This document shows positions 1 through 64,000 of a DNA stretch of 64,000 nt, piece by piece. The translations under genes and the position numbers were made by a program. Where the stretch lies: NCBI RefSeq assembly GCF_018070565.1, contig NZ_JAGPXL010000021.1, positions 1-64,000 of the forward strand, in the 5' to 3' direction. A model generated the notes under the pieces. It made no database searches and was not told where the DNA came from. It saw nothing but the letters and a program-made list of their open reading frames with translations. This DNA is from Streptomyces sp. B93 (lineage in GTDB: Bacteria; Actinomycetota; Actinomycetes; Streptomycetales; Streptomycetaceae). How positions within the stretch are numbered: position 1 is the first letter of the stretch; the number at the start of each line of letters is the position of its first letter.

Positions 1-300
1 CACCACCCCCGCCAGATCCAGCAACGGCATCGACGCCCCGGCCACCGCCCCGCACGCCGCCCCACACCGCAGCGCCCGCGCGCACCGCCGCTTCCAGACC
101 CGGTCGACGAGGTACCAGGCCACGGTCTGGAGCGCCCCCCGCTCCACCCACCGGTACAGCTCGTCCAGCCGCTCCGCGGGCTCCCCCCAGTCACCGAGCG
201 GAAGCGCCCGCCCGGACAGATCGCCCGGCCGCAGCCCGGCCGCACCCTCGCCCCGCCCGTCCTGCGGCGGCCCCTCGGGCTGCATCTCCGGCTGACCCAC
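1..300 (-). CDS. SLATT-type membrane protein, 5' part only (gene runs off the left edge)
   Basis: The minus strand reads open from a GTG at 300 to the window edge, giving about 100 residues. An AGGGAG ribosome site lies about 7 nt upstream of the GTG. The peptide starts MGQPEMQPEG, then has a helix with LDELYRWVERGAL and a basic WYLVDRVWKRR segment, followed by a Gly/Ala/Leu-rich stretch that looks like the first membrane helix. This pattern fits the actinobacterial SLATT-domain proteins, two-helix membrane proteins thought to be effectors or sensors in conflict systems; the assignment is from memory of related Streptomyces proteins, not a search. It is divergent from the YbaB gene across a 273-bp gap that shows no clear motif. 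Only the N-terminus is visible, so domain content beyond it is unknown. Confidence 0.55.
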   Translation of the reverse strand, partial: MGQPEMQPEGPPQDGRGEGAAGLRPGDLSGRALPLGDWGEPAERLDELYRWVERGALQTVAWYLVDRVWKRRCARALRCGAACGAVAGASMPLLDLAGVV

Positions 301-573
301 CCGGCACTCCCTACGGTCGAACTGATCACGGTGCGTGCACGTACGCCGCGGACCCTTCCTACCGCCCAATGGGTGGCGAAGAGGCCGGTTTCCCCTCTTT
401 TCCGCCTGGAAGAGGGCCTTGATCAGGTATAGGCCGCCGGTCCGACTCACTCGAAAGAGTGGCGGGGCGAGCGCCACCAGGACCACGTAGGCTCGACCCG
501 AAGAGCCCGAAGAGACGAAGAGCCCACAGAGACGAAACGCCCGAAGACTCGGGCGGCGGCAGAGGAGCTGATC

Positions 574-915
574 GTGATCCCCGGTGGTGGCCAGCCCAAC
601 ATGCAGCAGCTGCTTCAGCAGGCCCAGAAGATGCAGCAGGACCTGGCGAAGGCCCAGGAGGAACTGGCCCGGACCGAGGTCGACGGCCAGGCGGGCGGCG
701 GCCTGGTGAAGGCTACCGTGACCGGCGCCGGAGAGCTGCGCGCGCTGAAGATCGACCCGAAGGCGGTGGACCCGGAGGACACCGAGACCCTCGCCGACCT
801 GGTCGTCGCGGCGGTCCACGCGGCCAACGAGAACGCGCAGGCGCTCCAGCAGCAGAAGCTCGGCCCGCTGGCCCAGGGCCTGGGCGGCGGCGGCATCCCC
901 GGCCTGCCTTTCTAA
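574..915 (+). CDS. YbaB/EbfC family nucleoid-associated protein
   Basis: A 113-residue protein with a GTG start preceded by GAGGAG at a normal distance. The N-terminal half is a Gln/Lys/Glu-rich helix ([16 protein letters not shown]), as expected for the dimerisation helix of YbaB. The middle carries the family-typical [13 protein letters not shown] strand followed by [12 protein letters not shown], and the C-terminus is Gly-rich. YbaB proteins bind DNA as tweezer-like dimers and coat the nucleoid. The gene sits 58 bp before recR, the usual bacterial arrangement (dnaX-ybaB-recR), and the two are probably co-transcribed. Length and neighbourhood both agree with the assignment. Confidence 0.93.
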
Positions 916-973
916 GCGGGCCCGGGGCAACTACCGTACGTACCGAACGACCATAGGAAGGGACGGCAGTCCG

Positions 974-1573
974 TTGTACGAAGGCGTGGTCCAGGACCTC
1001 ATCGACGAGCTGGGGCGGCTGCCCGGCGTCGGTCCCAAGAGCGCGCAGCGGATCGCCTTCCACATCCTCCAGGCGGAACCGACGGACGTACGGCGCCTCG
1101 CGCAGGCCCTGCTGGAGGTCAAGGCGAAGGTCCGCTTCTGCGCGACCTGCGGCAACGTGGCGCAGGAGGAGCTGTGCGGCATCTGCCGTGACACGCGCCG
1201 CGACCCGTCGGTGATCTGTGTGGTGGAGGAGCCGAAGGACGTGGTCGCGATCGAGCGCACCCGCGAGTTCCGGGGCCGCTACCACGTCCTGGGTGGCGCG
1301 ATCAGCCCCATCGAGGGTGTCGGTCCGGACGACCTGCGTATACGGGAACTTCTCGCGCGGTTGGCCGACGGGACCGTAACGGAACTCATCCTGGCGACGG
1401 ACCCGAATCTGGAGGGCGAGGCGACGGCCACGTACCTCGCTCGCATGATCAAGCCCATGGGCCTGAAGGTCACCCGCCTGGCCAGCGGCCTCCCGGTGGG
1501 CGGCGACCTGGAATACGCGGACGAGGTCACCCTCGGCCGCGCCTTCGAGGGGAGACGACTCCTAGATGTCTGA
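974..1573 (+). CDS. recR: Recombination mediator RecR
   Basis: A 199-residue protein, the normal RecR length. It reads from a TTG start with an upstream GGAAGGGA ribosome site. A helix-hairpin-helix ([14 protein letters not shown], residues 14-27) is followed by a C4 zinc finger (Cys 56, 59, 68, 71) and a Toprim domain from about residue 79, with VVEEPKD and the acidic [12 protein letters not shown] motif. RecR works with RecO (and RecF) to load RecA at single-stranded gaps. The stop overlaps the next start by 8 bases, so the DUF5063 gene is translationally coupled. All hallmark motifs are intact. Confidence 0.97.
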
Positions 1574-2231
1574 CGCCACGCTGCACGCGACGAACCAGAA
1601 CCCGGACGACTTCGCGGTCCAGATCGCGGACCAGATCGAGAGCTTCCTGGTCGCCGTCACGGAGGTCGCCAAGGGCGACGAGCCGGACTCGGCGGTCCCC
1701 TTCCTCCTCCTGGAGGTCTCCCAGCTCCTGCTCGCGGGCGGCCGTCTCGGCGCCCACGAGGACATCGTCCCCGACGACCGCTACGAGCCCGACCCGGGCC
1801 CGGAGCAGGACGTGGACATCCTCCGCGAGAACCTGGCCCGCCTGCTCGACCCGGTCGACGTCTACTCCGAGGTCTTCGACCCCTACGAGCCCCGCAAGGC
1901 CCCGGTCCCGGCCCGGATCTCCGACGACCTCGCCGACGTGATGGCCGACCTCCGCCACGGCATGGTCCACTACCGCGCGGGCCGCACCACGGAGGCCCTG
2001 TGGTGGTGGCAGTTCTCCTACTTCTCCAACTGGGGCTCCACGGCCTCCGCCACCCTCCGCGCCCTCCACTCGGTCCTGGCCCACGTCCGCCTGAACCAGC
2101 CCCTCGCCGCCCTCGACGGCCTCGACACCGACCAGGGCATGGGCGACGACACCCTGGAGATCGAGGCGGGCGCGGTCATGGCCGAGGAGATCGCGGGCCC
2201 CCTGGGGCTGCGCTCGTCGGCCTCTCAGTGA
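1566..2231 (+). CDS. DUF5063 domain protein
   Basis: A 221-residue acidic, soluble protein with no signal peptide or membrane segment, beginning with ATG inside the last codons of recR. It contains an N-terminal helix with [19 protein letters not shown], an acidic middle and a Trp-rich [13 protein letters not shown] segment followed by the HSVLAHVR motif. This matches the actinobacterial DUF5063 family that regularly follows recR in Streptomyces. The function is not established; the conserved coupling to recR suggests a role linked to recombination or simply shared expression. No catalytic motif is visible. Confidence 0.85.
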
Positions 2232-2352
2232 CTCCTACGCCGAGCGTGTCCCAAGTGACACCTCGGTGTTGCGCCCCCGCAGCCTGGTCCGGCCTACGGT
2301 GACGGTTCATCAGTCAACTGTTGCACAGTCGTAGGACGGGGGCACGCGGAGC

Positions 2353-3078
2353 ATGTACCGCCGCGCAGGGACCAGGGCAGCCGGAGCCATGACGATCGCG
2401 GTGGCCGTGGCCGCGCTGCTCACGGGCTGCGGCCCGGAGGACGAGGACGCGGCGGCCGAGGCCCGTCCCGTCGAGCACCCGACCGTCTCCGCGACCTCGA
2501 CCCCCACCACGCCTGCCCCGGAGCCCACCCGGACTCCCACTCCCACCCCTACCCCGACGCCGACGCCGACCAAGGCCACCCCGACTCCCACGCCGCCGCC
2601 CTCGCCCCCCGCGCCCACCACCATCAGCATGTACGCCTCCACCGCAGGCGGCCGTATCGTGCTCAAAAGGGGCGGTGAGGCACAGGAGTTCACCGTCTCC
2701 GTGCGTAATGGCAACACCCGTGCCTATCCGCAGCTGCGGGTGGCGCTCCAGATGGAGATGCTGTTCGGTGAGGGGCCGAACTCCGAGGCCAACGGTCTGG
2801 TCCTGGAGCGTCACGACCCCGCGACCGGCACCTGGCGCCCCGCCACCGACCTGCGCGTCGCCAACGACGTCTTCCCGCACTACCTCTACCCGGACGGCAC
2901 ACCCCTGGCCTTGGACGCCGCCCGCGTCGACCGCTACCGCCTGCGCGCCCTCCCCGAGGGCCCGACCGGCTCGACCCCGCTGCTGATCCGCCTCGTCGAC
3001 ACGAGCGCCCCCGAGACCGCCTCGGACGCTCAGGCGGTACCCCGCCGCACCTCACTCCCGGTGACCGTGGTCGCCTGA
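2353..3078 (+). CDS. Putative secreted lipoprotein with Thr-Pro linker
   Basis: A 241-residue protein starting MYRRAGTRAAGAMT with a short basic N-terminus, a hydrophobic stretch and a lipobox LLTG-C (Cys 26), so it should be a lipid-anchored exported protein. Residues about 45-90 are a Thr/Pro repeat linker (TPTPTPTPTP), and the C-terminal 140 residues form a globular domain with EFTVSVRNGNTRAYPQLRVA, reminiscent of a beta-sandwich or signal-peptide-associated domain. The function is unknown. Its 3' end overlaps the convergent gene at 3030-3455 by 49 bp. The region upstream (2232-2352) holds no obvious operon partner. Confidence 0.8.
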   Translation: MYRRAGTRAAGAMTIAVAVAALLTGCGPEDEDAAAEARPVEHPTVSATSTPTTPAPEPTRTPTPTPTPTPTPTKATPTPTPPPSPPAPTTISMYASTAGGRIVLKRGGEAQEFTVSVRNGNTRAYPQLRVALQMEMLFGEGPNSEANGLVLERHDPATGTWRPATDLRVANDVFPHYLYPDGTPLALDAARVDRYRLRALPEGPTGSTPLLIRLVDTSAPETASDAQAVPRRTSLPVTVVA

Positions 3079-3455
3079 CGCAGTTGCCCGGGGTCGACGT
3101 ACGGCGCCGTCGCCGTCGGTTCGCTGTACCACCGCAGGGGCCAGGTGTTCCCGTCGAGGGCCGGGATGCCGATGTAGGTGACGGTGCGCGTGCCCCGCCC
3201 CCCGAACCGCTGCACTCCCAGCGGCCACGAATGCCGCCGCACCTCGCCGGGCGCGAGCAGGAAGTACATCCACCGGAACCCACTCACCTCACACACGACG
3301 GGCCCGGCGTCCCCGTCCGTCGCCTCGATCAGCCGCTCGGCGACGACCTCTCCGCGTACGCCCTCGATCCGTACGGCGTCGAAGTGCACGCCGGTGACGT
3401 GGAGTTGGTGGCCGGAGGCGGGGACCCAGTCGGGTGCGTGAATCGCGTTGTTCAT
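3030..3455 (-). CDS. Conserved hypothetical protein, divergent from XRE regulator
   Basis: From the ATG at 3455 this encodes 141 residues (MNNAIHAPDWVPASG...). The frame stays open further upstream, but the ATG is preferred because the extension would run through the divergent promoter and operator. The protein is rich in Trp and aromatic residues (FRWMYFLLAPGEVRRHSWP) and has no membrane or signal segment. I do not recognise a named family, although proteins of this type sit beside XRE/DUF5753 regulators in other Streptomyces, which suggests regulation by that partner. It overlaps the 3' end of the lipoprotein gene by 49 bp on the opposite strand. Confidence 0.65.
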   Translation of the reverse strand: MNNAIHAPDWVPASGHQLHVTGVHFDAVRIEGVRGEVVAERLIEATDGDAGPVVCEVSGFRWMYFLLAPGEVRRHSWPLGVQRFGGRGTRTVTYIGIPALDGNTWPLRWYSEPTATAPYVDPGQLRQATTVTGSEVRRGTA

Positions 3456-3501
3456 GGTCACACCGTGTCGGTCTCGGGCTACGCTCGGTAGTGACCCGGG
3501 T

Positions 3502-3521
3502 GATACACGCCGGGGTGTATC
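3502..3521. promoter_or_regulatory. Inverted repeat, likely operator of the XRE regulator
   Basis: A perfect palindrome GATACAC-GCCGGG-GTGTATC with 7-bp arms and a 6-bp spacer lies in the 83-bp gap between two divergent starts (3455 minus, 3539 plus). It ends 4 bp before the GGAGG ribosome site of the XRE gene. It is AT-richer than its surroundings. Autoregulation by the adjacent helix-turn-helix protein is the natural reading, but is inferred. Confidence 0.6.
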
Positions 3522-3538
3522 GGTCGGAGGTGCGCGCA

Positions 3539-4351
3539 GTGTCAGTCCAGTACAACTCCCACTCGTCACCCGCCGCATGGCGCTACAGCGGCAACCAGAT
3601 GAAACGCTGGCGCACCAAGGCCAACGTGACCCGCGAGGAACTCGGGGCCGCCGCCAACTACTCCCCGGACACCATCAAGTCGATGGAGCAGGGCGTACGG
3701 ATGCCGACGCCGCGGGTGCTCGACGTGGCGGACGAGCTGTGCCGGGCGGAGGGGCTGTTGAGCGCGGCGAAGGAGTACCTCCAGAAGGAGCGGTTCCCTG
3801 CGCGGGCGCAGGACTTCATGGAGCGGGAGAAGGAGGCGGTCAGTCTCTGGTGGTACGAGACCCTCTACATCCCCGGCCTGTTGCAGACGAAGGCGTACGC
3901 GAAGGTGCTCATCGAGAATCACGTCCCGCCCTTGGACGAGGAGACGGCGGAGGAGCGGATCGCGGCACGCTTGGAACGGCAAGCGATCCTTACTGGGCGA
4001 AAGCCGCCAGTAGCCCTCAGCTTCGTCCTGTACGAGGCGGCGCTGCGCAGTCCGCAGGTGGACGAAGAGCAGTTGCACCGCCTGCTGGACGTGTCCCGCC
4101 TGCGCAACGTCGTGGTCCAGGTGCTTCCGTTCGAACGGGCCGTTCCTGCGGCGCTCATGGGGCCCCTGGTGCTGCTGGAGACCAGGGATCACGAGCGTTT
4201 CGCCTACATGGAGGGCCAGTTGGGAAGCGACCTCTCGGCGGACCCGGGCGCTGTCAGCCGTGCCACCGAGCGGCTTAGCATGATCCGCGCGCAGGCTTTC
4301 AGCCCCGATGAGTCGGCCCGTTTCATTGAGCGGATGGTGGATCAGACGTGA
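3539..4351 (+). CDS. XRE-family transcriptional regulator with DUF5753 domain
   Basis: The GTG at 3539 is chosen because a GGAGG site lies 8 nt upstream, giving 270 residues. Residues about 18-72 form the XRE helix-turn-helix (MKRWRTKANVTREELGAAANYSPDTIKSMEQG). The remainder is the DUF5753 domain with the signature LWWYETLYIPGLLQTKAYA, RLERQAIL and the C-terminal FAYMEGQ. These are Streptomyces WhiJ-like regulators, usually paired with a small DUF397 protein that is thought to modulate DNA binding. That partner follows immediately with a GTGA overlap. A palindrome in the divergent promoter (3502-3521) is the probable binding site. Confidence 0.9.
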   Translation: MSVQYNSHSSPAAWRYSGNQMKRWRTKANVTREELGAAANYSPDTIKSMEQGVRMPTPRVLDVADELCRAEGLLSAAKEYLQKERFPARAQDFMEREKEAVSLWWYETLYIPGLLQTKAYAKVLIENHVPPLDEETAEERIAARLERQAILTGRKPPVALSFVLYEAALRSPQVDEEQLHRLLDVSRLRNVVVQVLPFERAVPAALMGPLVLLETRDHERFAYMEGQLGSDLSADPGAVSRATERLSMIRAQAFSPDESARFIERMVDQT

Positions 4352-4530
4352 ACGACAAGCTCCGGTGGTTCAAGTCGAGCTACAGCGACTCCGAAGGCGG
4401 CGCCTGCGTCGAAGTAGCCCTCGCCCGCACCGCCCACATCCGCGACTCCAAGAACCCCACCGGTCCCGAGATAACCGTCACCGCCCCCGCCTGGGTGGCG
4501 TTCATCGCCGCAGTTCAGCCCGGAGCTTGA
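4348..4530 (+). CDS. DUF397 domain protein (partner of XRE regulator)
   Basis: A 60-residue protein with the complete DUF397 signature: WFKSSYSDSEGGACVEVA near the N-terminus, then HIRDSKNP and a C-terminal WVAFI. It starts at a GTG that overlaps the stop of the XRE gene (GTGA), so translation is coupled. DUF397 proteins are small partners of WhiJ/DUF5753 regulators in Streptomyces, where they are linked to developmental control. The direct biochemical role is not proven. Confidence 0.92.
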   Translation: MNDKLRWFKSSYSDSEGGACVEVALARTAHIRDSKNPTGPEITVTAPAWVAFIAAVQPGA

Positions 4531-4641
4531 GCCCCGGGGCCCGAGCCCTTCCCATGGGTTTTCTGGGTTCTTGGTTTGGTTGAAATCCAACCAACTAACC
4601 AAGCTTGTACGTGAGTTGAGACGCCGTACCTCTAACGAGTG

Positions 4642-4671
4642 ACGTTCCGTGATCAGCTTGCTTCGGAACGT
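4642..4671. repeat. Inverted repeat in the gap after the DUF397 gene
   Basis: Perfect 8-bp arms ACGTTCCG and CGGAACGT are separated by 14 bp in the 289-bp gap between the DUF397 stop and the next start. The CGGAACGTAA end of this repeat recurs upstream of the HATPase gene at 30711-30720, next to the second XRE/DUF397 module. It could be a regulator site rather than a terminator, because the loop is long. Confidence 0.4.
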
Positions 4672-4819
4672 AAAGCCGCTCTAGGTTCGCGGCAATAGAT
4701 CGGCCCCGGTCGGTGCGCCAACACCGGCTCCGGGGCCTGGACCTACACATCGAATGGAACCCTCATCGATGGTGGCTTACGCCTACCTTAGTCCCGCCCT
4801 TCCCTCGCCGTCCCACCCC

Positions 4820-5674
4820 ATGGCCAAAACGGGGTACGGGAAACGCTCAACGGGTGACGAAGACCCGCACGCGGACCCGGTGTTCGCACACCTGAGCCTC
4901 CGCGCCCGCGAGGTCGCCGTCTTCGTCGACCACCTCGACGACGGCCACTCGATGGCCCACAAGGTGCTCGCGGAGGAACACCCCCGCTACGGCCAACAGG
5001 CCATCCGCACCGCGCTGAACCAGCTCATCGACGCCGGTCATCTGCGTTGGATCAAAGAGCACATCACGCTCGACGACAACACCATGCGCTGGGTGACGCG
5101 CACGTACTGGTCGCGTACGCCCAGGTCGGCGGAGTGGTGGGCGGAGTTCACGCGGGAGCGCCACGGCAAGGACGTGACCAGGGACCACGCCCCCGGCCTG
5201 GCCCGCGCCGAGGAGCCGCAGCCGGAGCCCGAGCGCCCCGCCGAGCAACCCGCCCCCGACGACGAGCCCAGCGTCGCCCACCTGACCCTCGTAGAGCTGC
5301 GCGCGGCGGACCGGCGTATGGCCCTGTCCGAATCCGACTGCCGGTCGCTCGAACCGCTCGTCACCGAGTGGCTGGACCGGGGTGCGACACCCAACGGCGT
5401 CATCCGGGCCCTGACGGAGGGGCTGCCCACGACCGTGACCAACCCGGGCGGACTCGCCCGCAACCGACTGGAGACCAAGATGCCCCCGAAGCGAACCGAC
5501 AGGACCACCGCGTCCCGGCCGAAGGGCGGCCGGGTCACCCGCGCCCTCATGGCCTGCGGCTTCTGCCAGCAGGACGAACGGACGGTGTGGCTGGTGAACG
5601 GCATCTGCGTCGAGTGCCGCAAGGAAATGGAAGAGGAGGAGAAGGCGGCGATCCCGGCCACGTTCCGCCCGTGA
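4820..5674 (+). CDS. Helix-turn-helix protein with C-terminal zinc-ribbon-like motif
   Basis: From the ATG at 4820 the protein has 284 residues; an in-frame ATG at 4754 would add 22, and neither has a clear ribosome site. Residues about 20-100 look like a winged helix (VFAHLSLRAREVAVFVDHL ... GQQAIRTALNQLIDAGHL), followed by WVTRTYWSRT, a Pro/Glu-rich linker and a helical segment ending in an R/K-rich region. The C-terminus has a CGFC...CVEC pair that could bind zinc. Similar MarR/replication-like proteins of unknown function are widespread in Streptomyces. It lies in an accessory island, close to a toxin-antitoxin pair. Confidence 0.65.
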   Translation: MAKTGYGKRSTGDEDPHADPVFAHLSLRAREVAVFVDHLDDGHSMAHKVLAEEHPRYGQQAIRTALNQLIDAGHLRWIKEHITLDDNTMRWVTRTYWSRTPRSAEWWAEFTRERHGKDVTRDHAPGLARAEEPQPEPERPAEQPAPDDEPSVAHLTLVELRAADRRMALSESDCRSLEPLVTEWLDRGATPNGVIRALTEGLPTTVTNPGGLARNRLETKMPPKRTDRTTASRPKGGRVTRALMACGFCQQDERTVWLVNGICVECRKEMEEEEKAAIPATFRP

Positions 5675-5713
5675 CGGGGGCGGCGGGGACTGTTGCCGCA
5701 GCCCAAGCGGCGG

Positions 5714-5727
5714 ATTACGTTCGTAAT
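5714..5727 (+). promoter_or_regulatory. Palindrome overlapping the leaderless promoter of the antitoxin gene
   Basis: ATTACG-TT-CGTAAT (5714-5727) abuts the ATG at 5728. No Shine-Dalgarno is present. TACGTT at 5716-5721 is a TANNNT -10 element placed 6 nt before the ATG, the geometry of a leaderless mRNA. A ribbon-helix-helix antitoxin bound here would block its own -10 box. Confidence 0.6.
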
Positions 5728-6003
5728 ATGACAGAGAAGGTGAAGTTCAGCGTGAGTGTGGATGCCGATCTCGGAGAGGCCCTGCGGCGGTGCGCCGAGG
5801 AGGAGGACGAGCAGATCTCGATGGTGGTCAGCCGGGCGCTGGAGGAGTACCTCGGCAAGCGGCGCCGCCTCCGTGAGGGGCGGCGGGCGATGGAGGAGCA
5901 CTTCGAGGAACACGGCTGGCCCACGTCCGAGGAACTGGCGGAGGCCGACGCGTGGGTCGACGATCTCTTCGGCGGGCCGCGAGAGGAGCGCCGGAGCGCA
6001 TGA
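5728..6003 (+). CDS. Ribbon-helix-helix antitoxin (VapB/CopG-like)
   Basis: A 91-residue protein beginning MTEKVKFSVSVDADLGEAL, a strand of alternating residues followed by two helices (RRCAEEEDEQISMVVSRALEEYL), which is the ribbon-helix-helix fold. The C-terminal half is acidic with Trp residues (HGWPTSEELAEADAWVDDLF), as expected for the disordered toxin-neutralising tail. Its stop overlaps the start of the PIN-domain gene (ATGA), the typical order of type II modules. Autoregulation through the palindrome at 5714-5727 is likely. The mRNA is probably leaderless. Confidence 0.85.
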   Translation: MTEKVKFSVSVDADLGEALRRCAEEEDEQISMVVSRALEEYLGKRRRLREGRRAMEEHFEEHGWPTSEELAEADAWVDDLFGGPREERRSA

Positions 6004-6389
6004 GCCATGTCGTCTACGACACGGGTGCCTTGATCGCTGCGGTCAAGAACGACCAGCGCTTCCTTCGGCGGCACCTCCGGTTGATCGACAGGGGCAGCAC
6101 CCCCCTCGTCCCGGCGGGGGTCCTCGCCCAGGGGTGGGACTCCCGTCCGAAGGCGGCTGCCCTCCACCGCGTGCTCCGGGGCTGCGAGGTGCTGTCCTTC
6201 ACCGAGGCCCTGGCGAGGGCGGCGGCGGTGCTGTGCCAGGAGAGCAGGACGTCGGACGTCATTGACGCCAGCGTCGTACTCGCGTCCATTGCCTACGGCG
6301 GGGTGCCGATCATCACCGACGACCCGGGCGACATCCGCGCCCTCACGGACGCGGCGAACCGCGGACACATCCGCGTCGAACGCCCCTGA
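6000..6389 (+). CDS. PIN-domain toxin (VapC-like ribonuclease)
   Basis: A 129-residue protein starting MSHVVYDTGALIAAVKND, where Asp 7 is the first metal-binding acid of a PIN domain. Further acids are in TSDVIDASVV and IITDDPGDIRAL near the C-terminus, the usual positions for the second and third catalytic residues. The position that is often Glu in other VapC proteins reads Gln here (VLAQGWDS), which I recall as common in this actinobacterial subgroup. PIN toxins are Mg-dependent RNases acting on tRNA or rRNA. The gene is coupled to the antitoxin by an ATGA overlap. Confidence 0.85.
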   Translation: MSHVVYDTGALIAAVKNDQRFLRRHLRLIDRGSTPLVPAGVLAQGWDSRPKAAALHRVLRGCEVLSFTEALARAAAVLCQESRTSDVIDASVVLASIAYGGVPIITDDPGDIRALTDAANRGHIRVERP

Positions 6390-6613
6390 TCTCCCCCTGT
6401 CACCGGGTGACCTGGCCCACTTTGCGGATGGCGGCGCCCGGGATGGGCATGTGCCAAGGCGAGCAGCCGGAGGACAGCCGGAGTGATCGCAGGGTGAGCG
6501 GGACATCTCACCATGCGGTATCAGAAGGGTGAAATCCGGCTGCTCGATAGACTGAGCCGACCGCAGTACATCTACGTACGTGCGGAAAGAGACGGATTGA
6601 GCGAGGAGCGCAC

Positions 6614-7891
6614 GTGGGCCTTGTCGTGCAGAAGTACGGAGGCTCCTCCGTAGCCGATGCCGAGGGCATCAAGCGCGTCGCCAAGCGGATCGTGGAAGCG
6701 AAGAAGAACGGCAACCAGGTGGTCGCCGTCGTTTCCGCGATGGGCGACACGACGGACGAGCTGATCGATCTCGCCGAGCAGGTTTCCCCGATCCCTGCCG
6801 GGCGCGAGCTCGACATGCTGCTGACCGCTGGGGAGCGGATCTCCATGGCCCTGCTGGCCATGGCGATCAAAAGCCTGGGGCACAACGCCCAGTCGTTCAC
6901 CGGCAGCCAGGCCGGGGTCATCACCGACTCGGTCCACAACAAAGCCCGGATCATCGACGTCACACCGGGGCGTATCCGCGCCTCGGTGGACGAGGGCAAC
7001 ATCGCCATCGTCGCCGGGTTCCAGGGCGTCTCGCAGGACAAGAAGGACATCACCACGCTGGGGCGCGGTGGGTCCGACACGACCGCCGTCGCGCTGGCCG
7101 CCGCTCTCGACGCGGAGGTCTGCGAGATCTACACGGACGTCGACGGCGTGTTCACCGCCGACCCGCGCGTGGTGAAGAAGGCCCGGAAGATCGACTGGAT
7201 CTCGTTCGAGGACATGCTCGAACTGGCTTCGTCCGGGTCGAAGGTGCTGCTCCACCGGTGTGTGGAGTACGCCCGCCGGTACAACATCCCGATCCACGTC
7301 CGGTCCAGCTTCAGTGGGCTCCAGGGCACCTGGGTCAGCAGCGAGCCGATTACGCGAGGGGAAAAGCAGGTGGAGCAGGCCATCATCTCCGGAGTCGCAC
7401 ACGACACCTCCGAGGCCAAGATCACGGTCGTCGGGGTGCCGGACAAGCCGGGCGAGGCGGCCGCCATCTTCCGTACGATCGCCGATGCCGAGATCAACAT
7501 CGACATGGTCGTGCAGAACGTCTCGGCGGCGTCCACCGGGCTGACCGACATCTCGTTCACCCTGCCCAAGACCGAGGGCCGCAAGGCCATCGACGCCCTG
7601 GAGAAGAACAAGGGCGGCATCGGGTTCGACTCGCTGCGCTACGACGACCAGATCGGGAAGATCTCGCTGGTCGGCGCGGGGATGAAGACCAACCCGGGCG
7701 TCACCGCCGCGTTCTTCGAGGCGCTCAGCGACGCGGGGGTCAACATCGAGCTGATCTCGACATCCGAGATCCGTATCTCGGTCGTCACCCGCGCCGACGA
7801 CGTCAACGAGGCCGTCCGCGCCGTGCACACCGCCTTCGGGCTCGACTCCGACAGCGACGAGGCCGTCGTCTACGGAGGCACCGGGCGATGA
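6614..7891 (+). CDS. ask: Aspartate kinase
   Basis: A 425-residue aspartokinase starting at GTG with GAGGAG 7 nt upstream. The kinase domain opens with [15 protein letters not shown] and contains [16 protein letters not shown] and [13 protein letters not shown]. Two ACT domains follow from about residue 265 ([31 protein letters not shown]), which confer feedback control by lysine/threonine. It phosphorylates aspartate, the first step to Lys, Thr, Met and diaminopimelate. It is coupled to asd by an ATGA overlap. The kinase family of this type normally makes a second, shorter beta subunit from an internal in-frame start (see 7370). Confidence 0.97.
7370..7891 (+). other. Internal in-frame start for the aspartate kinase beta subunit
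   Basis: A GTG at codon 253 of ask is preceded by GAGGGG with an 8-nt spacer, and would yield a 173-residue peptide made of the two ACT domains. In Corynebacterium and relatives the alpha2-beta2 aspartokinase beta subunit is made in exactly this way. The ribosome-site match is seen directly; actual use here is inferred. Confidence 0.65.
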
Positions 7892-8940
7892 CCGGCCGAC
7901 CGACGCTCGCGGTCGTGGGAGCGACCGGGGCCGTCGGCACCGTCATGCTCCAGATCCTGTCCCAGCACGCGGACATCTGGGGCGAGATCCGCCTGATCGC
8001 GTCGCCGCGCTCGGCCGGCCGCAAGCTGGCCGTGCGCGGTGCCGAGGTCGAGGTGGTGGCGCTGGGCGAGGAGGCCTTCGACGGCGTCGACATCGCCATG
8101 TTCGACGTACCCGACGAGGTCTCCGCGCACTGGGCGCCGGTCGCCGCAGCCAAGGGCGCGGTGGTCGTCGACAACTCCGGCGCCTTCCGGATGGACCCCG
8201 ACGTGCCGCTGGTCGTGCCCGAGGTCAATCCGCACGCCGTGCGCAACCGGCCGCGCGGCATCATCGCCAACCCCAACTGCACCACGCTGTCGATGATCGT
8301 CGCCCTGGGCGCGCTGCACGCCGAGTTCGGGCTGCGTGAGCTGGTCGTCTCCTCGTACCAGGCGGTGAGCGGGGCCGGGCGGGCCGGGGTGGAGACGCTG
8401 CGGCAGCAGATCGACCTCGTCGCCGGGAGCGAGCTGGGGACCAGTCCGGGCGACGTACGCCGGGCCGTGGGCGAGAACACCGGGCCGTTCCCGGAGCCGG
8501 TCGCGCTGAACGTCGTACCGTGGGCCGGGTCGCTGGCGGCGGACGGGTGGTCGTCGGAGGAGATGAAGGTGCGGGACGAGTCCCGCAAGATCCTCTCCCT
8601 GCCGCAGCTGCCCGTCGCGGTGACCTGTGTGCGGGTGCCGGTCGTCACCGGGCACTCGCTGACCCTGCACGCCCGCTTCGAGGGCGAGGTGACGGTGGAC
8701 CGGGCCCGCGAGATCCTCGCCACCGCGCCCGGTGTGGTGCTCTGCGACGATCCGGCGGCCGGGGAGTTCCCCACCCCCGCCGACGTGGTGGGCACCGATC
8801 CGACCTGGGTGGGCCGGGTGCGGCGGGCGCTCGACGATCCGACGGCGCTCGAACTCTTCGTATGCGGTGACAATTTGCGCAAAGGGGCGGCGCTCAACAC
8901 GGCGCAGATCGCTGAGCTGGTGGCGACGGAGTTCCGCTGA
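7888..8940 (+). CDS. asd: Aspartate-semialdehyde dehydrogenase
   Basis: A 350-residue enzyme with an N-terminal NAD(P)-binding motif ([15 protein letters not shown]), the conserved ASPRSAGRK phosphate-binding segment and the catalytic cysteine in [14 protein letters not shown] second conserved block [13 protein letters not shown] follows, and the C-terminal half has RVPVVTGHS. It reduces aspartyl phosphate to the semialdehyde, the next step after Ask. The ATG overlaps the ask stop (ATGA), so the two form one operon. No further coupled gene follows; the next 424 bp are non-coding. Confidence 0.97.
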
Positions 8941-9167
8941 GACCGTCTCCGGGACGCCTTCGCGATGCGGTGGCCGGTAAAGGCCTGGCCATGGCTGGAA
9001 CGGTGCGTAAGATCGTCTGCGCATGACAAGGTGGCCCGGCCGTTGGTCCGGACCCCTTGATCCGAGCCGCCTCGACGTCCGAGGATTTGCTCCCCGTTCT
9101 CCGCAACCGCGCGGTGGACGGGGAACGTCTTTGCGGACGCCCTTCCGGGGTGTGAGGACGTGCACCA

Positions 9168-9208
9168 CACGGCGTGGGGACGCCGTGCGGCGGGCGTGGG
9201 GACGCCCG
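9168..9208. repeat. Two adjacent GGGG-loop hairpins in the asd-sigma factor gap
   Basis: The gap 8941-9364 has no gene. It contains two perfect stem-loops 3 nt apart: CACGGCGT-GGGG-ACGCCGTG (9168-9187) and CGGGCGT-GGGG-ACGCCCG (9191-9208). Both share the 12-bp core GCGTGGGGACGC at a 22-bp interval. They may end asd transcripts or act in the leader of the sigma-factor gene. Nothing else distinctive is visible in this gap. Confidence 0.6.
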
Positions 9209-9364
9209 TTTCACTGGACTTAGGGGAAGAGCGGGACGCATGAGGGCAAGTGAGGCACCGTCGGTCGTGCTGCCTGACGCGAGAACGTCGCCGGTCGCGT
9301 CAGCCGGTACGAAAGTGACGCCCGGCACGTACAACCCCTGCGGGGGGACGCGCGTCCAACTCAC

Positions 9365-10045
9365 GTGGCAGAGGTACTCGACTTCACAGCGGCGACGCGC
9401 GGCACGGCACTGCGGCCCGCCCCCCGGCCCTTCCGGACCGGCCTGGCCGGTGCGCCCGGCGGCATGCCGGTGATCGCGCCGATGCCCGCAGCGCGGCCCG
9501 CCCGCATTCCCAGTCAGCGTGACGCTGTCGACCAGGTCGAGGCCGCGGCGGCCGGTACCACGGTCGACCACCTCACCGAGACCTACCGCGCCCACTACCG
9601 CTCCCTGCTCGGTCTCGCGGCCCTCCTCCTCGACGACACCGCCTCCTGCGAGGACGTCGTCCAGGAGGCGTTCATCCGCGTCCACTCCGCGCGCAAACGC
9701 GTCCGCGACCCGGAGAAGACCCTGGCCTATCTGCGCCAGACGGTCGTCAACCTCTCCCGCTCCGCGCTGCGCCGCCGCATCCTCGGACTGAAGCTGCTGT
9801 CCAAGCCGATGCCGGACATGGCGAGCGCCGAGGAGGGCGCCTACGACCAGCTGGAGCGCGACTCGCTGATCAAGGCCATGAAGGGCCTCCAGCGCCGTCA
9901 GCGCGAGGTGCTCGTGCTGCGCTACTTCGCCGACATGACCGAGGCCCAGGTCGCCGAGACGCTCGGCATATCGCTGGGCTCGGTGAAGGCGTACGGCTCG
10001 CGCGGGATCGCGGCCCTACGGCTGGCGATGGGGGCGTCGGCATGA
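9365..10045 (+). CDS. SigE-family (ECF-type) RNA polymerase sigma factor
   Basis: A 226-residue protein when read from the GTG at 9365; a later ATG (MPVIAP...) is possible because no strong ribosome site precedes either. Residues about 80-145 are sigma region 2 (HYRSLLGLAALLLDDTASCE, then DVVQEAFIRVHS), and about 175-220 is region 4 with the helix-turn-helix AQVAETLGISLGSVKAYGSR. It should direct RNA polymerase to a small regulon. The downstream gene overlaps its stop (ATGA) and encodes a one-span membrane protein, the classic place for an anti-sigma factor. Similar pairs follow asd in other Streptomyces. Confidence 0.9.
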   Translation: MAEVLDFTAATRGTALRPAPRPFRTGLAGAPGGMPVIAPMPAARPARIPSQRDAVDQVEAAAAGTTVDHLTETYRAHYRSLLGLAALLLDDTASCEDVVQEAFIRVHSARKRVRDPEKTLAYLRQTVVNLSRSALRRRILGLKLLSKPMPDMASAEEGAYDQLERDSLIKAMKGLQRRQREVLVLRYFADMTEAQVAETLGISLGSVKAYGSRGIAALRLAMGASA

Positions 10046-11280
10046 ACAAGGGGCATGACGACGAGCCACAGCAGAACAACACGCACGCTGGGAACGGAAC
10101 TGTGAACCACGGCCCCGACGACCAGGGTCTCGAACGGCAGGGTCTCGAACAGGACCTCGAACGGGATACCGGAGGGCCCGGCTCGGGCGTCCCCGACTCG
10201 GGCTCCCCCGACTCCGTCCTGCCCGGCTCGGACTCCCCGGGGGACCTCGCGTCCGACGAGCTGGCGCTGCGCCGGATGCTCCAGCAGGCGGTGCTGGACA
10301 TCGAGCCGCGTGACGGCACGCTGGAGCACCTGCGCCGCGCGGTGCCCGCGCGCCGGGCCCGCAAGCGGCAGGCCGCCGTCGGGCTGGCCGCCGCCGCGCT
10401 GTTCATCGGCACCGCCGTCCCCGCCGTACTGCACGTGTCGAAGTCCAACGGCAGCGACGCCAACCCCTCCATCGCGGGGCAGGCGTCCCAGGCGCAGGGC
10501 GGCGCGAACGAGGGCAAGGGCCCCGCCGGGTCCGAGAGCACCGCCGGGTCCGCTGACCAGACCCAGGGCGCGGGCAACGGCGGCACCGAGCAGGGCGACA
10601 AGGACGGCGGCGCCGGTACCGGCAGCGGGCCGAGCGACAGCGCGGGGCCGTCGGCGAGCACCGCCGTGGGGGCGCCCGCGTGCGAGGCCGCGCAGCTCAA
10701 CGGCACGGCCTCGGTGGACGCGCCCGACGCCATGGGCACGGTCTACGGCACGTTCCGGATCACCAACGTCTCCGGCAACGGCTGCACGGTCGGCGCCCCC
10801 GGCACCGTCGAGGTCCTCGCGCAGGGCGCGGCGGACCCGGCCCGGATCAGCGTGGTCAGCCACACCGCGGGCGACGCGGCGGGAAGCCTGCCCAGCCCGT
10901 CCGTCGAGGTGTCGTCGCTGCTGCTGAAGACGGGCGACTCCTACGAGGTGAAGTTCGCCTGGGTGCCCGCCGAGACCTGTCCCGTCGACAACGGCGGCAG
11001 CACCGGTGGCAGCACGGGAGGCGGTGACACCGGAGGCGGGGACACCGGGGGCACGAACCCGTCGCCCGACCCGAGCCCGACACAGAGCACCGGCACACAG
11101 GGCACGTCCACCGGCGGCGAGACGGGCACGTCCACCCAGCTGCTGACGGCGGACGGCACGCAGGACGGCAGCGTGACCGTCTCGCACACGACCGCGGCGG
11201 GTGGGCCGTCGGTGTCCGCGGTGGTCACCAACGCCTGCGCCGGGACGGTGTACCGGACCGGGGTGCTGCCCACGACCTGA
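10042..11280 (+). CDS. Single-span membrane protein, putative anti-sigma partner
   Basis: A 412-residue protein coupled to the sigma gene by an ATGA overlap. The first about 110 residues are hydrophilic and cytoplasmic, with ELALRRMLQQAVLDIEPRDGTLEHL then RRAVPARRARKR before one membrane helix (AAVGLAAAALFIGTAVPAVL). The outer part is a long Gly/Asp/Ser linker, a globular domain with a likely Cys-Cys pair (GAPACEAAQLN ... GNGCTVGAP), and further Gly/Thr-rich repeats (GGSTGGGDTGGGDTGG). I see no zinc anti-sigma motif, so the anti-sigma role rests on context only. The 3' end, including the stop codon, is part of a 22-bp tandem repeat. Confidence 0.75.
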   Translation: MNKGHDDEPQQNNTHAGNGTVNHGPDDQGLERQGLEQDLERDTGGPGSGVPDSGSPDSVLPGSDSPGDLASDELALRRMLQQAVLDIEPRDGTLEHLRRAVPARRARKRQAAVGLAAAALFIGTAVPAVLHVSKSNGSDANPSIAGQASQAQGGANEGKGPAGSESTAGSADQTQGAGNGGTEQGDKDGGAGTGSGPSDSAGPSASTAVGAPACEAAQLNGTASVDAPDAMGTVYGTFRITNVSGNGCTVGAPGTVEVLAQGAADPARISVVSHTAGDAAGSLPSPSVEVSSLLLKTGDSYEVKFAWVPAETCPVDNGGSTGGSTGGGDTGGGDTGGTNPSPDPSPTQSTGTQGTSTGGETGTSTQLLTADGTQDGSVTVSHTTAAGGPSVSAVVTNACAGTVYRTGVLPTT

Positions 11281-11324
11281 CGGGACGCTGCCCACGACCT
11301 GACGGGACGCTGCCCACGACCGGG
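11259..11324. repeat. Three 22-bp tandem repeats spanning a stop codon
   Basis: Units at 11259-11280, 11281-11302 and 11303-11324 share the core CTGCCCACGACC. The first unit ends with the TGA of the membrane-protein gene and the second repeats that TGA; the third diverges at the end. This is a recent-looking slipped-strand duplication at the gene terminus. Confidence 0.8.
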
Positions 11325-11357
11325 CGGGGCGCGGCCTCACGCGGCCTGGGCGGAGGC

Positions 11358-12155
11358 TCAGACCCGGGACGGGCTGAGGGCTTCCTGGCCGTCGGCCTCG
11401 TCCGGGACGAGGCCGAGTTCCGCGTCCCGGGCGAACTCCGTCTCGCGGCGGAACAGCCGGAACCACATGAAGACGACGAAGCCCGCGAAGACGAACCACT
11501 CGCCGGTGTAGCCGAGGTTCTGGAACGCCTTCAGGTCCAGGCCGGTGTTCTGCGGCGCGGTCGCCGGTACGGCGGTCATGCCGGAGTCGGCCTTCTCCAG
11601 GGTGATCCAGGCGTCGTAGAGGTCGTACGGCACCAGGTTCACCAGCGAGGGCGAGCTGATCGCGGCGGTCTGGCCGGCGGGCAGGCCGCCGCGGGCGCTG
11701 ACGCCGTTCTCACCGGGGTTCTCGGAGGCCTGGAGCGCGCCCGTGACGGTGACCTCGCCGGTCGGCGCGGCGGGGGCCTTCGTCGGGTCGGCGGTGCCGG
11801 GCAGCCAGCCTCGGACGACCGGGAGGGCCTTGCCGGAGTCGGTGCGCAGCAGCGCCAGGACGTAGTAGCCGCGCCTGCCGTCGAGGTCGCGGTCGGGGAC
11901 GAGGAGCTGGTCGGCGTAGTGGCCGGTCGCGGTGGTCCGCGCGCCGGAGGTCTCCTTGTCCACGGGCAGCACGTCGGCCAGGGGGCGGGCCGCCCGGTCC
12001 TCGTCGGCGGCCTTCTGGTCGGCGCCGCGGTGGGTGTCGACGCGCTCCTCGAACCGGCTCAGCTGCCAGGACCCCATGAAGACACAGAAGGGGATGGCGA
12101 GCAGCACGAAGACGTTGATCCCCCACCAGCGGGGCGTCAGCAGGAACCGGTACAC
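11358..12155 (-). CDS. SURF1-family membrane protein (cytochrome oxidase biogenesis)
   Basis: Two membrane helices bracket the protein: one near the N-terminus (WWGINVFVLLAIPFCVFMGSWQL) and one near the C-terminus (EWFVFAGFVVFMWFRLF). Between them are an extracytoplasmic domain with LPVVRGWLPG and GEVTVTGALQ and the conserved NLGYTGEWF. This is the SURF1 layout, associated with assembly of the aa3 oxidase. I use the GTG at 12155 (265 residues, peptide MYRFLLTPRW), since TACCTT lies 7 nt upstream and fits a leaderless start. A longer frame opens at a GTG at 12239. Confidence 0.85.
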   Translation of the reverse strand: MYRFLLTPRWWGINVFVLLAIPFCVFMGSWQLSRFEERVDTHRGADQKAADEDRAARPLADVLPVDKETSGARTTATGHYADQLLVPDRDLDGRRGYYVLALLRTDSGKALPVVRGWLPGTADPTKAPAAPTGEVTVTGALQASENPGENGVSARGGLPAGQTAAISSPSLVNLVPYDLYDAWITLEKADSGMTAVPATAPQNTGLDLKAFQNLGYTGEWFVFAGFVVFMWFRLFRRETEFARDAELGLVPDEADGQEALSPSRV

Positions 12156-12217
12156 GCCCTCAAAGGTACGGGGCCGGGGCGGGGCGCCGGATCGCGGGGT
12201 CGGCGGGTGTGAAGGAG

Positions 12218-12226
12218 TTGTCCACA
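12218..12226 (+). promoter_or_regulatory. Perfect DnaA box
   Basis: TTGTCCACA, the Streptomyces DnaA-box consensus, lies between the divergent SURF1 and S9-peptidase genes. A near match, TTTTCCACA, is at 12260-12268 in the same orientation. Function is unproven. Confidence 0.5.
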
Positions 12227-12319
12227 GGGTGGGGGCCACGTGGTGGGTGACCGTGGGAGTTTTCCACAGGCTGGGGGTCTCGGCAGCGGGGTGTCGCTCC
12301 GTGCGGGCAGTATGGGGTC

Positions 12320-14182
12320 ATGACTGAGAGCAACGGGGCGGCGGCGCCTGATCAGCGGGAACAGCACATGGCGAGCGGACTGGGCGAGGTGGTGCCCGAC
12401 TGGGAGAAGCGCTTCCGGGCACCCCGGGTGTCCCTGCCGGACTGGGCGGAGGACGCACCGGACCACGCCCTGTTCGTGTCCAACGCCACGGGGACGTACG
12501 AGCTGTACGCGTGGGACCGGTCCACCGGCGAGCAGCGCCAGGCGACCCACCGGCCGAACGGCACGACGGACGGCACGCTCTCCCCGGACGGCCGGTGGAT
12601 CTGGTGGTTCGACGACAAGGACGGCGACGAGTTCGGCGTCTGGCGGCGCCAGCCCTTCGCGGGCGGCGAGGACGAGCTTGCGGTACCGGGCCTCGACCCG
12701 TCGTACCCGGCGGGGCTCGCCCTCGCCCGGGACGGCCGCACGGCCGTGGTAGGCCGCTCCACCGACGAGGACGGCACGACGATCCACCTGGCTTGTGAGG
12801 GCCACGCCCCGGTGGAGATCTACCGGCACCGCGAGTCGGCGGGCGTCGGCGGGCTGTCGCACGACGGCTCCCTGATCGCGATCGAGCACACCGAGCACGG
12901 CGACGCGATGCACTCGGCGCTGCGCGTGCTCCGCCAGGACGGTACGACGGTGGCGGAGCTGGACGACACCGAGGGCGGCCGGGTCGAGCTGGGCCTTGAG
13001 GTGCTGGGCTTCGCGCCGGTCGACGGGGACACCCGGCTGCTCATCGGGCACCAGCGGCGGGGCCGCTGGGAGCCGCTGGTGTGGGACGTGGCGAGCGGCG
13101 CGCAGACCGACCTCGCCCTCGACCTGCCCGGCGACGTGAGCGCCGAGTGGTACCCGGACGGCTCGGGGCTGCTGATCGCGCACAGCTTCGAGGCCCGCAG
13201 CGAGCTGTTCCGGTACGACCTGGCGGCGCGTGAGCTGACGCGGATCGACACCCCGGCCGGCTCGGTGTCGGGGGCGACGGCCCGCCCCGACGGCAGCGTG
13301 GAGTACCTGTGGTCGTCGGCGGCCGAGCCGTCGGCGGTGCGCTCCACCGCCGGTGGTGTGGTGCTCGACCCGCCGGGGATGCGGTCGCCGGGGTCGGTGC
13401 CCGTGGAGGACGTGTGGGTGGAGGGGCCGGGCGGCCGGATCCACGCCCTGGTGCAGCGGCCGGTGGGCGTGAGCGGGCCGGTGCCGACGGTCTTCGACAT
13501 CCACGGCGGTCCGACCTGGCACGACAGCGACTCCTTCGCCGCGGGCCCGGCCGCCTGGGTGGACCACGGGTACGCGGTGGTGCGGGTCAACTACCGCGGC
13601 TCCACCGGGTACGGCCGCGCCTGGACGGACGCGCTCAAGCACCGCGTCGGTCTGATCGAGCTGGAGGACATCGCGGCGGTGCGGGAGTGGGCGGTCGCCT
13701 CCGGGCTCGCCGACCCCGAGCGGCTGGTCCTGACCGGCGGTTCCTGGGGCGGGTACCTCACCCTGCTCGGCCTCGGCACCCAGCCGGAGGCGTGGGCGCT
13801 GGGCATCGCCGTCGTCCCGGTCGCGGACTACGTCACCGCGTACCACGACGAGATGGAGGCGCTGAAGGCCATGGACCGCACCCTCCTCGGCGGCACCCCC
13901 GAGGAGGTCCCCGAGCGGTACGAGGCGTCGTCGCCGCTGACGTACGTCGACCAGGTCAAGGCGCCCGTCTACATCTCCGCCGGGGTCAACGACCCGCGCT
14001 GCCCGATCCGCCAGATCGAGAACTACGTCAAGCGTCTGGAGGCCCGCGGCGCCGTCCACGAGGTCTACCGGTACGACGCGGGGCACGGCTCGCTGGTCGT
14101 CGACGAGCGCATCAAGCAGGTCCGGCTGGAGCTGGAGTTCGCCGAGCGGCACCTGAGCCGGACGGCGGCCGTGCGGGGCTGA
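12320..14182 (+). CDS. S9-family (prolyl oligopeptidase-like) serine peptidase
   Basis: A 620-residue soluble protein. The first about 360 residues contain WD/TolB-like propeller strands (DGTLSPDGRWIWWFDD, GVGGLSHDGSLIAIEH). The C-terminal 260 residues are an alpha/beta hydrolase with the oxyanion HGGPTWHD, nucleophile GGSWGGY, an acid in YISAGVNDPRCP and the catalytic His near residue 589 (YDAGHGS). These enzymes cleave small peptides or acyl-peptides in the cytoplasm. The start ATG at 12320 has no strong ribosome site. No signal peptide is present. The gene appears monocistronic, followed by a convergent small gene. Confidence 0.93.
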   Translation: MTESNGAAAPDQREQHMASGLGEVVPDWEKRFRAPRVSLPDWAEDAPDHALFVSNATGTYELYAWDRSTGEQRQATHRPNGTTDGTLSPDGRWIWWFDDKDGDEFGVWRRQPFAGGEDELAVPGLDPSYPAGLALARDGRTAVVGRSTDEDGTTIHLACEGHAPVEIYRHRESAGVGGLSHDGSLIAIEHTEHGDAMHSALRVLRQDGTTVAELDDTEGGRVELGLEVLGFAPVDGDTRLLIGHQRRGRWEPLVWDVASGAQTDLALDLPGDVSAEWYPDGSGLLIAHSFEARSELFRYDLAARELTRIDTPAGSVSGATARPDGSVEYLWSSAAEPSAVRSTAGGVVLDPPGMRSPGSVPVEDVWVEGPGGRIHALVQRPVGVSGPVPTVFDIHGGPTWHDSDSFAAGPAAWVDHGYAVVRVNYRGSTGYGRAWTDALKHRVGLIELEDIAAVREWAVASGLADPERLVLTGGSWGGYLTLLGLGTQPEAWALGIAVVPVADYVTAYHDEMEALKAMDRTLLGGTPEEVPERYEASSPLTYVDQVKAPVYISAGVNDPRCPIRQIENYVKRLEARGAVHEVYRYDAGHGSLVVDERIKQVRLELEFAERHLSRTAAVRG

Positions 14183-14218
14183 GGCCCGGGGGGCCGGTCC
14201 CCGGGGCGGGGCCGGTCC

Positions 14219-14545
14219 TCAGGGCGAGGGGGGTGTGCGCGGCGGCCGCACCACCGCCACACCGCCGTCCAGATCGACCCGGGTCCGGTTCGGCGGCGCC
14301 CCGTCCTCCTCGTCGTCGCGCATCAGCAGCGCGGACTGCCGTTCCTTCAGTTCGTGCTGCTTGCCCGGCGACAGCGCGCCGTGCAACTGCTCGAAGCCGG
14401 TGGCGGAGACCTGCCCCACCCGGGCCCCGTTCCGCCAGGGCAACAGCCCGGCACGCCCCGCGTGCAGCAGCACCTGATCGACGAGGGCGACAACGGTGAG
14501 CAGGATCACCAGCCCGGGAAGCGTGACGAAGACGGCGAAGCCCAT
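14219..14545 (-). CDS. DUF6191 small membrane protein
   Basis: From the ATG at 14545 the protein has 108 residues: a single N-terminal membrane helix (MGFAVFVTLPGLVILLTVVA), then a hydrophilic tail with LLPWRNGARVGQVSATGFEQLHGALSPGKQHELKERQ (given as segments LLPWRNGARVGQ and GFEQLHGALSPGKQHELK). This fits the actinobacterial DUF6191 family of unknown role. An in-frame ATG at 14575 would add 10 residues; the family usually begins at the membrane helix. It converges with the S9 peptidase gene, 36 bp away. Confidence 0.75.
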   Translation of the reverse strand: MGFAVFVTLPGLVILLTVVALVDQVLLHAGRAGLLPWRNGARVGQVSATGFEQLHGALSPGKQHELKERQSALLMRDDEEDGAPPNRTRVDLDGGVAVVRPPRTPPSP

Positions 14546-14682
14546 GGGACCCAGTCTGCCGGAGCCCTCCGGCACCGGTCACCGGGTGGGACGGCCCCCG
14601 AGGCCGGACGCCGGTCACCGGTGAGCGTGCCCCAGGCCAGGCACCGGTCGCCCGTCGGGAGCGCCGCAGGCCCCCGTGCCGG

Positions 14683-16614
14683 TCACTGGGTCCTGCGGTG
14701 GCGGCCCGTCAGGAGGGCCAGGCCCTGGCGGGTTGCCGCCAGGACGACGCGGTCCTCGGCGCGCAGGACGTAGGTGGGAGGGAGGTCCCAGATGAGGGCG
14801 GAGGCGGGCGGGCTGGTGCCGGGCGGGGGCACGGTCGCGAGGTCGGGGCGGCGGTCCTCCGGGGCCACCGCGTCCAGGGCCAGCACCCGCCAGTATCCGG
14901 CGCGGAAGGCGTCCGCGACCGTCTTGCCCTCCAGCTGCGGGATGCCGCGGACGACGACCGCGGCGAAGACCAGCACCCGCCGCTCCACGGGGATCGCCCC
15001 CAGCACCTGGCGGCCCATCATCGCCCCGGCGAACGCGGGCGCCGCGAGATGGGTCACGCTGCGGCTGCGGGTGAGCGCCGCCGGGTGCGCGGCGCGCAGG
15101 GTGCGGTACACGGCGGTGGCGAAGTCGTCGTCGTACAGGCGGAGCACCACCCGCAGGTCGGGCCGGACCGACCGCGCGTACAGCACCGCCTCCAGGTTGG
15201 TGGTGTCGACGCTGGTGAGGGCGAGGAAGGAGTGAGCGCGATGGATCTTGGCGGCCTCCAGGACGCCCTCCTCGGTGACGTCCCCGAGCACCACCGGCAC
15301 CCGCAGCCGCCGCGCCGTGGCCATGCCGCGCGCGTCGTCGTCGGACTCCACGCAGACCACGGGTATGTCGAGTTCCTTCAGCCGGGTCAGCACCCGGGTG
15401 CCGATCTTGCCCAGGCCGAGCAGCACGACATGCCCGGCGAGCCCCCGCGGCGGCTTGCGCAGCGAGGAGACGCTGCGGAAGGTGCCGAGCGCCTCCAGCA
15501 CGGCGGCCAGCAGCACCGGCAGCAGCAGCAACCCCAGCAGCCCGGCGAGGAGTTGCAGGATCTGACGGCCCGGCGTCTCGTCGAGGGCGGGGTCGTTGAT
15601 GGAGAGCAGGTCGAGCAGCGTCTCGTAGGTGGCGTGCAGCGGATGCTCGCCGGTGACGACGGTCAGCGCCACGGTGAGGGCGACGACCGCGGCCACCAGA
15701 CCGGCCAGGGACCACCGCAGCCGACGCGAGAACAGCGAGGCGAAGGGCGGCAGGAAGCTGACCGCGCGGCCACGGCGCCCTGCGCGCCCGGCGGACTGCG
15801 GCGGGCCGGTGTAGGACACCTGCTCCAGGACCACCGTGCCGCGCCCGGTGGCCGCCGCGACCTCGTTCTCGTCGGGCAGCAGCCGGGGCCCGCCCTCGCT
15901 GCTCTCCGAGCCGTCCGCACCGGCCGGGTCGCTGCTGGTCGCCGACAGCAGGGCCAGCGTGCACAGTCCGGGGTCGGCGACCTGACCGGGCGCGGGCGGG
16001 GTGCGTTCCACGGCCCGCAGCAGCAGCCCGTCGGTCTGGACGACCTTGCTGGTGCCGACGACCGCGGTCGCGGCCAGCGCGGGCGCCGCCGTGTCGGCGT
16101 CGGAGAGCACGGTGGTGGAGGCGTCGAGTTCGGCGGCCGACATGTCACCGGTCGCCAGCGCGGCGGCCTGGTCGAGGAGGTCCTCGATGTGCTGGCCGAG
16201 TCGCCGGTTGTACAGGCGCAGCACGAGCCGCAGCCGGGGGTTGAGGCGGCGGGCGGTGAGCGCGGCGCGGATGTTGGTCTCGTCGTCGTCGTACACCAGG
16301 GCGAGCGCGGCGGCCCGTTCCACGCCCGCGTCGGCGAGGACGGCCTCGGTCGGCTCGGTGACCTCCAGCATCCGTTCGTTGCCGGTGCCGTCGCCGCCGG
16401 GCGCGGCGGTGCCGTTGGTGCCCGCGGCACGGCTGACGGCGGCGCTGACCATCCGGTCCAGCAGCGCCGCCGACGCCGCCCGCGCCCTGCCCACCACCGG
16501 CTGCCGCACCCGGCGCCCGGAGGGCGGGACGACGAGCGTCACCTGTTCGCCGTAGACACCGCGCAGCTCGGCGGCGAGCCGGTGCGCCAGCCCGTCGTCG
16601 CCGCACACCACCAT
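14683..16614 (-). CDS. Membrane protein with two TrkA-N (RCK) domains, putative cation channel or transporter regulator
   Basis: From the ATG at 16614 the protein has 643 residues (MVVCGDDGLAHRLAAEL); a GTG at 16662 would add 16. The N-terminal Rossmann domain (residues 1-250) includes VYDDDETNIRAALTARR and VLRLYNRRLGQHIEDLL. Two membrane helices near the middle (LAGLVAAVVALTVALTVV; LLAGLLGLLLLPVLLAAVLE) flank a short re-entrant-like loop, and a second TrkA-N domain (HVVLLGLGKIGTRVLTRL) follows. This resembles CASTOR/POLLUX-type or RCK-gated channels. A K+-filter TxGYG motif is absent, so the ion is unknown. No neighbour is co-directional. Confidence 0.85.
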   Translation of the reverse strand: MVVCGDDGLAHRLAAELRGVYGEQVTLVVPPSGRRVRQPVVGRARAASAALLDRMVSAAVSRAAGTNGTAAPGGDGTGNERMLEVTEPTEAVLADAGVERAAALALVYDDDETNIRAALTARRLNPRLRLVLRLYNRRLGQHIEDLLDQAAALATGDMSAAELDASTTVLSDADTAAPALAATAVVGTSKVVQTDGLLLRAVERTPPAPGQVADPGLCTLALLSATSSDPAGADGSESSEGGPRLLPDENEVAAATGRGTVVLEQVSYTGPPQSAGRAGRRGRAVSFLPPFASLFSRRLRWSLAGLVAAVVALTVALTVVTGEHPLHATYETLLDLLSINDPALDETPGRQILQLLAGLLGLLLLPVLLAAVLEALGTFRSVSSLRKPPRGLAGHVVLLGLGKIGTRVLTRLKELDIPVVCVESDDDARGMATARRLRVPVVLGDVTEEGVLEAAKIHRAHSFLALTSVDTTNLEAVLYARSVRPDLRVVLRLYDDDFATAVYRTLRAAHPAALTRSRSVTHLAAPAFAGAMMGRQVLGAIPVERRVLVFAAVVVRGIPQLEGKTVADAFRAGYWRVLALDAVAPEDRRPDLATVPPPGTSPPASALIWDLPPTYVLRAEDRVVLAATRQGLALLTGRHRRTQ

Positions 16615-16773
16615 GTGCGCGGCCGTGTCACCCGGCCCTGCCTGATACGGAACGCTCCCCACATCGGCAAAGACTGCCTCAACTGCGGCGATGGTTCCAG
16701 AAGCTGACTGAACGTCGGGCCCCGGACCGCCGTATGGGAGGGGAGGCGACGCGATCCAGGAGGTGCCCGAACC

Positions 16774-17784
16774 GTGGCCGTCACCCAGGAAACAGTCACC
16801 CAGGAAGGAACCGGGCGGCGGTCCCGGCCCGGGGGCCCGCGCGTCGACTCCTCCCTCCTCCTCGTCCTGGCGCTGCTGCTGGTGCTGCTGGTCCAGTCGC
16901 CGGTGCGGCGGGCGCTCGCGGCGCCGGTGCTCCAGAGCTGGCTGACGGTGTTCGTGGCGGTGGTGGTGCAGGCGCTGCCGTTCCTGGTGTTCGGGGTGCT
17001 GCTGTCGGCGGCGCTGGCGGTGTTCGTGCCGCCGTCGTTCTTCGCCCGCGCGCTGCCGGGGCGTACGGCGCTGGCGGTGCCGGTCGCGGGGGCGGCGGGC
17101 GCGGTGCTGCCGGGCTGCGAGTGCGCGTCGGTGCCGGTGGCGGGCGCGCTGGTGCGGCGCGGGGTGACCCCGGCGGCGGCGCTGGCGTTCCTGCTGTCGG
17201 CGCCCGCGATCAACCCGGTGGTGCTGACGGCGACGGCGGTGGCGTTCTCCGGTGAGCCGCGGATGGTGCTGGCCCGGTTCGTCGCCGGGCTGCTCGCGGC
17301 GTGCGTCATGGGCTGGCTGTGGCAGCGCCTCGGCCGCGCGGACTGGCTGCGGCTGCCCGCGCGGGACTCCTACGACGGTCGGAGCAGGGGCGCCGCGTTC
17401 TGGGGGTCGGTGCGGCACGACGTGATGCACGCGGGTGGCTTCCTGGTGGTCGGCGCGGCGGCCGCGGCGACGCTGAAGGCGGTGGTGCCGGAGGGCTGGC
17501 TGCGGGTGGCCGCCGACCATCCGGTGGTGTCGGTGCTGGCGCTCGCGGTGCTGGCGGTGCTGCTGTCGATCTGCTCGGAGGCGGACGCCTTCGTGGCGGC
17601 GTCGCTGACGCAGTTCTCGCTCACGGCGCGGCTGACGTTCCTGGTGGTGGGGCCGATGGTGGACCTGAAGCTGTTCGCGATGCAGGCGGGCACCTTCGGC
17701 CGGGCCTTCGCGCTGCGGTTCGCGCCCGCCACCTTCGCCGTCGCGGTCACGGTGTCGGTGCTGACGGGGGCGGTGCTGCTGTGA
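16774..17784 (+). CDS. UPF0718/YraQ-type permease
   Basis: A 336-residue integral membrane protein starting at GTG with AGGAGGT about 10 nt upstream. It has roughly eight hydrophobic segments and the family core GCECASVPVAGALVRRG followed by FLLSAPAINPVVLTATA. A second half with SEADAFVAASLTQFS and VVGPMVDLKLFAM repeats the motif pattern. The permease family is paired with TIGR03943 proteins in many Gram-positive bacteria, and the next gene is that partner (GTGA overlap). The transported substrate is not known; metal-related roles have been suggested for the pair. Confidence 0.88.
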   Translation: MAVTQETVTQEGTGRRSRPGGPRVDSSLLLVLALLLVLLVQSPVRRALAAPVLQSWLTVFVAVVVQALPFLVFGVLLSAALAVFVPPSFFARALPGRTALAVPVAGAAGAVLPGCECASVPVAGALVRRGVTPAAALAFLLSAPAINPVVLTATAVAFSGEPRMVLARFVAGLLAACVMGWLWQRLGRADWLRLPARDSYDGRSRGAAFWGSVRHDVMHAGGFLVVGAAAAATLKAVVPEGWLRVAADHPVVSVLALAVLAVLLSICSEADAFVAASLTQFSLTARLTFLVVGPMVDLKLFAMQAGTFGRAFALRFAPATFAVAVTVSVLTGAVLL

Positions 17785-18554
17785 ACCGGCACGCACAGGC
17801 GGCGGTGCTGTTCCTGCTCGGCGCGACGGTCCTGCACACGGCCGCCACGGACCTCGCCCTGCGGTATGTGAAGGAGGGGCTGCGTCCGCTGCTGCTGGCC
17901 TGCGGTGTCGTCCTGGTCGCGGCGGCGGTGGCGACGGTGTGGTACGAACGCCGGAGCGGCGACACGGACGGCGACACGGACGGCGACACGGACGGCGACA
18001 CAGGCGGCGACACGGACGGCCACACCGACGACGGGGCGCACCCGCACCACGAACCCCGGGTCGCCTGGCTCCTGTTGCTGCCCCTGCTGGCGCTGATCCT
18101 GATCGCGCCGCCCGCCCTGGGCTCGTACAGCGCGACGCACAGCGGTACGGCGTTGCAGCGGCCGCACGGCTACGCCGCGCTGCCGGACGGGGACCCGGTG
18201 CGGCTGGGCCTGACCGACTACGCGGGCCGCGCCGCCTACGACGGTGGCCGCACCCTGCGCGGCCGGACGGTGGAGGTCACCGGTTTCGTGGCGCTGGACG
18301 GCGCGGGTGACCCGTATCTGGTGCGGATGACGCTCAACTGCTGTGCGGCGGACGCCCGTCCGGTGAAGGTGGGGCTGACCGGTGAGGTCCCCCCGGTGCT
18401 GCAACCGGACACCTGGCTGCGGGTCACCGGCACCTACACCGCGAAGCGCACGGCGGACCCGGTCAACGAGGGACCGATCCCGTTCCTGAGGGTGACCCGG
18501 GCCGTGCCGGTACCTGCGCCGCGGCAGCCGTACGACGAGAGCGGCGGCGACTGA
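17781..18554 (+). CDS. TIGR03943-family putative permease subunit
   Basis: A 257-residue protein with two N-terminal membrane helices (QAAVLFLLGATVLHTAATDL; LLLACGVVLVAAAVATVWY), a hydrophilic Asp/Gly/Thr repeat, a third helix (VAWLLLLPLLALILIAPPAL) and an outer C-terminal domain containing MTLNCCAADARPVKVGL, with a vicinal Cys pair that could bind a metal. This is the usual layout of TIGR03943 proteins, which are paired with UPF0718 permeases. It starts inside the stop of the permease gene. The Asp-rich insert is encoded by a 12-bp tandem array. Confidence 0.85.
   Translation: MNRHAQAAVLFLLGATVLHTAATDLALRYVKEGLRPLLLACGVVLVAAAVATVWYERRSGDTDGDTDGDTDGDTGGDTDGHTDDGAHPHHEPRVAWLLLLPLLALILIAPPALGSYSATHSGTALQRPHGYAALPDGDPVRLGLTDYAGRAAYDGGRTLRGRTVEVTGFVALDGAGDPYLVRMTLNCCAADARPVKVGLTGEVPPVLQPDTWLRVTGTYTAKRTADPVNEGPIPFLRVTRAVPVPAPRQPYDESGGD
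17958..18029. repeat. Six 12-bp tandem repeats encoding GDTD units
   Basis: GGCGACACGGAC repeats from 17958, with one or two base changes in units 4 and 6, encode the run GDTD-GDTD-GDTD-GDTG-GDTD-GHTD between membrane segments of the TIGR03943 protein. The unit is a multiple of 3, so copy-number change keeps the frame. Confidence 0.85.
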
Positions 18555-18572
18555 CGGGTACGGACGACGCAG

Positions 18573-19541
18573 TCACGTCGTGGCGGCGAGGCCGAGATGG
18601 TCCAGGTACCACGGCGCGGCCTCCCGCAGCCGTGCCGCGTGTCCGGGGCCGACCGGGCATCCGGCCACCCGCCACACGTCCGAGCGGTACCACCGGTCCT
18701 CCGCGAGGAGGCGCGCCTGGTGCCCGGTGGCGCGCCCCGGCTCGGCGTCCAGCCGGCGCACGTACGACTCGGTGTCGAGCCCGTCCGCGGGCACCGGCAG
18801 GCCCAGCGTCCGGCCGAGTTCCCGGACGAAGCCACGCAGGGTGACGGGCTCGGGGTGGGCGGCGTGGTGCACGCTCCCGGCCGGTACGGCGGCGGGATCG
18901 AGGGCGAGGGCGGCGAGCAGGCGGCCCAGGTCGTCCACGGCGACGAACGACAGCCGCGCCCGCCCGTCCTCGACGAGGGCGGGGACCCGGCGCAGCATGT
19001 CGGCGATCATCGGTACGACCCACAGGTCGCCGGGTCCGTGGACCAGCGGCGGCCGGACCACGACCCCTCCGGTGGCGCGCACGGCCCGCTCGGCGAGCAG
19101 CCGGGTGCGGCTGGTGGGGGAGGAGGGCACGGTCGGCGCCCCGTCCTCGGGCAGGTCGCGGTGGGGTCCGGCGCCGTAGACGGCGGTGGTGCTGAGCTGC
19201 ACGGTCCGCTCCACCCCGGCGCGTGCGGCCTCGGCGAGCAGGGCGTGGGTGCCGTCGACGTTGACGGCGGTGCAGACGTCGTCGTCGCGGCTGATGACGG
19301 AGGCGCAGTGCACCAGGGAGCGCACGCCGTCGCAGGCGCCGCGCAGGGTCCGCGGGGCGGTCAGGTCACCGGTGAGGTAGGTGACTCCGGGGATACGCCG
19401 CTCGGGTCCGGGCAACTGGCGCACGAGCGCGCGGACGGTGCCGGGGGCGGGGCGGGGGCCGGTGGTCAGCGCGCGCAGCACGGCCGTACCGACGAAGCCG
19501 GTGCCTCCGGTGACCAGCACCGCGCGGTCGCCGCCGGTCAC
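18573..19541 (-). CDS. NAD-dependent epimerase/dehydratase in a gamma-butyrolactone locus
   Basis: From a GTG at 19541 (overlapping the afsA stop, GTGA) the protein has 322 residues. It opens with the Rossmann motif AVLVTGGTGFVGTAVLRAL and continues as an extended short-chain dehydrogenase with STTAVYGAG near the expected catalytic Ser/Tyr; the conserved YxxxK reads less clearly (SRTRLLAER), so catalysis may be altered. Similar proteins (for example ScbC of S. coelicolor) sit beside AfsA-type synthases and are thought to tailor the butyrolactone side chain or ring. Coupled expression with AfsA supports this. Confidence 0.82.
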   Translation of the reverse strand: MTGGDRAVLVTGGTGFVGTAVLRALTTGPRPAPGTVRALVRQLPGPERRIPGVTYLTGDLTAPRTLRGACDGVRSLVHCASVISRDDDVCTAVNVDGTHALLAEAARAGVERTVQLSTTAVYGAGPHRDLPEDGAPTVPSSPTSRTRLLAERAVRATGGVVVRPPLVHGPGDLWVVPMIADMLRRVPALVEDGRARLSFVAVDDLGRLLAALALDPAAVPAGSVHHAAHPEPVTLRGFVRELGRTLGLPVPADGLDTESYVRRLDAEPGRATGHQARLLAEDRWYRSDVWRVAGCPVGPGHAARLREAAPWYLDHLGLAATT

Positions 19542-20488
19542 GGCAGGGGGTCCGGGCCGGGGGCGCCGAGGGTGACCAGGCCGGTCGCGGCGGGCCCGGC
19601 GGACTGGCGCAGGGTGACCCGGACCGAGGCGCGGCCGGGGGAGGGGGCGGGGCCGGGTTCGGCGGTGAGGGTGCAGGGTTCGTCGAGTTCGACGTACCGG
19701 TGGAACTCGGCGTCCAGCGCGGGCGCGACGGCGTGGGGGCGGCCGGTGGCGGCGGCGGCCGTCTGGCGCATCGCCTCGATGAGGGCGCGGCCGGGCACGT
19801 GGTCGCTCTGGCTGTCGAAGATGACGGGGTGGTCCTGGTCGACGCGGAGCAGCCAGGCGCCGGGGCGGCCGGAGGGGGCGATGAGGACGTCCTCGGCGCG
19901 GTCGCGTCCGACCTGGGCGGGGGGCAAGGGCGCGGGCAGCGGGGCGGGTGCCGCGGGCCGGGGGCGGGGCGGGCGCAGTCGGCGGTAGGCGGCGGCGGAG
20001 ACGCAGGTCGCCCGGCAGGCGCCGGTCCCGATGAGCAGGGACTCCCGGCGCAGTTCGACCTCCAGCTGGAACTCCGAGAGTTTCCCGCCGCGCAGCCGTA
20101 CCTCGGGGCAGCGCACGACGGCCTCGGTGGGGGCGAGCGGCAGACCGGCCGTGTGGATGGCGTCGGGGACCTCGTAGCGCAGGTTCCACAGCAGGAAGTG
20201 CTGGCCGAGCGGGGCGTCGTAGGCGAGGTGGGAGACGACGGCGCCGCACTGGCGGACGGTCTCCGCCATCAGCATCGGGTTCTCACGGCCGTCCGCGGTG
20301 GGGGCGAACAGGGCGTGGGCGTGCGGCCAGCGCACGGCGATCCGGTAGGTGCCGTCGGCGTCGGCCGTGAAATGGGAGAGCAGCACGTCATCGTCGGCGT
20401 TGCGGTGGACATACTGCTGAGGGATGGTCATCTGCGCCGGGGCGACGCCCTCGGCGGGGATCGGCACGGCGCCACTGAGCACGGTCAT
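19538..20488 (-). CDS. afsA: AfsA/ScbA-type gamma-butyrolactone synthase
   Basis: A 316-residue protein with the tandem hotdog-like AfsA domains: the first about residues 15-150 (PQQYVHRNADDDVLLSHF ... MAETVRQCGAVVSHLAYD ... HFLLWNLRYEV) and the second about 190-300 (HPVIFDSQSDHVPGRALIEA). ATG 20488 has GAGGG 7 nt upstream. AfsA condenses a beta-ketoacyl carrier thioester with dihydroxyacetone phosphate, the key step in gamma-butyrolactone autoregulator synthesis. It is divergent from a receptor gene and followed by an epimerase. An ARE-like palindrome lies about 60 bp upstream (20548-20569). Confidence 0.93.
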   Translation of the reverse strand: MTVLSGAVPIPAEGVAPAQMTIPQQYVHRNADDDVLLSHFTADADGTYRIAVRWPHAHALFAPTADGRENPMLMAETVRQCGAVVSHLAYDAPLGQHFLLWNLRYEVPDAIHTAGLPLAPTEAVVRCPEVRLRGGKLSEFQLEVELRRESLLIGTGACRATCVSAAAYRRLRPPRPRPAAPAPLPAPLPPAQVGRDRAEDVLIAPSGRPGAWLLRVDQDHPVIFDSQSDHVPGRALIEAMRQTAAAATGRPHAVAPALDAEFHRYVELDEPCTLTAEPGPAPSPGRASVRVTLRQSAGPAATGLVTLGAPGPDPLP

Positions 20489-20547
20489 ACGGTATCCCTC
20501 GGTGAAGGGCGGTTCGTTTGAGTAGCTCTTGAACGAGGAGTCTGCCA

Positions 20548-20569
20548 AAAAACCAGCTGGACGGTTTCT
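20548..20569. promoter_or_regulatory. Autoregulatory element (ARE)-like palindrome upstream of afsA
   Basis: ACC and GGT half-site cores are separated by 8 nt (AACC-AGCTGGAC-GGTT). Against the ArpA consensus half-site GG(T/C)CGGT(A/T)(T/C)G(T/G), the right half matches 9 of 11 positions and the left half 8 of 11. It lies about 60 bp before the afsA start, in its promoter. Binding by the adjacent receptor is inferred. Confidence 0.7.
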
Positions 20570-20587
20570 TACGGTCCCTCGTATCGG

Positions 20588-20603
20588 TGTGATTTGCATC
20601 ACG
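20588..20603. promoter_or_regulatory. Crp-like palindrome between afsA and the receptor gene
   Basis: TGTGA-TTTGCA-TCACG matches the classic TGTGA-N6-TCACA motif at 9 of 10 positions. Against the S. coelicolor Crp motif GTGN6GNCAC it differs only at the central G (A here). It sits between two ARE-like elements in the divergent promoter. Confidence 0.5.
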
Positions 20604-20671
20604 GCAGCTGGTGGCGGCCCTTGACGGACCAGCGAAACCACGTAAGCCGATCTATATCGTTTCTTGATAAA

Positions 20672-20693
20672 ACAAACCGTGTAGTCGCGTAAG
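20672..20693. promoter_or_regulatory. Second, weaker ARE-like element near the receptor gene
   Basis: The left half ACAAACCG matches the ARE half-site well (8 of 11), but the right half (AGTCGCGTAAG) matches only 6 of 11. It ends 38 bp before the receptor ATG, where autorepression would be expected. Confidence 0.4.
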
Positions 20694-20731
20694 CTCCCGG
20701 TGCACCAGCTTGAGACGGTGGAGGACGAGAC

Positions 20732-21397
20732 ATGGCGAAGCAGGCCCGAGCGGTCCACACGCGACGCGTGATCGTGGAAGCGGCGGCGAGCGTCTTCGAC
20801 GACTACGGCTACGAGCGTGCCGCCCTCTCCGAGATCCTGCGCCGCGCCGAGGTCACCAAGGGCGCCCTGTACTTCCACTTCCCGTCCAAGGAGTCGCTGG
20901 CCCAGGCGATCATGGACGAGCAGACCACCCGGGTGAAGGTGCCCGAGGACGGCTCGCGGCTCCAGGCCGTCATCGACATCACCCACCAGTTCGCCCACTC
21001 CCTGGTGCACGACCCGCTCGCCCGCGCCGGTACGCGGCTGTCGATCGAGGGTGTCTTCCTCAACGGCGTACACCCCTGGGGCGACTGGTTCGACCTGGTC
21101 GCCCGGCTGCTCACCGAGGCCAAGCAGGCGGGCGAGGTGCTCCCGCAGGTGGTGCCGGAGGAGACGGCCGAGTTCATCGTCTCCGCCTTCACCGGCGTCC
21201 AGCTGGTCTCCGAGGCCATCAGCAAGCGCACCGACCTGCGCGGCCGGGTCGCCGTCCTGTGGCACCACATCCTGCCCGCCATCACCCACCCCGGCGTCAT
21301 CGTCCACATCACCCCGGAGGGCGCCATGGACCCGGCGGTTGCCCTGGAGGACACCGAGACGGTGGCGCTGGTGCCGGTGACCCCCTCCGCGTCCTGA
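20732..21397 (+). CDS. scbR: Gamma-butyrolactone receptor-type TetR regulator (ArpA/ScbR family)
   Basis: A 221-residue TetR-family protein. The N-terminal HTH reads AALSEILRRAEVTKGALYFHF with SKESLAQAIM, typical of the butyrolactone-receptor subgroup. The ligand domain contains GVHPWGDWFDLVARLL, which carries the Trp expected in the butyrolactone pocket of ArpA/CprB. ATG 20732 follows GGTGGAGG at 9-10 nt. It is divergent from afsA, and such receptors repress their own gene and the synthase until the autoregulator binds. The symbol is given by similarity to S. coelicolor scbR; true receptors and antibiotic-sensing pseudo-receptors can be hard to separate without a tree. Confidence 0.9.
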   Translation: MAKQARAVHTRRVIVEAAASVFDDYGYERAALSEILRRAEVTKGALYFHFPSKESLAQAIMDEQTTRVKVPEDGSRLQAVIDITHQFAHSLVHDPLARAGTRLSIEGVFLNGVHPWGDWFDLVARLLTEAKQAGEVLPQVVPEETAEFIVSAFTGVQLVSEAISKRTDLRGRVAVLWHHILPAITHPGVIVHITPEGAMDPAVALEDTETVALVPVTPSAS

Positions 21398-21494
21398 GGC
21401 CGCGCCGCGCCCTTGAGCACGACTCTGGCCACCTGACGCCCCGTCAGCTACCTTCGTCGCGCGCCGCCATGCCGTTCCCGAGGAGGTGGGCGCC

Positions 21495-21986
21495 GTGCGG
21501 ACAGCCCTGGACAGCCCGCGGCCACAAGGCACGCCTCGCTGGGTCCTGATGGTCCACCAACCGGCCACCGGCACCTGGCACACGGGCGCCGAATCCCCTT
21601 ACCGAGCCCCGGTGCTGCACGCCCTCGGCGAGATGACCCGGACGGTACGCGCGCGTGGCGACGACCTCACCGCCGCCCTGTGGGGCCCGGACGACCACGA
21701 CGGCACCGACTGGCAGCGCCACGACCTCGCCCCCGCGTCCACGGCAGAGACATTCCCGGCGACCGCACCCCCGGCGACCGCACTCCCGGCCCCCCGCCCC
21801 GCCGCCGGGCCCACCGCACTCACCGAGCGGCTGGACGACCGCCGCCGCCAGGTCCTCCTGGCCGGGCTGACCAGGGCCGGGCACCACGACCTCACCGCGG
21901 ACGACCTGACCGCCGTACAGACCCTGGCCGAGCGCCTCGACGAGACCACGCTCCGCACGCTCGCGCACTGGCTCGCCCGCCGCTGA
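21495..21986 (+). CDS. Hypothetical protein next to the butyrolactone receptor
   Basis: From the GTG at 21495 (AGGAGG 8 nt upstream) this codes for 163 residues; a GTG at 21486 lies on the ribosome site itself. The N-terminal half reads TPRWVLMVHQPATGTWHTGA and DLTAALWGPDDHDG, the middle is an Ala/Pro/Thr linker, and the C-terminal part is helical (LDDRRRQVLLAGL ... LAERLDETTLRTLAHWL). I do not recognise a family. It lies 97 bp after the receptor gene in the same direction. High third-position G+C supports a real gene. Confidence 0.65.
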   Translation: MRTALDSPRPQGTPRWVLMVHQPATGTWHTGAESPYRAPVLHALGEMTRTVRARGDDLTAALWGPDDHDGTDWQRHDLAPASTAETFPATAPPATALPAPRPAAGPTALTERLDDRRRQVLLAGLTRAGHHDLTADDLTAVQTLAERLDETTLRTLAHWLARR

Positions 21987-22007
21987 AACACCCCGCCGCC
22001 GCGGCCG

Positions 22008-22619
22008 TCACCACCGCTCCAACGGCGTGGTGAACCGCAGTTCCGTGCGGTCACCGGGCAGCCTCACCCGGGTGACCTCCACGACCCGCCCCCGCACGTC
22101 GTACGAGATCTTGTGCAGCACGATCACCGGCGCACCCGGGGGCAGCTCCAGCTCCCGGCGCTCCCCGGCGGTCGGTGGCCGGGCGGTGAGGCGCTCCTCG
22201 ACGCGGTCCACCTCGACGCCGACGGTGCGCAGCTGGTGGTGGGTGCCGCCGGGCCAGGGCTCGTTGGCCTCGTCGAGGAGGGCGGGGTTGGCGGCGATCA
22301 GCTCGCGCGGGAGGTAGGAGGCGCTGAGGCCGAAGGGCGTCCGCCCGTTGGCGCACCGGGTGCGGTAGACGCGCTCCAGCAGGGCGGTGCCCTCCGGTAC
22401 GCCGAACAGGCGGGCGAGTCCGGGGTCCGCGCCGGTCTCCCGGTAGCTGGCGTGGAAGACGAGTTCCTCGGAGCCGAGGCCGGTGTCGCGCTCGGTGACC
22501 CCGGTCCGTCGGCGCTGGGCCTCCGGCTGCCGCGCCCGGTCCTTCTCCCACTGGTGGCGGCGGTTGTCGCGGATGGCGAGGGGACGGACGGGTTCCTGGT
22601 CGTCGTAGGCCTCTGGCAC
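22008..22619 (-). CDS. UTRA-domain protein lacking a GntR DNA-binding domain
   Basis: A 203-residue protein from a GTG with GGGAG upstream. Residues about 50-200 match the UTRA ligand-binding fold of HutC/GntR regulators: LLERVYRTRCANGRTPFGLSASYLPREL near the middle and ERLTARPPTAGERRELELPPG with VIVLHKISYD near the end (quoted in parts). The N-terminal 40 residues are charged (RDNRRHQWEKDRARQ) with no winged helix. Stand-alone UTRA proteins of this kind are common in actinomycetes and may be ligand sensors or remnants of a GntR gene. No frameshifted HTH is visible upstream. Confidence 0.75.
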   Translation of the reverse strand: MPEAYDDQEPVRPLAIRDNRRHQWEKDRARQPEAQRRRTGVTERDTGLGSEELVFHASYRETGADPGLARLFGVPEGTALLERVYRTRCANGRTPFGLSASYLPRELIAANPALLDEANEPWPGGTHHQLRTVGVEVDRVEERLTARPPTAGERRELELPPGAPVIVLHKISYDVRGRVVEVTRVRLPGDRTELRFTTPLERW

Positions 22620-22692
22620 GGGCGCTCCCGGTCCCTCGGACGGTCACCTTCAAGATCACCATAAGGGCGTCGCGGCGGCCGGGCACCAAAAG

Positions 22693-22732
22693 GCCCGATC
22701 GCTGGCGACGGGGGATACACCAGCGATCGGGC
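22693..22732 (-). terminator. Stem-loop terminator after the nSTAND gene
   Basis: Arms CCCGATCGCTGG and CCAGCGATCGGG pair perfectly over 12 bp (13 with the flanking G-C) around a 14-nt loop, between the stop of the nSTAND gene (22782) and the start of the UTRA gene (22619). It would end leftward transcription. Confidence 0.75.
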
Positions 22733-22781
22733 TGGGGCCAAGACTAACAAGGCCGGGTGCGGTGCGGGAGTCCCGGATGCG

Positions 22782-25700
22782 TCACCGGCCGCACGGCGGG
22801 TCGTACGAGAGGCGGGGCAGGTACTCCTGCCACTTCTCCTCGGTGAGCACGCCCCGTGTCGTGGCGCAGATACGGCCGATGGCGTCGTCGACGTCGAGGT
22901 TCCACAGCCGGACCGTGTCGGTGCCGCTGGAGACGCCCAGCATGTTCGTCCTGGGGCTGAAGGAGAGGAAGTTGCCGGTGCGGGAGTTGGGGCTCATCGA
23001 GTGCCCGATGGGCGCGGCGTCGGCCGGTCGGGCGACGTCCCACAGCCGTACGGTGTTGTCGTTGCTGCCGCTGGCCAGGGTGTGCCCGTCCTCGCTGAAG
23101 CTCAGCGACACCAGCGCCTCGGTGTGCCCCGTGAGCGTGGCGACCGCCTCGGGCGTGTCGATGTCCCACAGCCGTACGGTGTTGTCGTTGCCGCCGCTGG
23201 CCAGGGTGCGCCCGTCCGGCGCGAACGCGAGCGCGTTGACGGGACCCCCGTGCCCCCGGAGCGGAGCGCCGCGCGGGCGCGCGTCCCGGGGATCGCCGAC
23301 ATCCCACAGCCGTACGGTGTGGTCCGAGCTGCCACTGACGAGGGTGCGCCCGTCCGGGCTGAAGACCAGCGCGTTCACATACCCCTTGTGCCCGGTCAGC
23401 GGTGTGCCGAGGGGGCGCGGCCGGGCCGGGTCGGTGACGTTCCACAGCTGGATGGTGCGATCGGTCCGCGGGGTCGCCAGGGTGCGCCCGTCGGGACTGA
23501 ACGCCAGCGCGTCCGGGCCCGCGAACCGGGTCTGGAGGGCGACCGGTGCCCCGTAGGGGACCGGCTCGGCCGGATCGGAGACGTTCCACAGCTGCACGGC
23601 TCGATTGGCGAACAGCACGGCGAGGACACGGCCGTCGGGGGAGTACGCGAGGTTCCGCCAACCGCCGTCCCCCTCCATGAAGGGCTTGCTCAGCGGCTTG
23701 GGCCGGGCGGGCTTCCGTACGTCCCACAGCCGGATGCGCCCGTCCCGCGCGGCCGTGGCGAGCACCTGCCCGTCCGGCCGGAACACCCCGCTGCGGCCGA
23801 TCATGTCCGCGGTCGGTATCGACCACAGCCGGACCTTGCTGTCGCCGCTGCCGGTGGCCAGGGTCCGCCCGTCCGGGCTGAAGCCGAGCGCGTACATCTC
23901 GCCGCTGCTGCCCGCCAGCGGCTCACCGACCTGCGAGGGGTACGCCGGATCGCTCACGTTCCACAGCGACGCCGTGCTGTCCGCGCTGGCCGCGGCGAGC
24001 ATCTGGCCGTCCGGGCTGAAGTCGACCGACCAGATGGCACCGGTGTGCCCGGTCAGCGGCGCCCCCAGGGGCCGCAGCTCCTCCGGGTCGCCGATGTCCC
24101 ACAGCCGTACGGTGTCATCGGAGCCGCCGCTGGCCAGGGTGCGGCCGTCCGGGCTGAACGCCACCGAGTGCACCGTGTCCATGTGCCCGTCGGGCGGCTC
24201 GGGCAGCGCCCGCGGACTCCGCGGCCGGCGTACGTCCCACAGCCGCAGGGTCCCGTCGTCGCCGCCCGCCACCAGCGTCCGGCCGCCGGGGCCGAACGCC
24301 ACCGACCGTACGGCGGCGGTGTGCCCGATGAGCGGCTCGCCCAGCGGCCCGGCCTCCGCGGGGTCGGTGACGTCCCACAGGCCGACCGTCCGGTCCTCGC
24401 TCGCGGAGGCCAGGGTGCGGCCGTCCGGGCTGAACGCCAGCAGGTACACCGTCCCTTCGTGCCCGGCCAGCGGCGCCCCCACCGGCCGGGGCCGCGCGGG
24501 ATCCCGTACGTCCCACAGCCGGATCGTGCCGTCGTCGGAGGCGCTGGCCAGGGTGCGGCCGTCCGGGCTGAACACGGCCGTGCTCACCCAGCTGCCGTGC
24601 CCGCGCAGCGGCTCCCCCAGGGCACGCGGGCGGCTCGGGTCGGACACGTCCCACAGCCGGACGGTACGGTCGTAGCTCGCCGTCGCCAGGACCTTCCCGT
24701 CCGGGCTGAACGACGTCAGGTAGACGGCGCCGGTGTGCCCGAGCAGCGGCGTGGCCAGCGGCGCGTTCACGATCGAGACCAGCCGGTTGCGGGTCCCCGC
24801 GTCGTCCGGCCGCAACCGGTGCGCCACCAGGTCGATCTGCGCCGACAGCGACGGATCGGAGTCCTGCACCCGGTCCGCCTCCGCGACCACCTGCTCGAAC
24901 ACCGCGTCGTCCCGCTCCTGCCAGGCGATCACCGCCGCCCACACCGCGATCGCCGACAGCGCCACCAGCGCCGCCACCGCCGCCCGGCTGACGATCGTCG
25001 TCCGCCGCCGCAGCCGCACCGACGCGGCCAGGAACTCCACCGCGCTGCGCGTCAGGAACGTGTCCCCCGCGGACCGCGACCAGTCATGCGCCTGGTCGAG
25101 CCGCGACCCCCGGTACAGCAGCGCGCTGTCCCGGCCGCTCTCCTCCCAGGCCCGGCCGTCCTCCTCGAGGCGCTGCCGCAGCAGATGGCCGCCGCGGTCC
25201 TCGTCGATCCACTCCCGCAACCGCGGCCAGGCGTGCAGCAGCGCCTCATGGGTGATCTCCACCGTCTCCGCGTCCAGCGTCACCAGCCGCGCCCGCACCA
25301 GCGCCTCCAGCGACTCCTCCGTCTTGCCCGGGTCCGCCGACTCCGCCGCCAGCTGCCGCCGGGTGCCCCTTCTCCGGGTGGCCTGGGTGTCCTCACCCAG
25401 CCTGACCAGCCGCAGCAACAGCAGCCGCGCGGCGGTGCGGGCCGCCGGGTCCAGGCTGGACCAGGCCCGCTCGGCGGTCGCCGCGACGGCACCCTGGATG
25501 CCGCCCGCCGCCCGGTAACCGGCCAGCGTCAGCCGCCCCGCCTTGCGCCGCTGCCAGGTCGCCAGCAGCGCGTGCGACAGCAACGGCAGCACACCGGCGT
25601 CGTGCGCCCCGCGCGGACCGTCGGCGCTGACCTCCCGCAGGATCAGCTCGGCGAGCCCCGGCTCCAGCTCCAGCCCCACCGCCTTCGCCGGGCCGGTCAC

Positions 25701-27059
25701 CGCCTCCCGCAGCTCGGTGGTGGTCAGCGGCCCGAGCACCATGTGCCGGTGCTGCAACGCGTCGGCCAGCTCGGGGTAGTCCAGGCAGCGCTCGTAGAAG
25801 TCGGCGCGGATTCCGAGGACGACGAGGGCGGGGGCGGTGCCGCCGCCCTCGGCCGGTGTGCTCACGGCGTGCAGCAGGCGGATGAAGGCGCGGCGTTCGG
25901 CTTCGTCGGGGCAGAGGGTGAACGTCTCTTCGAACTGGTCGATGATGAGGACGGGGGGACGGTGGGGGGTGCCGGGACGAAGGGGGGTGCTGGGGGCGTC
26001 AGGGATGCTGGGGGCGTCAGGGGTGGCGGTGGTGCTGGGGGTCACGGTGCTGGGGGTCGCGCTTGTGCCCGGGGTAGCGGTGGTGCTGGGGGCCCCATGC
26101 GCGCCGGGAGCGGCGGGGGCGCCCGGGGCCGCAGGGGGGCCGCCTGAGGCGGCAGGGGCGTCGCCGTCGGTCTCGGCGCGGGCGGCGGCTTCGCGGGCGC
26201 GCCGGTCGAACTCCGCGGTGACGGCCTCCCGGGCCCGCTCGGCGCACACCGAGCCCTCTGCGCCCTCCGGGCCCTCTGCGCCCTCCGAACCTCCCGCGCG
26301 GTCCGCCCCGTCCGTGCGGTCGAGGAGGTCCGCGAGCCCGGGTATTCGGCGGGTCAGCTCCTTCAGCGGATCACCTCCCGGGACGAGCTGGACGACCTCC
26401 CGCCCGCCGTTCCCATCCCCGCCCCCGTCCCCGTCCAGCACCCCGCTCCGGAGCGCGGGCACGAGCCCGGCGTTGAGGAGGGAGGACTTCCCGGCGCCGG
26501 ACGCCCCCACCAGCATCACCAGCCCACCGGTGCCCTCGGCCGCCCGCAGCTGCCGTACGAGCGCGTCGGTGCTGCGCGCCCGCCCGAAGAACCACCGGGC
26601 GTCCTCCGGCCGGTAGGAGGCGAGCCCGCGGTAGGGACACACCCCGCCGGGCACGGCGGGGGCATCCCGCTCCTCGCGCCCCTGACCGTCCCCCTCCCCG
26701 GACCGGTCGTCGGCGGTGACCGGCACCCCGACCGCGGTCTCCCACAGCCGCTGCCACTGCCCGAGGTCGTAGAGCCCGGGGGAGACGGGGGTGGGCCGCA
26801 GCCGCCGCGCGTCGGGGATCAGTACGTGGAGCACCGCGGCCAGCGCGGTGAACTGCGCCGGTACGTTGCGGGCCCGCCGCCAGTCGCTGATCCGCTGCGC
26901 GGAGACCCGTACGGGCCGCCCCCGCTCGTCCACCCGCTGCAACCGGCCGACGGCCTCGGAGACCCGTTTGAGGGGAGGATCACCGGCCTCCTTGTAGAGC
27001 AGCGCGAGACGCTCCGCGAAGGCCGTACGTGCCCCGGCGTCGGAACCCAAGGCCTCCAC
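22782..27059 (-). CDS. HTH-nSTAND NTPase-WD40 membrane-anchored protein
   Basis: A 1425-residue multidomain protein. Residues about 10-90 are an XRE-like helical region (RVSAQRISDWRRARNVPAQF). The nSTAND NTPase starts at CPYRGLASYRPEDARWFFGR, with Walker A GASGAGKSS (185-193) and Walker B VLIIDQFEE (about 368). A Pro/Thr/Ala-rich insert lies between them, around residues 250-350. A single membrane helix (about 686-711) precedes fourteen WD40 repeats from about 771, enough for two seven-bladed propellers, many with near-identical FSPDGRTLASG and TVRLWDV segments. STAND proteins act as ligand-triggered switches; relatives serve signalling or anti-phage defence. GTG 27059 has GGGGGAG upstream. 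Confidence 0.9.
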   Translation of the reverse strand: MEALGSDAGARTAFAERLALLYKEAGDPPLKRVSEAVGRLQRVDERGRPVRVSAQRISDWRRARNVPAQFTALAAVLHVLIPDARRLRPTPVSPGLYDLGQWQRLWETAVGVPVTADDRSGEGDGQGREERDAPAVPGGVCPYRGLASYRPEDARWFFGRARSTDALVRQLRAAEGTGGLVMLVGASGAGKSSLLNAGLVPALRSGVLDGDGGGDGNGGREVVQLVPGGDPLKELTRRIPGLADLLDRTDGADRAGGSEGAEGPEGAEGSVCAERAREAVTAEFDRRAREAAARAETDGDAPAASGGPPAAPGAPAAPGAHGAPSTTATPGTSATPSTVTPSTTATPDAPSIPDAPSTPLRPGTPHRPPVLIIDQFEETFTLCPDEAERRAFIRLLHAVSTPAEGGGTAPALVVLGIRADFYERCLDYPELADALQHRHMVLGPLTTTELREAVTGPAKAVGLELEPGLAELILREVSADGPRGAHDAGVLPLLSHALLATWQRRKAGRLTLAGYRAAGGIQGAVAATAERAWSSLDPAARTAARLLLLRLVRLGEDTQATRRRGTRRQLAAESADPGKTEESLEALVRARLVTLDAETVEITHEALLHAWPRLREWIDEDRGGHLLRQRLEEDGRAWEESGRDSALLYRGSRLDQAHDWSRSAGDTFLTRSAVEFLAASVRLRRRTTIVSRAAVAALVALSAIAVWAAVIAWQERDDAVFEQVVAEADRVQDSDPSLSAQIDLVAHRLRPDDAGTRNRLVSIVNAPLATPLLGHTGAVYLTSFSPDGKVLATASYDRTVRLWDVSDPSRPRALGEPLRGHGSWVSTAVFSPDGRTLASASDDGTIRLWDVRDPARPRPVGAPLAGHEGTVYLLAFSPDGRTLASASEDRTVGLWDVTDPAEAGPLGEPLIGHTAAVRSVAFGPGGRTLVAGGDDGTLRLWDVRRPRSPRALPEPPDGHMDTVHSVAFSPDGRTLASGGSDDTVRLWDIGDPEELRPLGAPLTGHTGAIWSVDFSPDGQMLAAASADSTASLWNVSDPAYPSQVGEPLAGSSGEMYALGFSPDGRTLATGSGDSKVRLWSIPTADMIGRSGVFRPDGQVLATAARDGRIRLWDVRKPARPKPLSKPFMEGDGGWRNLAYSPDGRVLAVLFANRAVQLWNVSDPAEPVPYGAPVALQTRFAGPDALAFSPDGRTLATPRTDRTIQLWNVTDPARPRPLGTPLTGHKGYVNALVFSPDGRTLVSGSSDHTVRLWDVGDPRDARPRGAPLRGHGGPVNALAFAPDGRTLASGGNDNTVRLWDIDTPEAVATLTGHTEALVSLSFSEDGHTLASGSNDNTVRLWDVARPADAAPIGHSMSPNSRTGNFLSFSPRTNMLGVSSGTDTVRLWNLDVDDAIGRICATTRGVLTEEKWQEYLPRLSYDPPCGR

Positions 27060-27320
27060 CCCTCACTCCCCCGCAGCTGAATATCGTCTGAGCGTCCGGA
27101 CCGGAAAACTCACCCTATACGCCTGACCTGCATCGACGCCCTCTTCCGGACACCGGAGCCTCCTCATCCGGGACACCGGATGGCAGGATCCGGAGGTAGT
27201 AGCACCGAGTGACGGCGCGGTGACGGCGATTCGATCATCGTGACCGAAACCCGTAGGTGAGCCACCCCCCTCCACTGACGGTCCGTTCCGTGCGCCGACC
27301 CGGTAGCGGACCAAAACCAC

Positions 27321-27376
27321 CCGCACCGTCGGGCACCGGTCCCCACGAGGGGAGGGACCGGTACCCGACGGTGCGG
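27321..27376. terminator. Long hairpin in the gap between the nSTAND and DUF305 genes
   Basis: Within the non-coding stretch 27060-27452, 23-nt arms at 27321-27343 and 27354-27376 pair at 22 of 23 positions around a 10-nt loop. It follows the DUF305 gene in its direction of transcription and probably ends it. The rest of this gap shows no gene, although it must also hold the promoter of the nSTAND gene. Confidence 0.75.
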
Positions 27377-27452
27377 TGTGACCCACGGGTACCCAGGAAA
27401 TCCGGCGCGGTGCCCGGTGTACCCAATCGGCCGGAAAAGGCCGTGAGGTGGG

Positions 27453-28088
27453 TCAGTTCTTGCCGAGGAGCTGGTTCATCTCCTCGATCTCGGCCTGCTG
27501 GGCGGTGATGATGTCGTCGGCCAGCTTCTTGGCGGGCCCGTACCGCCCCTTGTCCTTCTCGGTCTGGGCCATCTCGACGGCGCCCTCGTGGTGCTCGACC
27601 ATCATGGTCAGGAACATGGTGTCGAAGCCGCCGCCGGAGGCCCCCATCAGCTCGTCCATGTCCTCGGTGCCCATCATCCCGGGCATGTCGGTGCCGCCGG
27701 AGTGACCGCCGTGGTCCATGCCGGGCATGCCGGACGGCACGTCCTCGCCCCAGGCCTCCAGCCATCCGGACATGGTCTGGATCTCCGGGTCCTGGGCCTG
27801 CTGGATGCGGGAGGCGAGGTCCTTGACCTCGGCGGAGGAGGCGCGGGTGGCGGCCATCTCCGCCATCTGGAGGGCCTGCTGGTGGTGCGGGATCATGCCC
27901 TGCGCGAAGGCGACGTCCTGGTCGTTGTGGGCGCCCGCGGTGTCCGAGGCGCTCGCGGAGGCGGTGGTGCCGGACGCGGCGCCGGAGCCGCTGTCCTCGC
28001 TGCCACAGGCGGCGAGGACGAGGGCGGAGCCGACGGCGGCGAAGCCGATCGCGGCACGGCGCGCACGGGAAGGACTGCTGTTGCTCAT
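27453..28088 (-). CDS. DUF305 lipoprotein (putative copper-related)
   Basis: A 211-residue protein beginning MSNSSPSRARRAAIGF with a lipobox LAAC (Cys 28), so it should be a lipid-anchored surface protein. It contains two DUF305 half-motifs, AFAQGMIPHHQQALQMAEMA and MMVEHHEGAVEMA, each with paired His residues. Met/His-rich segments (MPGMDHGGHSGGTDMPGMM) suggest copper or silver binding. DUF305 ferritin-like four-helix proteins are often found with copper-handling genes. The gene is followed downstream by a strong hairpin, and a DUF6153 gene lies upstream in the same direction. Confidence 0.88.
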   Translation of the reverse strand: MSNSSPSRARRAAIGFAAVGSALVLAACGSEDSGSGAASGTTASASASDTAGAHNDQDVAFAQGMIPHHQQALQMAEMAATRASSAEVKDLASRIQQAQDPEIQTMSGWLEAWGEDVPSGMPGMDHGGHSGGTDMPGMMGTEDMDELMGASGGGFDTMFLTMMVEHHEGAVEMAQTEKDKGRYGPAKKLADDIITAQQAEIEEMNQLLGKN

Positions 28089-28204
28089 GGGTGAACTCCT
28101 GCGATGCTCTGCGATGTTCTCCGTTGCGCACGGAGACGGACATACCGGACGGCCCTGCCCGCCGCTCGCTGAGCTGAGGCGGGACACGGCCGGGAGGCGG
28201 CGTC

Positions 28205-28627
28205 CTATATCCGCAGGAGTTGGAGTTCCGCCAGCGTGGGCGGAGCACGGCCGCCCTCGGGGGCGACGGCGAAGGAACCACGAGGGCCGTCGACGGACGT
28301 GACCGCCCCGACGGCATCGGCGGCCGGCAAGGGCAGTACGGGCCCGGCACCGAGCGCCCCCGACGCACACGTCGGATCGGCGTGGTGGGCATGCCCACCG
28401 AGACCGCCCGAACCATGGCAGACGTACTCGTCACCGGCATCCGAATGGAGGGCGACGGCGGCGACGCTGTGCGGGGAGTGCTGGGCACGGTCGACGACCG
28501 CCCCGCCCGGCCCCAGCGCGTGCATCCCGAACAGCCCGGCGAACAGCGCGAGCAGCAGCAGTCCCCGCACCCGCCCGAGGGGCGGTCGCGAAGGTCGCAG
28601 CGGGAGACGGCCGGTCACGCGTCTCAT
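28205..28627 (-). CDS. DUF6153 family small membrane protein
   Basis: From the ATG at 28627 the protein has 140 residues: a basic N-terminus (MRRVTGRLPLRPSRPP), one membrane helix (VRGLLLLALFAGLFGMHALG) and an outer part rich in His and Cys (CHGSGGLGGHAHHADPTCASG). This matches DUF6153, which commonly precedes DUF305 genes in Streptomyces. The His/Cys cluster suggests a role in metal binding. It lies 116 bp upstream of the DUF305 gene, in the same direction, and the two probably form an operon. Confidence 0.8.
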   Translation of the reverse strand: MRRVTGRLPLRPSRPPLGRVRGLLLLALFAGLFGMHALGPGGAVVDRAQHSPHSVAAVALHSDAGDEYVCHGSGGLGGHAHHADPTCASGALGAGPVLPLPAADAVGAVTSVDGPRGSFAVAPEGGRAPPTLAELQLLRI

Positions 28628-28694
28628 CCTACGGAACCGCGCGGAGGCCGCCGCGCGGGCCGCCGGTCGCCTGCCCAGCCGTGCGGGCCGCCCG

Positions 28695-29210
28695 TCAACT
28701 GACGACAGGACTACGCCGCTCCACGAGGACGACATCCCGCCAGCGTCCGTGATGGCGCCCGATGCGCTCCCGCGTGCCGAGGATCCGGAAGCCGACCCGC
28801 TGGTGCAGGGCGAGGCTGGCGGTGTTCTCGGGGAAGACACCGGACTGGATGGTCCAGATCCCGGCCGCCTCGGTCGAGTCGACCAACGCCTTCAGCAGCG
28901 CGGAGGCGACTCCACGCCCCCGGGCGCGGGGATCGACGTACACGGAGTGCTCGACGACACCGGCGTACGCGCACCGGTCGGAGACCGGGCTGACGGCGAC
29001 CCACCCGAGCACCACGCCACGCTCGTCGAGGCCGACGAAGCGATGCGCCCCGAGCTTCGCGGCGTCGAAGGCCTCCCAGTTCGGGGCGGTCGTCTCGAAG
29101 GTGGCGTTGCCCTCGTCGATCCCGGCCTGGTAGATCGCCAGGACCTGGTCGGCGTGGGAGGCGTCCATCGGCGCGATGGTCACGCCGCCGGGACCGCCGG
29201 GCGGGGTCAC
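28695..29210 (-). CDS. GNAT-family N-acetyltransferase (phosphinothricin acetyltransferase-like)
   Basis: The core reads IAPMDASHADQVLAIYQAGI, VYVDPRARGRGVASALLKAL (acetyl-CoA loop) and SGVFPENTASLALHQRVGF, which is the PAT/YwnH subgroup of GNAT enzymes acetylating small amines such as phosphinothricin or methionine sulfoximine. The GTG at 29210 is preferred (171 residues) because GAGGG lies 9-10 nt upstream; GTG 29183 and GTG 29279 are alternatives. It is followed by no coupled partner. The substrate cannot be read from the sequence. Confidence 0.85.
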   Translation of the reverse strand: MTPPGGPGGVTIAPMDASHADQVLAIYQAGIDEGNATFETTAPNWEAFDAAKLGAHRFVGLDERGVVLGWVAVSPVSDRCAYAGVVEHSVYVDPRARGRGVASALLKALVDSTEAAGIWTIQSGVFPENTASLALHQRVGFRILGTRERIGRHHGRWRDVVLVERRSPVVS

Positions 29211-29296
29211 CGGGGCAGGTCCCTCGACGAGCCGCTCGGCAGCGGCAGCACGGTCTTCGACATACGTCGATGCTGACACGGCCTGACGGCCGTGCC

Positions 29297-29509
29297 TCAC
29301 GCGCCCCCGCGTTCGGCGAGCGTGTGCGCGACGAGGGCATTGGCATGCCCGTGCCCCAACCCGTGCTCGGCCTTGAGCCAGTTCACCAACTCCATGTGCT
29401 TGACCAGCGGAGAAGCCCGGATGAGCGCCTTCCACTCGGCAACGGGCCGCCCGTACTTCTTCTCGATGGCCGGAAAGTAACTGGCAGGCCCCTTCACAGC
29501 GTCACTCAC
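29297..29509 (-). CDS. DUF4287 small protein
   Basis: A 70-residue protein, MSDAVKGPASYFPAIEKKYG then PVAEWKALIRAS and HMELVNWLKAEHGLGHGHAN, which is the complete DUF4287 motif. The family is cytoplasmic and of unknown function, often found beside YdhG-type proteins. It starts at a GTG at 29509 and ends 87 bp before the GNAT start. High conservation of the WLK-EHGLGHGHAN segment supports the call. Confidence 0.88.
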   Translation of the reverse strand: MSDAVKGPASYFPAIEKKYGRPVAEWKALIRASPLVKHMELVNWLKAEHGLGHGHANALVAHTLAERGGA

Positions 29510-29601
29510 GACGGCGCTCTCCCACTTCTACGACGATGCGATGTCACCGGTTTTGACCGCCCCGCTCGCCGCAACTCATCGCCGACGCCCTGTGCGCTGG
29601 G

Positions 29602-29808
29602 TCACAGGCAGCGCAACTCCCGTATGAAGAAGCCCCAGGAAGCCGCCCCGAAACACACGGCCGGACCGCCCGGCACCTTGCTGTCACGCACCGGGACGAC
29701 GGCCGGAAACCCGTCGGCCACCTCCACGCAGTCGCCCCCCGCCTGATTGCTGTAGCTGCTCTTGCGCCAGGCGGCGCCGCTCAGATCGGGACGGAAGATA
29801 CGCGCCAC
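29602..29808 (-). CDS. DUF397 domain protein overlapping the XRE gene
   Basis: A 68-residue protein with the DUF397 signature WRKSSYSNQAGGDCVEVADG, VPVRDSKVPGGPAVCFG and a C-terminal aromatic WGFFIREL. It starts at a GTG at 29808 inside the 3' end of the XRE gene, overlapping it by 125 nt in another frame, far more than the 4-base overlap in the first module (4348). It is the presumed partner of that regulator. Confidence 0.88.
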   Translation of the reverse strand: MARIFRPDLSGAAWRKSSYSNQAGGDCVEVADGFPAVVPVRDSKVPGGPAVCFGAASWGFFIRELRCL

Positions 29809-30628
29809 GGTAGTTGCCCTCCATCGCGGACCGGATCATGTCGATTGACATGAGCGGGGGCAGAGCTGCCGCCCGCAGGCGATCGTAAATCACCTTGTAG
29901 CGACCGACGTTGGACGGCTCTTCGATGAGTTGGCCATAGTCCGCGCCTTCTGTGTAGGCCATTTCCGAGCCGCCCGGCAGCGAGAGCATCGTCAACGACC
30001 CGCCCATCGCCTCGTGCCCGCCTTGGTCGAACGGCAGTACCTGCACCGTGGTGTTCCGCTCGGCCGCAGCGTGCAGCAGGCGCGCCAGCTGCTGGCGCAT
30101 CACGGCATGGCCGCCGACCGGGCGCCTGAGCACGGCCTCATCCAGAATCACGCACAGCTCAGGCCGATCAGGCGATCGCAGCCGTTCCTGCCGCCCCATG
30201 CGTGCAGCGACGCGCTCCTCCAACTGCTCCTCACTGTCCAGCAGGGCATCCAGGCTGAGCACGGCCCGCGCATAACCCTCGGTCTGCAACAGTCCGGGCA
30301 CCACATGAGCCGCGTACTGCCGGACGGCCACCGCCCCTTCCGAGTACTCCATGAACTTCCGCGACCAGTCCGGAAACGCCTCCCGGTAGACGTACGGCCA
30401 CAGCTCCACCAGCAGCTCATCCGCACCGAGGGCCACGTCCAGCGCACGCGCGAGCGCCAGCGTCGGCTTCGCTCCGGACGCCCGCTCGATCTGGGTGATC
30501 CGCGTACCCACCACATGTGTGAGGGCACCCAGCTCGGCCTGGGTCAGTCCCGCCGCCGTTCGGAGCCTGCGCACCCGTGCTCCGAAGAGGGCGGCCATCG
30601 ACGCGCTGGGGTCAATTCCGTTGGCCAA
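29684..30628 (-). CDS. XRE-family regulator with DUF5753 domain (second module)
   Basis: A 314-residue protein from a TTG start with GGAAG upstream. The N-terminal HTH is RLRTAAGLTQAELGALTHVV with GTRITQIERASG. The DUF5753 part contains PDWSRKFMEYSEGAVAVRQY, VVPGLLQTEGYARAVL and SLPGGSEMAYTEGADYGQ. The final about 40 residues (SERRRLAQEQLQQSGGGRLR ...) are Arg/Gly-rich, low-complexity and encoded antiparallel in frame to the DUF397 start; they look like a read-through extension beyond the usual end near AMEGNYRG. It is divergent from a HATPase gene, completing a regulator/DUF397/ATPase set. Confidence 0.88.
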   Translation of the reverse strand: MANGIDPSASMAALFGARVRRLRTAAGLTQAELGALTHVVGTRITQIERASGAKPTLALARALDVALGADELLVELWPYVYREAFPDWSRKFMEYSEGAVAVRQYAAHVVPGLLQTEGYARAVLSLDALLDSEEQLEERVAARMGRQERLRSPDRPELCVILDEAVLRRPVGGHAVMRQQLARLLHAAAERNTTVQVLPFDQGGHEAMGGSLTMLSLPGGSEMAYTEGADYGQLIEEPSNVGRYKVIYDRLRAAALPPLMSIDMIRSAMEGNYRGAYLPSRSERRRLAQEQLQQSGGGRLRGGGRRVSGRRPGA

Positions 30629-30643
30629 GGCATCACTTCCGTT

Positions 30644-30665
30644 CCTTACGGCGTGAAAAGTAAGG
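30644..30665. promoter_or_regulatory. Inverted repeat in the XRE-HATPase divergent promoter
   Basis: CCTTAC and GTAAGG arms (6 bp, 10-bp spacer) lie between the divergent XRE (30628) and HATPase (30727) starts. A further CGGAACGTAA at 30711-30720 copies one arm of the 4642-4671 repeat near the first module. Operator function is inferred. Confidence 0.45.
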
Positions 30666-30726
30666 CTGTGTCACCTGTCGAGCGTAGGGCGATCGGCCGA
30701 CTCTTGAGTACGGAACGTAATGAACT

Positions 30727-31191
30727 GTGTACGCCACGGAACACCTCACCCCGACCGAAAGGGCCGTACAGAGCGTGCTGATGGACACCCGAGTGCTCAC
30801 CGCACATTTCCCCGCCACCCCGCGAGGCGCACAGCTGGCCCGCCGCCAGGCCGTCCGATGGATGCAGGAACGGGGCCACCCGCCCGCATCAGACATCGCA
30901 TGCGGCGTGGCCCTCGTGGTCGGCGAACTGGCGGCGAACGCCGTGCAGCACGGCCGCGTCCCCGGCCGGGACTTCGGCCTCCGCATCACCGCCGACGAAG
31001 CGGCGAACCACGTACGCATCGAGGTCACGGACGCCGCGCCCCCACCCGACCTGCCCCCGGCCCCGACCCCACCACACCCGGAAGACGAGTCAGGCCGAGG
31101 ACTGCTCCTGGTGGACGTCCTCGCCACACACTGGGGAACGACCCCACACCCCTCGGAGGGCAAGACGGTCTGGGCGGAGCTGTGCCTGTGA
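30727..31191 (+). CDS. HATPase / anti-sigma-like ATP-binding protein
   Basis: From GTG 30727 the protein has 154 residues; GTG 30775 or the ATG two codons later could also serve. It has the GHKL ATPase motifs of RsbW/SpoIIAB kinases: CGVALVVGELAANAVQHGR (N-box), IEVTDAAPPP (G1-like) and ESGRGLLLVDVLATHWG (G2-like). Proteins of this size accompany WhiJ-type XRE/DUF397 pairs in Streptomyces and may act as anti-sigma or signalling partners. It is divergent from the XRE regulator, which probably controls it. Confidence 0.85.
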   Translation: MYATEHLTPTERAVQSVLMDTRVLTAHFPATPRGAQLARRQAVRWMQERGHPPASDIACGVALVVGELAANAVQHGRVPGRDFGLRITADEAANHVRIEVTDAAPPPDLPPAPTPPHPEDESGRGLLLVDVLATHWGTTPHPSEGKTVWAELCL

Positions 31192-31375
31192 CGTCGGCCG
31201 CGCGACAGCCTCGTCGGACGGCTCACGCGATGATGCGCATCTCCACCCTGAGTCGTTGCTGCGAGCGACGTACACGGACCTAGAGGGGTTCGAAGTCGAA
31301 CCACGCGCCGGTATGCCGGGGCCCTGACAGGCGACGGCCCTCACCGTTGTCAGTGGCCTGGCCTAGTGTCCGCCC

Positions 31376-31876
31376 ATGAGCATGATCGGTGAGTACCTGC
31401 GTGTCACGGCTGCTGAGCTTGATCGAGCGATCCGCGACCCCGACTGGGCTCTGGACTTGGTCGAAAAGGTCCAGGATGCCGAGGAAGAGACAGAGCCTGC
31501 GCCGACCGAGGCGCGTCACTTCAGCACGTACAAGACCTGGGACATGCTCCGCTTCCTGCTGGCGCGCGCCGAGTTCCCCGTGAATGTGATTCACGGGGAG
31601 GAGCCGTTCGCCGAGGACGAGGACTGGGGTTACGGGCCGCCGAGATACCTGCGGCCTGACCGGGTCCGGCTCGCGGCGGAAGCTCTGCGGGGCACCGGCT
31701 ATTCCCAGTTCACCAGTGGCGTGGACCCCGCCGAACTGACCCGCGCCGAGGTGTACCCGCTCGGCTGGAGTGATCCCGGCTCCCTGGAGTGGGGGCGTCC
31801 TTGGTACGACGGCCTCACACAGTTCTTCGAGGCTGCCGCCACGGCAGACGACGCCATGCTCGTCTGGCTGGACTGA
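31376..31876 (+). CDS. DUF1877 (YfbM-like) protein
   Basis: A 166-residue acidic protein, MSMIGEYLRVTAAELDRAIR near the start and KTWDMLRFLLARAEFPVN with DWGYGPPRYLRPDRVRLAAE in the middle (quoted in parts). This matches DUF1877, including the TWDMLRFLL core. The family occurs widely in accessory regions, often next to immunity-type genes, but has no proven function. The ATG at 31376 has no strong ribosome site. The downstream 191 bp to tRNA-Pro contain only a terminator hairpin. Confidence 0.88.
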   Translation: MSMIGEYLRVTAAELDRAIRDPDWALDLVEKVQDAEEETEPAPTEARHFSTYKTWDMLRFLLARAEFPVNVIHGEEPFAEDEDWGYGPPRYLRPDRVRLAAEALRGTGYSQFTSGVDPAELTRAEVYPLGWSDPGSLEWGRPWYDGLTQFFEAAATADDAMLVWLD

Positions 31877-32012
31877 CGAGCAAAGGACAGTGGTGACCGA
31901 GGAGGTCTACCGAAGCGGATCAGGCCCGAGAACAGACCGGCGCGGTGGTCATGTACGGCATCCTCTAGCGCGCTCCGGGCCGGTAGTCACGCAGATAGAC
32001 ACGCACACGAAA

Positions 32013-32056
32013 CAGGTCCGCGCAACCTACTCACGTTAGTAGGTTGCGCGGACCTG
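32013..32056 (-). terminator. Perfect 19-bp stem-loop after tRNA-Pro
   Basis: Arms at 32013-32031 and 32038-32056 (CAGGTCCGCG... / ...CGCGGACCTG) are fully complementary over 19 bp around the 6-nt loop CACGTT. It starts 12 bp beyond the 3' end of tRNA-Pro and probably ends its transcript. Confidence 0.85.
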
Positions 32057-32067
32057 GTGTTTCACTG

Positions 32068-32141
32068 TCGGGGTGGCGGGATTTGAACCCACGACCTCTT
32101 CGTCCCGAACGAAGCGCGCTGCCAAGCTGCGCTACACCCCG
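32068..32141 (-). tRNA. tRNA-Pro (anticodon CGG)
   Basis: The minus strand folds as a 74-nt cloverleaf: acceptor stem CGGGGTG/CACCCCG, anticodon arm CTTCG-TTCGGGA-CGAAG with anticodon CGG (codon CCG), and T-arm GTGGGTTCAAATCCCGC (TTCAAAT loop). The discriminator is A and CCA is not encoded. CCG is a major proline codon in high-GC genomes. Confidence 0.97.
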
Positions 32142-32174
32142 ATCGTCGCTGCTGTCGCGGCGACGACGTTTACT

Positions 32175-32963
32175 TTAGCCCACCGGTGGCTGGAGACGAA
32201 ATCCGGTTTTGGAGCGGTGGCGGATCGGGTTCGGGCGAAGGTGGTCGAGGGTGACGAGGAGGACGGCGAGGGCGTAGCAGGAGAGGCCCAGGAGGAGGGC
32301 GTTGCCGAGGGTGCTCTTGTAGCCGTGGGCCCCGACGTCGAGGAAGGGGTAGAGGTAGCGGCCCGCGGTGCCGGGGTCGAGTAGTTCGCCCCGCGTGAGG
32401 GTGAAGGCCAGGTAGGCCAGGGGGTAGAGGAGCCAGGTGCTGGCCTGGCGCAGGTGGAGGCGGCCCGGCGCGGTGAGGAGGAGCCAGTCCAGGAGGGCCG
32501 CGATCGGGATGGCGGTGTGGAGGAGGTGGGCGGCGAGGGTCGTCTGCCAGGACGTCGGTGCCGCCAGGGGTGTGGTGTCGGCGTAGGGCGTCGACGGGTC
32601 GGTCAGCAGTACGTGGTGGACCAGGGCGCCGACCGTGACGTAGAGGAGGATCGCGCCGGTCAGGGCGGACGGCAACGGGCGGCGTGCCGTCCAGGCTCGG
32701 CGGGCCGAGGGCAGGAGGGTCAGGGCCAGCAGGATGGTGGCCTGGACCGAGAAGAGGCTCAGGGTGGGGAGCGGGGCGCCGTCCAGCAGGGCCAGGGTCA
32801 CCGCGGCTGCTGCCGCCAGGGCGGTCAGGAGGCGGAACCCGGCCGTCAGGGGGCGTCGTACCGGTGTCACCACCGCGGACGCGGGCACCGAGGAGGGCGG
32901 CAGTGCGGGTATGCCCGGGATCGCGGGGAGATCCGGGATGTCCCTGGGTATCGGGGCGGTCAT
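32175..32963 (-). CDS. Pr6Pr family integral membrane protein
   Basis: A 262-residue protein with a Pro-rich N-terminus and six predicted membrane helices, among them LTGAILLYVTVGALVHHVLL, AAHLLHTAIPIAALLDWLLL and ALLLGLSCYALAVLLVTLD. The WLLYPLAYLAFTLTRGELLD and YLYPFLDVGAHGY segments match the Pr6Pr (FAR-17a/AIG1-like) family of actinobacteria, function unknown. The ATG at 32963 is used; the frame stays open upstream through a minisatellite, but that part is low-complexity and unlikely to be coding. Confidence 0.88.
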   Translation of the reverse strand: MTAPIPRDIPDLPAIPGIPALPPSSVPASAVVTPVRRPLTAGFRLLTALAAAAAVTLALLDGAPLPTLSLFSVQATILLALTLLPSARRAWTARRPLPSALTGAILLYVTVGALVHHVLLTDPSTPYADTTPLAAPTSWQTTLAAHLLHTAIPIAALLDWLLLTAPGRLHLRQASTWLLYPLAYLAFTLTRGELLDPGTAGRYLYPFLDVGAHGYKSTLGNALLLGLSCYALAVLLVTLDHLRPNPIRHRSKTGFRLQPPVG

Positions 32964-33060
32964 GCCCCCAAAGTAGGGATGTGGGATGCAGTGGGCGATT
33001 TGGGTGGGCCGGGTGGGTGGAATCCGGCACGCCGACCCGTCTTCCCTTGCCCCGGCCCGT

Positions 33061-33260
33061 CGTCTCCCCTTCCCCTGGGTCGTCTCCCCTTCCCCTGGGC
33101 CGTCTCCCCTTCCCCTGGACCGTCTCCCCTTCCCCTGGACCGTCTCCCCTTCCCCTGGACCGTCTCCCCTTCCCCTGGACCGTCTCGCGTTCCCCTGGAC
33201 CGTCTCGCGTTCCCCTGGACCGTCTCGCGTTCCCCTGGACCGTCTCGCGTTCCCCTGGAC
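33061..33260. repeat. Minisatellite: ten 20-bp tandem repeats in two sub-types
   Basis: Ten exact 20-bp units run head to tail without spacers. Units 1-6 are of the type CGTCTCCCCTTCCCCTGGAC (units 1 and 2 end in GGGT and GGGC); units 7-10 are CGTCTCGCGTTCCCCTGGAC. They lie in the 366-bp gap between the Pr6Pr start and the metallophosphoesterase stop. No other feature is visible in that gap. The array is pyrimidine-rich on the plus strand and should vary in copy number. Confidence 0.95.
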
Positions 33261-33329
33261 CGTCGCTCGGCTCCGCCCCCGCGCTGACAACCGCCCCCGC
33301 GCAGACAGACAACCGCCCCGCGAGTCCCC

Positions 33330-34256
33330 CTACTCCTTCCCCACCAACGTCATCAACGTCGCCTCCGGCGGACAAGCGAACCGCACCGGTGTGTAGCGGC
33401 TCGTGCCGCAGCCCGCTGAGACGTAGAGGTACGACGTACGGTCCTCCGCGGTGTGCGTCGACAGGCCCTTCACCCGGTCCGTGTCCAGATCGCAGTTGGT
33501 GACGAGGGCGCCGTAGAAGGGGATGCAGAGCTGGCCGCCATGGGTGTGACCGGCGAGGATCAGCGGGTAGCCGTCGGCCGCGAAGGCGTCCAGGGCGCGC
33601 AGGTACGGGGCGTGGACCACGCCCATCGAGAAGTCCGAGGAGCCCGACGGGCCCCCGGCCACCTCCGCGTACCGGTCCCGCTTGACGTGCGGGTCGTCCA
33701 GGCCGGTCAGCTCGACCGACACCCCGTCGATCTTCAGCGTGCCGCGGGTGTTCGTCAGGTTCAGCCAGCCCGCCGAGTCGAAACCGTCCCGCAGGTCCTC
33801 CCAGGGGTTGTGGACCACCCCTACGGCGGGCGCGTTGCCGTTGAGACCGTGGCGGCCCTGGACCTTCTCGACCAGGTAGCGGCCGGGATTGCGCAGGGTG
33901 GGGCCGTAGTAGTCGTTGGAGCCGAAGACGTAGGCGCCCGGGAAGTCCATCAGGGGGCCGAGCGCGTCCAGCACCTCGGGGACGCCCTCCGGGTCGGACA
34001 GGTTGTCGCCCGTGTTGATCACGAAGTCGGGGCGCAGTCCGGCCAGTGAGCGCAGCCAGCGCTGCTTCTTGCGCTGGCCGCTGACCATGTGGATGTCGGA
34101 GACGTGCAGGATGCGCAGTGGGCGCATACCCGAGGGCAGGACCGGGATGGTGACCCGGCGGAGGCGGAAGGAGCGGGCTTCGAATCCCGCGGAGTAGAGG
34201 AGACCGGCGGCCGCTACCGCCGTGATGCCCAGGGGAACTCCGTATCGCGCGCGCAT
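33330..34256 (-). CDS. Metallophosphoesterase, membrane-anchored
   Basis: A 308-residue protein with an N-terminal membrane anchor (YGVPLGITAVAAAGLLYSAG) and a full set of calcineurin-like motifs: HVSDIHM, NTGDN, GSNDYY (in place of GNHD), VVHAPY and AGHTHGGQL. These bind two metal ions for phosphoester hydrolysis. It resembles YkuE/YaeI-type enzymes that act at the membrane, but the substrate is unknown. A GSND variant of the GNHD motif is common in Streptomyces homologues as I recall. It is divergent from yqeY. Confidence 0.9.
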   Translation of the reverse strand: MRARYGVPLGITAVAAAGLLYSAGFEARSFRLRRVTIPVLPSGMRPLRILHVSDIHMVSGQRKKQRWLRSLAGLRPDFVINTGDNLSDPEGVPEVLDALGPLMDFPGAYVFGSNDYYGPTLRNPGRYLVEKVQGRHGLNGNAPAVGVVHNPWEDLRDGFDSAGWLNLTNTRGTLKIDGVSVELTGLDDPHVKRDRYAEVAGGPSGSSDFSMGVVHAPYLRALDAFAADGYPLILAGHTHGGQLCIPFYGALVTNCDLDTDRVKGLSTHTAEDRTSYLYVSAGCGTSRYTPVRFACPPEATLMTLVGKE

Positions 34257-34363
34257 GCATCCATCGTGTCAGACGGCGTCCCGGTGTCGCGCCCGGCCGT
34301 CCTCCGGTCGTGCCCGGAAAACCAGCGGGCGTGCAGCCGTCCACTCCTGCGACAATCGACCCC

Positions 34364-34828
34364 ATGACCACGCTCAAGTCGAAGCTTCACGAAGACCTCA
34401 ACGCGGCGATCAAGGAGCGCGACGAGCTGCGCTCCTCGACGCTGCGGCTGACGCTCGCCGCGATCACCAAGGAGGAGGTCGCCGGCAAGGAGAAGCGCGA
34501 GCTGTCCGACGACGAGGTCCTCAAGGTGATCACCAAGGAGGCGAAGAAGCGGCGCGAGGCCGCGGAGGCCTTCGCGCAGGGTGGTCGTGCCGAGAGCGCC
34601 GAGCGCGAGAGGGCGGAGGGTGAGGTGCTCGCCGCGTACCTGCCCAAACAGCTGTCCGACGAGGAGCTGCGGGAGATCGTCGCCCAGGCCGTCGCGGAGG
34701 CGAAGGCCGCGGGGGCGGAGGGGCCGCGGGCCATGGGCGCCGTGATGAAGATCGTCAACCCGAAGGTGGCGGGCCAGGCCGAGGGCGGCCGGGTCGCCGC
34801 GGTGGTCAAGCAGCTCCTCGCGGGCTGA
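34364..34828 (+). CDS. GatB/YqeY domain protein
   Basis: A 154-residue helical protein beginning MTTLKSKLHEDLNAAIKERD, with EVLKVITKEAKKRREAAEAF and YLPKQLSDEELREIV followed by GPRAMGAVMKIVNPKVAGQAEG (in parts). This is the stand-alone YqeY family, related to the tail domain of GatB and suspected to bind tRNA. No ribosome site precedes the ATG; GACAAT 7 nt upstream could serve as the -10 of a leaderless message. It is divergent from the phosphoesterase gene. Confidence 0.92.
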   Translation: MTTLKSKLHEDLNAAIKERDELRSSTLRLTLAAITKEEVAGKEKRELSDDEVLKVITKEAKKRREAAEAFAQGGRAESAERERAEGEVLAAYLPKQLSDEELREIVAQAVAEAKAAGAEGPRAMGAVMKIVNPKVAGQAEGGRVAAVVKQLLAG

Positions 34829-34899
34829 GAGCACCCACATACGGCGCCGGATACGGCACCGTCATACGGCGCCGCCACAAAGCATCGCCATACGTCGAC

Positions 34900-34930
34900 G
34901 GGGGCGGCCCTCACCGAAAGGGCCGCCCCC
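34900..34930. terminator. Bidirectional terminator between yqeY-like and PBP genes
   Basis: GGGGGCGGCCCT and AGGGCCGCCCCC pair perfectly (12 bp) around the loop CACCGAA. The stem sits between two convergent genes and can serve both. Confidence 0.9.
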
Positions 34931-34962
34931 ATCTCCACATCACCGAACCCACGACCCCCGGT

Positions 34963-37269
34963 CTACGGCCAGTTCCCCCCGTTGCCGTTCCCGTTGTTGC
35001 CGCCGCCGTCCGCGCCCTCGATCCAGCCCTCGGGGATGGAGAAGCTCGGGTCGGGGCTGACGGTGCCGCCGGTGTCCGTGCCGCCGTCGGTCAGGCCGCC
35101 GATGAGGCCCTGGACGGCGTTGCCGTTGCCGTTCTCGTCGCCGTTGCCGTTGTCGTTGTCCTCGTCCCCGTCGTCGTCGCGGTCCTTCTCCTTCTTCTCG
35201 GGATCCGGGATGTCGACGAGGTTGAAGGACCCGGCGTCCTTGCCGGTCAGGGCACCGGCCATGGCGTCGCGCCAGATGGGACCGGGCACCCGGCCGCCGT
35301 AGACCTTCTCGTGCCAGACGCCGCCGATGGTGATGTTGACCATCTTGACCTCCTGGGTGGCGCTGCCGACCCAGACGGCGCCCGAGAGGTTCGGGGTGTA
35401 CCCGACGAACCAGGCGTTCCTGCGCTCGTCCGTCGTACCGGTCTTGCCCGCGCTGTCCCGGTCGGTCAGACCGGCCTCCTGGCCGGTGCCGGAGTCGACG
35501 ACACCGCGCAGCAGGGTGTTGATGGTGTCGGCGGTCTTCTCCGACATGGCGCGCGAGCAGGTCGACTTGGGTACGGCGAGGGACTTCTGCTTGTCGCCGA
35601 GCTTCTGCGTGATCGACTCGATGGCGACGGGCGTGCAGTACATCCCGCGGGACGCGAACGCGGCGTAGGCGGTCGCCATCGTCAGCGGGGAGATGCCCTT
35701 GGAGCCGAGGGAGATGGCCGGGACCTCGGGCAGCTTGTCGCCGTTGCCCTGCACGACGTGCAGCCCGTCGAGCATGTTCATCACGGGGCACAGGCCGATG
35801 TCGGCGACCATCTGCACGAAGTAGGTGTTGACCGAGAGGGCCATCGCCTCCTTCAGCGGGTAGGGGCCGACCTCGGACTCGTCCTCGTTCGGGACGCTCT
35901 CCCCGTTCTGGTTGATCCAGGGCTTGCCGTCGCAGGTCTGGACCGGGTCGGGGTACGGCATCTCGTACGGCGACGAGTACTGCTGCGTCGGCGGCTTGCC
36001 CTGCTCCAGCGCGGCCGCCGCGACGAACGGCTTGAACGTCGAACCGGTCGGGAAGCCGAAGTTCGAGCCGCCCATGCCGTGGTCGACCGAGTAGTTGATC
36101 TCGGTCTCGTTCTTGCCGTAGCCGTACGGCTTCGACTGGCCCATGCCGAGGATCTTGCCGGTGCCCGGCTCGACCAGGGTGGCGGCCGCGGCCACGGAGT
36201 CGTTCTTCTTGACGTGGTCGCTGAGCGAGTCCTGGACCGCCTGCTGCGACTGCGGGTCGAGCGTCGTACGGATCGTCAGGCCGCCCTGGTTCCAGATCTT
36301 GGCCCGGTCCTCGCGGGTCTTGCCGAAGACCGGGTCGTTCAGGAACACCTCACGCACGTAGTCGCAGAAGAAGCCCGCGCCCTTGACGGCCGTGATGCAG
36401 CCGTTCTTCGGCTGGCTGACCTTCAGGCCGAGCGGTGCCTTCTTCGCCTTGTCGGCCTCCGCGCGGGAGATGTCGCCCACCTGGGCCATGCGCTCCAGGA
36501 CGACGTTGCGGCGCTTGGTGGCCTCGGCCTCGTCGTTGACCGGGTCGTACCGGCTGGGCGACTGGACGATGCCCGCCAGCAGGGCCGCTTCCTGGACGTT
36601 GAGGTCCTTGGCCGACTTGGAGAAGTAGCGGCGGGAGGCCGCCTCGACGCCGTAGGCCTGCTGACCGAAGAAGGTGATGTTCAGGTAGTTCTCGAGGATC
36701 TTCTTCTTGCCCAGCTCCTCCTCGACCTGGATCGCGTACTTCAGCTCGACGATCTTGCGGCCGACGGTCTGCTGGGTGGCCTGGGCGACCTTCGTGGGGT
36801 CGTCGCCCGCCTCCTCCACGAAGACGTTCTTCACGTACTGCTGGGTGAGGGTGGAGGCGCCTTCGGCCACGCCGCCGCTCTGTGCGTTCTTGTTGAGGGC
36901 GCGCAGGACGCCCTTCAGGTCGATCGCGCCGTGCTCGTAGAAGCGGGAGTCCTCGATGGCGACGATCGCCTTCTGCATGTACGGCGAGATGTCCTTGAGG
37001 TCGACCACCGTACGGTCGCGCGAGTAGACGGTGGCGATCTGGCCGCCGTTGGCGTCGAGGATCGTGGTGCGCTGGCTCAGCGGTGGGGTCTTCATGTTGG
37101 CCGGCAGCTCGTCGAAGCTCTCGACCGAACCCTTCGCCGCGAGACCGAGCGCCCCTACGGCGGGCAACGCGATGCCCGCCATGAGGGCTCCCGCGAGCAC
37201 ACTGACACCGAGGAACTTCGCGGCCTGCTGCGTTGGCGACAGACCACCGCCCGAGCGCTTCTTTGGCAT
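34963..37269 (-). CDS. Class A penicillin-binding protein (transglycosylase/transpeptidase)
   Basis: A 768-residue bifunctional cell-wall enzyme. After a basic N-terminus and one membrane helix (FLGVSVLAGALMAGIALPAV), the GT51 domain includes AIEDSRFYEHGAID, GASTLTQQYVKN, RKIVELKYAIQVEEEL and FGQQAYGVEAASRRYF. The transpeptidase domain has the Ser motif GSTFKPF, SVN (ALSVNTYF) and SAGKTGTT. A long Asp/Asn/Gly-rich tail (DDDGDEDNDNGNGDENGN) ends the protein. It polymerises and cross-links peptidoglycan outside the membrane. The gene is divergent from wblA, an arrangement I recall from other Streptomyces. Confidence 0.96.
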   Translation of the reverse strand: MPKKRSGGGLSPTQQAAKFLGVSVLAGALMAGIALPAVGALGLAAKGSVESFDELPANMKTPPLSQRTTILDANGGQIATVYSRDRTVVDLKDISPYMQKAIVAIEDSRFYEHGAIDLKGVLRALNKNAQSGGVAEGASTLTQQYVKNVFVEEAGDDPTKVAQATQQTVGRKIVELKYAIQVEEELGKKKILENYLNITFFGQQAYGVEAASRRYFSKSAKDLNVQEAALLAGIVQSPSRYDPVNDEAEATKRRNVVLERMAQVGDISRAEADKAKKAPLGLKVSQPKNGCITAVKGAGFFCDYVREVFLNDPVFGKTREDRAKIWNQGGLTIRTTLDPQSQQAVQDSLSDHVKKNDSVAAAATLVEPGTGKILGMGQSKPYGYGKNETEINYSVDHGMGGSNFGFPTGSTFKPFVAAAALEQGKPPTQQYSSPYEMPYPDPVQTCDGKPWINQNGESVPNEDESEVGPYPLKEAMALSVNTYFVQMVADIGLCPVMNMLDGLHVVQGNGDKLPEVPAISLGSKGISPLTMATAYAAFASRGMYCTPVAIESITQKLGDKQKSLAVPKSTCSRAMSEKTADTINTLLRGVVDSGTGQEAGLTDRDSAGKTGTTDERRNAWFVGYTPNLSGAVWVGSATQEVKMVNITIGGVWHEKVYGGRVPGPIWRDAMAGALTGKDAGSFNLVDIPDPEKKEKDRDDDGDEDNDNGNGDENGNGNAVQGLIGGLTDGGTDTGGTVSPDPSFSIPEGWIEGADGGGNNGNGNGGNWP

Positions 37270-37821
37270 GAGGGCAGCCTAATCCGTAGAGATGAGCGAT
37301 CCGAGGGAGCGGTCCCTCTTGGCACGCCCCCTCAACTGTCACGGCACGGCAAAGTGAACCCTCTAGGTTCCCATTCGCCGGACACGCACACAGGCCTTGG
37401 CCTAAGCTGCTCTCAACTGTCACAGCAGTGCGGTCACGTATCAATACGTCCGGTGACTCGGGATCGTTCCGGATCTCCGCGACTTTCTTCGTTCGTTCTC
37501 GAATCGTTCTCGTCCTGGCATCCAGGGCGGCACGGGCGTGTCGGGTGCGTGGTGAGTGCGTGTCCGAATCGGCCTTGTGTGTCACTTGGCGTCCGTTGTG
37601 ACTCAACAGAAACGTCCCGCTTCGCCGGGATTGTCGCGCATGTCGCCAGCTCACTCCCGCGGGTGATCTGCCGCTTACCCATAGTCCGTTCGGGCCATTC
37701 AAGATTGGGCCCGAAGGGGGTGTTGCGCTGTGCCCACCTTCCGTAACGTCCTCAACTGGCGGCGGTGAATATGCCGCTGCCGCCGTGGGGGAGCCTCGAT
37801 TCGGGAGAGGACGGCGCCGGT
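37270..37821. other. 552-bp divergent upstream region of the PBP gene and wblA
   Basis: No gene is seen. It is relatively T-rich on the plus strand and contains two copies of CTCAACTGTCAC (37331-37342 and 37412-37423, 81 bp apart) and a GTCAC...GTGAC inverted repeat near 37578-37600. A region this long fits the complex control reported for wblA in other species. An in-frame GTG at 37765 could extend WblA by 19 residues. Confidence 0.6.
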
Positions 37822-38160
37822 ATGGGCTGGGTAACCGACTGGAGTGCGCAGGCGGCCTGCCGCACTACCGATCCGGATGAACTGTTTGTTCAGGGAGCAG
37901 CGCAGAACAGGGCCAAGGCGGTCTGCACCGGGTGTCCGGTGCGGACGGAGTGCCTGGCCGACGCGCTCGACAACCGCGTCGAGTTCGGCGTGTGGGGAGG
38001 CATGACCGAGCGGGAACGCCGCGCACTGCTGCGACGGCGGCCCACGGTGACCTCCTGGCGCAGACTCCTGGAGACCGCGCGTCTGGAGTACGAGCGAGGG
38101 GCCGGCCTGGTGCCCCTCGACAGTGATGAGGTGTACGAGAACTATGCGGCGGTGAGCTGA
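37822..38160 (+). CDS. wblA: WhiB-family iron-sulfur regulator WblA
   Basis: A 112-residue protein from the ATG at 37822 (MGWVTDWSAQAACRTTDPDE). Four cysteines in the WhiB pattern (AACRTT; AVCTGCPVRTEC) bind a 4Fe-4S cluster, followed by the G(V/I)WGG turn (FGVWGGMTERERRALLRRR) and a basic C-terminus. The C-terminal EYERGAGLVPLDSDEVYENY is typical of WblA, a global regulator of development, secondary metabolism and oxidative stress. The position beside the PBP gene and upstream of two ArsA-like ATPases agrees. An alternative GTG at 37765 would give 131 residues. Confidence 0.93.
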   Translation: MGWVTDWSAQAACRTTDPDELFVQGAAQNRAKAVCTGCPVRTECLADALDNRVEFGVWGGMTERERRALLRRRPTVTSWRRLLETARLEYERGAGLVPLDSDEVYENYAAVS

Positions 38161-38285
38161 GGGCCCGGGGCGCGGCTCAGACGCCGGTCGGGCTCACCTC
38201 ACGTACCTCCTGGTTCTTGTTGTCCCCGTCAGGGCTCAGGCAGTCGGGCCCGGACGAGGGGACAGCCACAGTCGGACGGGTCCTG

Positions 38286-39812
38286 TCAGGCACCCGTCTC
38301 GGAAACCTCGGGCAGCTCCGGCCGGTTGGCCGCGAGCCGGTCCCCGATGTCCCGCAGCCCCGCGAGGTCATGCACATCGCCGGGCAGCGCGGCCACTTCG
38401 GCCACCGCCACCTCGGGGTGGAGCGCGGTGAAGCGGTCACGCGTGCGCTGCTCGCGGGAGAGCAGCCGCATCCGCTCGGCGTGCAGCCTCAGCAGGCCCG
38501 CGGTGAGCTGGTCGACGGACCGCTCCAGGTCCGCGGCAGTCGTGTCCGGGGCGGCGGGGGAGCCTCCGTCGGGACCTGAACTGCCGGAGCCGGGGCCTGC
38601 GCTGTCGGCGCCGGGGTCTGAACTGTCGTACGTGTCGGGTGAGTTACGAAGTCCAGCTTTCCCGTCCACCTGATCCACAATGCGGGACTCCGCAAGATTT
38701 TCCTCGGCGTCGGGACCGGCGTCGGGGCCCGAGTCCGGACCAGCGGCGGAACCGGCTTCTGGCCCAGCGGCGGAACCGGCGTCCGGACCGATGTCGGAAC
38801 CGCCGTCGGATTCGGCACCGGAATCGTCGAGGTCCAGTTCCTCCGCCGCGGCGACCGCCCGCTCGGCCGACAACTGGGCGGCGCCGCTGCCGTGCACCCG
38901 GTTGAGCACCAGCCCCGCCAGCGGCATGTCCTCCGCGGCCAGCCGCTCCACGAAGTACGCCGCCTCGCGCAGCGCGTCCCGCTCCGGCGCCGCGACGACC
39001 AGGAAGGCCGTCCCGGGGGCCTGAAGCAGCTTGTACGTCGCGTCCGCCCGGGTGCGGAAGCCGCCGAACATCGAGTCCATCGCCGCCACGAACGTCTGTA
39101 CGTCCTTCAGCAGCTGGCCGCCCAGCACCTTGCCCAGCGCGCCGGTCATCATCGACATCCCGACGTTCAGGAACTTCATGCCCGCGCGGCCGCCGACCTT
39201 CGCCGGGGCCAGCAGTACACGGATCAGCTTGCCGTCGAGGAACGAGCCGAGCCGCTTGGGCGCGTCGAGGAAGTCCAGCGCCGACCGGGACGGCGGCGTG
39301 TCGACGACGATCAGGTCCCACTCGTCCGTCGCCCGCAGCTGCCCCAGCTTCTCCATCGCCATGTACTCCTGCGTGCCCGCGAAGCCAGCGGAGAGCGACT
39401 GGTAGAAGGGGTTGGAGAGGATCGCGGCCGCCCGCTCGGGGTCCGCGTGCGCCTCGACGATCTCGTCGAAGGTGCGCTTCATGTCGAGCATCATCGCGTG
39501 CAGCTCGCCGTCGCCCTCCACGCCCTTCACCCGGCGCGGGGTGTTGTCCAGCGAGTCGATGCCCATGGACTGGGCGAGCCTGCGGGCCGGGTCGATCGTG
39601 AGGACGACGACCTTGCGGCCCCGCTCGGCGGCCCGCAGCCCCAGCGCCGCCGCCGTGGTCGTCTTGCCGACGCCGCCCGCGCCGCAGCAGACCACGATGC
39701 GGGTGGCCGGGTCGTCCAGCAGCGGATCGACGTCGAGGGTGCGCATGGGGGAGAGGTGGTGGGGGTGGCGCTCAGGGTGCGGGTGGTGGTGCTCGGCCGG
39801 GTCCGGGCTCAT
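38286..39812 (-). CDS. ArsA/Get3-like ATPase 2
   Basis: A 508-residue P-loop ATPase. After a His/Pro-rich start, [20 protein letters not shown] is the Walker A (residues about 40-55), followed by [14 protein letters not shown] and [14 protein letters not shown]. The insert between about residues 325 and 415 is a low-complexity Gly/Pro/Asp/Ala stretch ([20 protein letters not shown]), unusual for this family. These ATPases resemble arsenite/tail-anchored-protein ATPases, but lack the arsenite Cys triad. It starts within the stop of the partner ATPase (ATGA). The pair downstream of wblA is conserved in Streptomyces; the role is unknown. Confidence 0.88.
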
Positions 39813-40786
39813 GACATCCCCTGCTTCCGCAGCTCGGTGGCCAGTTCGTACAGACCCGCCAGGTCGATGCCCTCGGTGAGCAGCGGCAGCTCGTGCAGCG
39901 GCAGGCCGAGGTCGCCGAGGACGGCGCGCTGCTCGTGCTCCAGCGCGTACCGCTCGGCGTACTCCTCGGCCTGGGTCAGCAGCGGGTCCACGAGCCGCTC
40001 GGCGTGCTGTCCGCGGCGCGCCCCGCCCAGCCCGGCGGCCGACAGCGACCGGGCCACGGCCGCCCGCGGGACCATCCGCAGCAGCTCCAGCTCGTCCCCG
40101 TCCAGTACGTCGGGACGCACCATGTTCACGATGACCCGGCCCACCGGCAGCCGCGCCGCACGCAGTTCGGCGATGCCGTCGGCGGTCTCCTGGACGGGCA
40201 TCTCCTCCAGCAGCGTCACCAGGTGCACCTCCGTCTCGCGCGACTTCAGCACCCGCATCACGGCCTGCGCCTGATTGTGTATCGGGCCGATCTTCGCGAG
40301 CCCCGCCACCTCGTCGTTGACGTTCAGGAAGCGGGTGACGCGGCCGGTCGGGGGCGCGTCCATGACGACGTAGTCGTAGACGAAGCGGCCGTTCCGGTCC
40401 TTGCGGCGGACCGCCTCGCACGCCTTGCCGGTCAGGAGTACGTCGCGCACGCCGGGCGCGATGGTGGTGGCGAAGTCGATCGCGCCGAGCTTCTTCAGGG
40501 CCCGTCCGGCGCCCCCCAGCTTGTAGAACATCTGGAGGTAGTCCAGAAGGGCCAGTTCGGGGTCGATGGCGAGGGCGTACACCTCCCCGCCGCCGGGAGC
40601 CACCGCGATCTTCCGTTCCTCGTACGGCAACGCCTCCGTCTCGAAGAGCTGTGCGATGCCTTGCCGGCCCTCGACCTCGACGAGGAGCGTCCGCTTCCCC
40701 TCCGTGGCGAGGGCCAGCGCGAGGGCGGCGGCGACCGTGGTCTTACCGGTCCCGCCCTTGCCGCTGACGACCTGGAGCCTGCTCAC
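39809..40786 (-). CDS. ArsA/Get3-like ATPase 1
   Basis: A 325-residue P-loop ATPase beginning [20 protein letters not shown], with the deviant Walker A KGGTGKT and the switch region [29 protein letters not shown] and [14 protein letters not shown] follow, as in ArsA-type proteins. No Cys triad for arsenite is present. It forms an operon with the second ATPase (4-base overlap), so the two probably work as a heterodimer. The GTG start at 40786 lies 44-52 bp from a perfect DnaA box. Confidence 0.88.
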
Positions 40787-40829
40787 GTCTTCGAGCGTAA
40801 CCAGTTACCGCCCGCACTACTCCGGAGGC

Positions 40830-40838
40830 TGTGGACAA
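40830..40838 (-). promoter_or_regulatory. Perfect DnaA box
   Basis: TTGTCCACA on the minus strand, between the ATPase operon and the DUF4177 gene. It is the second exact match in the window (the other is at 12218). Confidence 0.5.
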
Positions 40839-40909
40839 CTCCGCGCACGGCGGGCCCCACCCGACCGCGGGGGTGCTGGTCGGCTGCGGAGCCACCGCCC
40901 GGCAGCGGA

Positions 40910-40915
40910 TACAGT
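40910..40915 (+). promoter_or_regulatory. -10 element of a leaderless promoter (DUF4177-RidA operon)
   Basis: TACAGT lies exactly 7 nt before the ATG at 40923. No ribosome site is present, so transcription and translation probably start at the same base. Confidence 0.65.
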
Positions 40916-40922
40916 CGGCCCC

Positions 40923-41084
40923 ATGACCAAGTGGGAATACGCAACCGTGCCGCTGCTCGTCCACGCCACGAAGCAGATCCTGGACACCTGGGGCGAGGAC
41001 GGCTGGGAACTCGTCCAGGTCGTGCCCGGCCCGAACAACCCGGAGCAGCTGGTGGCCTACCTGAAGCGGGAGAAGCAGGCATGA
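40923..41084 (+). CDS. DUF4177 small protein
   Basis: A 53-residue protein, MTKWEYATVPLLVHATKQIL with the core DTWGEDGWELVQVVPG. The GWELV motif identifies DUF4177, a small alpha/beta family of unknown function. It starts from a leaderless promoter (TACAGT, 7 nt upstream) and overlaps the RidA gene by ATGA, so the two are one operon. Confidence 0.9.
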   Translation: MTKWEYATVPLLVHATKQILDTWGEDGWELVQVVPGPNNPEQLVAYLKREKQA

Positions 41085-41548
41085 GCGCGGTCGAGTCGCG
41101 CCTGGCCGAGCTGGGCCTGACGCTGCCGGACGTGGTGCCGCCGCTGGCCGCCTACCAGCCGGCCGTGCAGTCCGGCTCGCACGTCTACACGGCGGGACAG
41201 CTGCCGATGGTGGACGGCAAGCTGCCGGTCACCGGCAAGGTGGGCGCGGAGGTCACGGCCGACGAGGCCAAGGAGCTGGCCCGCACCTGTGCCCTGAACG
41301 CGCTGGCGGCCGTGAAGTCCGTCGTCGGTGACCTGGACCGGATCGCGCGCGTGGTGAAGGTCGTCGGCTTCGTGGCCTCGGCCTCCGACTTCACCGGCCA
41401 GCCCGGCGTCCTCAACGGCGCCAGCGAACTCCTCGCCGAGGTCCTCGGCGACAAGGGCGTGCACGCCCGCAGCGCGGTCGGCGTCGCGGTGCTGCCGCTG
41501 GACGCGCCGGTCGAGGTGGAGATCCTGGTGGAGGTCACGGAGGCGTAG
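41081..41548 (+). CDS. RidA-family enamine/imine deaminase-like protein
   Basis: A 155-residue protein with the RidA fold: AVQSGSHVYTAGQLPMVDGKLPVTGKVG (parts: SGSHVYTAGQLP), ALNALAAVKSVVGDLDRI and GVHARSAVGVAVLPLDAPVEVE. The Arg in HARSAVG is the substrate-binding Arg of active RidA proteins. The YjgF/LRA-like subgroup removes reactive enamines. The gene overlaps the upstream DUF4177 gene (ATGA). Confidence 0.93.
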   Translation: MSAVESRLAELGLTLPDVVPPLAAYQPAVQSGSHVYTAGQLPMVDGKLPVTGKVGAEVTADEAKELARTCALNALAAVKSVVGDLDRIARVVKVVGFVASASDFTGQPGVLNGASELLAEVLGDKGVHARSAVGVAVLPLDAPVEVEILVEVTEA

Positions 41549-41613
41549 CCCCTCACGGGCCGCCGTCCCCCGGCGGGTGATCGTCGCCTCTCGAACATCC
41601 GCGCACTACGGGA

Positions 41614-41619
41614 TAGCCT
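41614..41619 (+). promoter_or_regulatory. -10 element of a leaderless promoter (Nudix-MBL operon)
   Basis: TAGCCT lies 6 nt before the ATG at 41626. No ribosome site precedes the ATG. Confidence 0.55.
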
Positions 41620-41625
41620 CCGGCC

Positions 41626-42501
41626 ATGGCGAACGGTCAGTGGTACCCCTCCGAGTGGCCGGACCGGATCCGCGCGCTGGCGGCCGGCACCCTCACCCCG
41701 GTGACTCCCAGGCGCGCGGCCACCGTCATGCTCCTGAAGGACCAGGACGGTGACACCGGTCCCGTCGTCCACATGCTGCGCAGACGCGCCTCGATGGCCT
41801 TCGCCGCGGGCGCGTACGCCTACCCGGGCGGCGGAGTCGACCCGCGCGACGACGACCGTCACGTCCGCTGGGCGGGCCCCACGCGCGCGTGGTGGGCCGA
41901 CCGGCTCGGCGTCGACGAGGCGGCGGCACAGGCGATCGTCTGCGCGGCGGTACGGGAGACGTACGAGGAGGCGGGCGTCCTGCTCGCCGGGCCGACGCCC
42001 GACGCCGTGGCCGGCGACACCACGGGCGCCGACTGGGAGGCGGACCGCGCGGCCCTGGTCGCCCGGGAGCTGTCCTTCGCCGAGTTCCTGGACCGCCGCG
42101 GCCTGGTGCTGCGCTCCGACCTGCTCGGCGCGTGGGCCCGCTGGATCACCCCGGAGTTCGAGTCGCGCCGCTATGACACCTGGTTCTTCGTGGCGGCCCT
42201 GCCCAAGGGCCAGCGCACCCGCAACGCCTCCACGGAGGCGGACCGCACGGTGTGGATACGACCGGCGGCGGCAGCGGCGTCGTACGACAAGGGTGAGCTG
42301 CTGATGATGCCGCCCACCATCGCGACCCTGCGCCAGCTCCAGCCGTACGCCACGGCCGCCGACGCCCTCGCCGCGGCGCCGGAGCGCGATCTGACCCCGG
42401 TGCTGGCCGAGGCACGGCTGGTGGACGGCGAGATCGTGCTCTCCTGGCCCGGCCACGACGAGTTCACCAAGCACATCCCGACCGGTGGAGCCCCCGCATG
42501 A
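41626..42501 (+). CDS. Nudix hydrolase (NUDT8/19-like)
   Basis: A 291-residue protein. MLLKDQDG and MLRRRASMAFAAGAYAYPGGG mark the start of the Nudix fold; about 40 residues later comes AAVRETYEEAGVLL, the REXXEE part of the Nudix box. The long insertion between the two parts of the box is typical for NUDT19-type hydrolases, which cleave CoA or nucleoside diphosphate derivatives. It is leaderless and overlaps the next gene by ATGA. Confidence 0.9.
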   Translation: MANGQWYPSEWPDRIRALAAGTLTPVTPRRAATVMLLKDQDGDTGPVVHMLRRRASMAFAAGAYAYPGGGVDPRDDDRHVRWAGPTRAWWADRLGVDEAAAQAIVCAAVRETYEEAGVLLAGPTPDAVAGDTTGADWEADRAALVARELSFAEFLDRRGLVLRSDLLGAWARWITPEFESRRYDTWFFVAALPKGQRTRNASTEADRTVWIRPAAAAASYDKGELLMMPPTIATLRQLQPYATAADALAAAPERDLTPVLAEARLVDGEIVLSWPGHDEFTKHIPTGGAPA

Positions 42502-43328
42502 CGGACGCAAGCACTCTTCCCGGCCAGCCGCGGGGCGGTGTCCGCACGGGCCCCGCGACCGAGCGGGCCGTCAACGTCCTCGCGCCCAACGCCTCCGCGA
42601 TGACCCTGGACGGCACCAACACCTGGATCCTGGCGGAACCGGACTCCGGCCTCGCGGTCGTGGTCGACCCTGGTCCGCTGGACGAGGGGCACCTGCGCAA
42701 CGTCGTCGGGACGGCGGAGGCGGCGGGCCGTCGCATCGCCCTGACGCTGCTCACCCACGGCCACCCCGACCACGCCGAGGGCGCCGCCCGCTTCGCCGAG
42801 CTGACCGGCACGAAGGTACGGGCGCTGGACCCGGCGCTGCGTCTCGGCGACGAGGGCCTGGCGGCCGGGGACGTGATCAGGGTGGGCGGCCTGGAGCTGA
42901 GGGTCGTCCCGACGCCGGGACACACGGCCGACTCGCTCTGCTTCCACCTGCCAGCCGACCGGGCCGTCCTGACCGGCGACACGATCCTCGGGCGCGGTAC
43001 GACGGTCGTGGCGCACCCCGACGGCCGCCTGGGCGACTACCTGGACTCCCTGCGCCGGCTGCGGTCCCTCACCGTCGACGACGGAGTGCACACCGTACTG
43101 CCGGGCCACGGGCCCGTGCTGGAGGACGCCCAGGGCGCCGTCGAGTTCTACCTCGCCCACCGCGCCACGCGCCTCGCCCAGGTGGAGACGGCGGTGGAGG
43201 ACGGCTACCGCAGCCCGGCCGAGGTCGTCGCGCATGTGTACGCCGACGTGGACCGTTCCCTGTGGCCCGCGGCGGAACTGTCCGTGCGGGCGCAGCTGGA
43301 CTACCTGACGGAGCACGGGCTCATCTAG
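42498..43328 (+). CDS. Metallo-beta-lactamase-fold hydrolase (LACTB2-like)
   Basis: A 276-residue protein with NVLAPNASAMTLDGTNTWIL at the start and the metal motif THGHPDHAEGA (about residue 85). Further metal ligands are in PTPGHTADSLCF and LTGDTILGRG, and VLPGHGPVLEDA gives the last His. A C-terminal winged-helix-like tail follows. The layout is that of LACTB2-type metallohydrolases, which can act as RNases. It is coupled to the Nudix gene (ATGA). Confidence 0.92.
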   Translation: MTDASTLPGQPRGGVRTGPATERAVNVLAPNASAMTLDGTNTWILAEPDSGLAVVVDPGPLDEGHLRNVVGTAEAAGRRIALTLLTHGHPDHAEGAARFAELTGTKVRALDPALRLGDEGLAAGDVIRVGGLELRVVPTPGHTADSLCFHLPADRAVLTGDTILGRGTTVVAHPDGRLGDYLDSLRRLRSLTVDDGVHTVLPGHGPVLEDAQGAVEFYLAHRATRLAQVETAVEDGYRSPAEVVAHVYADVDRSLWPAAELSVRAQLDYLTEHGLI

Positions 43329-43389
43329 AGCCCGCGCGTGTAGAGCCCGCGCGTGCCATCTGGCTCAGCGGGACCGGTCCCTGCCCTGT

Positions 43390-44064
43390 TCAGCGGGACC
43401 GCTTGGCCAGCCGCTCCACGTCCAGCAGGATCACGGCGCGCGCCTCCAGGCGCAGCCAGCCGCGCTGGGCGAAGTCCGCGAGCGCCTTGTTGACCGTCTC
43501 GCGCGAGGCGCCGACCAGCTGGGCCAGCTCCTCCTGCGTGAGGTCGTGGACGACGTGGATGCCCTCCTCGGACTGCACGCCGAAGCGGCGGGAGAGGTCC
43601 AGCAGGGCGCGCGCGACCCGGCCGGGGACATCGGAGAAGACCAGGTCGGACATCGCGTCGTTGGTCTTGCGCAGTCGACGGGCGACGGCGCGCAGCAGCG
43701 CGGTGGCCACCTCGGGGCGGGCGTTCAGCCAGGGCTGGAGGTCGCCGTGGCCGAGGCCCAGCAGCTTGACCTCGGTGAGCGCGGTGGCGGTCGCGGTGCG
43801 CGGGCCCGGGTCGAAGAGCGACAGCTCACCGATGAGTTCACCGGGGCCTACGACGGCCAGCATGTTCTCGCGGCCGTCGGGGGACGTGCGGTGGAGCTTG
43901 ACCTTGCCCTCGGTGACCACATAGAGCCGGTCGCCCGGGTCGCCCTCGTGGAACAGGGAGTCGCCACGCGCGAGGGTCACCTCACTCATGGAGGCGCGCA
44001 GCTCCGCGGCCTGCTCGTCGTCGAGCGCCGCGAAGAGCGGATTACGCCGCAGAACGTCGTCCAC
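43390..44064 (-). CDS. crp: Crp/Fnr-family cAMP receptor protein
   Basis: A 224-residue protein, the size I recall for S. coelicolor Crp. The cyclic-nucleotide domain (residues 10-120) has LFHEGDPGDRLYVVTEGKVK, LAVVGPGELIGELSLF and PRTATATALTEVKLLG. The C-terminal HTH is LTQEELAQLVGASRETVNKA then LADFAQRGWLRLE. GTG 44064 follows AAGGAGAG. Crp is a global regulator of germination, development and antibiotic production. A match to its motif lies about 91 bp upstream (44155-44168), suggesting autoregulation. Confidence 0.95.
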   Translation of the reverse strand: MDDVLRRNPLFAALDDEQAAELRASMSEVTLARGDSLFHEGDPGDRLYVVTEGKVKLHRTSPDGRENMLAVVGPGELIGELSLFDPGPRTATATALTEVKLLGLGHGDLQPWLNARPEVATALLRAVARRLRKTNDAMSDLVFSDVPGRVARALLDLSRRFGVQSEEGIHVVHDLTQEELAQLVGASRETVNKALADFAQRGWLRLEARAVILLDVERLAKRSR

Positions 44065-44154
44065 GAGTTCTCTCCTTGTCGACCTGCTCAGGGGATCTTT
44101 CTCCCCCTTGGTACCAGGGGACCGTGGTGCCCATTTTGCCGGACGGTCCAAACA

Positions 44155-44168
44155 GTGTGATCTGTCAC
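44155..44168. promoter_or_regulatory. Crp binding-site match upstream of crp
   Basis: GTG-TGATCT-G-T-CAC is an exact match to GTGN6GNCAC, the S. coelicolor Crp motif as I recall it. It is embedded in the extended inverted repeat TGTGA-TCTG-TCACA. It lies 91-104 bp upstream of the crp start, in the crp-nth divergent gap. Confidence 0.6.
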
Positions 44169-44316
44169 AAGGATGCCGCACGTGTCTCGCCTGGTAAGCG
44201 GCAGGGGTCCAATTGGGGGCTGATCCACAGGGTCCGGGGCGGATGTCGGTGCCTGGCCTTAGGCTGGCCGGGTGTCCAAATCGCCGGTGAGAGCACAGGC
44301 CTAGGGGGCTGCGCGG

Positions 44317-45387
44317 ATGGGTGTACGTCGCGATTCCGCTGTGGGCGAACAGGGCCCTGATGGCGGCAGGAAAGCGAAGAAGGGGGCGAGCGGGACCAAG
44401 GGGACTGAACGGACCTCGGTGAAGAAGACGGCGGCGAAGAAGACCACCGCCGCGAAGAAGACCACGGCGGCGAAGAAGACGACGGCCGCGAAGAAGACGA
44501 CGGCCGCGAAGAAGGCCGCACCGCCCAAGAAGGTCGCCGTCGCCCCGGAGAAGGCCACCGCGGCCGTCGAGGGCGCCGCCCCGGCCCGTACCGTCGCCGC
44601 GCACCCGCCCAAGGGCGAGTCCCGTACGGCGCTGGTCCGCCGGGCCCGCCGTATCAACCGCGAACTCGCCGAGGTCTACCCGTACGCCCACCCGGAGCTG
44701 GACTTCGAGAACTCCTTCCAGCTCCTGATCGCCACGGTGCTGTCCGCCCAGACCACCGACCTGCGCGTCAACCAGACCACCCCGGCGCTGTTCGCCAAGT
44801 ACCCGACGCCGGAGGACCTGGCCGTCGCCAACCCGGAGGAGGTCGAGGAGATCCTTCGGCCCACCGGGTTCTTCCGCGCCAAGACCAGGTCGGTCATAGG
44901 CCTGTCGAAGGCCCTGGCTGCCGACTTCGGCGGTGAGGTCCCCGGCAAGCTGGAAGACCTCGTGAAGCTGCCCGGCGTGGGCCGCAAGACCGCGTTCGTC
45001 GTGCTCGGCAACGCCTTCGGGCGGCCCGGCATCACCGTGGACACGCACTTCCAGCGGCTGGTGCGGCGCTGGCAGTGGACGGACGAGACCGACCCCGACA
45101 AGATCGAGGCGACCGTCGGCGCGCTCTTCCCCAAGAGCGACTGGACGGACCTCTCGCACCACGTCATCTGGCACGGCCGCCGGATCTGCCACGCCCGCAA
45201 GCCCGCCTGCGGTGCCTGCCCCATCGCCCCGCTCTGCCCGGCGTACGGCGAGGGGGAGACCGACCCGGAGAAGGCGAAGAAGCTCCTGAAGTACGAGAAG
45301 GGCGGACTGCCGGGCCAGCGGCTCAACCCTCCGCAGGCCTACCTGGACGCGGGCGGCAGGCCGGCGCCTCCGCTGGGGGCCGGATGA
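44317..45387 (+). CDS. nth: Endonuclease III with a long Lys/Ala-rich N-terminal tail
   Basis: A 356-residue protein; residues about 110-330 are endonuclease III. The helix-hairpin-helix with catalytic Lys is [20 protein letters not shown], the catalytic Asp is in [14 protein letters not shown], and the 4Fe-4S cluster is [17 protein letters not shown]. It cleaves DNA at oxidised pyrimidines and abasic sites. The first 100 residues are basic and unstructured, with KKTAA and four KKTTAA repeats (36-64), similar to histone H1-like tails. The frame has a possible GTG start upstream; the ATG at 44317 is used. Divergent from crp. Confidence 0.94.
44422..44508. repeat. Repeat array encoding KKTTAA units in nth
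   Basis: One 15-bp unit (KKTAA) and four 18-bp units (KKTTAA) with third-base differences. It encodes a basic tail that could add non-specific DNA binding. Confidence 0.85.
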
Positions 45388-45493
45388 CGGGCCTTCAGCC
45401 GGTCCCCTCGGCTGGACGGGTCGCGCCGAATCGGCCCCCGTTGGAACGATCTCGCGGGGCCAAGGCGTTGGAACGGTCAGAACGGGGGTGGCG

Positions 45494-46189
45494 ATGACGC
45501 GCGCGAGCAACACATGGGGCGGTTCGGTGACGCTCAGCAAGGAGGGCCTGCCGGGATGGCTCGACCCGGTGGTCCGCGCCGTGGAGACGGTCGAGCCGCT
45601 CCAGCTGAGCCGGTTCCTGCCACCGGCGGACGGCGCCGGGCGGCAGTCCGCCGTGCTGATCCTCTTCGGCGAGGGCGAGCGCGGCCCGGAGCTGCTGCTG
45701 ATGGAGCGGGCCAGCTCGCTGCGCTCGCACGCGGGCCAGCCCGCCTTCCCCGGCGGCGCCCTCGATCCGGAGGACGGCGACCCGGCGGCCGAGGGCCCGC
45801 TGCGGTGCGCCCTTCGGGAGTCGGAGGAGGAGACCGGCCTGGACCCGGCGGGCGTACAGCTCTTCGGCATGCTGCCGAAGCTGTACATCCCGGTGAGCGG
45901 CTTCGTGGTGGCGCCGGTGCTGGGCTGGTGGCGGGAGCCGAGCCCGGTCGGCGTGGTCGATCCGAACGAGACCGCGCGGGTGTTCACCGTCCCCGTGGCG
46001 GATCTCACTGACCCGGCGAACCGCGCGATGGCCATCCACCCGCTGGGGCACAAGGGTCCGGCATTCCTGGTCGAATCGGCCCTGGTGTGGGGTTTCACGG
46101 CCGGACTGATCGACCGTCTGCTGCACCACGCGGGCTGGGCGCGGCCATGGGACCAGGACCGGCTGGTCCCGCTCGACCTGCGGTCATGA
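45494..46189 (+). CDS. Nudix hydrolase (CoA pyrophosphatase type)
   Basis: From ATG 45494 (GGGGGT upstream) the protein has 231 residues. It contains the CoA-specific motif LLMERASSLRSHAG with FPGG following, and a full Nudix box GGALDPEDGDP...LRESEEETGL. LPKLYIPVSGFVVAPVLGWW follows as in NudL/CoaSE enzymes. It should hydrolyse CoA or related nucleotides. A GTG 6 nt upstream is an alternative start. The next gene (46322) is the MarP-like protease in the same direction. Confidence 0.9.
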   Translation: MTRASNTWGGSVTLSKEGLPGWLDPVVRAVETVEPLQLSRFLPPADGAGRQSAVLILFGEGERGPELLLMERASSLRSHAGQPAFPGGALDPEDGDPAAEGPLRCALRESEEETGLDPAGVQLFGMLPKLYIPVSGFVVAPVLGWWREPSPVGVVDPNETARVFTVPVADLTDPANRAMAIHPLGHKGPAFLVESALVWGFTAGLIDRLLHHAGWARPWDQDRLVPLDLRS

Positions 46190-46321
46190 CAGGGTGGGCG
46201 CCGTGTTGTGTACTCCCGGGGGAAGCCGTGTCCCATCGCCACCACGCGTCACACCGGCCGAAGCGCCCCGAGTGATCGAAGCGACCGGGGCTTGCGACGT
46301 GACGAGGCGGGGCGTGAAGCG

Positions 46322-47521
46322 GTGAACGTGCTGGACATCCTGTTGCTGCTCGCCGCCGTCTGGTTCGCGATCGTCGGCTACCGCCAGGGCTTCGTCGTCG
46401 GCATCCTCTCGGTGATCGGCTTCCTGGGCGGCGGCCTCGTCGCCGTGTACCTCCTGCCCGTCATCTGGGACGCCCTGACGGACAACGCCGAGGTCGGCAC
46501 GACGGCAGCCGTCGTCGCGGTCGTCGTCGTGATCGTCTGCGCCTCGGTCGGCCAGGCGCTCACCACCCACCTCGGCAACAAGCTGCGCCGCCACATCACC
46601 TGGTCCCCGGCTCGCGCGCTGGACGCGACGGGCGGCGCGCTCGTCAACGTCGTCGCCATGCTGCTGGTCGCCTGGTTGATCGGTTCGGCGCTGGCGGGCA
46701 CCACGCTGCCGACGCTGGGCAAGGAGGTCCGCAACTCCAAGGTGCTGCTGGGTGTGTCCAGAGCGCTGCCCGCGCAGGCGGACACCTGGTTCGCGGACTT
46801 CTCCTCGGTCCTCGCGCAGAACGGCTTCCCGCAGGTCTTCAGCCCGTTCTCGAACGAGCCGATCACCGACGTCCAGCCCCCCGACCCGGCGCTCGCGGGC
46901 AGCCCGGTGGCCACCCGCGCCCAGCGCTCCATCGTCAAGGTCGTGGGTACGGCGACGAGTTGCGGCAAGGTCCTGGAGGGCACCGGCTTCGTCTTCGCCG
47001 ACCGAAGGGTCATGACCAACGCCCATGTCGTCGGCGGCGTCGACGAACCCACCGTCCAGATAGGCGGCGAGGGCCGACGGTACGACGCCACCGTGGTGCT
47101 CTACGACTGGCAGCGCGACATCGCCGTACTCGACGTGCCCGATCTGTCCGCGCCCGCGCTCCGGTTCACCTCCGAGGACGCGACCAGCGGGGACAGCGCG
47201 ATCGTCGCGGGCTTCCCGGAGAACGGGTCGTACGACGTGCGCTCCGCGCGGGTGCGCGGCCGCATCACGGCCAACGGCCCGGACATCTACCACCGCGGCA
47301 CCGTGCGCCGCGATGTGTACTCCCTCTACGCGACCGTCCGCCAGGGCAACTCCGGCGGCCCGCTGCTCACCCCGGAGGGTGAGGTCTACGGCGTGGTCTT
47401 CGCCAAGTCCCTCGACGACGCCGAGACGGGGTACGCGCTCACGGTCGACGAGATCCGCGAGGACATCGTCGAGGGCCGTACCGCCAACCAGCAGGTGGAC
47501 AGCGACAGCTGCGCCCTGTGA
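46322..47521 (+). CDS. MarP-like membrane serine protease (CvpA + trypsin)
   Basis: A 399-residue protein with four N-terminal membrane helices in a CvpA-like arrangement (NVLDILLLLAAVWFAIVGY, GILSVIGFLGGGLVAVYLL, TTAAVVAVVVVIVCASV, LVNVVAMLLVAWLIGSAL) and a C-terminal trypsin-like domain. The catalytic triad is His about 234 (TNAHVVGG), Asp about 266 (QRDIAVLDV) and Ser about 343 (RQGNSGGPLL). In mycobacteria MarP is a periplasmic protease for acid resistance and cell-wall hydrolase activation. The GTG start at 46322 follows GGCGTGAAGC without a clear ribosome site. Confidence 0.92.
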   Translation: MNVLDILLLLAAVWFAIVGYRQGFVVGILSVIGFLGGGLVAVYLLPVIWDALTDNAEVGTTAAVVAVVVVIVCASVGQALTTHLGNKLRRHITWSPARALDATGGALVNVVAMLLVAWLIGSALAGTTLPTLGKEVRNSKVLLGVSRALPAQADTWFADFSSVLAQNGFPQVFSPFSNEPITDVQPPDPALAGSPVATRAQRSIVKVVGTATSCGKVLEGTGFVFADRRVMTNAHVVGGVDEPTVQIGGEGRRYDATVVLYDWQRDIAVLDVPDLSAPALRFTSEDATSGDSAIVAGFPENGSYDVRSARVRGRITANGPDIYHRGTVRRDVYSLYATVRQGNSGGPLLTPEGEVYGVVFAKSLDDAETGYALTVDEIREDIVEGRTANQQVDSDSCAL

Positions 47522-47549
47522 GGCGAGGCGGGTGAGGGGGGCGGGAGGG

Positions 47550-47732
47550 TCAGCCGCGCGGGTGGCGCAGCCGTACCGAGACCCAGCGGGCGCGGCGGCG
47601 CAGAATGCGCGGGATGCCCACCCTCGGATCGGTGCCCGCCAGCTGGGGGTTGCCGCCCCGCTGGTGGGTGCTCAGGGCGCGGCCCGAGCGGCGGTTGCGT
47701 GCTGCGTCACTGAAGTCGTGCGTCCAGCCCAT
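47550..47732 (-). CDS. Small basic hypothetical protein
   Basis: A 60-residue protein from an ATG with CGGGGT just upstream: MGWTHDFSDAARNRRSGRAL, then STHQRGGNPQLAGTDPRVGI. It is Arg-rich. Third codon positions are almost all G or C, and no conflicting gene lies on the other strand, so it looks real. No known motif is recognised. It converges with the MarP-like gene. Confidence 0.55.
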   Translation of the reverse strand: MGWTHDFSDAARNRRSGRALSTHQRGGNPQLAGTDPRVGIPRILRRRARWVSVRLRHPRG

Positions 47733-47887
47733 ACCCCGACGTGTGCCCCTGGCCCAAGGTCGATAACCGCCTCAGGCGCCCTCAATTGGCCTATGCGCCG
47801 GGCAATTGGCAGTTCGTAGGACAGTCGTTCCGGGCTCGGCCACCGGGCGCGTCGGACCGGTCACCGAGGGCGGCCGAACCCCGGGCG

Positions 47888-48838
47888 CTAGCGGTCGGGT
47901 TCGGGGTCCTGGAGCCAGTTGACCAGTTCGGTGGAGAAGGCCACCGGGTCCTCCTCGTGCGGGAAGTGCCCGAGGCCGTCGAACAGCCGCCAGCGGTACG
48001 GCGCTTCGACGTACTCCCCGGATCCGGCGGCGCTGCGGGTGCGCATCACGGGGTCGAGCGAGCCGTGCAGATGCAGCGTCGGCACCCGCACGGGCCGCTT
48101 CATCCGCCGGTTGAACTGGATGCCGTCGGGGCGGGCCAGGGACCTGACCATCCAGCGGTACGGCTCGATCGAGCAGTGCGCCGTCGACGGGATGCACATC
48201 GCCCGCCGGTACGCCTCCACCGCCTCGTCGTCCGGCAGCCGCGGCCCGGACCAGTCCCGGATCAGCCGGGCGACCAGCGCGCCGTCGTCCGCGACGAGCT
48301 GCCGCTCCGGGATCCACGGCCGCTGGAACCCCCAGATGTAGGAGCCCGCGGTGGTCTGCTTGAGGTCGGAGAGCATCGCCGAGCGCCAGCGCCGGGGGTG
48401 CGGCATGGACGCGACCGCGAGGCGGCGTACCAGCTTGGGACGCATGGCGGCGGCCGTCCAGGCGAGATAGCCGCCGAGGTCGTGGCCGACCAGCGCGGCG
48501 TCGGGCTCGCCGAGGGAGCGGATCACACCGGTGATGTCGAGGGCGAGGTTGGCGGGGTCGTAGCCGCGCGGGGTGCGGTCGCTGCCGCCGACGCCGCGCA
48601 GATCCATGGCGACGGCCCGGAAGCCCGCGTCGGCGAGCGCGGTCATCTGGTGCCGCCAGGTCCACCAGAACTGCGGGAAGCCGTGCAGCAGCAGCACCAG
48701 TGGTCCGTCGCCCAGCTCGGCGATGTGGAAGCGGGCGCCGTTGGCCGCCACGTCGCGGTGGGTCACTTCCTGCCCGCCGGAGAGGTCGAGCCGTACGACC
48801 GAGGCGGGTTGTGCCGGAGGCGTGGCGGGTTCCGTCAT
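47888..48838 (-). CDS. Alpha/beta hydrolase (epoxide hydrolase-like)
   Basis: A 316-residue protein with the oxyanion motif LLLHGFPQFWWTWRHQM, a nucleophile elbow GHDLGGYLAW with Asp in place of Ser (as in epoxide hydrolases and haloalkane dehalogenases), an acid in HGSLDPV and the His in GLGHFPHEEDP. A cap domain with IWGFQRPWIPERQL lies between. It should hydrolyse epoxides or similar esters. Its start overlaps the stop of the holin-like gene (ATGA), so the two are co-transcribed. Confidence 0.92.
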   Translation of the reverse strand: MTEPATPPAQPASVVRLDLSGGQEVTHRDVAANGARFHIAELGDGPLVLLLHGFPQFWWTWRHQMTALADAGFRAVAMDLRGVGGSDRTPRGYDPANLALDITGVIRSLGEPDAALVGHDLGGYLAWTAAAMRPKLVRRLAVASMPHPRRWRSAMLSDLKQTTAGSYIWGFQRPWIPERQLVADDGALVARLIRDWSGPRLPDDEAVEAYRRAMCIPSTAHCSIEPYRWMVRSLARPDGIQFNRRMKRPVRVPTLHLHGSLDPVMRTRSAAGSGEYVEAPYRWRLFDGLGHFPHEEDPVAFSTELVNWLQDPEPDR

Positions 48839-49341
48839 GACGACGAGCGTGCCACAGCCTCGATGACCTCCGGGGCCCGTTCCCTCGGCAGCTCGGTCAG
48901 CTCGGGCCGCTCCGGGCGGGGGTGCGGCTTGGCCTTCTGGAGCACGTTCGCCGACTCCTTCATGGACGCGGCCACCTTCTGCGGGCCCTTGCTCTTCTTC
49001 GCCTTCTTGGCGAACACCACGCCGATCAGGGCGAGGACGAGGGCGATGAGGACGTTCGCCGCGAAGGAGAGCAGGAAGCAGAGGGCGAGGTTCCAGTCGC
49101 TCCAGGTGCGGATGCCGTACGCCAGCGCGAAGTTCAGCATCGGCAGCGAGAACACCAGTACGGCACCGGCCACGGTGAACGCGCCGCCGCTCGCCGCGCC
49201 GCGCTTCACGTCCTGCCGGAGCTGCGCCTTCGCCAGTGCGATCTCGTCGTGCACCAGCGCCGACAACTCGGCCGTGGCCGAGGCGAACAGCTGGCCGATG
49301 CTGCGTTCGGCGCCGACCGGGCTGCCGTCGGGTGCGCTCAT
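48835..49341 (-). CDS. Phage holin-superfamily (DUF1469/YqjE-like) membrane protein
   Basis: A 168-residue protein: a soluble N-terminus with SIGQLFASATAELSALVHDE, two membrane helices (GAFTVAGAVLVFSLPMLNFA and LALCFLLSFAANVLIALVLA) and a basic C-terminus (KKAKKSKGPQKVAASMKESA). The actinobacterial members of this phage holin/YqjE family are called phage holin family proteins but are chromosomal and probably not lytic. ATG 49341 has GAGGGAG 7 nt upstream. It is coupled to the epoxide hydrolase-like gene. Confidence 0.88.
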   Translation of the reverse strand: MSAPDGSPVGAERSIGQLFASATAELSALVHDEIALAKAQLRQDVKRGAASGGAFTVAGAVLVFSLPMLNFALAYGIRTWSDWNLALCFLLSFAANVLIALVLALIGVVFAKKAKKSKGPQKVAASMKESANVLQKAKPHPRPERPELTELPRERAPEVIEAVARSSS

Positions 49342-49420
49342 CGGTGTCTCCCTCATCTGCGGGCGGTTCCGTCCGTGCCTGACCGGCGTACGGTCCCGTC
49401 TTTTGTACCGTCTCGTCAGA

Positions 49421-50857
49421 TCATGCCGGACGGTCCCTCTCCTCGCCTGCCCCGGCCGACACTTCGGCAAGCGCGCGTCGCTCCTCGTCCTTGACGCGGG
49501 CGATCCTGCGGTGCTCGGCGGCCTTCTTCTCGTAGATCTCCGCCATGCGCAGGTGGTACGCCGGGTTGTCCTGCTCGTAGATGTCCGGGATGCCGTCGTG
49601 GTCCTCGTCGCGCTCCTCGGCGTCGCACAGCCTGCGGTACTTGGCGTTGCGCATCTTCAGCAGGACGCTGGCCAGCAGCGCCGATATCAGCGAGCCGATC
49701 AGTACGGCCGCCTTGACCTCGTCGGTCATGACGGCGTCGCCCTCGAACGCCAGCTCGCCGATGAGCAGGGAGACGGTGAAGCCGATACCGGCGAGCGAGG
49801 CGACGGCGAAGACATCGGCCCAGGCCAGATCGTCGCTGAGGGAGGCCCGGGTGAAGCGGGCGGTCAACCAGGTGCCGCCGAAGATGCCGACCGTCTTGCC
49901 GACGACGAGACCGAGGACGACACCGAGCGTCTCGGGCCGCTCGAAGACCTCCCGCACCGCGCCGCCGGACACCGAGACACCGGCGCTGAACAGGGCGAAC
50001 AGCGGGACCGCGAGTCCGGCCGAGACCGGCCGCACCAGGTGCTCGATGTGCTCGCCCGGGGAGTGCGCCTCGCCCTTGCGGGTGGTGCAGCGCAGCATCA
50101 GGCCCATGGCGACACCGGCGATCGTGGCGTGCACGCCGCTGTTGTACATCAGCGCCCAGATCACCAGCGCGAGCGGGACATAGACGTACCAGCCGCGTAC
50201 GCCCTTGCGCAGCAGCAGCCAGAAGACCGCGAGGCCGGCGACGGCGCCGCCCAGCGCGGCGAAGTTGAGGCTGTCCGTGAAGAAGACCGCGATGATCAGG
50301 ATCGCGAAGAGGTCGTCGACGACGGCCAGGGTGAGCAGGAAGGCACGCAGCGCGCTCGGCAGCGAGGTGCCGATGACCGCGAGCACGGCGAGCGCGAAGG
50401 CGATGTCGGTGGCGGTGGGCACCGCCCAGCCGTCCATCGCCCCGCCTCCGGCGACGTTGGTCAGGACGTAGACGAGCGCGGGTACGGCCATACCGCACAG
50501 GGCCGCCACGACCGGCAGGACGGCCGCCTTGGGGTCGCGCAGATCACCGGCGACCAGTTCACGCTTCAGCTCGATACCGGCGACGAAGAAGAAGATCGCG
50601 AGGAGTCCGTCGGCCGCCCAGTGCGCGATGGACAGGTCCAGGCCCAGGGAGGCGGGGCCGATGTGGAAGTGGCTGACCGTCTCGTAGCTGTCGTGCAGTG
50701 CGGGGATGTTGGCCCAGACCAGTGCGGCGATCGCGGCGAGGAGCAGCAGCACACCGCCGACCGTCTCGGCGCGCAGCGCGTCGGCGACGAAGGTCCGCTC
50801 GGGCAGGGAGAGACGGCCGAGGGCCTTACGGGAGTCGGTGGTGCTGGGCGCAGGCAA
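49421..50857 (-). CDS. nhaA: Na+/H+ antiporter NhaA
   Basis: A TTG at 50857 preceded by GGAGGT at 5 nt is preferred (478 residues, MPAPSTTDSRKALGR); an ATG at 50893 would add 12. The membrane core has AAIAALVWANIPALHDSYE, FFVAGIELKRELV, VPTATDIAFALAVLAVIG and LAVVDDLFAILIIAVFF, which carry the paired Asp residues of NhaA (VVDD). A cytoplasmic tail of about 60 charged residues follows the last helix. It exchanges Na+ for protons. The upstream gap contains two copies of TTTACCTAA. Confidence 0.94.
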   Translation of the reverse strand: MPAPSTTDSRKALGRLSLPERTFVADALRAETVGGVLLLLAAIAALVWANIPALHDSYETVSHFHIGPASLGLDLSIAHWAADGLLAIFFFVAGIELKRELVAGDLRDPKAAVLPVVAALCGMAVPALVYVLTNVAGGGAMDGWAVPTATDIAFALAVLAVIGTSLPSALRAFLLTLAVVDDLFAILIIAVFFTDSLNFAALGGAVAGLAVFWLLLRKGVRGWYVYVPLALVIWALMYNSGVHATIAGVAMGLMLRCTTRKGEAHSPGEHIEHLVRPVSAGLAVPLFALFSAGVSVSGGAVREVFERPETLGVVLGLVVGKTVGIFGGTWLTARFTRASLSDDLAWADVFAVASLAGIGFTVSLLIGELAFEGDAVMTDEVKAAVLIGSLISALLASVLLKMRNAKYRRLCDAEERDEDHDGIPDIYEQDNPAYHLRMAEIYEKKAAEHRRIARVKDEERRALAEVSAGAGEERDRPA

Positions 50858-50959
50858 GAGTGACCTCCGGTCGGTGGGCAGGATTGAGCGCATGCCGACC
50901 AGACTTCCCGGCGCACCTGTTCTATCTCTGACAGCCGTGTTGCGAACGTGGACTTTTAC

Positions 50960-50996
50960 TTAGTTTACCTAAAGCGACTTTGTTTACTTTACCTAA
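50960..50996. repeat. Two TTTACCTAA direct repeats upstream of nhaA
   Basis: TTTACCTAA occurs at 50964-50972 and 50988-50996 (24-bp period). The first is part of a small palindrome TTAG-TTTAC-CTAA and the second of CTT-TACCT-AAG. They form a local AT-rich patch in the nhaA-acs gap, about 100-140 bp before nhaA. Confidence 0.55.
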
Positions 50997-51046
50997 GGTG
51001 CCCGGGACGGTGGGCTAAACGTGATGATCCTCATGTTAAGCACAAA

Positions 51047-51080
51047 GGGGGCGCCCCGCGCGTTCGCGCCGGGCGCCCCC
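51047..51080 (-). terminator. Terminator after acs
   Basis: GGGGGCGCCC and GGGCGCCCCC (10 bp) plus an inner GCGC stem form a strong hairpin 23 bp after the acs stop. On the minus strand a T-rich stretch (CCCTTTGTGCTT) follows, giving a standard intrinsic terminator. Confidence 0.9.
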
Positions 51081-51102
51081 CTCAGGGCTCGGTCCGGTCT
51101 GC

Positions 51103-53058
51103 TCAGTCCTCGCTGGGCGCGGCCGGGAGCTTGGCCTGGATGAGGTCCATGACCGTGCTGTCGGTCAGCGTGGTGACGTCTCCCAGCTGGCGGTTCTCCG
51201 CGACGTCGCGCAGCAGTCGGCGCATGATCTTGCCGGAGCGGGTCTTCGGCAGCTCCGCGACCGGCAGGATGCGCTTCGGCTTGGCGATCGGGCCGAGCGT
51301 GGCGCCCACGTGGTTGCGCAGCTCCGCGACCAGGTCCTCGGTCTCCGCCGCCGTACCCCGAAGGATCACGAAGGCGACGATCGCCTGGCCGGTGGTCTCG
51401 TCGGCCGCGCCGACCACGGCCGCCTCGGCGACCGACGGGTGCGAGACCAGCGCCGACTCGACCTCGGTGGTGGAGATGTTGTGGCCGGACACCAGCATCA
51501 CGTCGTCCACCCGGCCGAGCAGCCAGATGTCGCCGTCGTCGTCCTTCTTCGCGCCGTCACCGGCGAAGTACCGGCTCTCGAACCGCGACCAGTAGGTGTC
51601 GATGAACCGCTGGTCGTCGCCCCAGATGGTGCGCAGCATCGACGGCCACGGCTCGGTCAGGACGAGGTAGCCACCGCCGCCGTTGGGCACCTCGTTCGCC
51701 TCGTCGTCCACGACGGTGGCGCTGATGCCGGGCAGCGGGCGCTGGGCCGAGCCCGGCTTGGTCTCGGTCACGCCCGGCAGCGGGGAGATCATCATCGCGC
51801 CGGTCTCGGTCTGCCACCAGGTGTCCACGATCGGCGTGCGGTCGCCACCGATGTGCTTGCGGTACCAGATCCACGCCTCCGGGTTGATCGGCTCACCGAC
51901 CGAACCGAGCACCCGCAGCGAGGACAGGTCGAACTTGGCGGGGATGTCGTCGCCCCACTTCATGAACGTCCGGATCGCGGTCGGCGCCGTGTAGAGGATC
52001 GTCACCCCGTACTTCTGCACGATCTCCCAGAACCGGCCCTGGTGCGGGGTGTCGGGTGTGCCCTCGTACATCACTTGGGTCGCGCCGTTCGCCAGCGGGC
52101 CGTAGACGATGTAGGAGTGCCCGGTGACCCAGCCGACGTCGGCCGTGCACCAGTACACGTCCGTCTCCGGCTTGAGGTCGAAGACCGCGTGGTGGGTGTA
52201 CGCCGTCTGGGTGAGATAGCCGCCGGAGGTGTGCAGGATGCCCTTCGGCTTACCCGTCGTACCGGAGGTGTAGAGGATGAACAGCGGCTGCTCCGCCTCG
52301 AACGCCTCCGGGGTGTGCTCGGCCGACTGCCGCTCCACGACCTCGTGCCACCACAGGTCGCGCTCGTCCTGCCAGTCGACGTCCTGGCCGGTGCGGCGGA
52401 CCACCAGCACGTGCTCGACGTTGCCCGCCTTCTCGACCGCCTCGTCCACGGCGGGCTTGAGCGCGGACGGCTTGCCGCGCCGGTAGCCGCCGTCGGAGGT
52501 GATGACGATCTTGGCGTCGGCGTCCTGGATACGGGTCGCGAGCGCGTCCGAGGAGAAGCCGCCGAACACCACCGAGTGAGCGGCGCCGATCCGGGCGCAC
52601 GCCAGCATCGCGACCGCCGTCTCGGGGATCATCGGCATGTAGACGGCGACCCGGTCGCCCTTCTGCACGCCCAGCTCCAGCAGGGCGTTGGCGGCCTTGG
52701 AGACCTCGTCCTTGAGCTGGGCGTAGGTGATGGCGCGGCTGTCGCCCGGCTCGCCCTCGAAGTGGATGGCGACGCGGTCGCCGTGCCCGGCCTCGACATG
52801 GCGGTCGACGCAGTTGTACGCGACGTTGAGCCTGCCGTCCTTGAACCACTTGGCGAACGGCGGATTCGACCAGTCCAGCGTCTCGGTCGGCTCCACGGCC
52901 CAGGTCAGCCGCCGGGCCTGCGCGGCCCAGAAGCCGAGCCTGTCAGCCTTGGCCTGTTCATACGCCTCCGCGGTGACGTTGGCGTGCGCTGCCAGGTCGG
53001 CGGGGGGTGCGAACCTGCGCTCTTCCTTGAGCAGGTTGGCCAGGCTTTCGTTGCTCAC
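51103..53058 (-). CDS. acs: Acetyl-CoA synthetase
   Basis: A 651-residue enzyme starting at GTG 53058 (GGGAG upstream), the usual Acs length. Motifs in order: [54 protein letters not shown] (P-loop), [37 protein letters not shown] and [15 protein letters not shown] with the acetylatable Lys. It converts acetate, ATP and CoA to acetyl-CoA. A Crp-motif match lies 29-42 bp upstream. It ends with a strong terminator. Confidence 0.97.
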
Positions 53059-53086
53059 GACATCTCCCTTTCCCAGGGTGTCCGTT

Positions 53087-53100
53087 GTGTCCCAGGCCAC
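53087..53100. promoter_or_regulatory. Crp-motif match upstream of acs
   Basis: GTG-TCCCAG-G-C-CAC fits GTGN6GNCAC exactly and starts 29 bp before the acs start codon. The motif is short, so chance matches are expected in a high-GC genome; no extended palindrome is seen. Confidence 0.35.
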
Positions 53101-53204
53101 AGCTCATCAGACCCGGGGGGCCGATGACAAGGGTCGACGGGAAATTGGTTTAGACCTGTCATCGGTCCCGTTGGGCCTGGTGCGGGCATGTGGATGCGGA
53201 CCTG

Positions 53205-53250
53205 TACGGGTGGTGCGGGCTCTCGGATACGGGTGGTGCGGGCTCTCGGA
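53205..53250. repeat. Two identical 23-bp tandem repeats upstream of acs
   Basis: Two exact copies of a 23-bp unit beginning TACGGGTGGTGCGGGC stand head to tail in the 365-bp gap 53059-53423, with a partial GGTGCGGGC copy near 53179. The rest of this gap shows no gene apart from the Crp-motif match at 53087. Confidence 0.85.
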
Positions 53251-53423
53251 CCCTCGTCCCGCGGGCGTCGGACCGGCCGTCCTGCGGACCTGGACCGTCA
53301 CCCGCGGGCTTGGACCGTTTGTCCCTTCCCACGGACCGCGCACCGGCCGGGTTCAGGAGGGTGCGGCGCTGTAACGCCCCTCACACCGCGGCCCGCCCCG
53401 GCCCTTCCCCGAGGCCCTCGCCG

Positions 53424-56126
53424 TCACGCCGGACTGCGCAGCTCACCCGCCCCTTCCACATGGTCGAAGACCGGCTCCCCGTCGTCCGTCTCGGTGAGCA
53501 GATACGCCTGTGCCTCGCCGACGTGGAAGTACATCCCGTGCAGCTCCAGACCGCTCTCGCGCATCGCCCGGGCCACCGACGGGTGGGCCCGCAGATGCTC
53601 CAGCTGCTGGACGACATTGGTCAGGCACAGCTGCTCCACCGCGTCGGCGGGTCTGCGCACCGCCAGCCGTGCCCAGCTGCCGCTGTCGTCGGCCATGCGC
53701 TCCAGACTCGGCACCCCGTGCCGCAGCCACCGCCCGAGCGGCGTACGGGTGCTGCCCGGCCCCGACTTGAGCAGAGCCTGCATCGCACCGCAGCCGGAGT
53801 GCCCGCACACCGTGATGGACCGCACCTGGAGCACGTCCACCGCGTACTCGATCGCCGCGGCCACCGAGTCGTCGCCGCTCTCCGCACCCGGCAGCGGTAC
53901 GAGGTTGCCCACGTTGCGCACCACGAACAGGTCCCCCGGACCACTGGACGTGATCATCGAGGTGACGACCCGGGAGTCGGCGCAGGTCAGGAACAGCTGG
54001 ACCGGCCGCTGCCCCTCCCGCGCCAGCCGCGCCAGCTCACCGCGCACATGGGGGGCGGTGTTGCGGTGGAAGGCCGTGATGCCGCGCAGCAGGTGGTGGC
54101 CGCCGGGGGTGCCCAGCACGGGGTCAGGTGCGGGGTCAGACGTGAGGTCAGGCGTGGGATCGGATGCGGGACCGGATGCGCGATCGGACGTGGGGTTGGG
54201 TGCGGGGTCGAGCGCCGGGTCGGATGTCGTCCGGCAGGTGCCGTACGTACTGCTCGTGCTGTGCGTGAGGGCCGTGCCGGAGTCGCTCGGCCCGCCGGAC
54301 AGCTCGCTGACCGCAGTGGGGACCTCCTTCCTCTCCGTCTTCTGCTCGGTGCTCGTGTCCTTGGTCCTCGCGGGACCGGCCTCCTCGTGGTCCCCTGCGA
54401 CTCGGCGCGCTTGCCCCAGCGACTCGCCGGACGTGCCCGACAGTCTGACCGGAGCTGCCGCGCACTGGTGGTTGCGCCAGGGGGTCCAGGGGCGGCAGCG
54501 GCAGTCGGCGACGGGAGTGCGCCCGGTGGTCCCGGACACATCGAGGCCGGGGTCCGGGGAGGCGGTCGGCTCGGTGGTCCGGGTACCGGTGCGGCGACCG
54601 GTCAGTTCGACGGTGCCGCCCTGCGCGGTGTGGGTGTTCTGCCAGTCCTGCAAGGTCTCGTACGCCGCGTGGTCCATGAACGAGCCGTCCAACTCGACGA
54701 CCACTTCGGCCCCTTGGGGTACGTGGTGCAGGGCCCGGCTGAGCCGGGGCACCGCGAGGAACGTCAACTGCCCTCGCACCTGGACGTGATGGACTCCTTC
54801 CTGCACTTCATGGGTGATACGGGTGCGGGTGAGGCGGTGCAGCGCCACGCCGACCGCGGCGGCGATGCCCAGCGCCACGCCCTCCAGGACGCCGAGGAGC
54901 ACCACGCCGAGGGTGGTGACGACGTACACCAGCACTTCTCGGTGGCGGGTCACCGTGCGAATGTGGTGCAGGGACACCATCTGGATGCCGACGGCCATCA
55001 CCAGGGCGGCGAGCGAGGCGAGCGGGATCAGCTCCAGGATCGGGACCATCAGCAGCGCGGCGACTACTACGAGAACGCCGTGCAGCATCGTGGAGTTCCG
55101 GCTGACGGCACCCGCGTGGACATTGGCCGTGCTGCGCACCGCGACGCCCGCGACCGGCAGTCCGCCGAGGCCGCCGGAGACGACGTTCGCGGCGCCCTGG
55201 CCCAGGAGTTCGCGGTCGAGGTCGGAGCGTCCGACATGGGTGGCCGGCGCGGGGCGGGCGGCGGCCAGCTTGTCCACGGCGACCGCGCCGAGCAGCGACT
55301 GCACACTGCATACCAGCGTGGTGGTGAGCACGGCGGCGACCAGCCCGAGCACCGGGCCCTCGGGCAGCCCGGCCAAGGCGTGGCTGCTCCACGTCGGCAA
55401 GTCCACCTTGGGCAGCCGCAGCCCGGCCAGCGAGGCGGCCGCGGTGGCCCCGGCGACGGCGACGAGCGCGGTCGGCACCTTGCGCAGCAGCTGTCCGGCC
55501 CGGCCGGGGATGCGGGGCCAGAGCAGCAGCAGGGCCAGGGTGAGCGCGCTCACCGACAGCGCCGCCGGGTGCAGCTCCGCCAACTGCGTGGGCAGCGCGG
55601 CGAGGTTGTCGGGCACGGAACTCTGCGGGGTGCCGCCGAGCATGATGTGCAGCTGGGCGACGGCGATGGTGACGCCGATTCCGGCGAGCATGCCGTGCAC
55701 GATGGCGGGACTGACGGCGAGCGCGCCGCGCGCTACCCGCAGACAGCCGAGGCCGATCTGGGCGAGACCGGCGAGGACGGTGATGGCGCAGGTCGTACGC
55801 CATCCGTAGCGCTGGATGAGATCGGCGGTGACGACGGTGAGTCCGGCGGCCGGACCGCTCACCTGGAGCGGGGAGCCGCCGAGCCGTCCGGCGACGATGC
55901 CGCCGACGGCCGCCGCGACCAGGCCCGCCTGGAGCGGTGCGCCGGTGGCGAGCGCGATGCCGAGGGACAGCGGCAGGGCGATCAGGAAGACGGCGATCGC
56001 GGCCGAGACGTCGGCGCCCGCGACGCGGAAGCGGGGGCGCCGGGTGGGCGGGGGGCTGTGGGACTGCCGTACGGGCTCGGACCGGCGAGCGTCGGTCGTA
56101 CGGCGGGTGGGGACGCAGGCTGACAT
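53424..56126 (-). CDS. SulP-family anion transporter fused to beta-carbonic anhydrase
   Basis: A 900-residue fusion. Residues about 35-430 are a SulP transporter with about ten helices (ADVSAAIAVFLIALPLSLGI, QVSGPAAGLTVVTADLI), followed by a STAS-like domain (440-500, VVVELDGSFMDHAAYETLQD). A 160-residue low-complexity linker (DPAPNPTSDRASGPASDPTP) leads to a beta-carbonic anhydrase at 670-895, with zinc ligands in CADSR (about 719) and CGHSGC (about 775). SulP/carbonic anhydrase fusions are predicted bicarbonate importers. ATG 56126 has no strong ribosome site. Divergent from a secreted lipoprotein gene. Confidence 0.94.
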   Translation of the reverse strand: MSACVPTRRTTDARRSEPVRQSHSPPPTRRPRFRVAGADVSAAIAVFLIALPLSLGIALATGAPLQAGLVAAAVGGIVAGRLGGSPLQVSGPAAGLTVVTADLIQRYGWRTTCAITVLAGLAQIGLGCLRVARGALAVSPAIVHGMLAGIGVTIAVAQLHIMLGGTPQSSVPDNLAALPTQLAELHPAALSVSALTLALLLLWPRIPGRAGQLLRKVPTALVAVAGATAAASLAGLRLPKVDLPTWSSHALAGLPEGPVLGLVAAVLTTTLVCSVQSLLGAVAVDKLAAARPAPATHVGRSDLDRELLGQGAANVVSGGLGGLPVAGVAVRSTANVHAGAVSRNSTMLHGVLVVVAALLMVPILELIPLASLAALVMAVGIQMVSLHHIRTVTRHREVLVYVVTTLGVVLLGVLEGVALGIAAAVGVALHRLTRTRITHEVQEGVHHVQVRGQLTFLAVPRLSRALHHVPQGAEVVVELDGSFMDHAAYETLQDWQNTHTAQGGTVELTGRRTGTRTTEPTASPDPGLDVSGTTGRTPVADCRCRPWTPWRNHQCAAAPVRLSGTSGESLGQARRVAGDHEEAGPARTKDTSTEQKTERKEVPTAVSELSGGPSDSGTALTHSTSSTYGTCRTTSDPALDPAPNPTSDRASGPASDPTPDLTSDPAPDPVLGTPGGHHLLRGITAFHRNTAPHVRGELARLAREGQRPVQLFLTCADSRVVTSMITSSGPGDLFVVRNVGNLVPLPGAESGDDSVAAAIEYAVDVLQVRSITVCGHSGCGAMQALLKSGPGSTRTPLGRWLRHGVPSLERMADDSGSWARLAVRRPADAVEQLCLTNVVQQLEHLRAHPSVARAMRESGLELHGMYFHVGEAQAYLLTETDDGEPVFDHVEGAGELRSPA

Positions 56127-56436
56127 GGTTTCCCGTCTCCTCCGGGGCAGCGCGGTCGCGGAACAGGTGGTCCCCGCTCGACGGCGGGGGCGGGTCGCGG
56201 CCGTGGGTCACGGCGTACAGCGGCGGGATGCATCAACAATCAGTAAACGATTCGTAATGCAGAGTAAAGGCAAAGCATGGATATTCCGGGCAATTAGCCC
56301 AATCAATCACTCCGGAGAGTGAAGCGAGCATTTCATCGGCTTGTCATACAAATTCCTTCTTCGTCCCGTGCGACCTTGGCGGCGCTGTCACCGAGTTCGC
56401 CAGTGTTCGCCAGAGAAGGAAGAAGGTGGGCGGGAC
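56127..56436. other. 310-bp divergent gap with an AT-rich core
   Basis: No gene is seen. The second half (56230-56320) is unusually AT-rich for this genome and contains GGGC-AATTA-GCCC (56288-56300) and ACTCCGGAGAGT. This is presumably the promoter region of the SulP fusion and the lipoprotein gene. Confidence 0.5.
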
Positions 56437-57708
56437 ATGGCCGTCAGCCAGAGGATCGCCGTGGGTGTCGTGGTCGCCGCGGTCTGTGCCGGGTCACTCG
56501 CCGGTTGCGGGAGTGGCTCCGACGACACGCGGGAGGGGGCTCCCGGACCGCCGAAGGCCAAGGCCGCTCCCGCCCCGAAGAGCGTGGTGCGTCTGATCGG
56601 CGACGGCTCCACCGCGTTCACCGGGGCGCAGCCCCATCTGCCCCGGGCCGAGCGGCTGAAGCCGGGCGAGAAGCCCCCGCAGTTCGTGGTGTTCTCCTGG
56701 GACGGCGCGGGCGAGGACAGCCAGAAGCTGTTCTCCCACTTCCGTCAGGTCGCCAAGGACAACAACGCCACCATGACGTACTTCCTCAGCGGCGTGTACC
56801 TGCTGCCCGAGGACCGGCGCGACCTCTACCGGCCGCCGCAGCACTCGCCCGGCCGCTCCGACATCGGCTTCAACGACCGGCAGGGCATCGCCGACACCGT
56901 GAAACAGCTGCGGCTGGCGTGGCTGGAGGGCAACGAGATCGGCACCCACTTCAACGGCCACTTCTGCGGGCGCGGCGGGGGCGTCGGCGAATGGTCGGTC
57001 GAGGAGTGGAAGGACGAGATCGCCCAGGCCAAGGCGTTCGTGAAGTCCTGGAAGACCAACACGGGCATGCGGAACTCGGCCCCGCTCCCCTTCGACTACG
57101 ACCGGGAACTGATCGGCGCCCGCACCCCCTGCCTGGAGGGCCAGCAGAACTTCACCAAGGCCGCCCGCGAACTGGGCTTCCGCTATGACACCAGCGGCGT
57201 CAACAACCAGGTCTGGCCCGGGAAGAAGGAGGGCCTGTGGGACCTGTCCATGCAGTTGGTGCCCTTCCCCGGCCACTCCTTCGAGCAACTGGCCATGGAC
57301 TACAACTTCATGGTCAACCAGTCGGGCAGCACCAGCCAGGGCGACCCCGCCAAGCACCGGCTCTGGGGCGACCAGATGCGTGACGGTCTCCTCCAGGGCT
57401 TCCAGCGCGCCTACGACGGCAACCGCGCCCCTCTGATCATTGGCAACCACTTCGAGTCCTGGAACGGGGGCACCTACATGCGGGCCATCCAGGAGGTCGT
57501 CGAGCAGGTGTGCACCAAGGAGGAGGTGCGCTGTGTGTCCTTCCGGCAACTGGCCGACTGGCTCGACGCCCAGGATCCGGGGACCCTGGCGAAGCTGCGC
57601 ACGCTGAAGGTCGGCGAGGCACCCGCGCGGGGCTGGAAGTCCTTCCTGTCCGCCCGCCCGGCCCCGGCACCGAAGGGCGTGCCGGGGGCACCGGCGGGCG
57701 GCCGGTAA
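56437..57708 (+). CDS. Secreted lipoprotein, polysaccharide deacetylase-like
   Basis: A 423-residue protein with a lipoprotein signal (MAVSQRIAVGVVVAAVCAGS then LAGC). The body starts with PPQFVVFSWDGAGEDSQKLF, similar to the first motif of NodB-type deacetylases (FSWDGA in place of FTFDDG), and has GNEIGTHFNGHFCG, a His-x3-His pair as in the second motif. Later RAPLIIGNHFESWNGGTYM occurs. It is probably a surface enzyme acting on polysaccharide, though one catalytic Asp is uncertain. ATG 56437 is preceded by GAAGG. Confidence 0.82.
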   Translation: MAVSQRIAVGVVVAAVCAGSLAGCGSGSDDTREGAPGPPKAKAAPAPKSVVRLIGDGSTAFTGAQPHLPRAERLKPGEKPPQFVVFSWDGAGEDSQKLFSHFRQVAKDNNATMTYFLSGVYLLPEDRRDLYRPPQHSPGRSDIGFNDRQGIADTVKQLRLAWLEGNEIGTHFNGHFCGRGGGVGEWSVEEWKDEIAQAKAFVKSWKTNTGMRNSAPLPFDYDRELIGARTPCLEGQQNFTKAARELGFRYDTSGVNNQVWPGKKEGLWDLSMQLVPFPGHSFEQLAMDYNFMVNQSGSTSQGDPAKHRLWGDQMRDGLLQGFQRAYDGNRAPLIIGNHFESWNGGTYMRAIQEVVEQVCTKEEVRCVSFRQLADWLDAQDPGTLAKLRTLKVGEAPARGWKSFLSARPAPAPKGVPGAPAGGR

Positions 57709-57762
57709 CCGCTGTGCGCGCGGGCGGCCTCGGGGGTGCCCCCGGGGCGTCGCGCGGACGGC

Positions 57763-58743
57763 TCAGGCGGTGGCCGCCACGCGCTCGCTGAGCAAGAAGC
57801 CGGGGTCGACCTGCGCGGCCAGGTCGGCTCCGGTGCGCTCATTGCCCCAGGACCGGGCGTTCTTCAGGTGGAAGTGCACCATCTGGCGGGTGTAGCGCTC
57901 CCAGTCGCGGTGCCGGTACGTCGCGTCGGCGGTCGTGCGCAGGGTGCGCAGCGCGTCGCGGTTGGCCTCCTCCAGGAGGTCGAACCGGGGCGGGCGGCCC
58001 TTCTCCAGTGCCCGCACCCAGTCCGACTGCCCGACCGTCACGAGCAGGTCGTCCCCGACTTCGGCGCGGAGGAAGTCGAGGTCGTCCTGGCCCAGCACCT
58101 TGTTGCCGACGACCTTCAGGGTGATGTCGTAGTCACGGGCGTACTCCTTGTACTGGCGGTAGACGGAGACCCCCCGTCGGGTCGGCTCGGCGACGAGGTA
58201 GGTGATGTCGAAGCGGGTGAACATGCCGGAGGCGAAGGAGTCCGAGCCCGCGGTCATGTCGACGACCACGTACTCGTCGGGGCCGTCGACCAGGTGGTTC
58301 AGGCACAGCTCCACCGCTCCCGTCTTGGAGTGGTAGCAGGCGACCCCCAGGTCGGCGTCCGTGAAGGCGCCCGTGACCATCAAACGGACGGCGCCGCCGT
58401 CGAGTTCCACCGGCCGGGCGCAGGCGTCGTAGACCGGGTTGTCCTCGCGCACCCGCAGCAGCCGGGAGCCCTCGCCGGGCGGGGTGGTTTTGATCATCGT
58501 CTCGGCGGAGGCGATACGCGGGTTGTCGCCGCGCAGGTAGTCCTTGATCAGCGGCAGCCGGTCACCCATCGCGGGAAGTGCCGCCGCGGCCGCCTCGTCG
58601 AGACCCAGCGCGCAGCCCAGATGCTGGTTGATGTCCGCGTCCACGGCGACGACCGGTGCCCCGGTGGCCGCGAGATGGCGGATGAAGAGGGACGACAGGG
58701 TGGTCTTGCCGCTGCCACCCTTGCCGACGAAAGCAATTTTCAT
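57763..58743 (-). CDS. CooC/MinD-like ATPase
   Basis: A 326-residue P-loop ATPase with deviant Walker A at the very N-terminus (MKIAFVGKGGSGKTTLSSLF), VVAVDADINQHLGCALGL and VVVDMTAGSDSFASGMF. The fold matches the CooC/Mrp branch of MinD-like ATPases that load metals or act as switches. TACGCT lies 8 nt upstream of the ATG without a ribosome site, so the message is probably leaderless. It is divergent from the Fic-like gene by 118 bp, an arrangement conserved in Streptomyces as I recall. Confidence 0.88.
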   Translation of the reverse strand: MKIAFVGKGGSGKTTLSSLFIRHLAATGAPVVAVDADINQHLGCALGLDEAAAAALPAMGDRLPLIKDYLRGDNPRIASAETMIKTTPPGEGSRLLRVREDNPVYDACARPVELDGGAVRLMVTGAFTDADLGVACYHSKTGAVELCLNHLVDGPDEYVVVDMTAGSDSFASGMFTRFDITYLVAEPTRRGVSVYRQYKEYARDYDITLKVVGNKVLGQDDLDFLRAEVGDDLLVTVGQSDWVRALEKGRPPRFDLLEEANRDALRTLRTTADATYRHRDWERYTRQMVHFHLKNARSWGNERTGADLAAQVDPGFLLSERVAATA

Positions 58744-58848
58744 GTTCAGTAAGCGTAGTGGCGCGGGCCGCGCCGGGCGCGCGAGAACGTGAAGAAGACC
58801 ACTCGATCGTGGGGTGTGAGCCCGGGGTGACCGGGGCTGGACAGGCCC

Positions 58849-58854
58849 TAGGGT
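58849..58854 (+). promoter_or_regulatory. -10 element of the leaderless Fic-like gene
   Basis: TAGGGT lies 7 nt before the ATG at 58862. The divergent ATPase gene has TACGCT at 58752-58757 in the same relation. No ribosome site is present at either. Confidence 0.65.
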
Positions 58855-58861
58855 CGTACTC

Positions 58862-59686
58862 ATGAGTACGACAGGCGCGACCGCCGACCCGCTCGCCGCC
58901 CTGGGCTCACTGCCCGGCGTGGCCGACTCCGTGGAGTCCGTGCGCAAGGCCGTGGACCGGGTGTACGGGCACCGCATCATGCGACGCCGCAGCAACGAGA
59001 TCACCTCTGAGGCGGCGCTGCGCGGCGCGCGGGGCTCCGCGGCGCTCTCCGGCGCGGACTGGGCGCTGGAAGAGGTGCGCAGGCGTACGGACTTCGGCGG
59101 GGACGACGAGGCCCGGACCGTGGGCGCGGCCCTGAGGCTGACCGCGGAGGCGGGCCAGCTGCTCTCCATCTGGCGGCAGTCGCCCCTCAGGGTGCTGGCC
59201 CGGCTGCACCTGGTGGCGGCGGCGGAGAAGGACGATCGGGCGGGGCGTCCCCGGCAGGAGGGCGAACCCGTCGACGAGTCGCTGATCACGCAGCCGCTGC
59301 CGAGCGCCGCCGAGGTGTCGGGCCGTCTGGAGGGCCTGTCCGATCTGATCATCGCGGGCAGCTCGGCGCCCGCGCTGGTCACGGCGGCCGTCGTGCACGG
59401 TGAGCTGCTGGCGCTGCGGCCCTTCGTCTCGTACAACGGCCTGGTCGCGCGGACGGCCGAGCGGATCGTGCTGGTCGGCAGCGGTCTGGACCCGAAGTCG
59501 GTGTGTCCCGCCGAGGTCGGCTACGCGGAGCTGGGCGGCGAGGCCTATCTGACCGCCTTCGACGGCTATCTCTCCGGGACCGCGGAGGGCATGGCCGCCT
59601 GGATCGCCCACTGCGGCAAGGCGGTCGGACTCGGCGCGCGCGAGTCGACGGCCGTGTGCGAGGCGCTTCAGCGCGGCGCGGCATAA
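58862..59686 (+). CDS. Fic-like protein with a degenerate active site
   Basis: A 274-residue protein. VHGELLALRPFVSYNGLVAR (residues about 177-196) aligns with the Fic motif HPFxxGNGRxxR, but the catalytic His is Arg (RPF) and Gly-Asn-Gly-Arg reads Tyr-Asn-Gly-Leu, so AMP transfer is unlikely. SEAALRGARGSAALSGADWAL near the N-terminus resembles the inhibitory-helix region of Fic proteins. A non-catalytic or binding role is inferred. It is divergent from a CooC-like ATPase and both messages appear leaderless. Confidence 0.8.
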   Translation: MSTTGATADPLAALGSLPGVADSVESVRKAVDRVYGHRIMRRRSNEITSEAALRGARGSAALSGADWALEEVRRRTDFGGDDEARTVGAALRLTAEAGQLLSIWRQSPLRVLARLHLVAAAEKDDRAGRPRQEGEPVDESLITQPLPSAAEVSGRLEGLSDLIIAGSSAPALVTAAVVHGELLALRPFVSYNGLVARTAERIVLVGSGLDPKSVCPAEVGYAELGGEAYLTAFDGYLSGTAEGMAAWIAHCGKAVGLGARESTAVCEALQRGAA

Positions 59687-59714
59687 AGGTCGCGGAGGGG
59701 TCCGGGAAAGGGTT

Positions 59715-59742
59715 GCGGCGGTACGAGTTCTCGTACCGCCGC
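59715..59742 (+). terminator. Terminator after the Fic-like gene
   Basis: Arms GCGGCGGTACGAG and CTCGTACCGCCGC are perfectly complementary over 13 bp with only TT between them (the inner pairs open as a loop). It starts 29 bp after the stop. Confidence 0.85.
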
Positions 59743-60034
59743 TGGCATGTCCACCGGGTTACCAAGCGTCCTCGATATGTGCCCATCAGGCGGGGTTCTT
59801 TGCCCGTCACCTGGTGCGGCTGGCCCGTAATCGACGGGTCGACGTCGCGTGGGTGCTCGATGTCCATGCTCGGTCCGTGGGGCCAATCCTGCGTCTTAAA
59901 GGTGATCCTTTCGGATGTCCTTTGGTCTCGCGGGCCGTTAACCCCTTTGTACTCCAGGCGCGGGGTAAGCGAAACCCTTCACCGCGCTTCTTTACTTTTG
60001 GGTTCAAAGACGCATCAAACGGGCGCCGCTCGAC
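59743..60034. ncRNA. Candidate 6S-like regulatory RNA (boundaries and strand not fixed)
   Basis: The gap between the Fic-like and HAD genes carries several stem-loops: CATCAGG/CCTGGTG around CGGG/CCCG (59785-59817), CCCGT-AATCG-ACGGG, a long-range TGGCCC/GGGGCCA pairing, and AAAGG...CCTTT (59898-59923). In S. coelicolor, as I recall, the 6S-like RNA scr3559 is encoded between the orthologues of these two genes. The location and structure fit, but I cannot define ends or strand from sequence alone. Confidence 0.4.
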
Positions 60035-60868
60035 TCAGGCGGACGCGCTTCGGCGTCGGCTGGCGTACCAGACGAGACCCGCGGTGGCCGCCGCCGCTCC
60101 TATGGCCGCCGCCGCGACGAGCGCCGGGCGGGGCGGTACGGAGAGCCTGGGGAGCCGCTGCTTGAGGCGTACCGGGCGGTGGAAGTCGAGGATCGGCCAC
60201 CCGCGCGAGAGGGCTTCCCGGCGCAGGGCCCGGTCCGGGTTCACGGCGTGCGGATGGCCGACCGACTCGAGCATCGGCAGATCGGTGGCGGAGTCGCTGT
60301 AGGCGTAGCAGCGGGAGAGGTCGTACCCCTCGGACTCGGCCAGCTCCCTGATCGCCTCGGCCTTGGTCGGGCCGTAGGCGTAGTACTCCACCTCTCCGGT
60401 GTAGCACCCGTCCTCGCCCACGACCATGCGGGTGGCGACCACACGGTCGGCGCCGAGCAGCTCGCCGATCGGCTCGACCACCTCGGCGCCGGAGGTGGAC
60501 ACGATCACCACGTCGCGTCCGGCGGTGTGGTGCTCCTCGATGAGGGACGCGGCCTCGTCGTAGATGATCGGATCGATGATGTCGTGCAGTGTCTCGGCGA
60601 CGATCTCTTTGACCTGCTGGACGTTCCAGCCGCGGCACAGCGCCGAGAGGTACTCGCGCATGCGCTCGATCTGGTCATGGTCGGCGTCGCCGGCGAGGAA
60701 GACGAACTGGGCGTATGCGGTACGCAGCACGGCCCTGCGGTTGATCAGCCCACCTTGGTAGAACGACTTGCTGAAGGTGAGCGTGCTCGACTTCGCAATG
60801 ACCGTCTTGTCCAGGTCAAAGAAGGCCGCTGTGCGGGGCAAGGAGTGGTTTTCCACAAGCCTGAGCAT
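60035..60868 (-). CDS. HAD-IB family phosphatase with C-terminal membrane anchor
   Basis: A 277-residue protein. Residues 11-25 read PRTAAFFDLDKTVIA, with the nucleophile in DLDKT. VVIVSTSGAEVVEPIGELLG supplies the second motif, KAEAIRELAE the Lys and YAYSDSATDLPMLE the acidic motif. A C-terminal helix (ALVAAAAIGAAAATAGLVWY) should anchor it. It matches the SerB-like HAD proteins linked to sporulation in Streptomyces (S. griseus ORF1590 type). The start may lie at ATG 60868 or at GTG 60856. Upstream lies a leaderless micro-ORF on the other strand. Confidence 0.9.
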   Translation of the reverse strand: MLRLVENHSLPRTAAFFDLDKTVIAKSSTLTFSKSFYQGGLINRRAVLRTAYAQFVFLAGDADHDQIERMREYLSALCRGWNVQQVKEIVAETLHDIIDPIIYDEAASLIEEHHTAGRDVVIVSTSGAEVVEPIGELLGADRVVATRMVVGEDGCYTGEVEYYAYGPTKAEAIRELAESEGYDLSRCYAYSDSATDLPMLESVGHPHAVNPDRALRREALSRGWPILDFHRPVRLKQRLPRLSVPPRPALVAAAAIGAAAATAGLVWYASRRRSASA

Positions 60869-60887
60869 AGGCGCAGCCCATTCGGCG

Positions 60888-60893
60888 TAAGCT
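60888..60893 (+). promoter_or_regulatory. -10 element of a leaderless micro-ORF
   Basis: TAAGCT lies exactly 7 nt before the GTG at 60901, an ideal leaderless geometry. A -35 element is not obvious. Confidence 0.55.
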
Positions 60894-60900
60894 GGGGCGC

Positions 60901-60966
60901 GTGGGTTTGCCTGAGAGGGCTCTCGGGTACACCATGGAAGTCACGGATCGTTCGCGACCGTGCTAA
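60901..60966 (+). CDS. 21-residue leaderless micro-ORF (possible leader peptide)
   Basis: GTG 60901 to TAA 60966 encodes a 21-residue peptide starting MGLPERALGY and ending in DRSRPC. It has the right geometry for a leaderless mRNA and is followed within 7 nt by two strong hairpins (60973-61038). Its first codons also form a stem CCTGAGAG/CTCTCGGG (60910-60927). It could be a regulatory leader, a small protein or a chance ORF; there is no run of identical codons as in classical attenuators. The next plus-strand gene is the Tad ATPase operon at 61444. Confidence 0.45.
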   Translation: MGLPERALGYTMEVTDRSRPC

Positions 60967-60972
60967 CCCGGC

Positions 60973-61038
60973 CCGACTCCTCCCCCCCCGAGTCGGCCGT
61001 GGGGACGACCCCCGCTCTCCCCCCCGGCGGGGGTCGTC
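60973..61038 (+). terminator. Two consecutive hairpins after the micro-ORF
   Basis: The first is CCGACTC-N10-GAGTCGG (60973-60996), the second GACGACCCCCGC-N11-GCGGGGGTCGTC (61004-61038, 12 bp perfect). A T-rich stretch (GGGTTTTCTCCTTCTCTCT) follows on the plus strand. The remainder of the gap, 61039-61443, has no gene; it contains CCGTCCACA (61224-61232) and ATATCCACA (61206-61214), near matches to DnaA boxes. Confidence 0.75.
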
Positions 61039-61443
61039 GCATGTCCGGGTGGGTTTTCTCCTTCTCTCTGCGGTCTCGCGCTGTCTGGCCGACCGAGGCG
61101 GCAGTGTCTTGTCATGCTCATGAGTAGTCACGCTGTGTAGCGATCGGACTCCTCTGTGGAAGTCGCACAGGGGTTGCCCGAAGGTCACCGGTTTGGGTGA
61201 AGGCGATATCCACAAGCGTCAGCCCGTCCACAGTTTTCGACCAAGATCCACTTGATTTCCAGAAGCGCTGCACCGTGATTCGAGCGCGACTCGTGGCGAG
61301 TTCATGGCCGGTTCAGTTTCCGAGGCGCGTATGGCCGATTCCTATCGGCCGTTCATATGGAGGCCGATCGCCGGTTCTTCACAGGTTCGGGAATCGCGGG
61401 GCACCAGGGCCGCGCGTGAGAAGCAGCGAAGGGGGAGCAAACT

Positions 61444-62544
61444 GTGGCCGGAACCGTCACCCGAGAACCATCGTCCACCGCCGGAGGCGGCCAGGGCGGA
61501 CCACTGATCGTCACCGAGGACACCGACCTCCTCGACGACCTGCTGCGACTGTGCGCCGCCGCGGGCGCCACACCGGAGGTGCACCACTCGGTGCCGGAAC
61601 GCGGCGGCGGCTGGGAGACCGCGCCGCTCGTCCTGGTCGGCGACGACGCCGCCCGGCACGTCCGAGGGGCCGCACGCCGTCGGGGCGTGGTCCTCGTCGG
61701 ACGCGACCAGGACGATCCCGACGTCTGGCAGCGCGCCGTCAGGATCGGCGCCGACCATGTCCTGATGCTGCCCGACGGCGAGCAGTGGCTCGTCGACCGC
61801 ATCGCCGACGTCGCCGAGGGCGTCGGCCGCCCCGCGCTCACCGTCGGCGTGATCGGCGGGCGCGGTGGCGCCGGAGCGTCCACCCTCGCCTGCGCCCTCG
61901 CCGTCACCTCCGCGCGGGAAGGACTGCGCACCCTCCTGGTCGACGCCGACCCCCTGGGCGGTGGGCTCGACGTCCTCCTCGGCGGGGAGGCCGCCGAGGG
62001 GCTGCGCTGGCCCGCGTTCGCGGGCTCGCGCGGGCGGGTCGGCAGCGGCGCGCTGGAGGAGTCACTGCCCCGGCTGCACTCGCTGCGGGTGCTCAGCTGG
62101 GACCGCGGCGACCGTGTGGCGGTCCCGCCCCAGGCGGTACGAGCGGTGCTCGCCGCGGCCAGAAGGCGCGGCGGCACGGTCGTCGTCGACCTGCCGCGCC
62201 GCATCGACGACGGTGTCGCCGAAGCCCTCGCCCAGCTCGACGTCGGGCTCCTGGTGGTCCCCGCCGAACTGCGCGCCGTGGCCGCGGCCGGGCGGGTGGC
62301 CTCAGCCGTCGGCATGGTCCTGCGTGACCTGCGCGTCGCCGTGCGCGGGCCGTACGCGCCCGGCCTCGACGACCGCGAGGTGGCGCGGCTGCTCGGACTG
62401 CCGCTGGCCGGTGAGGTGCCCGTCGAGGCGGGGCTGCTGCGGCCGAACGGCGGCAAGGCGCCGCCGGGCAGCGGCCGAGGCCCCCTCGCCCGGTTCTGCA
62501 CCGACTTCTGGGAGCGCGCCCTGATCGAGGCGGGTGCCGCATGA
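61444..62544 (+). CDS. CpaE/TadZ-like septum-site-determining (Ssd) protein
   Basis: A 366-residue protein from a GTG with AGGGGGAG upstream. The N-terminal 130 residues resemble a receiver domain (LIVTEDTDLLDDLLRLCAAA, VLVGRDQDDPDVW). The C-terminal MinD-like ATPase has GVIGGRGGAGASTLACALAV (a modified Walker A with Gly-Ala-Ser in place of Gly-Lys-Thr), LLVDADPLGGGLDVLLG and VVVDLPRRIDDGVAEAL. In actinobacteria these proteins head tad-type clusters and are described as septum-site-determining proteins. It is coupled to the TadA gene (ATGA). Confidence 0.9.
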   Translation: MAGTVTREPSSTAGGGQGGPLIVTEDTDLLDDLLRLCAAAGATPEVHHSVPERGGGWETAPLVLVGDDAARHVRGAARRRGVVLVGRDQDDPDVWQRAVRIGADHVLMLPDGEQWLVDRIADVAEGVGRPALTVGVIGGRGGAGASTLACALAVTSAREGLRTLLVDADPLGGGLDVLLGGEAAEGLRWPAFAGSRGRVGSGALEESLPRLHSLRVLSWDRGDRVAVPPQAVRAVLAAARRRGGTVVVDLPRRIDDGVAEALAQLDVGLLVVPAELRAVAAAGRVASAVGMVLRDLRVAVRGPYAPGLDDREVARLLGLPLAGEVPVEAGLLRPNGGKAPPGSGRGPLARFCTDFWERALIEAGAA

Positions 62545-63734
62545 GGACACCTCCCCAGGCGCCCGGCGATCCGGCGCTGCTGGACGGCGTTCGCCGCCGG
62601 CTCGCCGAGAGCGGCGCCGAACCGACGCCCGCGCGGGTCGCCCAGGCCCTCCGCGAGCAGGGACGGGTCCTCGGTGACGCCGAAGTGCTCGGCACGGCGG
62701 CACGGTTGCGCTCCGAACTCGTCGGCAGCGGGCCGCTGGAGCCGCTGCTCGCCGACGCATCGGTCACCGATGTGCTCGTGTCGGCTCCCGACCGGGTCTG
62801 GGTCGACCGCGGCGGCGGACTGCGCCTGACCGGCGTCACGTTCCCCGACGCGACGGCCGTACGACGCCTCGCCCAGCGCCTGGCCGCCGTTGCCGGACGC
62901 AGACTCGACGACGCCCGGCCCTGGGCCGACGCCCGACTGCCCGACGGCACCCGACTGCACGCGGTGCTGCCACCGGTCGCGGTCGATTGCACCCTTCTGT
63001 CGCTGCGTGTCGTACGGCCGCGCGCGTTCACCCTCGACGAACTGGTGACGGCGGGCACGGTGCCGCCCGGCGGCGACCGGGTGCTGCGGGCACTGCTCGA
63101 CGCCCGGCTGTCCTTCCTGGTCAGCGGTGGCACCGGCAGTGGCAAGACCACGCTGCTGAGCGCGCTGCTCGGGCTGGTCGGACCCGATGAGCGGATCGTG
63201 CTCGCGGAGGACTCGGCGGAGCTGCGGCCCGACCATCCCCACGTCGTACGGCTGGAGACCAGACCCCCCAACCAGGAGGGCGCGGGCCTGGTGACGCTGG
63301 AGGACCTGGTGCGCCAGGCGCTGCGGATGCGGCCGGACCGGCTGGTGGTGGGCGAGGTGCGCGGCTCCGAGGTGGTCCATCTGCTGGCCGCGCTGAACAC
63401 GGGCCACGAGGGCTGCGGCACGGTCCACGCCAACGCCGCCGCGGACGTCCCGGCCCGTCTCGAAGCGCTCGGCACGGCGGCCGGGCTCGACCGGGCCGCG
63501 CTGCACAGCCAGTTGGCCGCCGCGCTGTCGGTCGTACTGCACCTCGTGCGGGACCGGGCCGGGCTGCGGCGGATCGCCGAGGTGCATGTGCTGGAGCGGG
63601 ACCCCTCGGGGCTGGTGCGGACGGTGCCGGCACTGCGGTGGGCGAAGGACGCCTTCGACCGTGAGCGGGGGTGGGAGCGGCTGCGTGGGCTGCTCCACGG
63701 GGAGAGCGGATGCGGGGAGGAACCGAAGTGGTGA
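62541..63734 (+). CDS. TadA-family secretion ATPase
   Basis: A 397-residue ATPase of the type II/IV secretion family. Walker A is FLVSGGTGSGKTTLLSALLG, the Asp box is RIVLAEDSAELRPDHPHVV, and Walker B and His box are ALRMRPDRLVVGEVRGSEVV and GHEGCGTVHANAAADV. The N-terminal domain has SELVGSGPLEPLLADASVTDV. It powers assembly of Tad pili or a related secretion apparatus. It is coupled to the CpaE-like gene (ATGA) and to the next TadB-like gene (GTGA). Confidence 0.95.
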   Translation: MRTPPQAPGDPALLDGVRRRLAESGAEPTPARVAQALREQGRVLGDAEVLGTAARLRSELVGSGPLEPLLADASVTDVLVSAPDRVWVDRGGGLRLTGVTFPDATAVRRLAQRLAAVAGRRLDDARPWADARLPDGTRLHAVLPPVAVDCTLLSLRVVRPRAFTLDELVTAGTVPPGGDRVLRALLDARLSFLVSGGTGSGKTTLLSALLGLVGPDERIVLAEDSAELRPDHPHVVRLETRPPNQEGAGLVTLEDLVRQALRMRPDRLVVGEVRGSEVVHLLAALNTGHEGCGTVHANAAADVPARLEALGTAAGLDRAALHSQLAAALSVVLHLVRDRAGLRRIAEVHVLERDPSGLVRTVPALRWAKDAFDRERGWERLRGLLHGESGCGEEPKW

Positions 63735-64000
63735 ACGGCGTGCAGGAGACGTCGGTGGGCGCGGCCCTGGTGTGTGCCGGGGCGGCGGTCTGGCTGCTGG
63801 GTGAGTGGCACTCCGGGGCGCGGCGGGCCCAGTTGCTGCTCGGGGGCGGCGGAGTCGTGGGAACCGGGCCGCCCGGTCGCCGGGGGATCACCGATGCACT
63901 GCGGCGGCTGAGGGGACGGCTGCGGGTCGAGTGGTGGGCCCTCGGCGCCGGACTACTGCTCGGCCTGCTGGGCGCCTCGCTGGTGCCGGTCGTCGCGGGG
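63731..64000 (+). CDS. TadB-like membrane protein, N-terminal part only (gene runs off the right edge)
   Basis: From the GTG at 63731, overlapping the TadA stop (GTGA), 90 codons are visible: MNGVQETSVGAALVCAGAAV, WLLGEWHSGARRAQLLLGG and, near the edge, EWWALGAGLLLGLLGASLVP. Two hydrophobic helices and a basic loop (DALRRLRGRLR) fit the N-terminus of TadB/GspF-type inner-membrane proteins that follow TadA in tad operons. The rest lies outside the window. Confidence 0.8.
   Translation, partial: MNGVQETSVGAALVCAGAAVWLLGEWHSGARRAQLLLGGGGVVGTGPPGRRGITDALRRLRGRLRVEWWALGAGLLLGLLGASLVPVVAG

Follow-up and report, generated by a model that had tools for sequence, protein, structure and literature searches.

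A probable self-contained gamma-butyrolactone-type signalling cassette of a rare branch in Streptomyces sp. B93

Does a three-gene locus of Streptomyces sp. B93 that resembles gamma-butyrolactone signalling genes still form a complete system, and which genes, besides its own, would answer to it? The locus occupies positions 18573-21397 of the window, i.e., of the whole 64-kb stretch of DNA analysed; this stretch opens a contig of 109 kb, one of the 134 contigs of the 8.0-Mb genome. The locus very probably constitutes an autoregulator cassette of gamma-butyrolactone type that is complete in itself; its class is known, and within this class it is an intact representative of a rare branch. The arguments for this reading, and the alternatives to it, are considered below.

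Composition and setting of the cassette

The cassette contains three genes with intact reading frames, in agreement with the earlier note, which had described a complete-looking set of an AfsA synthase, a coupled epimerase and a divergent receptor. The gamma-butyrolactone synthase gene afsA (gblA; 19538-20488) and the JadW2-type SDR/epimerase gene gblE (18573-19541) are located on the minus strand, while gblR (20732-21397), encoding an ScbR/ArpA-type TetR receptor, is on the plus strand. The stop codon of afsA and the start codon of the SDR gene overlap in the tetranucleotide GTGA (19538-19541), and therefore the two genes are probably coupled at the level of translation. The intergenic region between the divergent afsA and receptor genes is 243 bp long (20489-20731); scans of the locus for sigma-70 promoters and terminators found nothing.

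The synthase matches the ScbA/BarX family NF041195 with 309.6 bits (cut-off 200) over positions 1-289 of 290, contains two Pfam PF03756 hotdog stretches and keeps the residues H28, E76, R79, Q80, D229, H230, E238 and R241, each conserved in at least 92% of 47 homologues; judging from this family membership, it is probably a butyrolactone or butenolide synthase. The SDR matches Pfam PF01370 (Epimerase) with 85 bits and reaches no NCBIfam equivalog cut-off. The receptor matches the ScbR family NF041196 with 224.6 bits (cut-off 150), its best PDB match being AvaR1 (6wp7, E=1.7e-42), to which it is identical at Q64, W119 and T154; the equivalent positions of AvaR1 are ligand contacts.

As to the surroundings, ask- and asd-like genes (named from sequence) lie at 6614-8940, about 10 kb from the cassette. 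The description of the locus as embedded between housekeeping genes holds for one side only: the left flank (TrkA-N, ArsP permease and TIGR03943 genes) is conserved across relatives, whereas the content that follows TIGR03943 differs in nearly every one of them, so that the cassette starts a variable stretch. In the relative G022, for instance, UTRA and nSTAND genes come after the TIGR03943 block with no cassette there. The receptor-afsA-gblE layout recurs in many more distant loci, and the relative G019 shares the gene order and orientation exactly, with identities of 70% for the receptor, about 46-50% for AfsA and 55% for GblE. The cassettes of G019 and G173 lie near fhaA/rodA/pbpA-type genes (again named from sequence); a lone receptor gene is found near such genes in G005 and G066, and in the same wider region in G011 and G217. 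In the B93 genome the cassette stands at another place than in G019 and G173, beside the TrkA-N/ArsP/TIGR03943 block, and its relocation or horizontal gain is likely.

Operator-like sites and their candidate targets

Two operator-like sites are situated in the divergent region. ARE1, AAACCAGCTGGACGGTTT (20550-20567), is an AAACC-N8-GGTTT palindrome that precedes the afsA start by about 60 bp; the ARE2-like element, AAACAAACCGTGTAGTCGCGTA (20670-20691), whose right half is degenerate, is found about 40 bp ahead of the start of the receptor gene. When this region was compared with its counterparts in G011 and G019, two 22-mers with 18-19 conserved positions stood out, a level that 0-2 of 500 shuffles reached; for the ARE2-like element, 19 of 22 positions are identical to the G011 upstream region (0/500 shuffles as good), and its copies in G011, G019, G173, G005 and G056 are cleaner than that of the window. 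Exact ARE1 is present in all three members of the receptor clade that possess afsA beside the receptor (the window, G019 and G173) and occurs with one mismatch in G011 and G217, its position being conserved in G019, G173, G011 and G217; in the other nine of the 14 genomes of the clade it was not found at up to one mismatch. ARE1 differs by one mismatch from the 18-nt consensus AAACVGNNBVNNCSGTTT footprinted for SfbR and SfbR2 (PMC7480387). We predict that ARE1 and ARE2 are operators of the window receptor.

The 64-kb window contains no second ARE-like site with up to one mismatch. In the genome as a whole, where such sites were sought by pattern matching only, exact AAACC-N8-GGTTT occurs at three places in 8 Mb (the window, C44:146045 and contig C127), and 24 sites fit it with up to one mismatch, versus 11 for the reversed control pattern. 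Matches to the half-site pattern ACARACCGNNGGTCGGTT are at chance level (4, versus 6 for the control). The exact site at C44:146045 lies near hypothetical genes, and most of the single one-mismatch sites are inside genes or beside unremarkable ones.

The exact site on C127 (position 6371) is located 160 bp upstream of a gene for a pseudo-receptor-like ScbR paralog (C127:6549), and two tandem one-mismatch sites (C77:24945 and 24972) precede a SARP (BTAD) gene (C77:25040) by 50-95 bp. With the 24 sites at up to one mismatch and the 18 BTAD genes of the genome, chance would place about 0.016 sites in the 300 bp preceding any of these genes, compared with the two observed. The C127 site and one of the C77 sites show zero mismatches to the SfbR/SfbR2 consensus on at least one strand. 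The C77 SARP gene is preceded by genes for a polyprenyl synthase, a UbiA prenyltransferase, a nucleotide-sugar dehydrogenase and two DegT aminotransferases, as well as for Gfo/Idh oxidoreductases, an FAD enzyme and methyltransferases, and appears to adjoin a biosynthetic gene set of prenyl/aminosugar type. Another SARP gene, which shares 94% identity with the C77 copy, is found on C127, where the contig end truncates its upstream region. The earlier note had left the target regulon unknown; the ARE-like sites at the SARP gene and at the second receptor-like gene narrow the search, as predicted targets only. That the window receptor controls both genes, in an SrrA-like regulon, we regard as a good possibility, a little short of probable.

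The same sites may, on the other hand, belong to another receptor of the genome, because it encodes at least three other proteins of the ScbR family (on C76, C24 and C127) and a second AfsA fragment at the edge of contig C94. The C76 receptor is of the AfsA-adjacent type, the C24 paralog groups with CprB, and gamma-butyrolactone receptors and pseudo-receptors are reported to recognise the same operators (PMC7480387). It is thus conceivable, and deserves to be taken seriously, that the cassette is functional but mainly regulates itself, the C77 SARP gene and the C127 gene answering, via AREs in common, to the receptor of C76 or to a further one. A stricter ARE1 consensus, matched genome-wide by the window site only, points in this direction; measured against the general ARE, however, the C77 and C127 sites are no worse than that of the window.

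Enzymes and receptor among their relatives

In a tree of 47 AfsA homologues (with JadW1 and ScbA not among them, and G173 found after the tree was built) the window synthase pairs with that of G019 alone (support 100/100) on a long common branch of 1.05 changes per column. The synthases of the window, G019 and G173 have NPM versus DPM or DPL in nearly all others, and IFDSQSDH[VL]PGR..IEAMRQ versus LFDHPVDHVPGM..LEAARQ in most homologues. The genomes searched yielded no synthase nearer than about 50-52% identity, and a scan of contigs returned only distant synthases (35-43% identity), the named relatives being mostly Streptomyces. On these grounds we assign the window synthase and its closest relatives to a rare, deep branch of AfsA with unusual motif substitutions. 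A different product does not follow from this distance by itself, since AfsA homologues less than 50% identical can share a signal (PMC12301235).

The receptor clade is represented in 14 of the 247 Streptomyces genomes searched; afsA stands beside the receptor in three of these and is absent there in the other 11, and in G011 no AfsA match at E<=1e-30 was found anywhere. The Q/W/T triad is kept in all 14. One tentative interpretation is that the cassettes of the window, G019 and G173 form a separate signalling dialect with a distinct autoregulator, while most of their relatives would have lost the synthase, kept a ligand-competent receptor and now listen without speaking.

The earlier note had observed that the epimerase lacks the YxxxK motif, and alignment with 4id9 bears this out: T143-S-R-T-R147 aligns with Y-G-L-T-K, with T143 at the position of the tyrosine and R147 at that of the lysine, so that the catalytic Tyr and Lys of the classical extended SDRs are both missing. 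The same is seen in all the GblE-type relatives compared (20 of 20, from Streptomyces, a record titled Microtetraspora and a Rhodococcus plasmid; JadW2 itself not among them): the tyrosine is absent, arginine replaces the lysine, and the motif [TAVL]-S-x-[TS]-R stands instead of YxxxK. The HpnA outgroup retains both residues (Y..SK). Still present in the window SDR are the Gly-rich motif for the cofactor and S-T on the strand of the active site; the protein is 43-55% identical to afsA-linked SDRs (e.g., G019, L013, L032). Its AlphaFold2 model (mean pLDDT 82, with a poor loop at 121-125) has extended SDRs as top Foldseek matches (UDP-hexose epimerases, dehydratases and the decarboxylase EvdS6); among family profiles, the protein matches those of epimerase-type SDRs and none that bears the name GblC, in a comparison without the ScbC sequence. 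The literature names the family GblE and lists ScbC, which the earlier note had chosen as comparator, apart from it as the GblC reductase (PMC5735094). Because all 20 relatives share the substitution, the loss of the tyrosine is, as far as the sequences tell, a trait of the GblE family and not damage, and we rejected the idea of a decayed enzyme. The suggestion that the tailoring role might be lost is likewise not upheld, JadW2 being reported as essential for butyrolactone synthesis, at a step unknown there (PMC5735094). The reaction of GblE would be non-classical, with no need for a Tyr-mediated proton relay.

The distribution described above could also mean that the cassette as a whole is decaying, i.e., that afsA and gblE are being lost and the receptor is kept to hear the signals of other strains. 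Such a reading agrees with the 11 clade genomes with no afsA beside the receptor and with G173, which has afsA and lacks gblE, but we consider it improbable for the window, where the frames are intact, the conserved residues are kept, afsA and gblE overlap and the ARE on the afsA side is exact.

As for the receptor, its pI is 5.7, and acidic to neutral values are typical of genuine receptors, basic ones being common for pseudo-receptors (PMC7480387). A tree built from 48 sequences unites it with the receptors of G005, G011 and G019 (support 100/99) and leaves it outside a clade of second copies whose recognition helix is of the NGALH type; the C127 paralog (pI 10.8) falls into this latter clade. 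This second-copy clade served as a proxy, the tree containing no named pseudo-receptors such as ScbR2 or SrrB, and its members, the C127 paralog included, are taken as pseudo-receptor-like from their context. Grouping of the window receptor with pseudo-receptors, which the earlier note had named as evidence against a complete signalling cassette, did not occur with these proxies. Its place beside afsA, its acidic pI, the triad and its tree position look like features of a genuine receptor. That it is instead a pseudo-receptor answering antibiotics, as ScbR2 and SfbR2 of the superfamily do (PMC7296167, PMC7480387), is very improbable in view of the divergent afsA neighbour, the AvaR1 triad, the pI and the position outside the second-copy clade.

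From the gene content, the gene overlap, the family membership, the pocket residues and the conserved operator-like sites with their genomic positions, all observed here, we infer the following course of events for an intact autoregulator cassette. AfsA would join a beta-ketoacyl thioester to a partner derived from glycerol, and GblE would perform a tailoring step without the classical SDR tyrosine. The product would leave the cell and accumulate. The TetR receptor, bound to ARE1 and ARE2, would repress afsA-gblE and its own gene, until the ligand in the Q64/W119/T154 pocket released it from DNA; it may also repress the SARP gene C77:25040 and the pseudo-receptor-like gene C127:6549.

If this regulon is real, a so far unassigned signalling cassette is tied to a specific SARP and an otherwise uncharacterised gene set of biosynthetic type, and deletion of the receptor gene or feeding of the signal offers a direct route to try switching this set on. 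The absence of the tyrosine throughout the GblE family is a specific hint as to a biosynthetic step left open in the literature, and receptors with the invariant ligand triad but without a neighbouring synthase provide a clean test case for eavesdropping in Streptomyces.

Comparison with known systems

The receptor has its best solved relative in AvaR1 of S. avermitilis (6wp7), which shares its triad but belongs to a different receptor clade. The SfbR/SfbR2 system of S. filipinensis has operators whose consensus ARE1 resembles, with one mismatch, and its cluster includes the nucleoside-diphosphate-sugar-type epimerase Sfb5 (PMC7480387), comparable to the window SDR; unlike that cluster, the window has no adjacent P450 gene. 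In S. rochei (SrrX/SrrA/SrrB/SrrY), the receptor SrrA represses the SARP gene srrY and the pseudo-receptor gene srrB (PMC7296167). The layout predicted for B93 is alike, with a receptor placed over a SARP gene and the gene of a basic pseudo-receptor-like protein (pI 10.8 for the C127 product versus 11.2 for SrrB; PMC7296167); the regulation in S. rochei has been proven by footprinting, while that in B93 is predicted, its parts lying on separate contigs.

The closest parallels in gene content are JadW1-JadW2 with their receptor in S. venezuelae and GblA-GblE-GblR in Rhodococcus jostii RHA1, which comprise the same three gene families, with the receptor gene likewise divergent from that of the synthase and GblE linked to the latter (PMC5735094). 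The GblE of the Rhodococcus p52 plasmid, like the window SDR, lacks the tyrosine and has arginine in place of the lysine. In contrast to the JadW and Rhodococcus systems, the window cassette has no adjacent JadW3-like dehydrogenase gene, is sited outside any obvious antibiotic cluster and contains a synthase on a separate deep branch (in a tree without JadW1). The cassette type as such is well known; what appears to be new in B93 is this rare deep branch, together with a candidate regulon on other contigs.

Further SARP and AfsA genes of the genome

On another contig of the B93 genome, C77, a gene set (L110 9946-10885 and L130) comprises UbiA, polyprenyl synthase, aminotransferase, nucleotide-sugar dehydrogenase and SARP genes, the SARP gene being preceded by tandem ARE-like sites, which are candidate operators. 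A copy of this SARP gene, 94% identical to it at the DNA level, lies on contig C127 (L064 1-699), where it is truncated by the contig end; the pseudo-receptor-like gene lies some 6 kb away. The genome also carries a second AfsA, 44% identical to that of the window; only its C-terminal half is present (C94:1-379; L061 1-379), as it is cut by the contig start, and a search of the B93 assembly for the N-terminal counterpart did not find it.

Cassette genes in related genomes

In the related genome G173, an afsA of the window branch occurs without gblE (L146 7619-9402). A response-regulator-like gene directly follows afsA there, and in G019 the same kind of gene directly follows gblE.

The record JOFO01000066.1 (L012 / L018, apparently G076:C66) is titled Microtetraspora glauca NRRL B-3735, yet the genome is placed in the genus of the window. 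Its receptor, moreover, forms a tight group with the Streptomyces hydrogenans receptor, so a wrong name or a later reclassification of the record is probable.

UTRA and nSTAND genes beside the cassette

The UTRA-domain protein gene (22008-22619, minus strand), whose product gave no match to the GntR helix-turn-helix, adjoins a gene (22782-27059, minus strand) whose 1425-aa product is an nSTAND1 NTPase that carries a long series of WD40 repeats. The sole PADLOC match of the latter protein, HEAT-ARM_XIII, is confined to the WD-repeat region. In G022 (L076) homologues of the UTRA (67%) and nSTAND (75%) genes stand side by side, which suggests that the two constitute a linked pair.

Follow-up and report, generated by a model that had tools for sequence, protein, structure and literature searches.

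A Streptomyces 6C RNA gene with a probable SigB-type promoter and a predicted additional 5' hairpin between the HAD hydrolase and ssd genes of Streptomyces sp. B93

Introduction

The 6C RNA family (Rfam RF01066) is listed by Rfam as 'Cis-reg'. In Streptomyces coelicolor, the 6C RNA gene is scr3558, the expression of which has been verified and which is printed, in the available part of the source, between the genes for a HAD hydrolase and for Ssd, while the HAD gene has a 6S-like RNA, scr3559, on its far side (PMC8539372). The same text gives, as a personal communication, that mutation of scr3558 was without effect. The 6C RNA of S. lividans (SLIV_20498) was detected by RNA-seq, and that of S. 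clavuligerus was detected only when no read-number filter was applied. In mycobacteria the RNA is called B11. As far as the accessible text goes, B11 of Mycobacterium tuberculosis sits between Rv3660c and Rv3661 and has a SigA-like published promoter (PMC2764107), and mycobacterial B11 acts in trans, repressing its target via either C-rich loop, the loops pairing with G tracts at ribosome-binding sites (PMC10470900).

The S. coelicolor promoter SCO3557p has been described separately. According to the available text, it was read by SigB, SigF, SigH, SigK, SigL and SigM in an Escherichia coli two-plasmid system, its start was mapped with S1 nuclease, and it was credited to the operon of ssd (SCO3557); under osmotic stress it was undetected in vivo, and the text uses neither 'sRNA' nor 'small RNA' (PMC8346170). 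No publication linking SCO3557p to 6C RNA was found in a literature search whose scope most subscription papers lay outside.

Here we analyze a locus in the window, i.e., the whole stretch of 64,000 nucleotides of contig NZ_JAGPXL010000021.1 of Streptomyces sp. B93. A sequence-only reading had described it as a leaderless 21-codon open reading frame, preceded by TAAGCT and followed by two hairpins and a T-rich stretch, that might be a small protein, a leader peptide of the downstream CpaE/TadA operon or the source of a small RNA.

Results

The locus matches the 6C RNA family in sequence, structure and place

A permissive Rfam search revealed that positions 60966-61042 of the forward strand are a full-length match to 6C RNA (RF01066; 45.9 bits, E 8e-5). 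Since this score is 1.1 bits lower than the gathering score of the family (47), a strict Rfam search misses the gene. Matches to ar14, CcsR1, scr4677, ar7, anti-hemB, IS1222_FSE and Guanidine-II were all well under their own gathering scores and were rejected, as was a 6C match on the reverse strand (22.1 bits). A 6C match was found in 52 of the 61 genomes of relatives, with 32 of the 61 passing the gathering score, at the equivalent place, and in 180 of 394 genomes of a class-wide sample.

The core holds two consecutive hairpins, each with at least six C in its loop, as is typical of 6C RNA: one at 60967-61002, the loop of which has eight consecutive C, and one at 61004-61038, with seven consecutive C, which is also the likely end of the RNA. 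Thus, the two strong hairpins of the sequence-only reading are indeed there, and its suggestion of a small RNA was the right one, whereas its statement that no such unit was known overlooked an existing family, as the locus is a 6C RNA gene. The unit is therefore a known RNA gene in a known place, not a new one. The T-rich stretch exists too, but further on and not immediately 3' of the second hairpin, and a scan of 60800-61450 revealed no T-tailed terminator. A predicted 104-nt RNA (60939-61042) folds with -57.7 kcal/mol (z -4.4; none of 200 shuffles reached this), whereas with the start of the reading frame included (60901-61060) z is only -1.7 and 13 of 200 shuffles were as good. Among 36 distinct sequences from families f1 to f3, both 6C hairpins keep their pairing, with some two-sided changes (60969-60999 from C-G to U-A in three sequences, 61014-61028 from G-C to A-U in three) and few unpaired cells, mostly at 61002-61040 (five) and 60972-60996 (three).

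The 6C site lies between a divergent HAD-IB hydrolase gene on the reverse strand (60035-60868, SCO3558-like; TIGR01490, 207.5 bits) and ssd, which encodes a CpaE-like septum site-determining protein (61444-62544, forward strand, SCO3557-like; TIGR03815, 351.4 bits) and is followed by a gene for a TadA-type ATPase. This is the arrangement of both M. tuberculosis, where we take Rv3660c to correspond to ssd and Rv3661 to the HAD gene, and S. coelicolor. We also collected a named set of at least 119 records, chosen by a conserved 38-mer that covers the -10 element and the 5' hairpin (see below), in which only the upstream GTTT, the ends of the reading frame and the neighbors are independent of that choice. 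Among the matches listed there, the HAD gene was adjacent and divergent in all 112 testable loci, and 97 of the 99 testable ones had ssd downstream in the same orientation. Compared with RF01066 as represented by scr3558 and SLIV_20498, the locus thus shares the two hairpins with C-rich loops, the neighbors and the strand of ssd, and differs in an additional 5' hairpin outside the Rfam model and in its score below gathering.

Two further observations concern the HAD side of the locus. The gap at about 59690-60034 may be occupied by an orthologue of scr3559, and a strict Rfam search of the window listed no scr3559-like RNA. Moreover, the stretch at 60877-60890, CATTCGGCGTAA, immediately 5' of the promoter described below, shows fairly good conservation across the Streptomyces order and may be part of the divergent HAD gene's own promoter or leader.

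A SigB-type promoter precedes the 6C RNA

Upstream of the core we found GTTT at 60905-60908 and GGGTAC at 60925-60930, separated by a 16-nt spacer, that is, GTTT/GNNT and GGGTAY-like elements at the spacing of SigB-type promoters. Positions 60895-60939, including both elements and the spacer, are identical to the published SCO3557p sequence in 44 of 45 bases. By analogy with this near-identical promoter, it would be recognized by SigB homologues. While SCO3557p was published, in the available text, as a promoter of the ssd operon (PMC8346170), the first gene 3' of it here is the 6C RNA, which the promoter at 60905-60930 would drive in vivo. If the last base of the printed SCO3557p string is taken as the transcription start, the RNA would begin at about position 60939, 27 nt ahead of the Rfam core. 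The C. glutamicum 6C RNA likewise has a 27-nt 5' extension in the accessible text of PMC4046766. Both ends given here for the RNA of this strain are accordingly predicted ones.

Of 161 loci, 71 had the strict motif 5' of 6C, compared with 0.06% of shuffled upstream sequences; this count leaves out only locus L023, and genome G299 was entered twice in the locus set (L078 and L161). By family, it was present in 50 of 51 loci of f1 (L052 being the single miss), 1 of 1 of f2, 12 of 12 of f3 and 8 of 97 elsewhere, including 0 of 31 in f6, counts that do not represent a random sample, as 80 class-sample regions were hand-picked among the 6C matches listed. We take f3 to be the Catenulisporaceae and f6 the Mycobacteriaceae. 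In the named set, GTTT stood at the exact spacing in all 117 loci among the matches listed. Genome-wide, the promoter pattern had seven matches against nine for its reversed control; as this is the level of chance, the pattern alone is no evidence, but its conserved place is.

The loci of family f6 (L001, L053-L076) have a TGTGTATAGTG-type element 5' of 6C instead of the SigB-type motif, and many of them show a short hairpin, e.g., CTCGGC-TTAT-GCCGAG, immediately before the core.

The 21-codon frame is a chance frame across the promoter

The GTG-initiated frame at 60901-60966 on the forward strand reads VGLPERALGYTMEVTDRSRPC-stop. We followed it in 63 loci of families f1 to f3, a set from which L023 (upstream sequence too short) and L052 (a weak second match in G006) were excluded. 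It was intact in 44 of them, and start or stop was lost in 19, with GTG at the start position in 48 and, at the stop position, TAA in 44 and TGA in one; in the named set it was intact in 99 of 117 loci among the matches listed. All f3 loci have lost it and have kept the promoter and the hairpins, which is one of the outcomes that the sequence-only reading had named as its refutation. Variable columns among 26 distinct 66-mers numbered 12, 12 and 13 by codon position, without an excess at third positions. Close relatives keep the frame since their DNA hardly differs in this stretch, and as the second half of the stretch is invariant at every codon position, the survival of the frame is no evidence of coding. 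As judged from these alignments, conservation acts on nucleotides and not on amino acids, and the open reading frame is a chance frame across the 6C RNA promoter.

The proposed signals of the frame fared no better. TAAGCT, put forward as its -10 element, was present in only 5 of 63 loci of f1 to f3 and in 23 of 117 named loci among the matches listed; owing to this low conservation, and as a consensus scan of 60800-61450 gave no sigma-70 promoter, we rejected it. The stem at the start of the frame does fold, but it lies within the spacer and -10 of the SigB-type promoter, and relatives differ in the half of the stem that falls in the spacer. Both possible start codons, GTG at 60901 and an inner ATG at 60934, are 5' of the implied start at 60939, which is 38 bases past the GTG, so that a leaderless GTG start finds no place; this position is indirect, as the S1 mapping was done in E. 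coli with the nearly identical promoter of S. coelicolor. Hence, the features of the compact transcription unit are in place, but with neither a sigma-70 promoter nor a T-tailed terminator, a unit running from TAAGCT into the frame was not confirmed.

A predicted additional hairpin 5' of the Rfam core

Between the implied start and the core, a further hairpin is predicted at 60939-60964 (forward strand), built on the 21-mer CACGG...CCGTG at 60942-60962, which occurs once in the genome when up to three mismatches are allowed. The hairpin is near-invariant in the Streptomyces order. No position of the block 60925-60962 varied among the 40 distinct f1 sequences, not even third codon positions of the 21-codon frame, and the hairpin's core pairs do not change in the 36 distinct f1 to f3 sequences, so that they offer no covariation. 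In the window, the fold of this hairpin by itself is not exceptional (p 0.10). Its counterparts were compared in 75 loci, made up of a single locus for each genus of f1, f3 and f6 plus every other locus, where the 34 bases before the 6C core had a mean z of -0.70, compared with -0.05 for a control stretch further upstream, and p was 0.05 or less in 15 of the 75. Several families in this comparison, f19 above all, have no such hairpin. A C-rich loop on the upstream hairpin was seen in f9 (1 of 1 locus), f21 (5 of 5), f28 (1 of 1) and f39 (2 of 2), and in 9 of 160 loci overall, against 0.8% of shuffles. The loci with this third C-loop hairpin, at most 45 bases 5' of the core, are L014, L088, L105, L114, L116, L123, L129, L131 and L141. 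The additional 5' hairpin suggests that the 6C family model could be extended.

Discussion

We conclude, with a probability of about 0.9, that the locus is the Streptomyces 6C RNA gene, having a SigB-family promoter and an RNA of about 104 nt with three hairpins that most likely acts in trans. The family match, structure, genomic context, promoter conservation and lack of a coding signature on which we rely all come from the present analysis. Points against this conclusion are the score just below gathering, the failure to detect SCO3557p in vivo under osmotic stress, the reported absence of an effect of scr3558 mutation, the detection of the S. clavuligerus RNA only with the read-number filter removed, and the lack of both a canonical terminator and a specific target in our searches.

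The reading as a leaderless small protein or leader peptide of 21 codons has in its favor that the frame is intact in most loci of both sets. We regard it as extremely improbable, since the implied start lies past both possible start codons, the variable columns show no codon pattern, the start or stop is lost in nearly a third of the f1 to f3 loci and TAAGCT is rarely kept; that relatives lose the frame while their hairpins stay speaks equally against a peptide controlling the CpaE/TadA operon. The operon might instead be controlled by the RNA itself, if SCO3557p were the operon promoter and the hairpins an attenuator or riboregulator in a cis-acting ssd-tad 5' leader, with 6C RNA as a product of early termination. 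Such a leader would agree with the published assignment of SCO3557p, with the presence of ssd downstream on the same strand in almost all testable named loci and with the Rfam type of the family. However, the first hairpin core is about 400 nt from ssd here, and the distance between element and ssd varies from about 340 to more than 600 nt among the matches listed; besides, RT-PCR in M. tuberculosis gave no product spanning B11 and Rv3660c, as stated in the available text of PMC2764107, and B11 acts in trans. Taken together, these points make a cis-acting leader quite unlikely.

A different question is whether selection on the block 60925-60962 is chiefly for the binding of a regulator to a DNA site that overlaps the start, and not for an RNA hairpin. 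Invariance extends even to loop and bulge positions, the core pairs never change and so give no covariation, and the fold of the 5' hairpin alone is unexceptional, all of which a DNA site would explain. On the other hand, a site shared with other promoters of a regulator should recur, and the 21-mer occurs once in the genome; other families' sequences at this place fold better than the control, and some of their hairpins there have C-rich loops. We consider a DNA site unlikely, and favor an RNA hairpin.

As for the action of the 6C RNA, the SigB-family promoter would start the RNA at about 60939, and the near-invariant 5' hairpin would be followed by the two 6C hairpins with their runs of eight and seven C. 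These exposed loops probably pair with G-rich ribosome-binding sites, most likely in trans and on several mRNAs, the translation of which would thereby be lowered in stress or sporulation. This is drawn from mycobacterial B11, which resembles the present RNA in its two C-rich loops and its location between ssd and HAD genes (available text of PMC2764107 and PMC10470900); as the loops are equivalent, the same action is the best inference. The SigA-like published promoter of B11 is unlike the SigB-type motif of the window. The targets would be mRNAs of this kind; no specific one was found, and the ribosome-binding site of ssd ranked 7th among 20 crude gene starts in the window. The 6C RNA of S. 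coelicolor has been reported to rise in sporulation (available text of PMC8388888, citing other work), in keeping with recognition of the promoter by SigF and SigH. Two reports speak against a strong role: the personal communication on scr3558 mutation cited above, and a study in Actinoplanes that did not recover its SCO3557 homologue among the genes with permanent upregulation by SigH (PMC11205660).

What the analysis adds is modest, namely the assignment of SCO3557p to 6C RNA and a third, upstream hairpin, along with the removal of a false small-protein candidate. It joins two published items: the 6C RNA gene and, immediately 5' of it, a promoter that six sigma factors recognize. On balance, we find it reasonably probable that SCO3557p is really the 6C RNA promoter, that 6C RNA is a conserved output of stress and sporulation sigma factors in the Streptomyces order, and that the 5' hairpin is a functional element beyond the Rfam model, with a third C-rich loop in four other actinobacterial families. 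If true, the link between promoter and 6C RNA would explain the rise of this RNA reported in sporulation.
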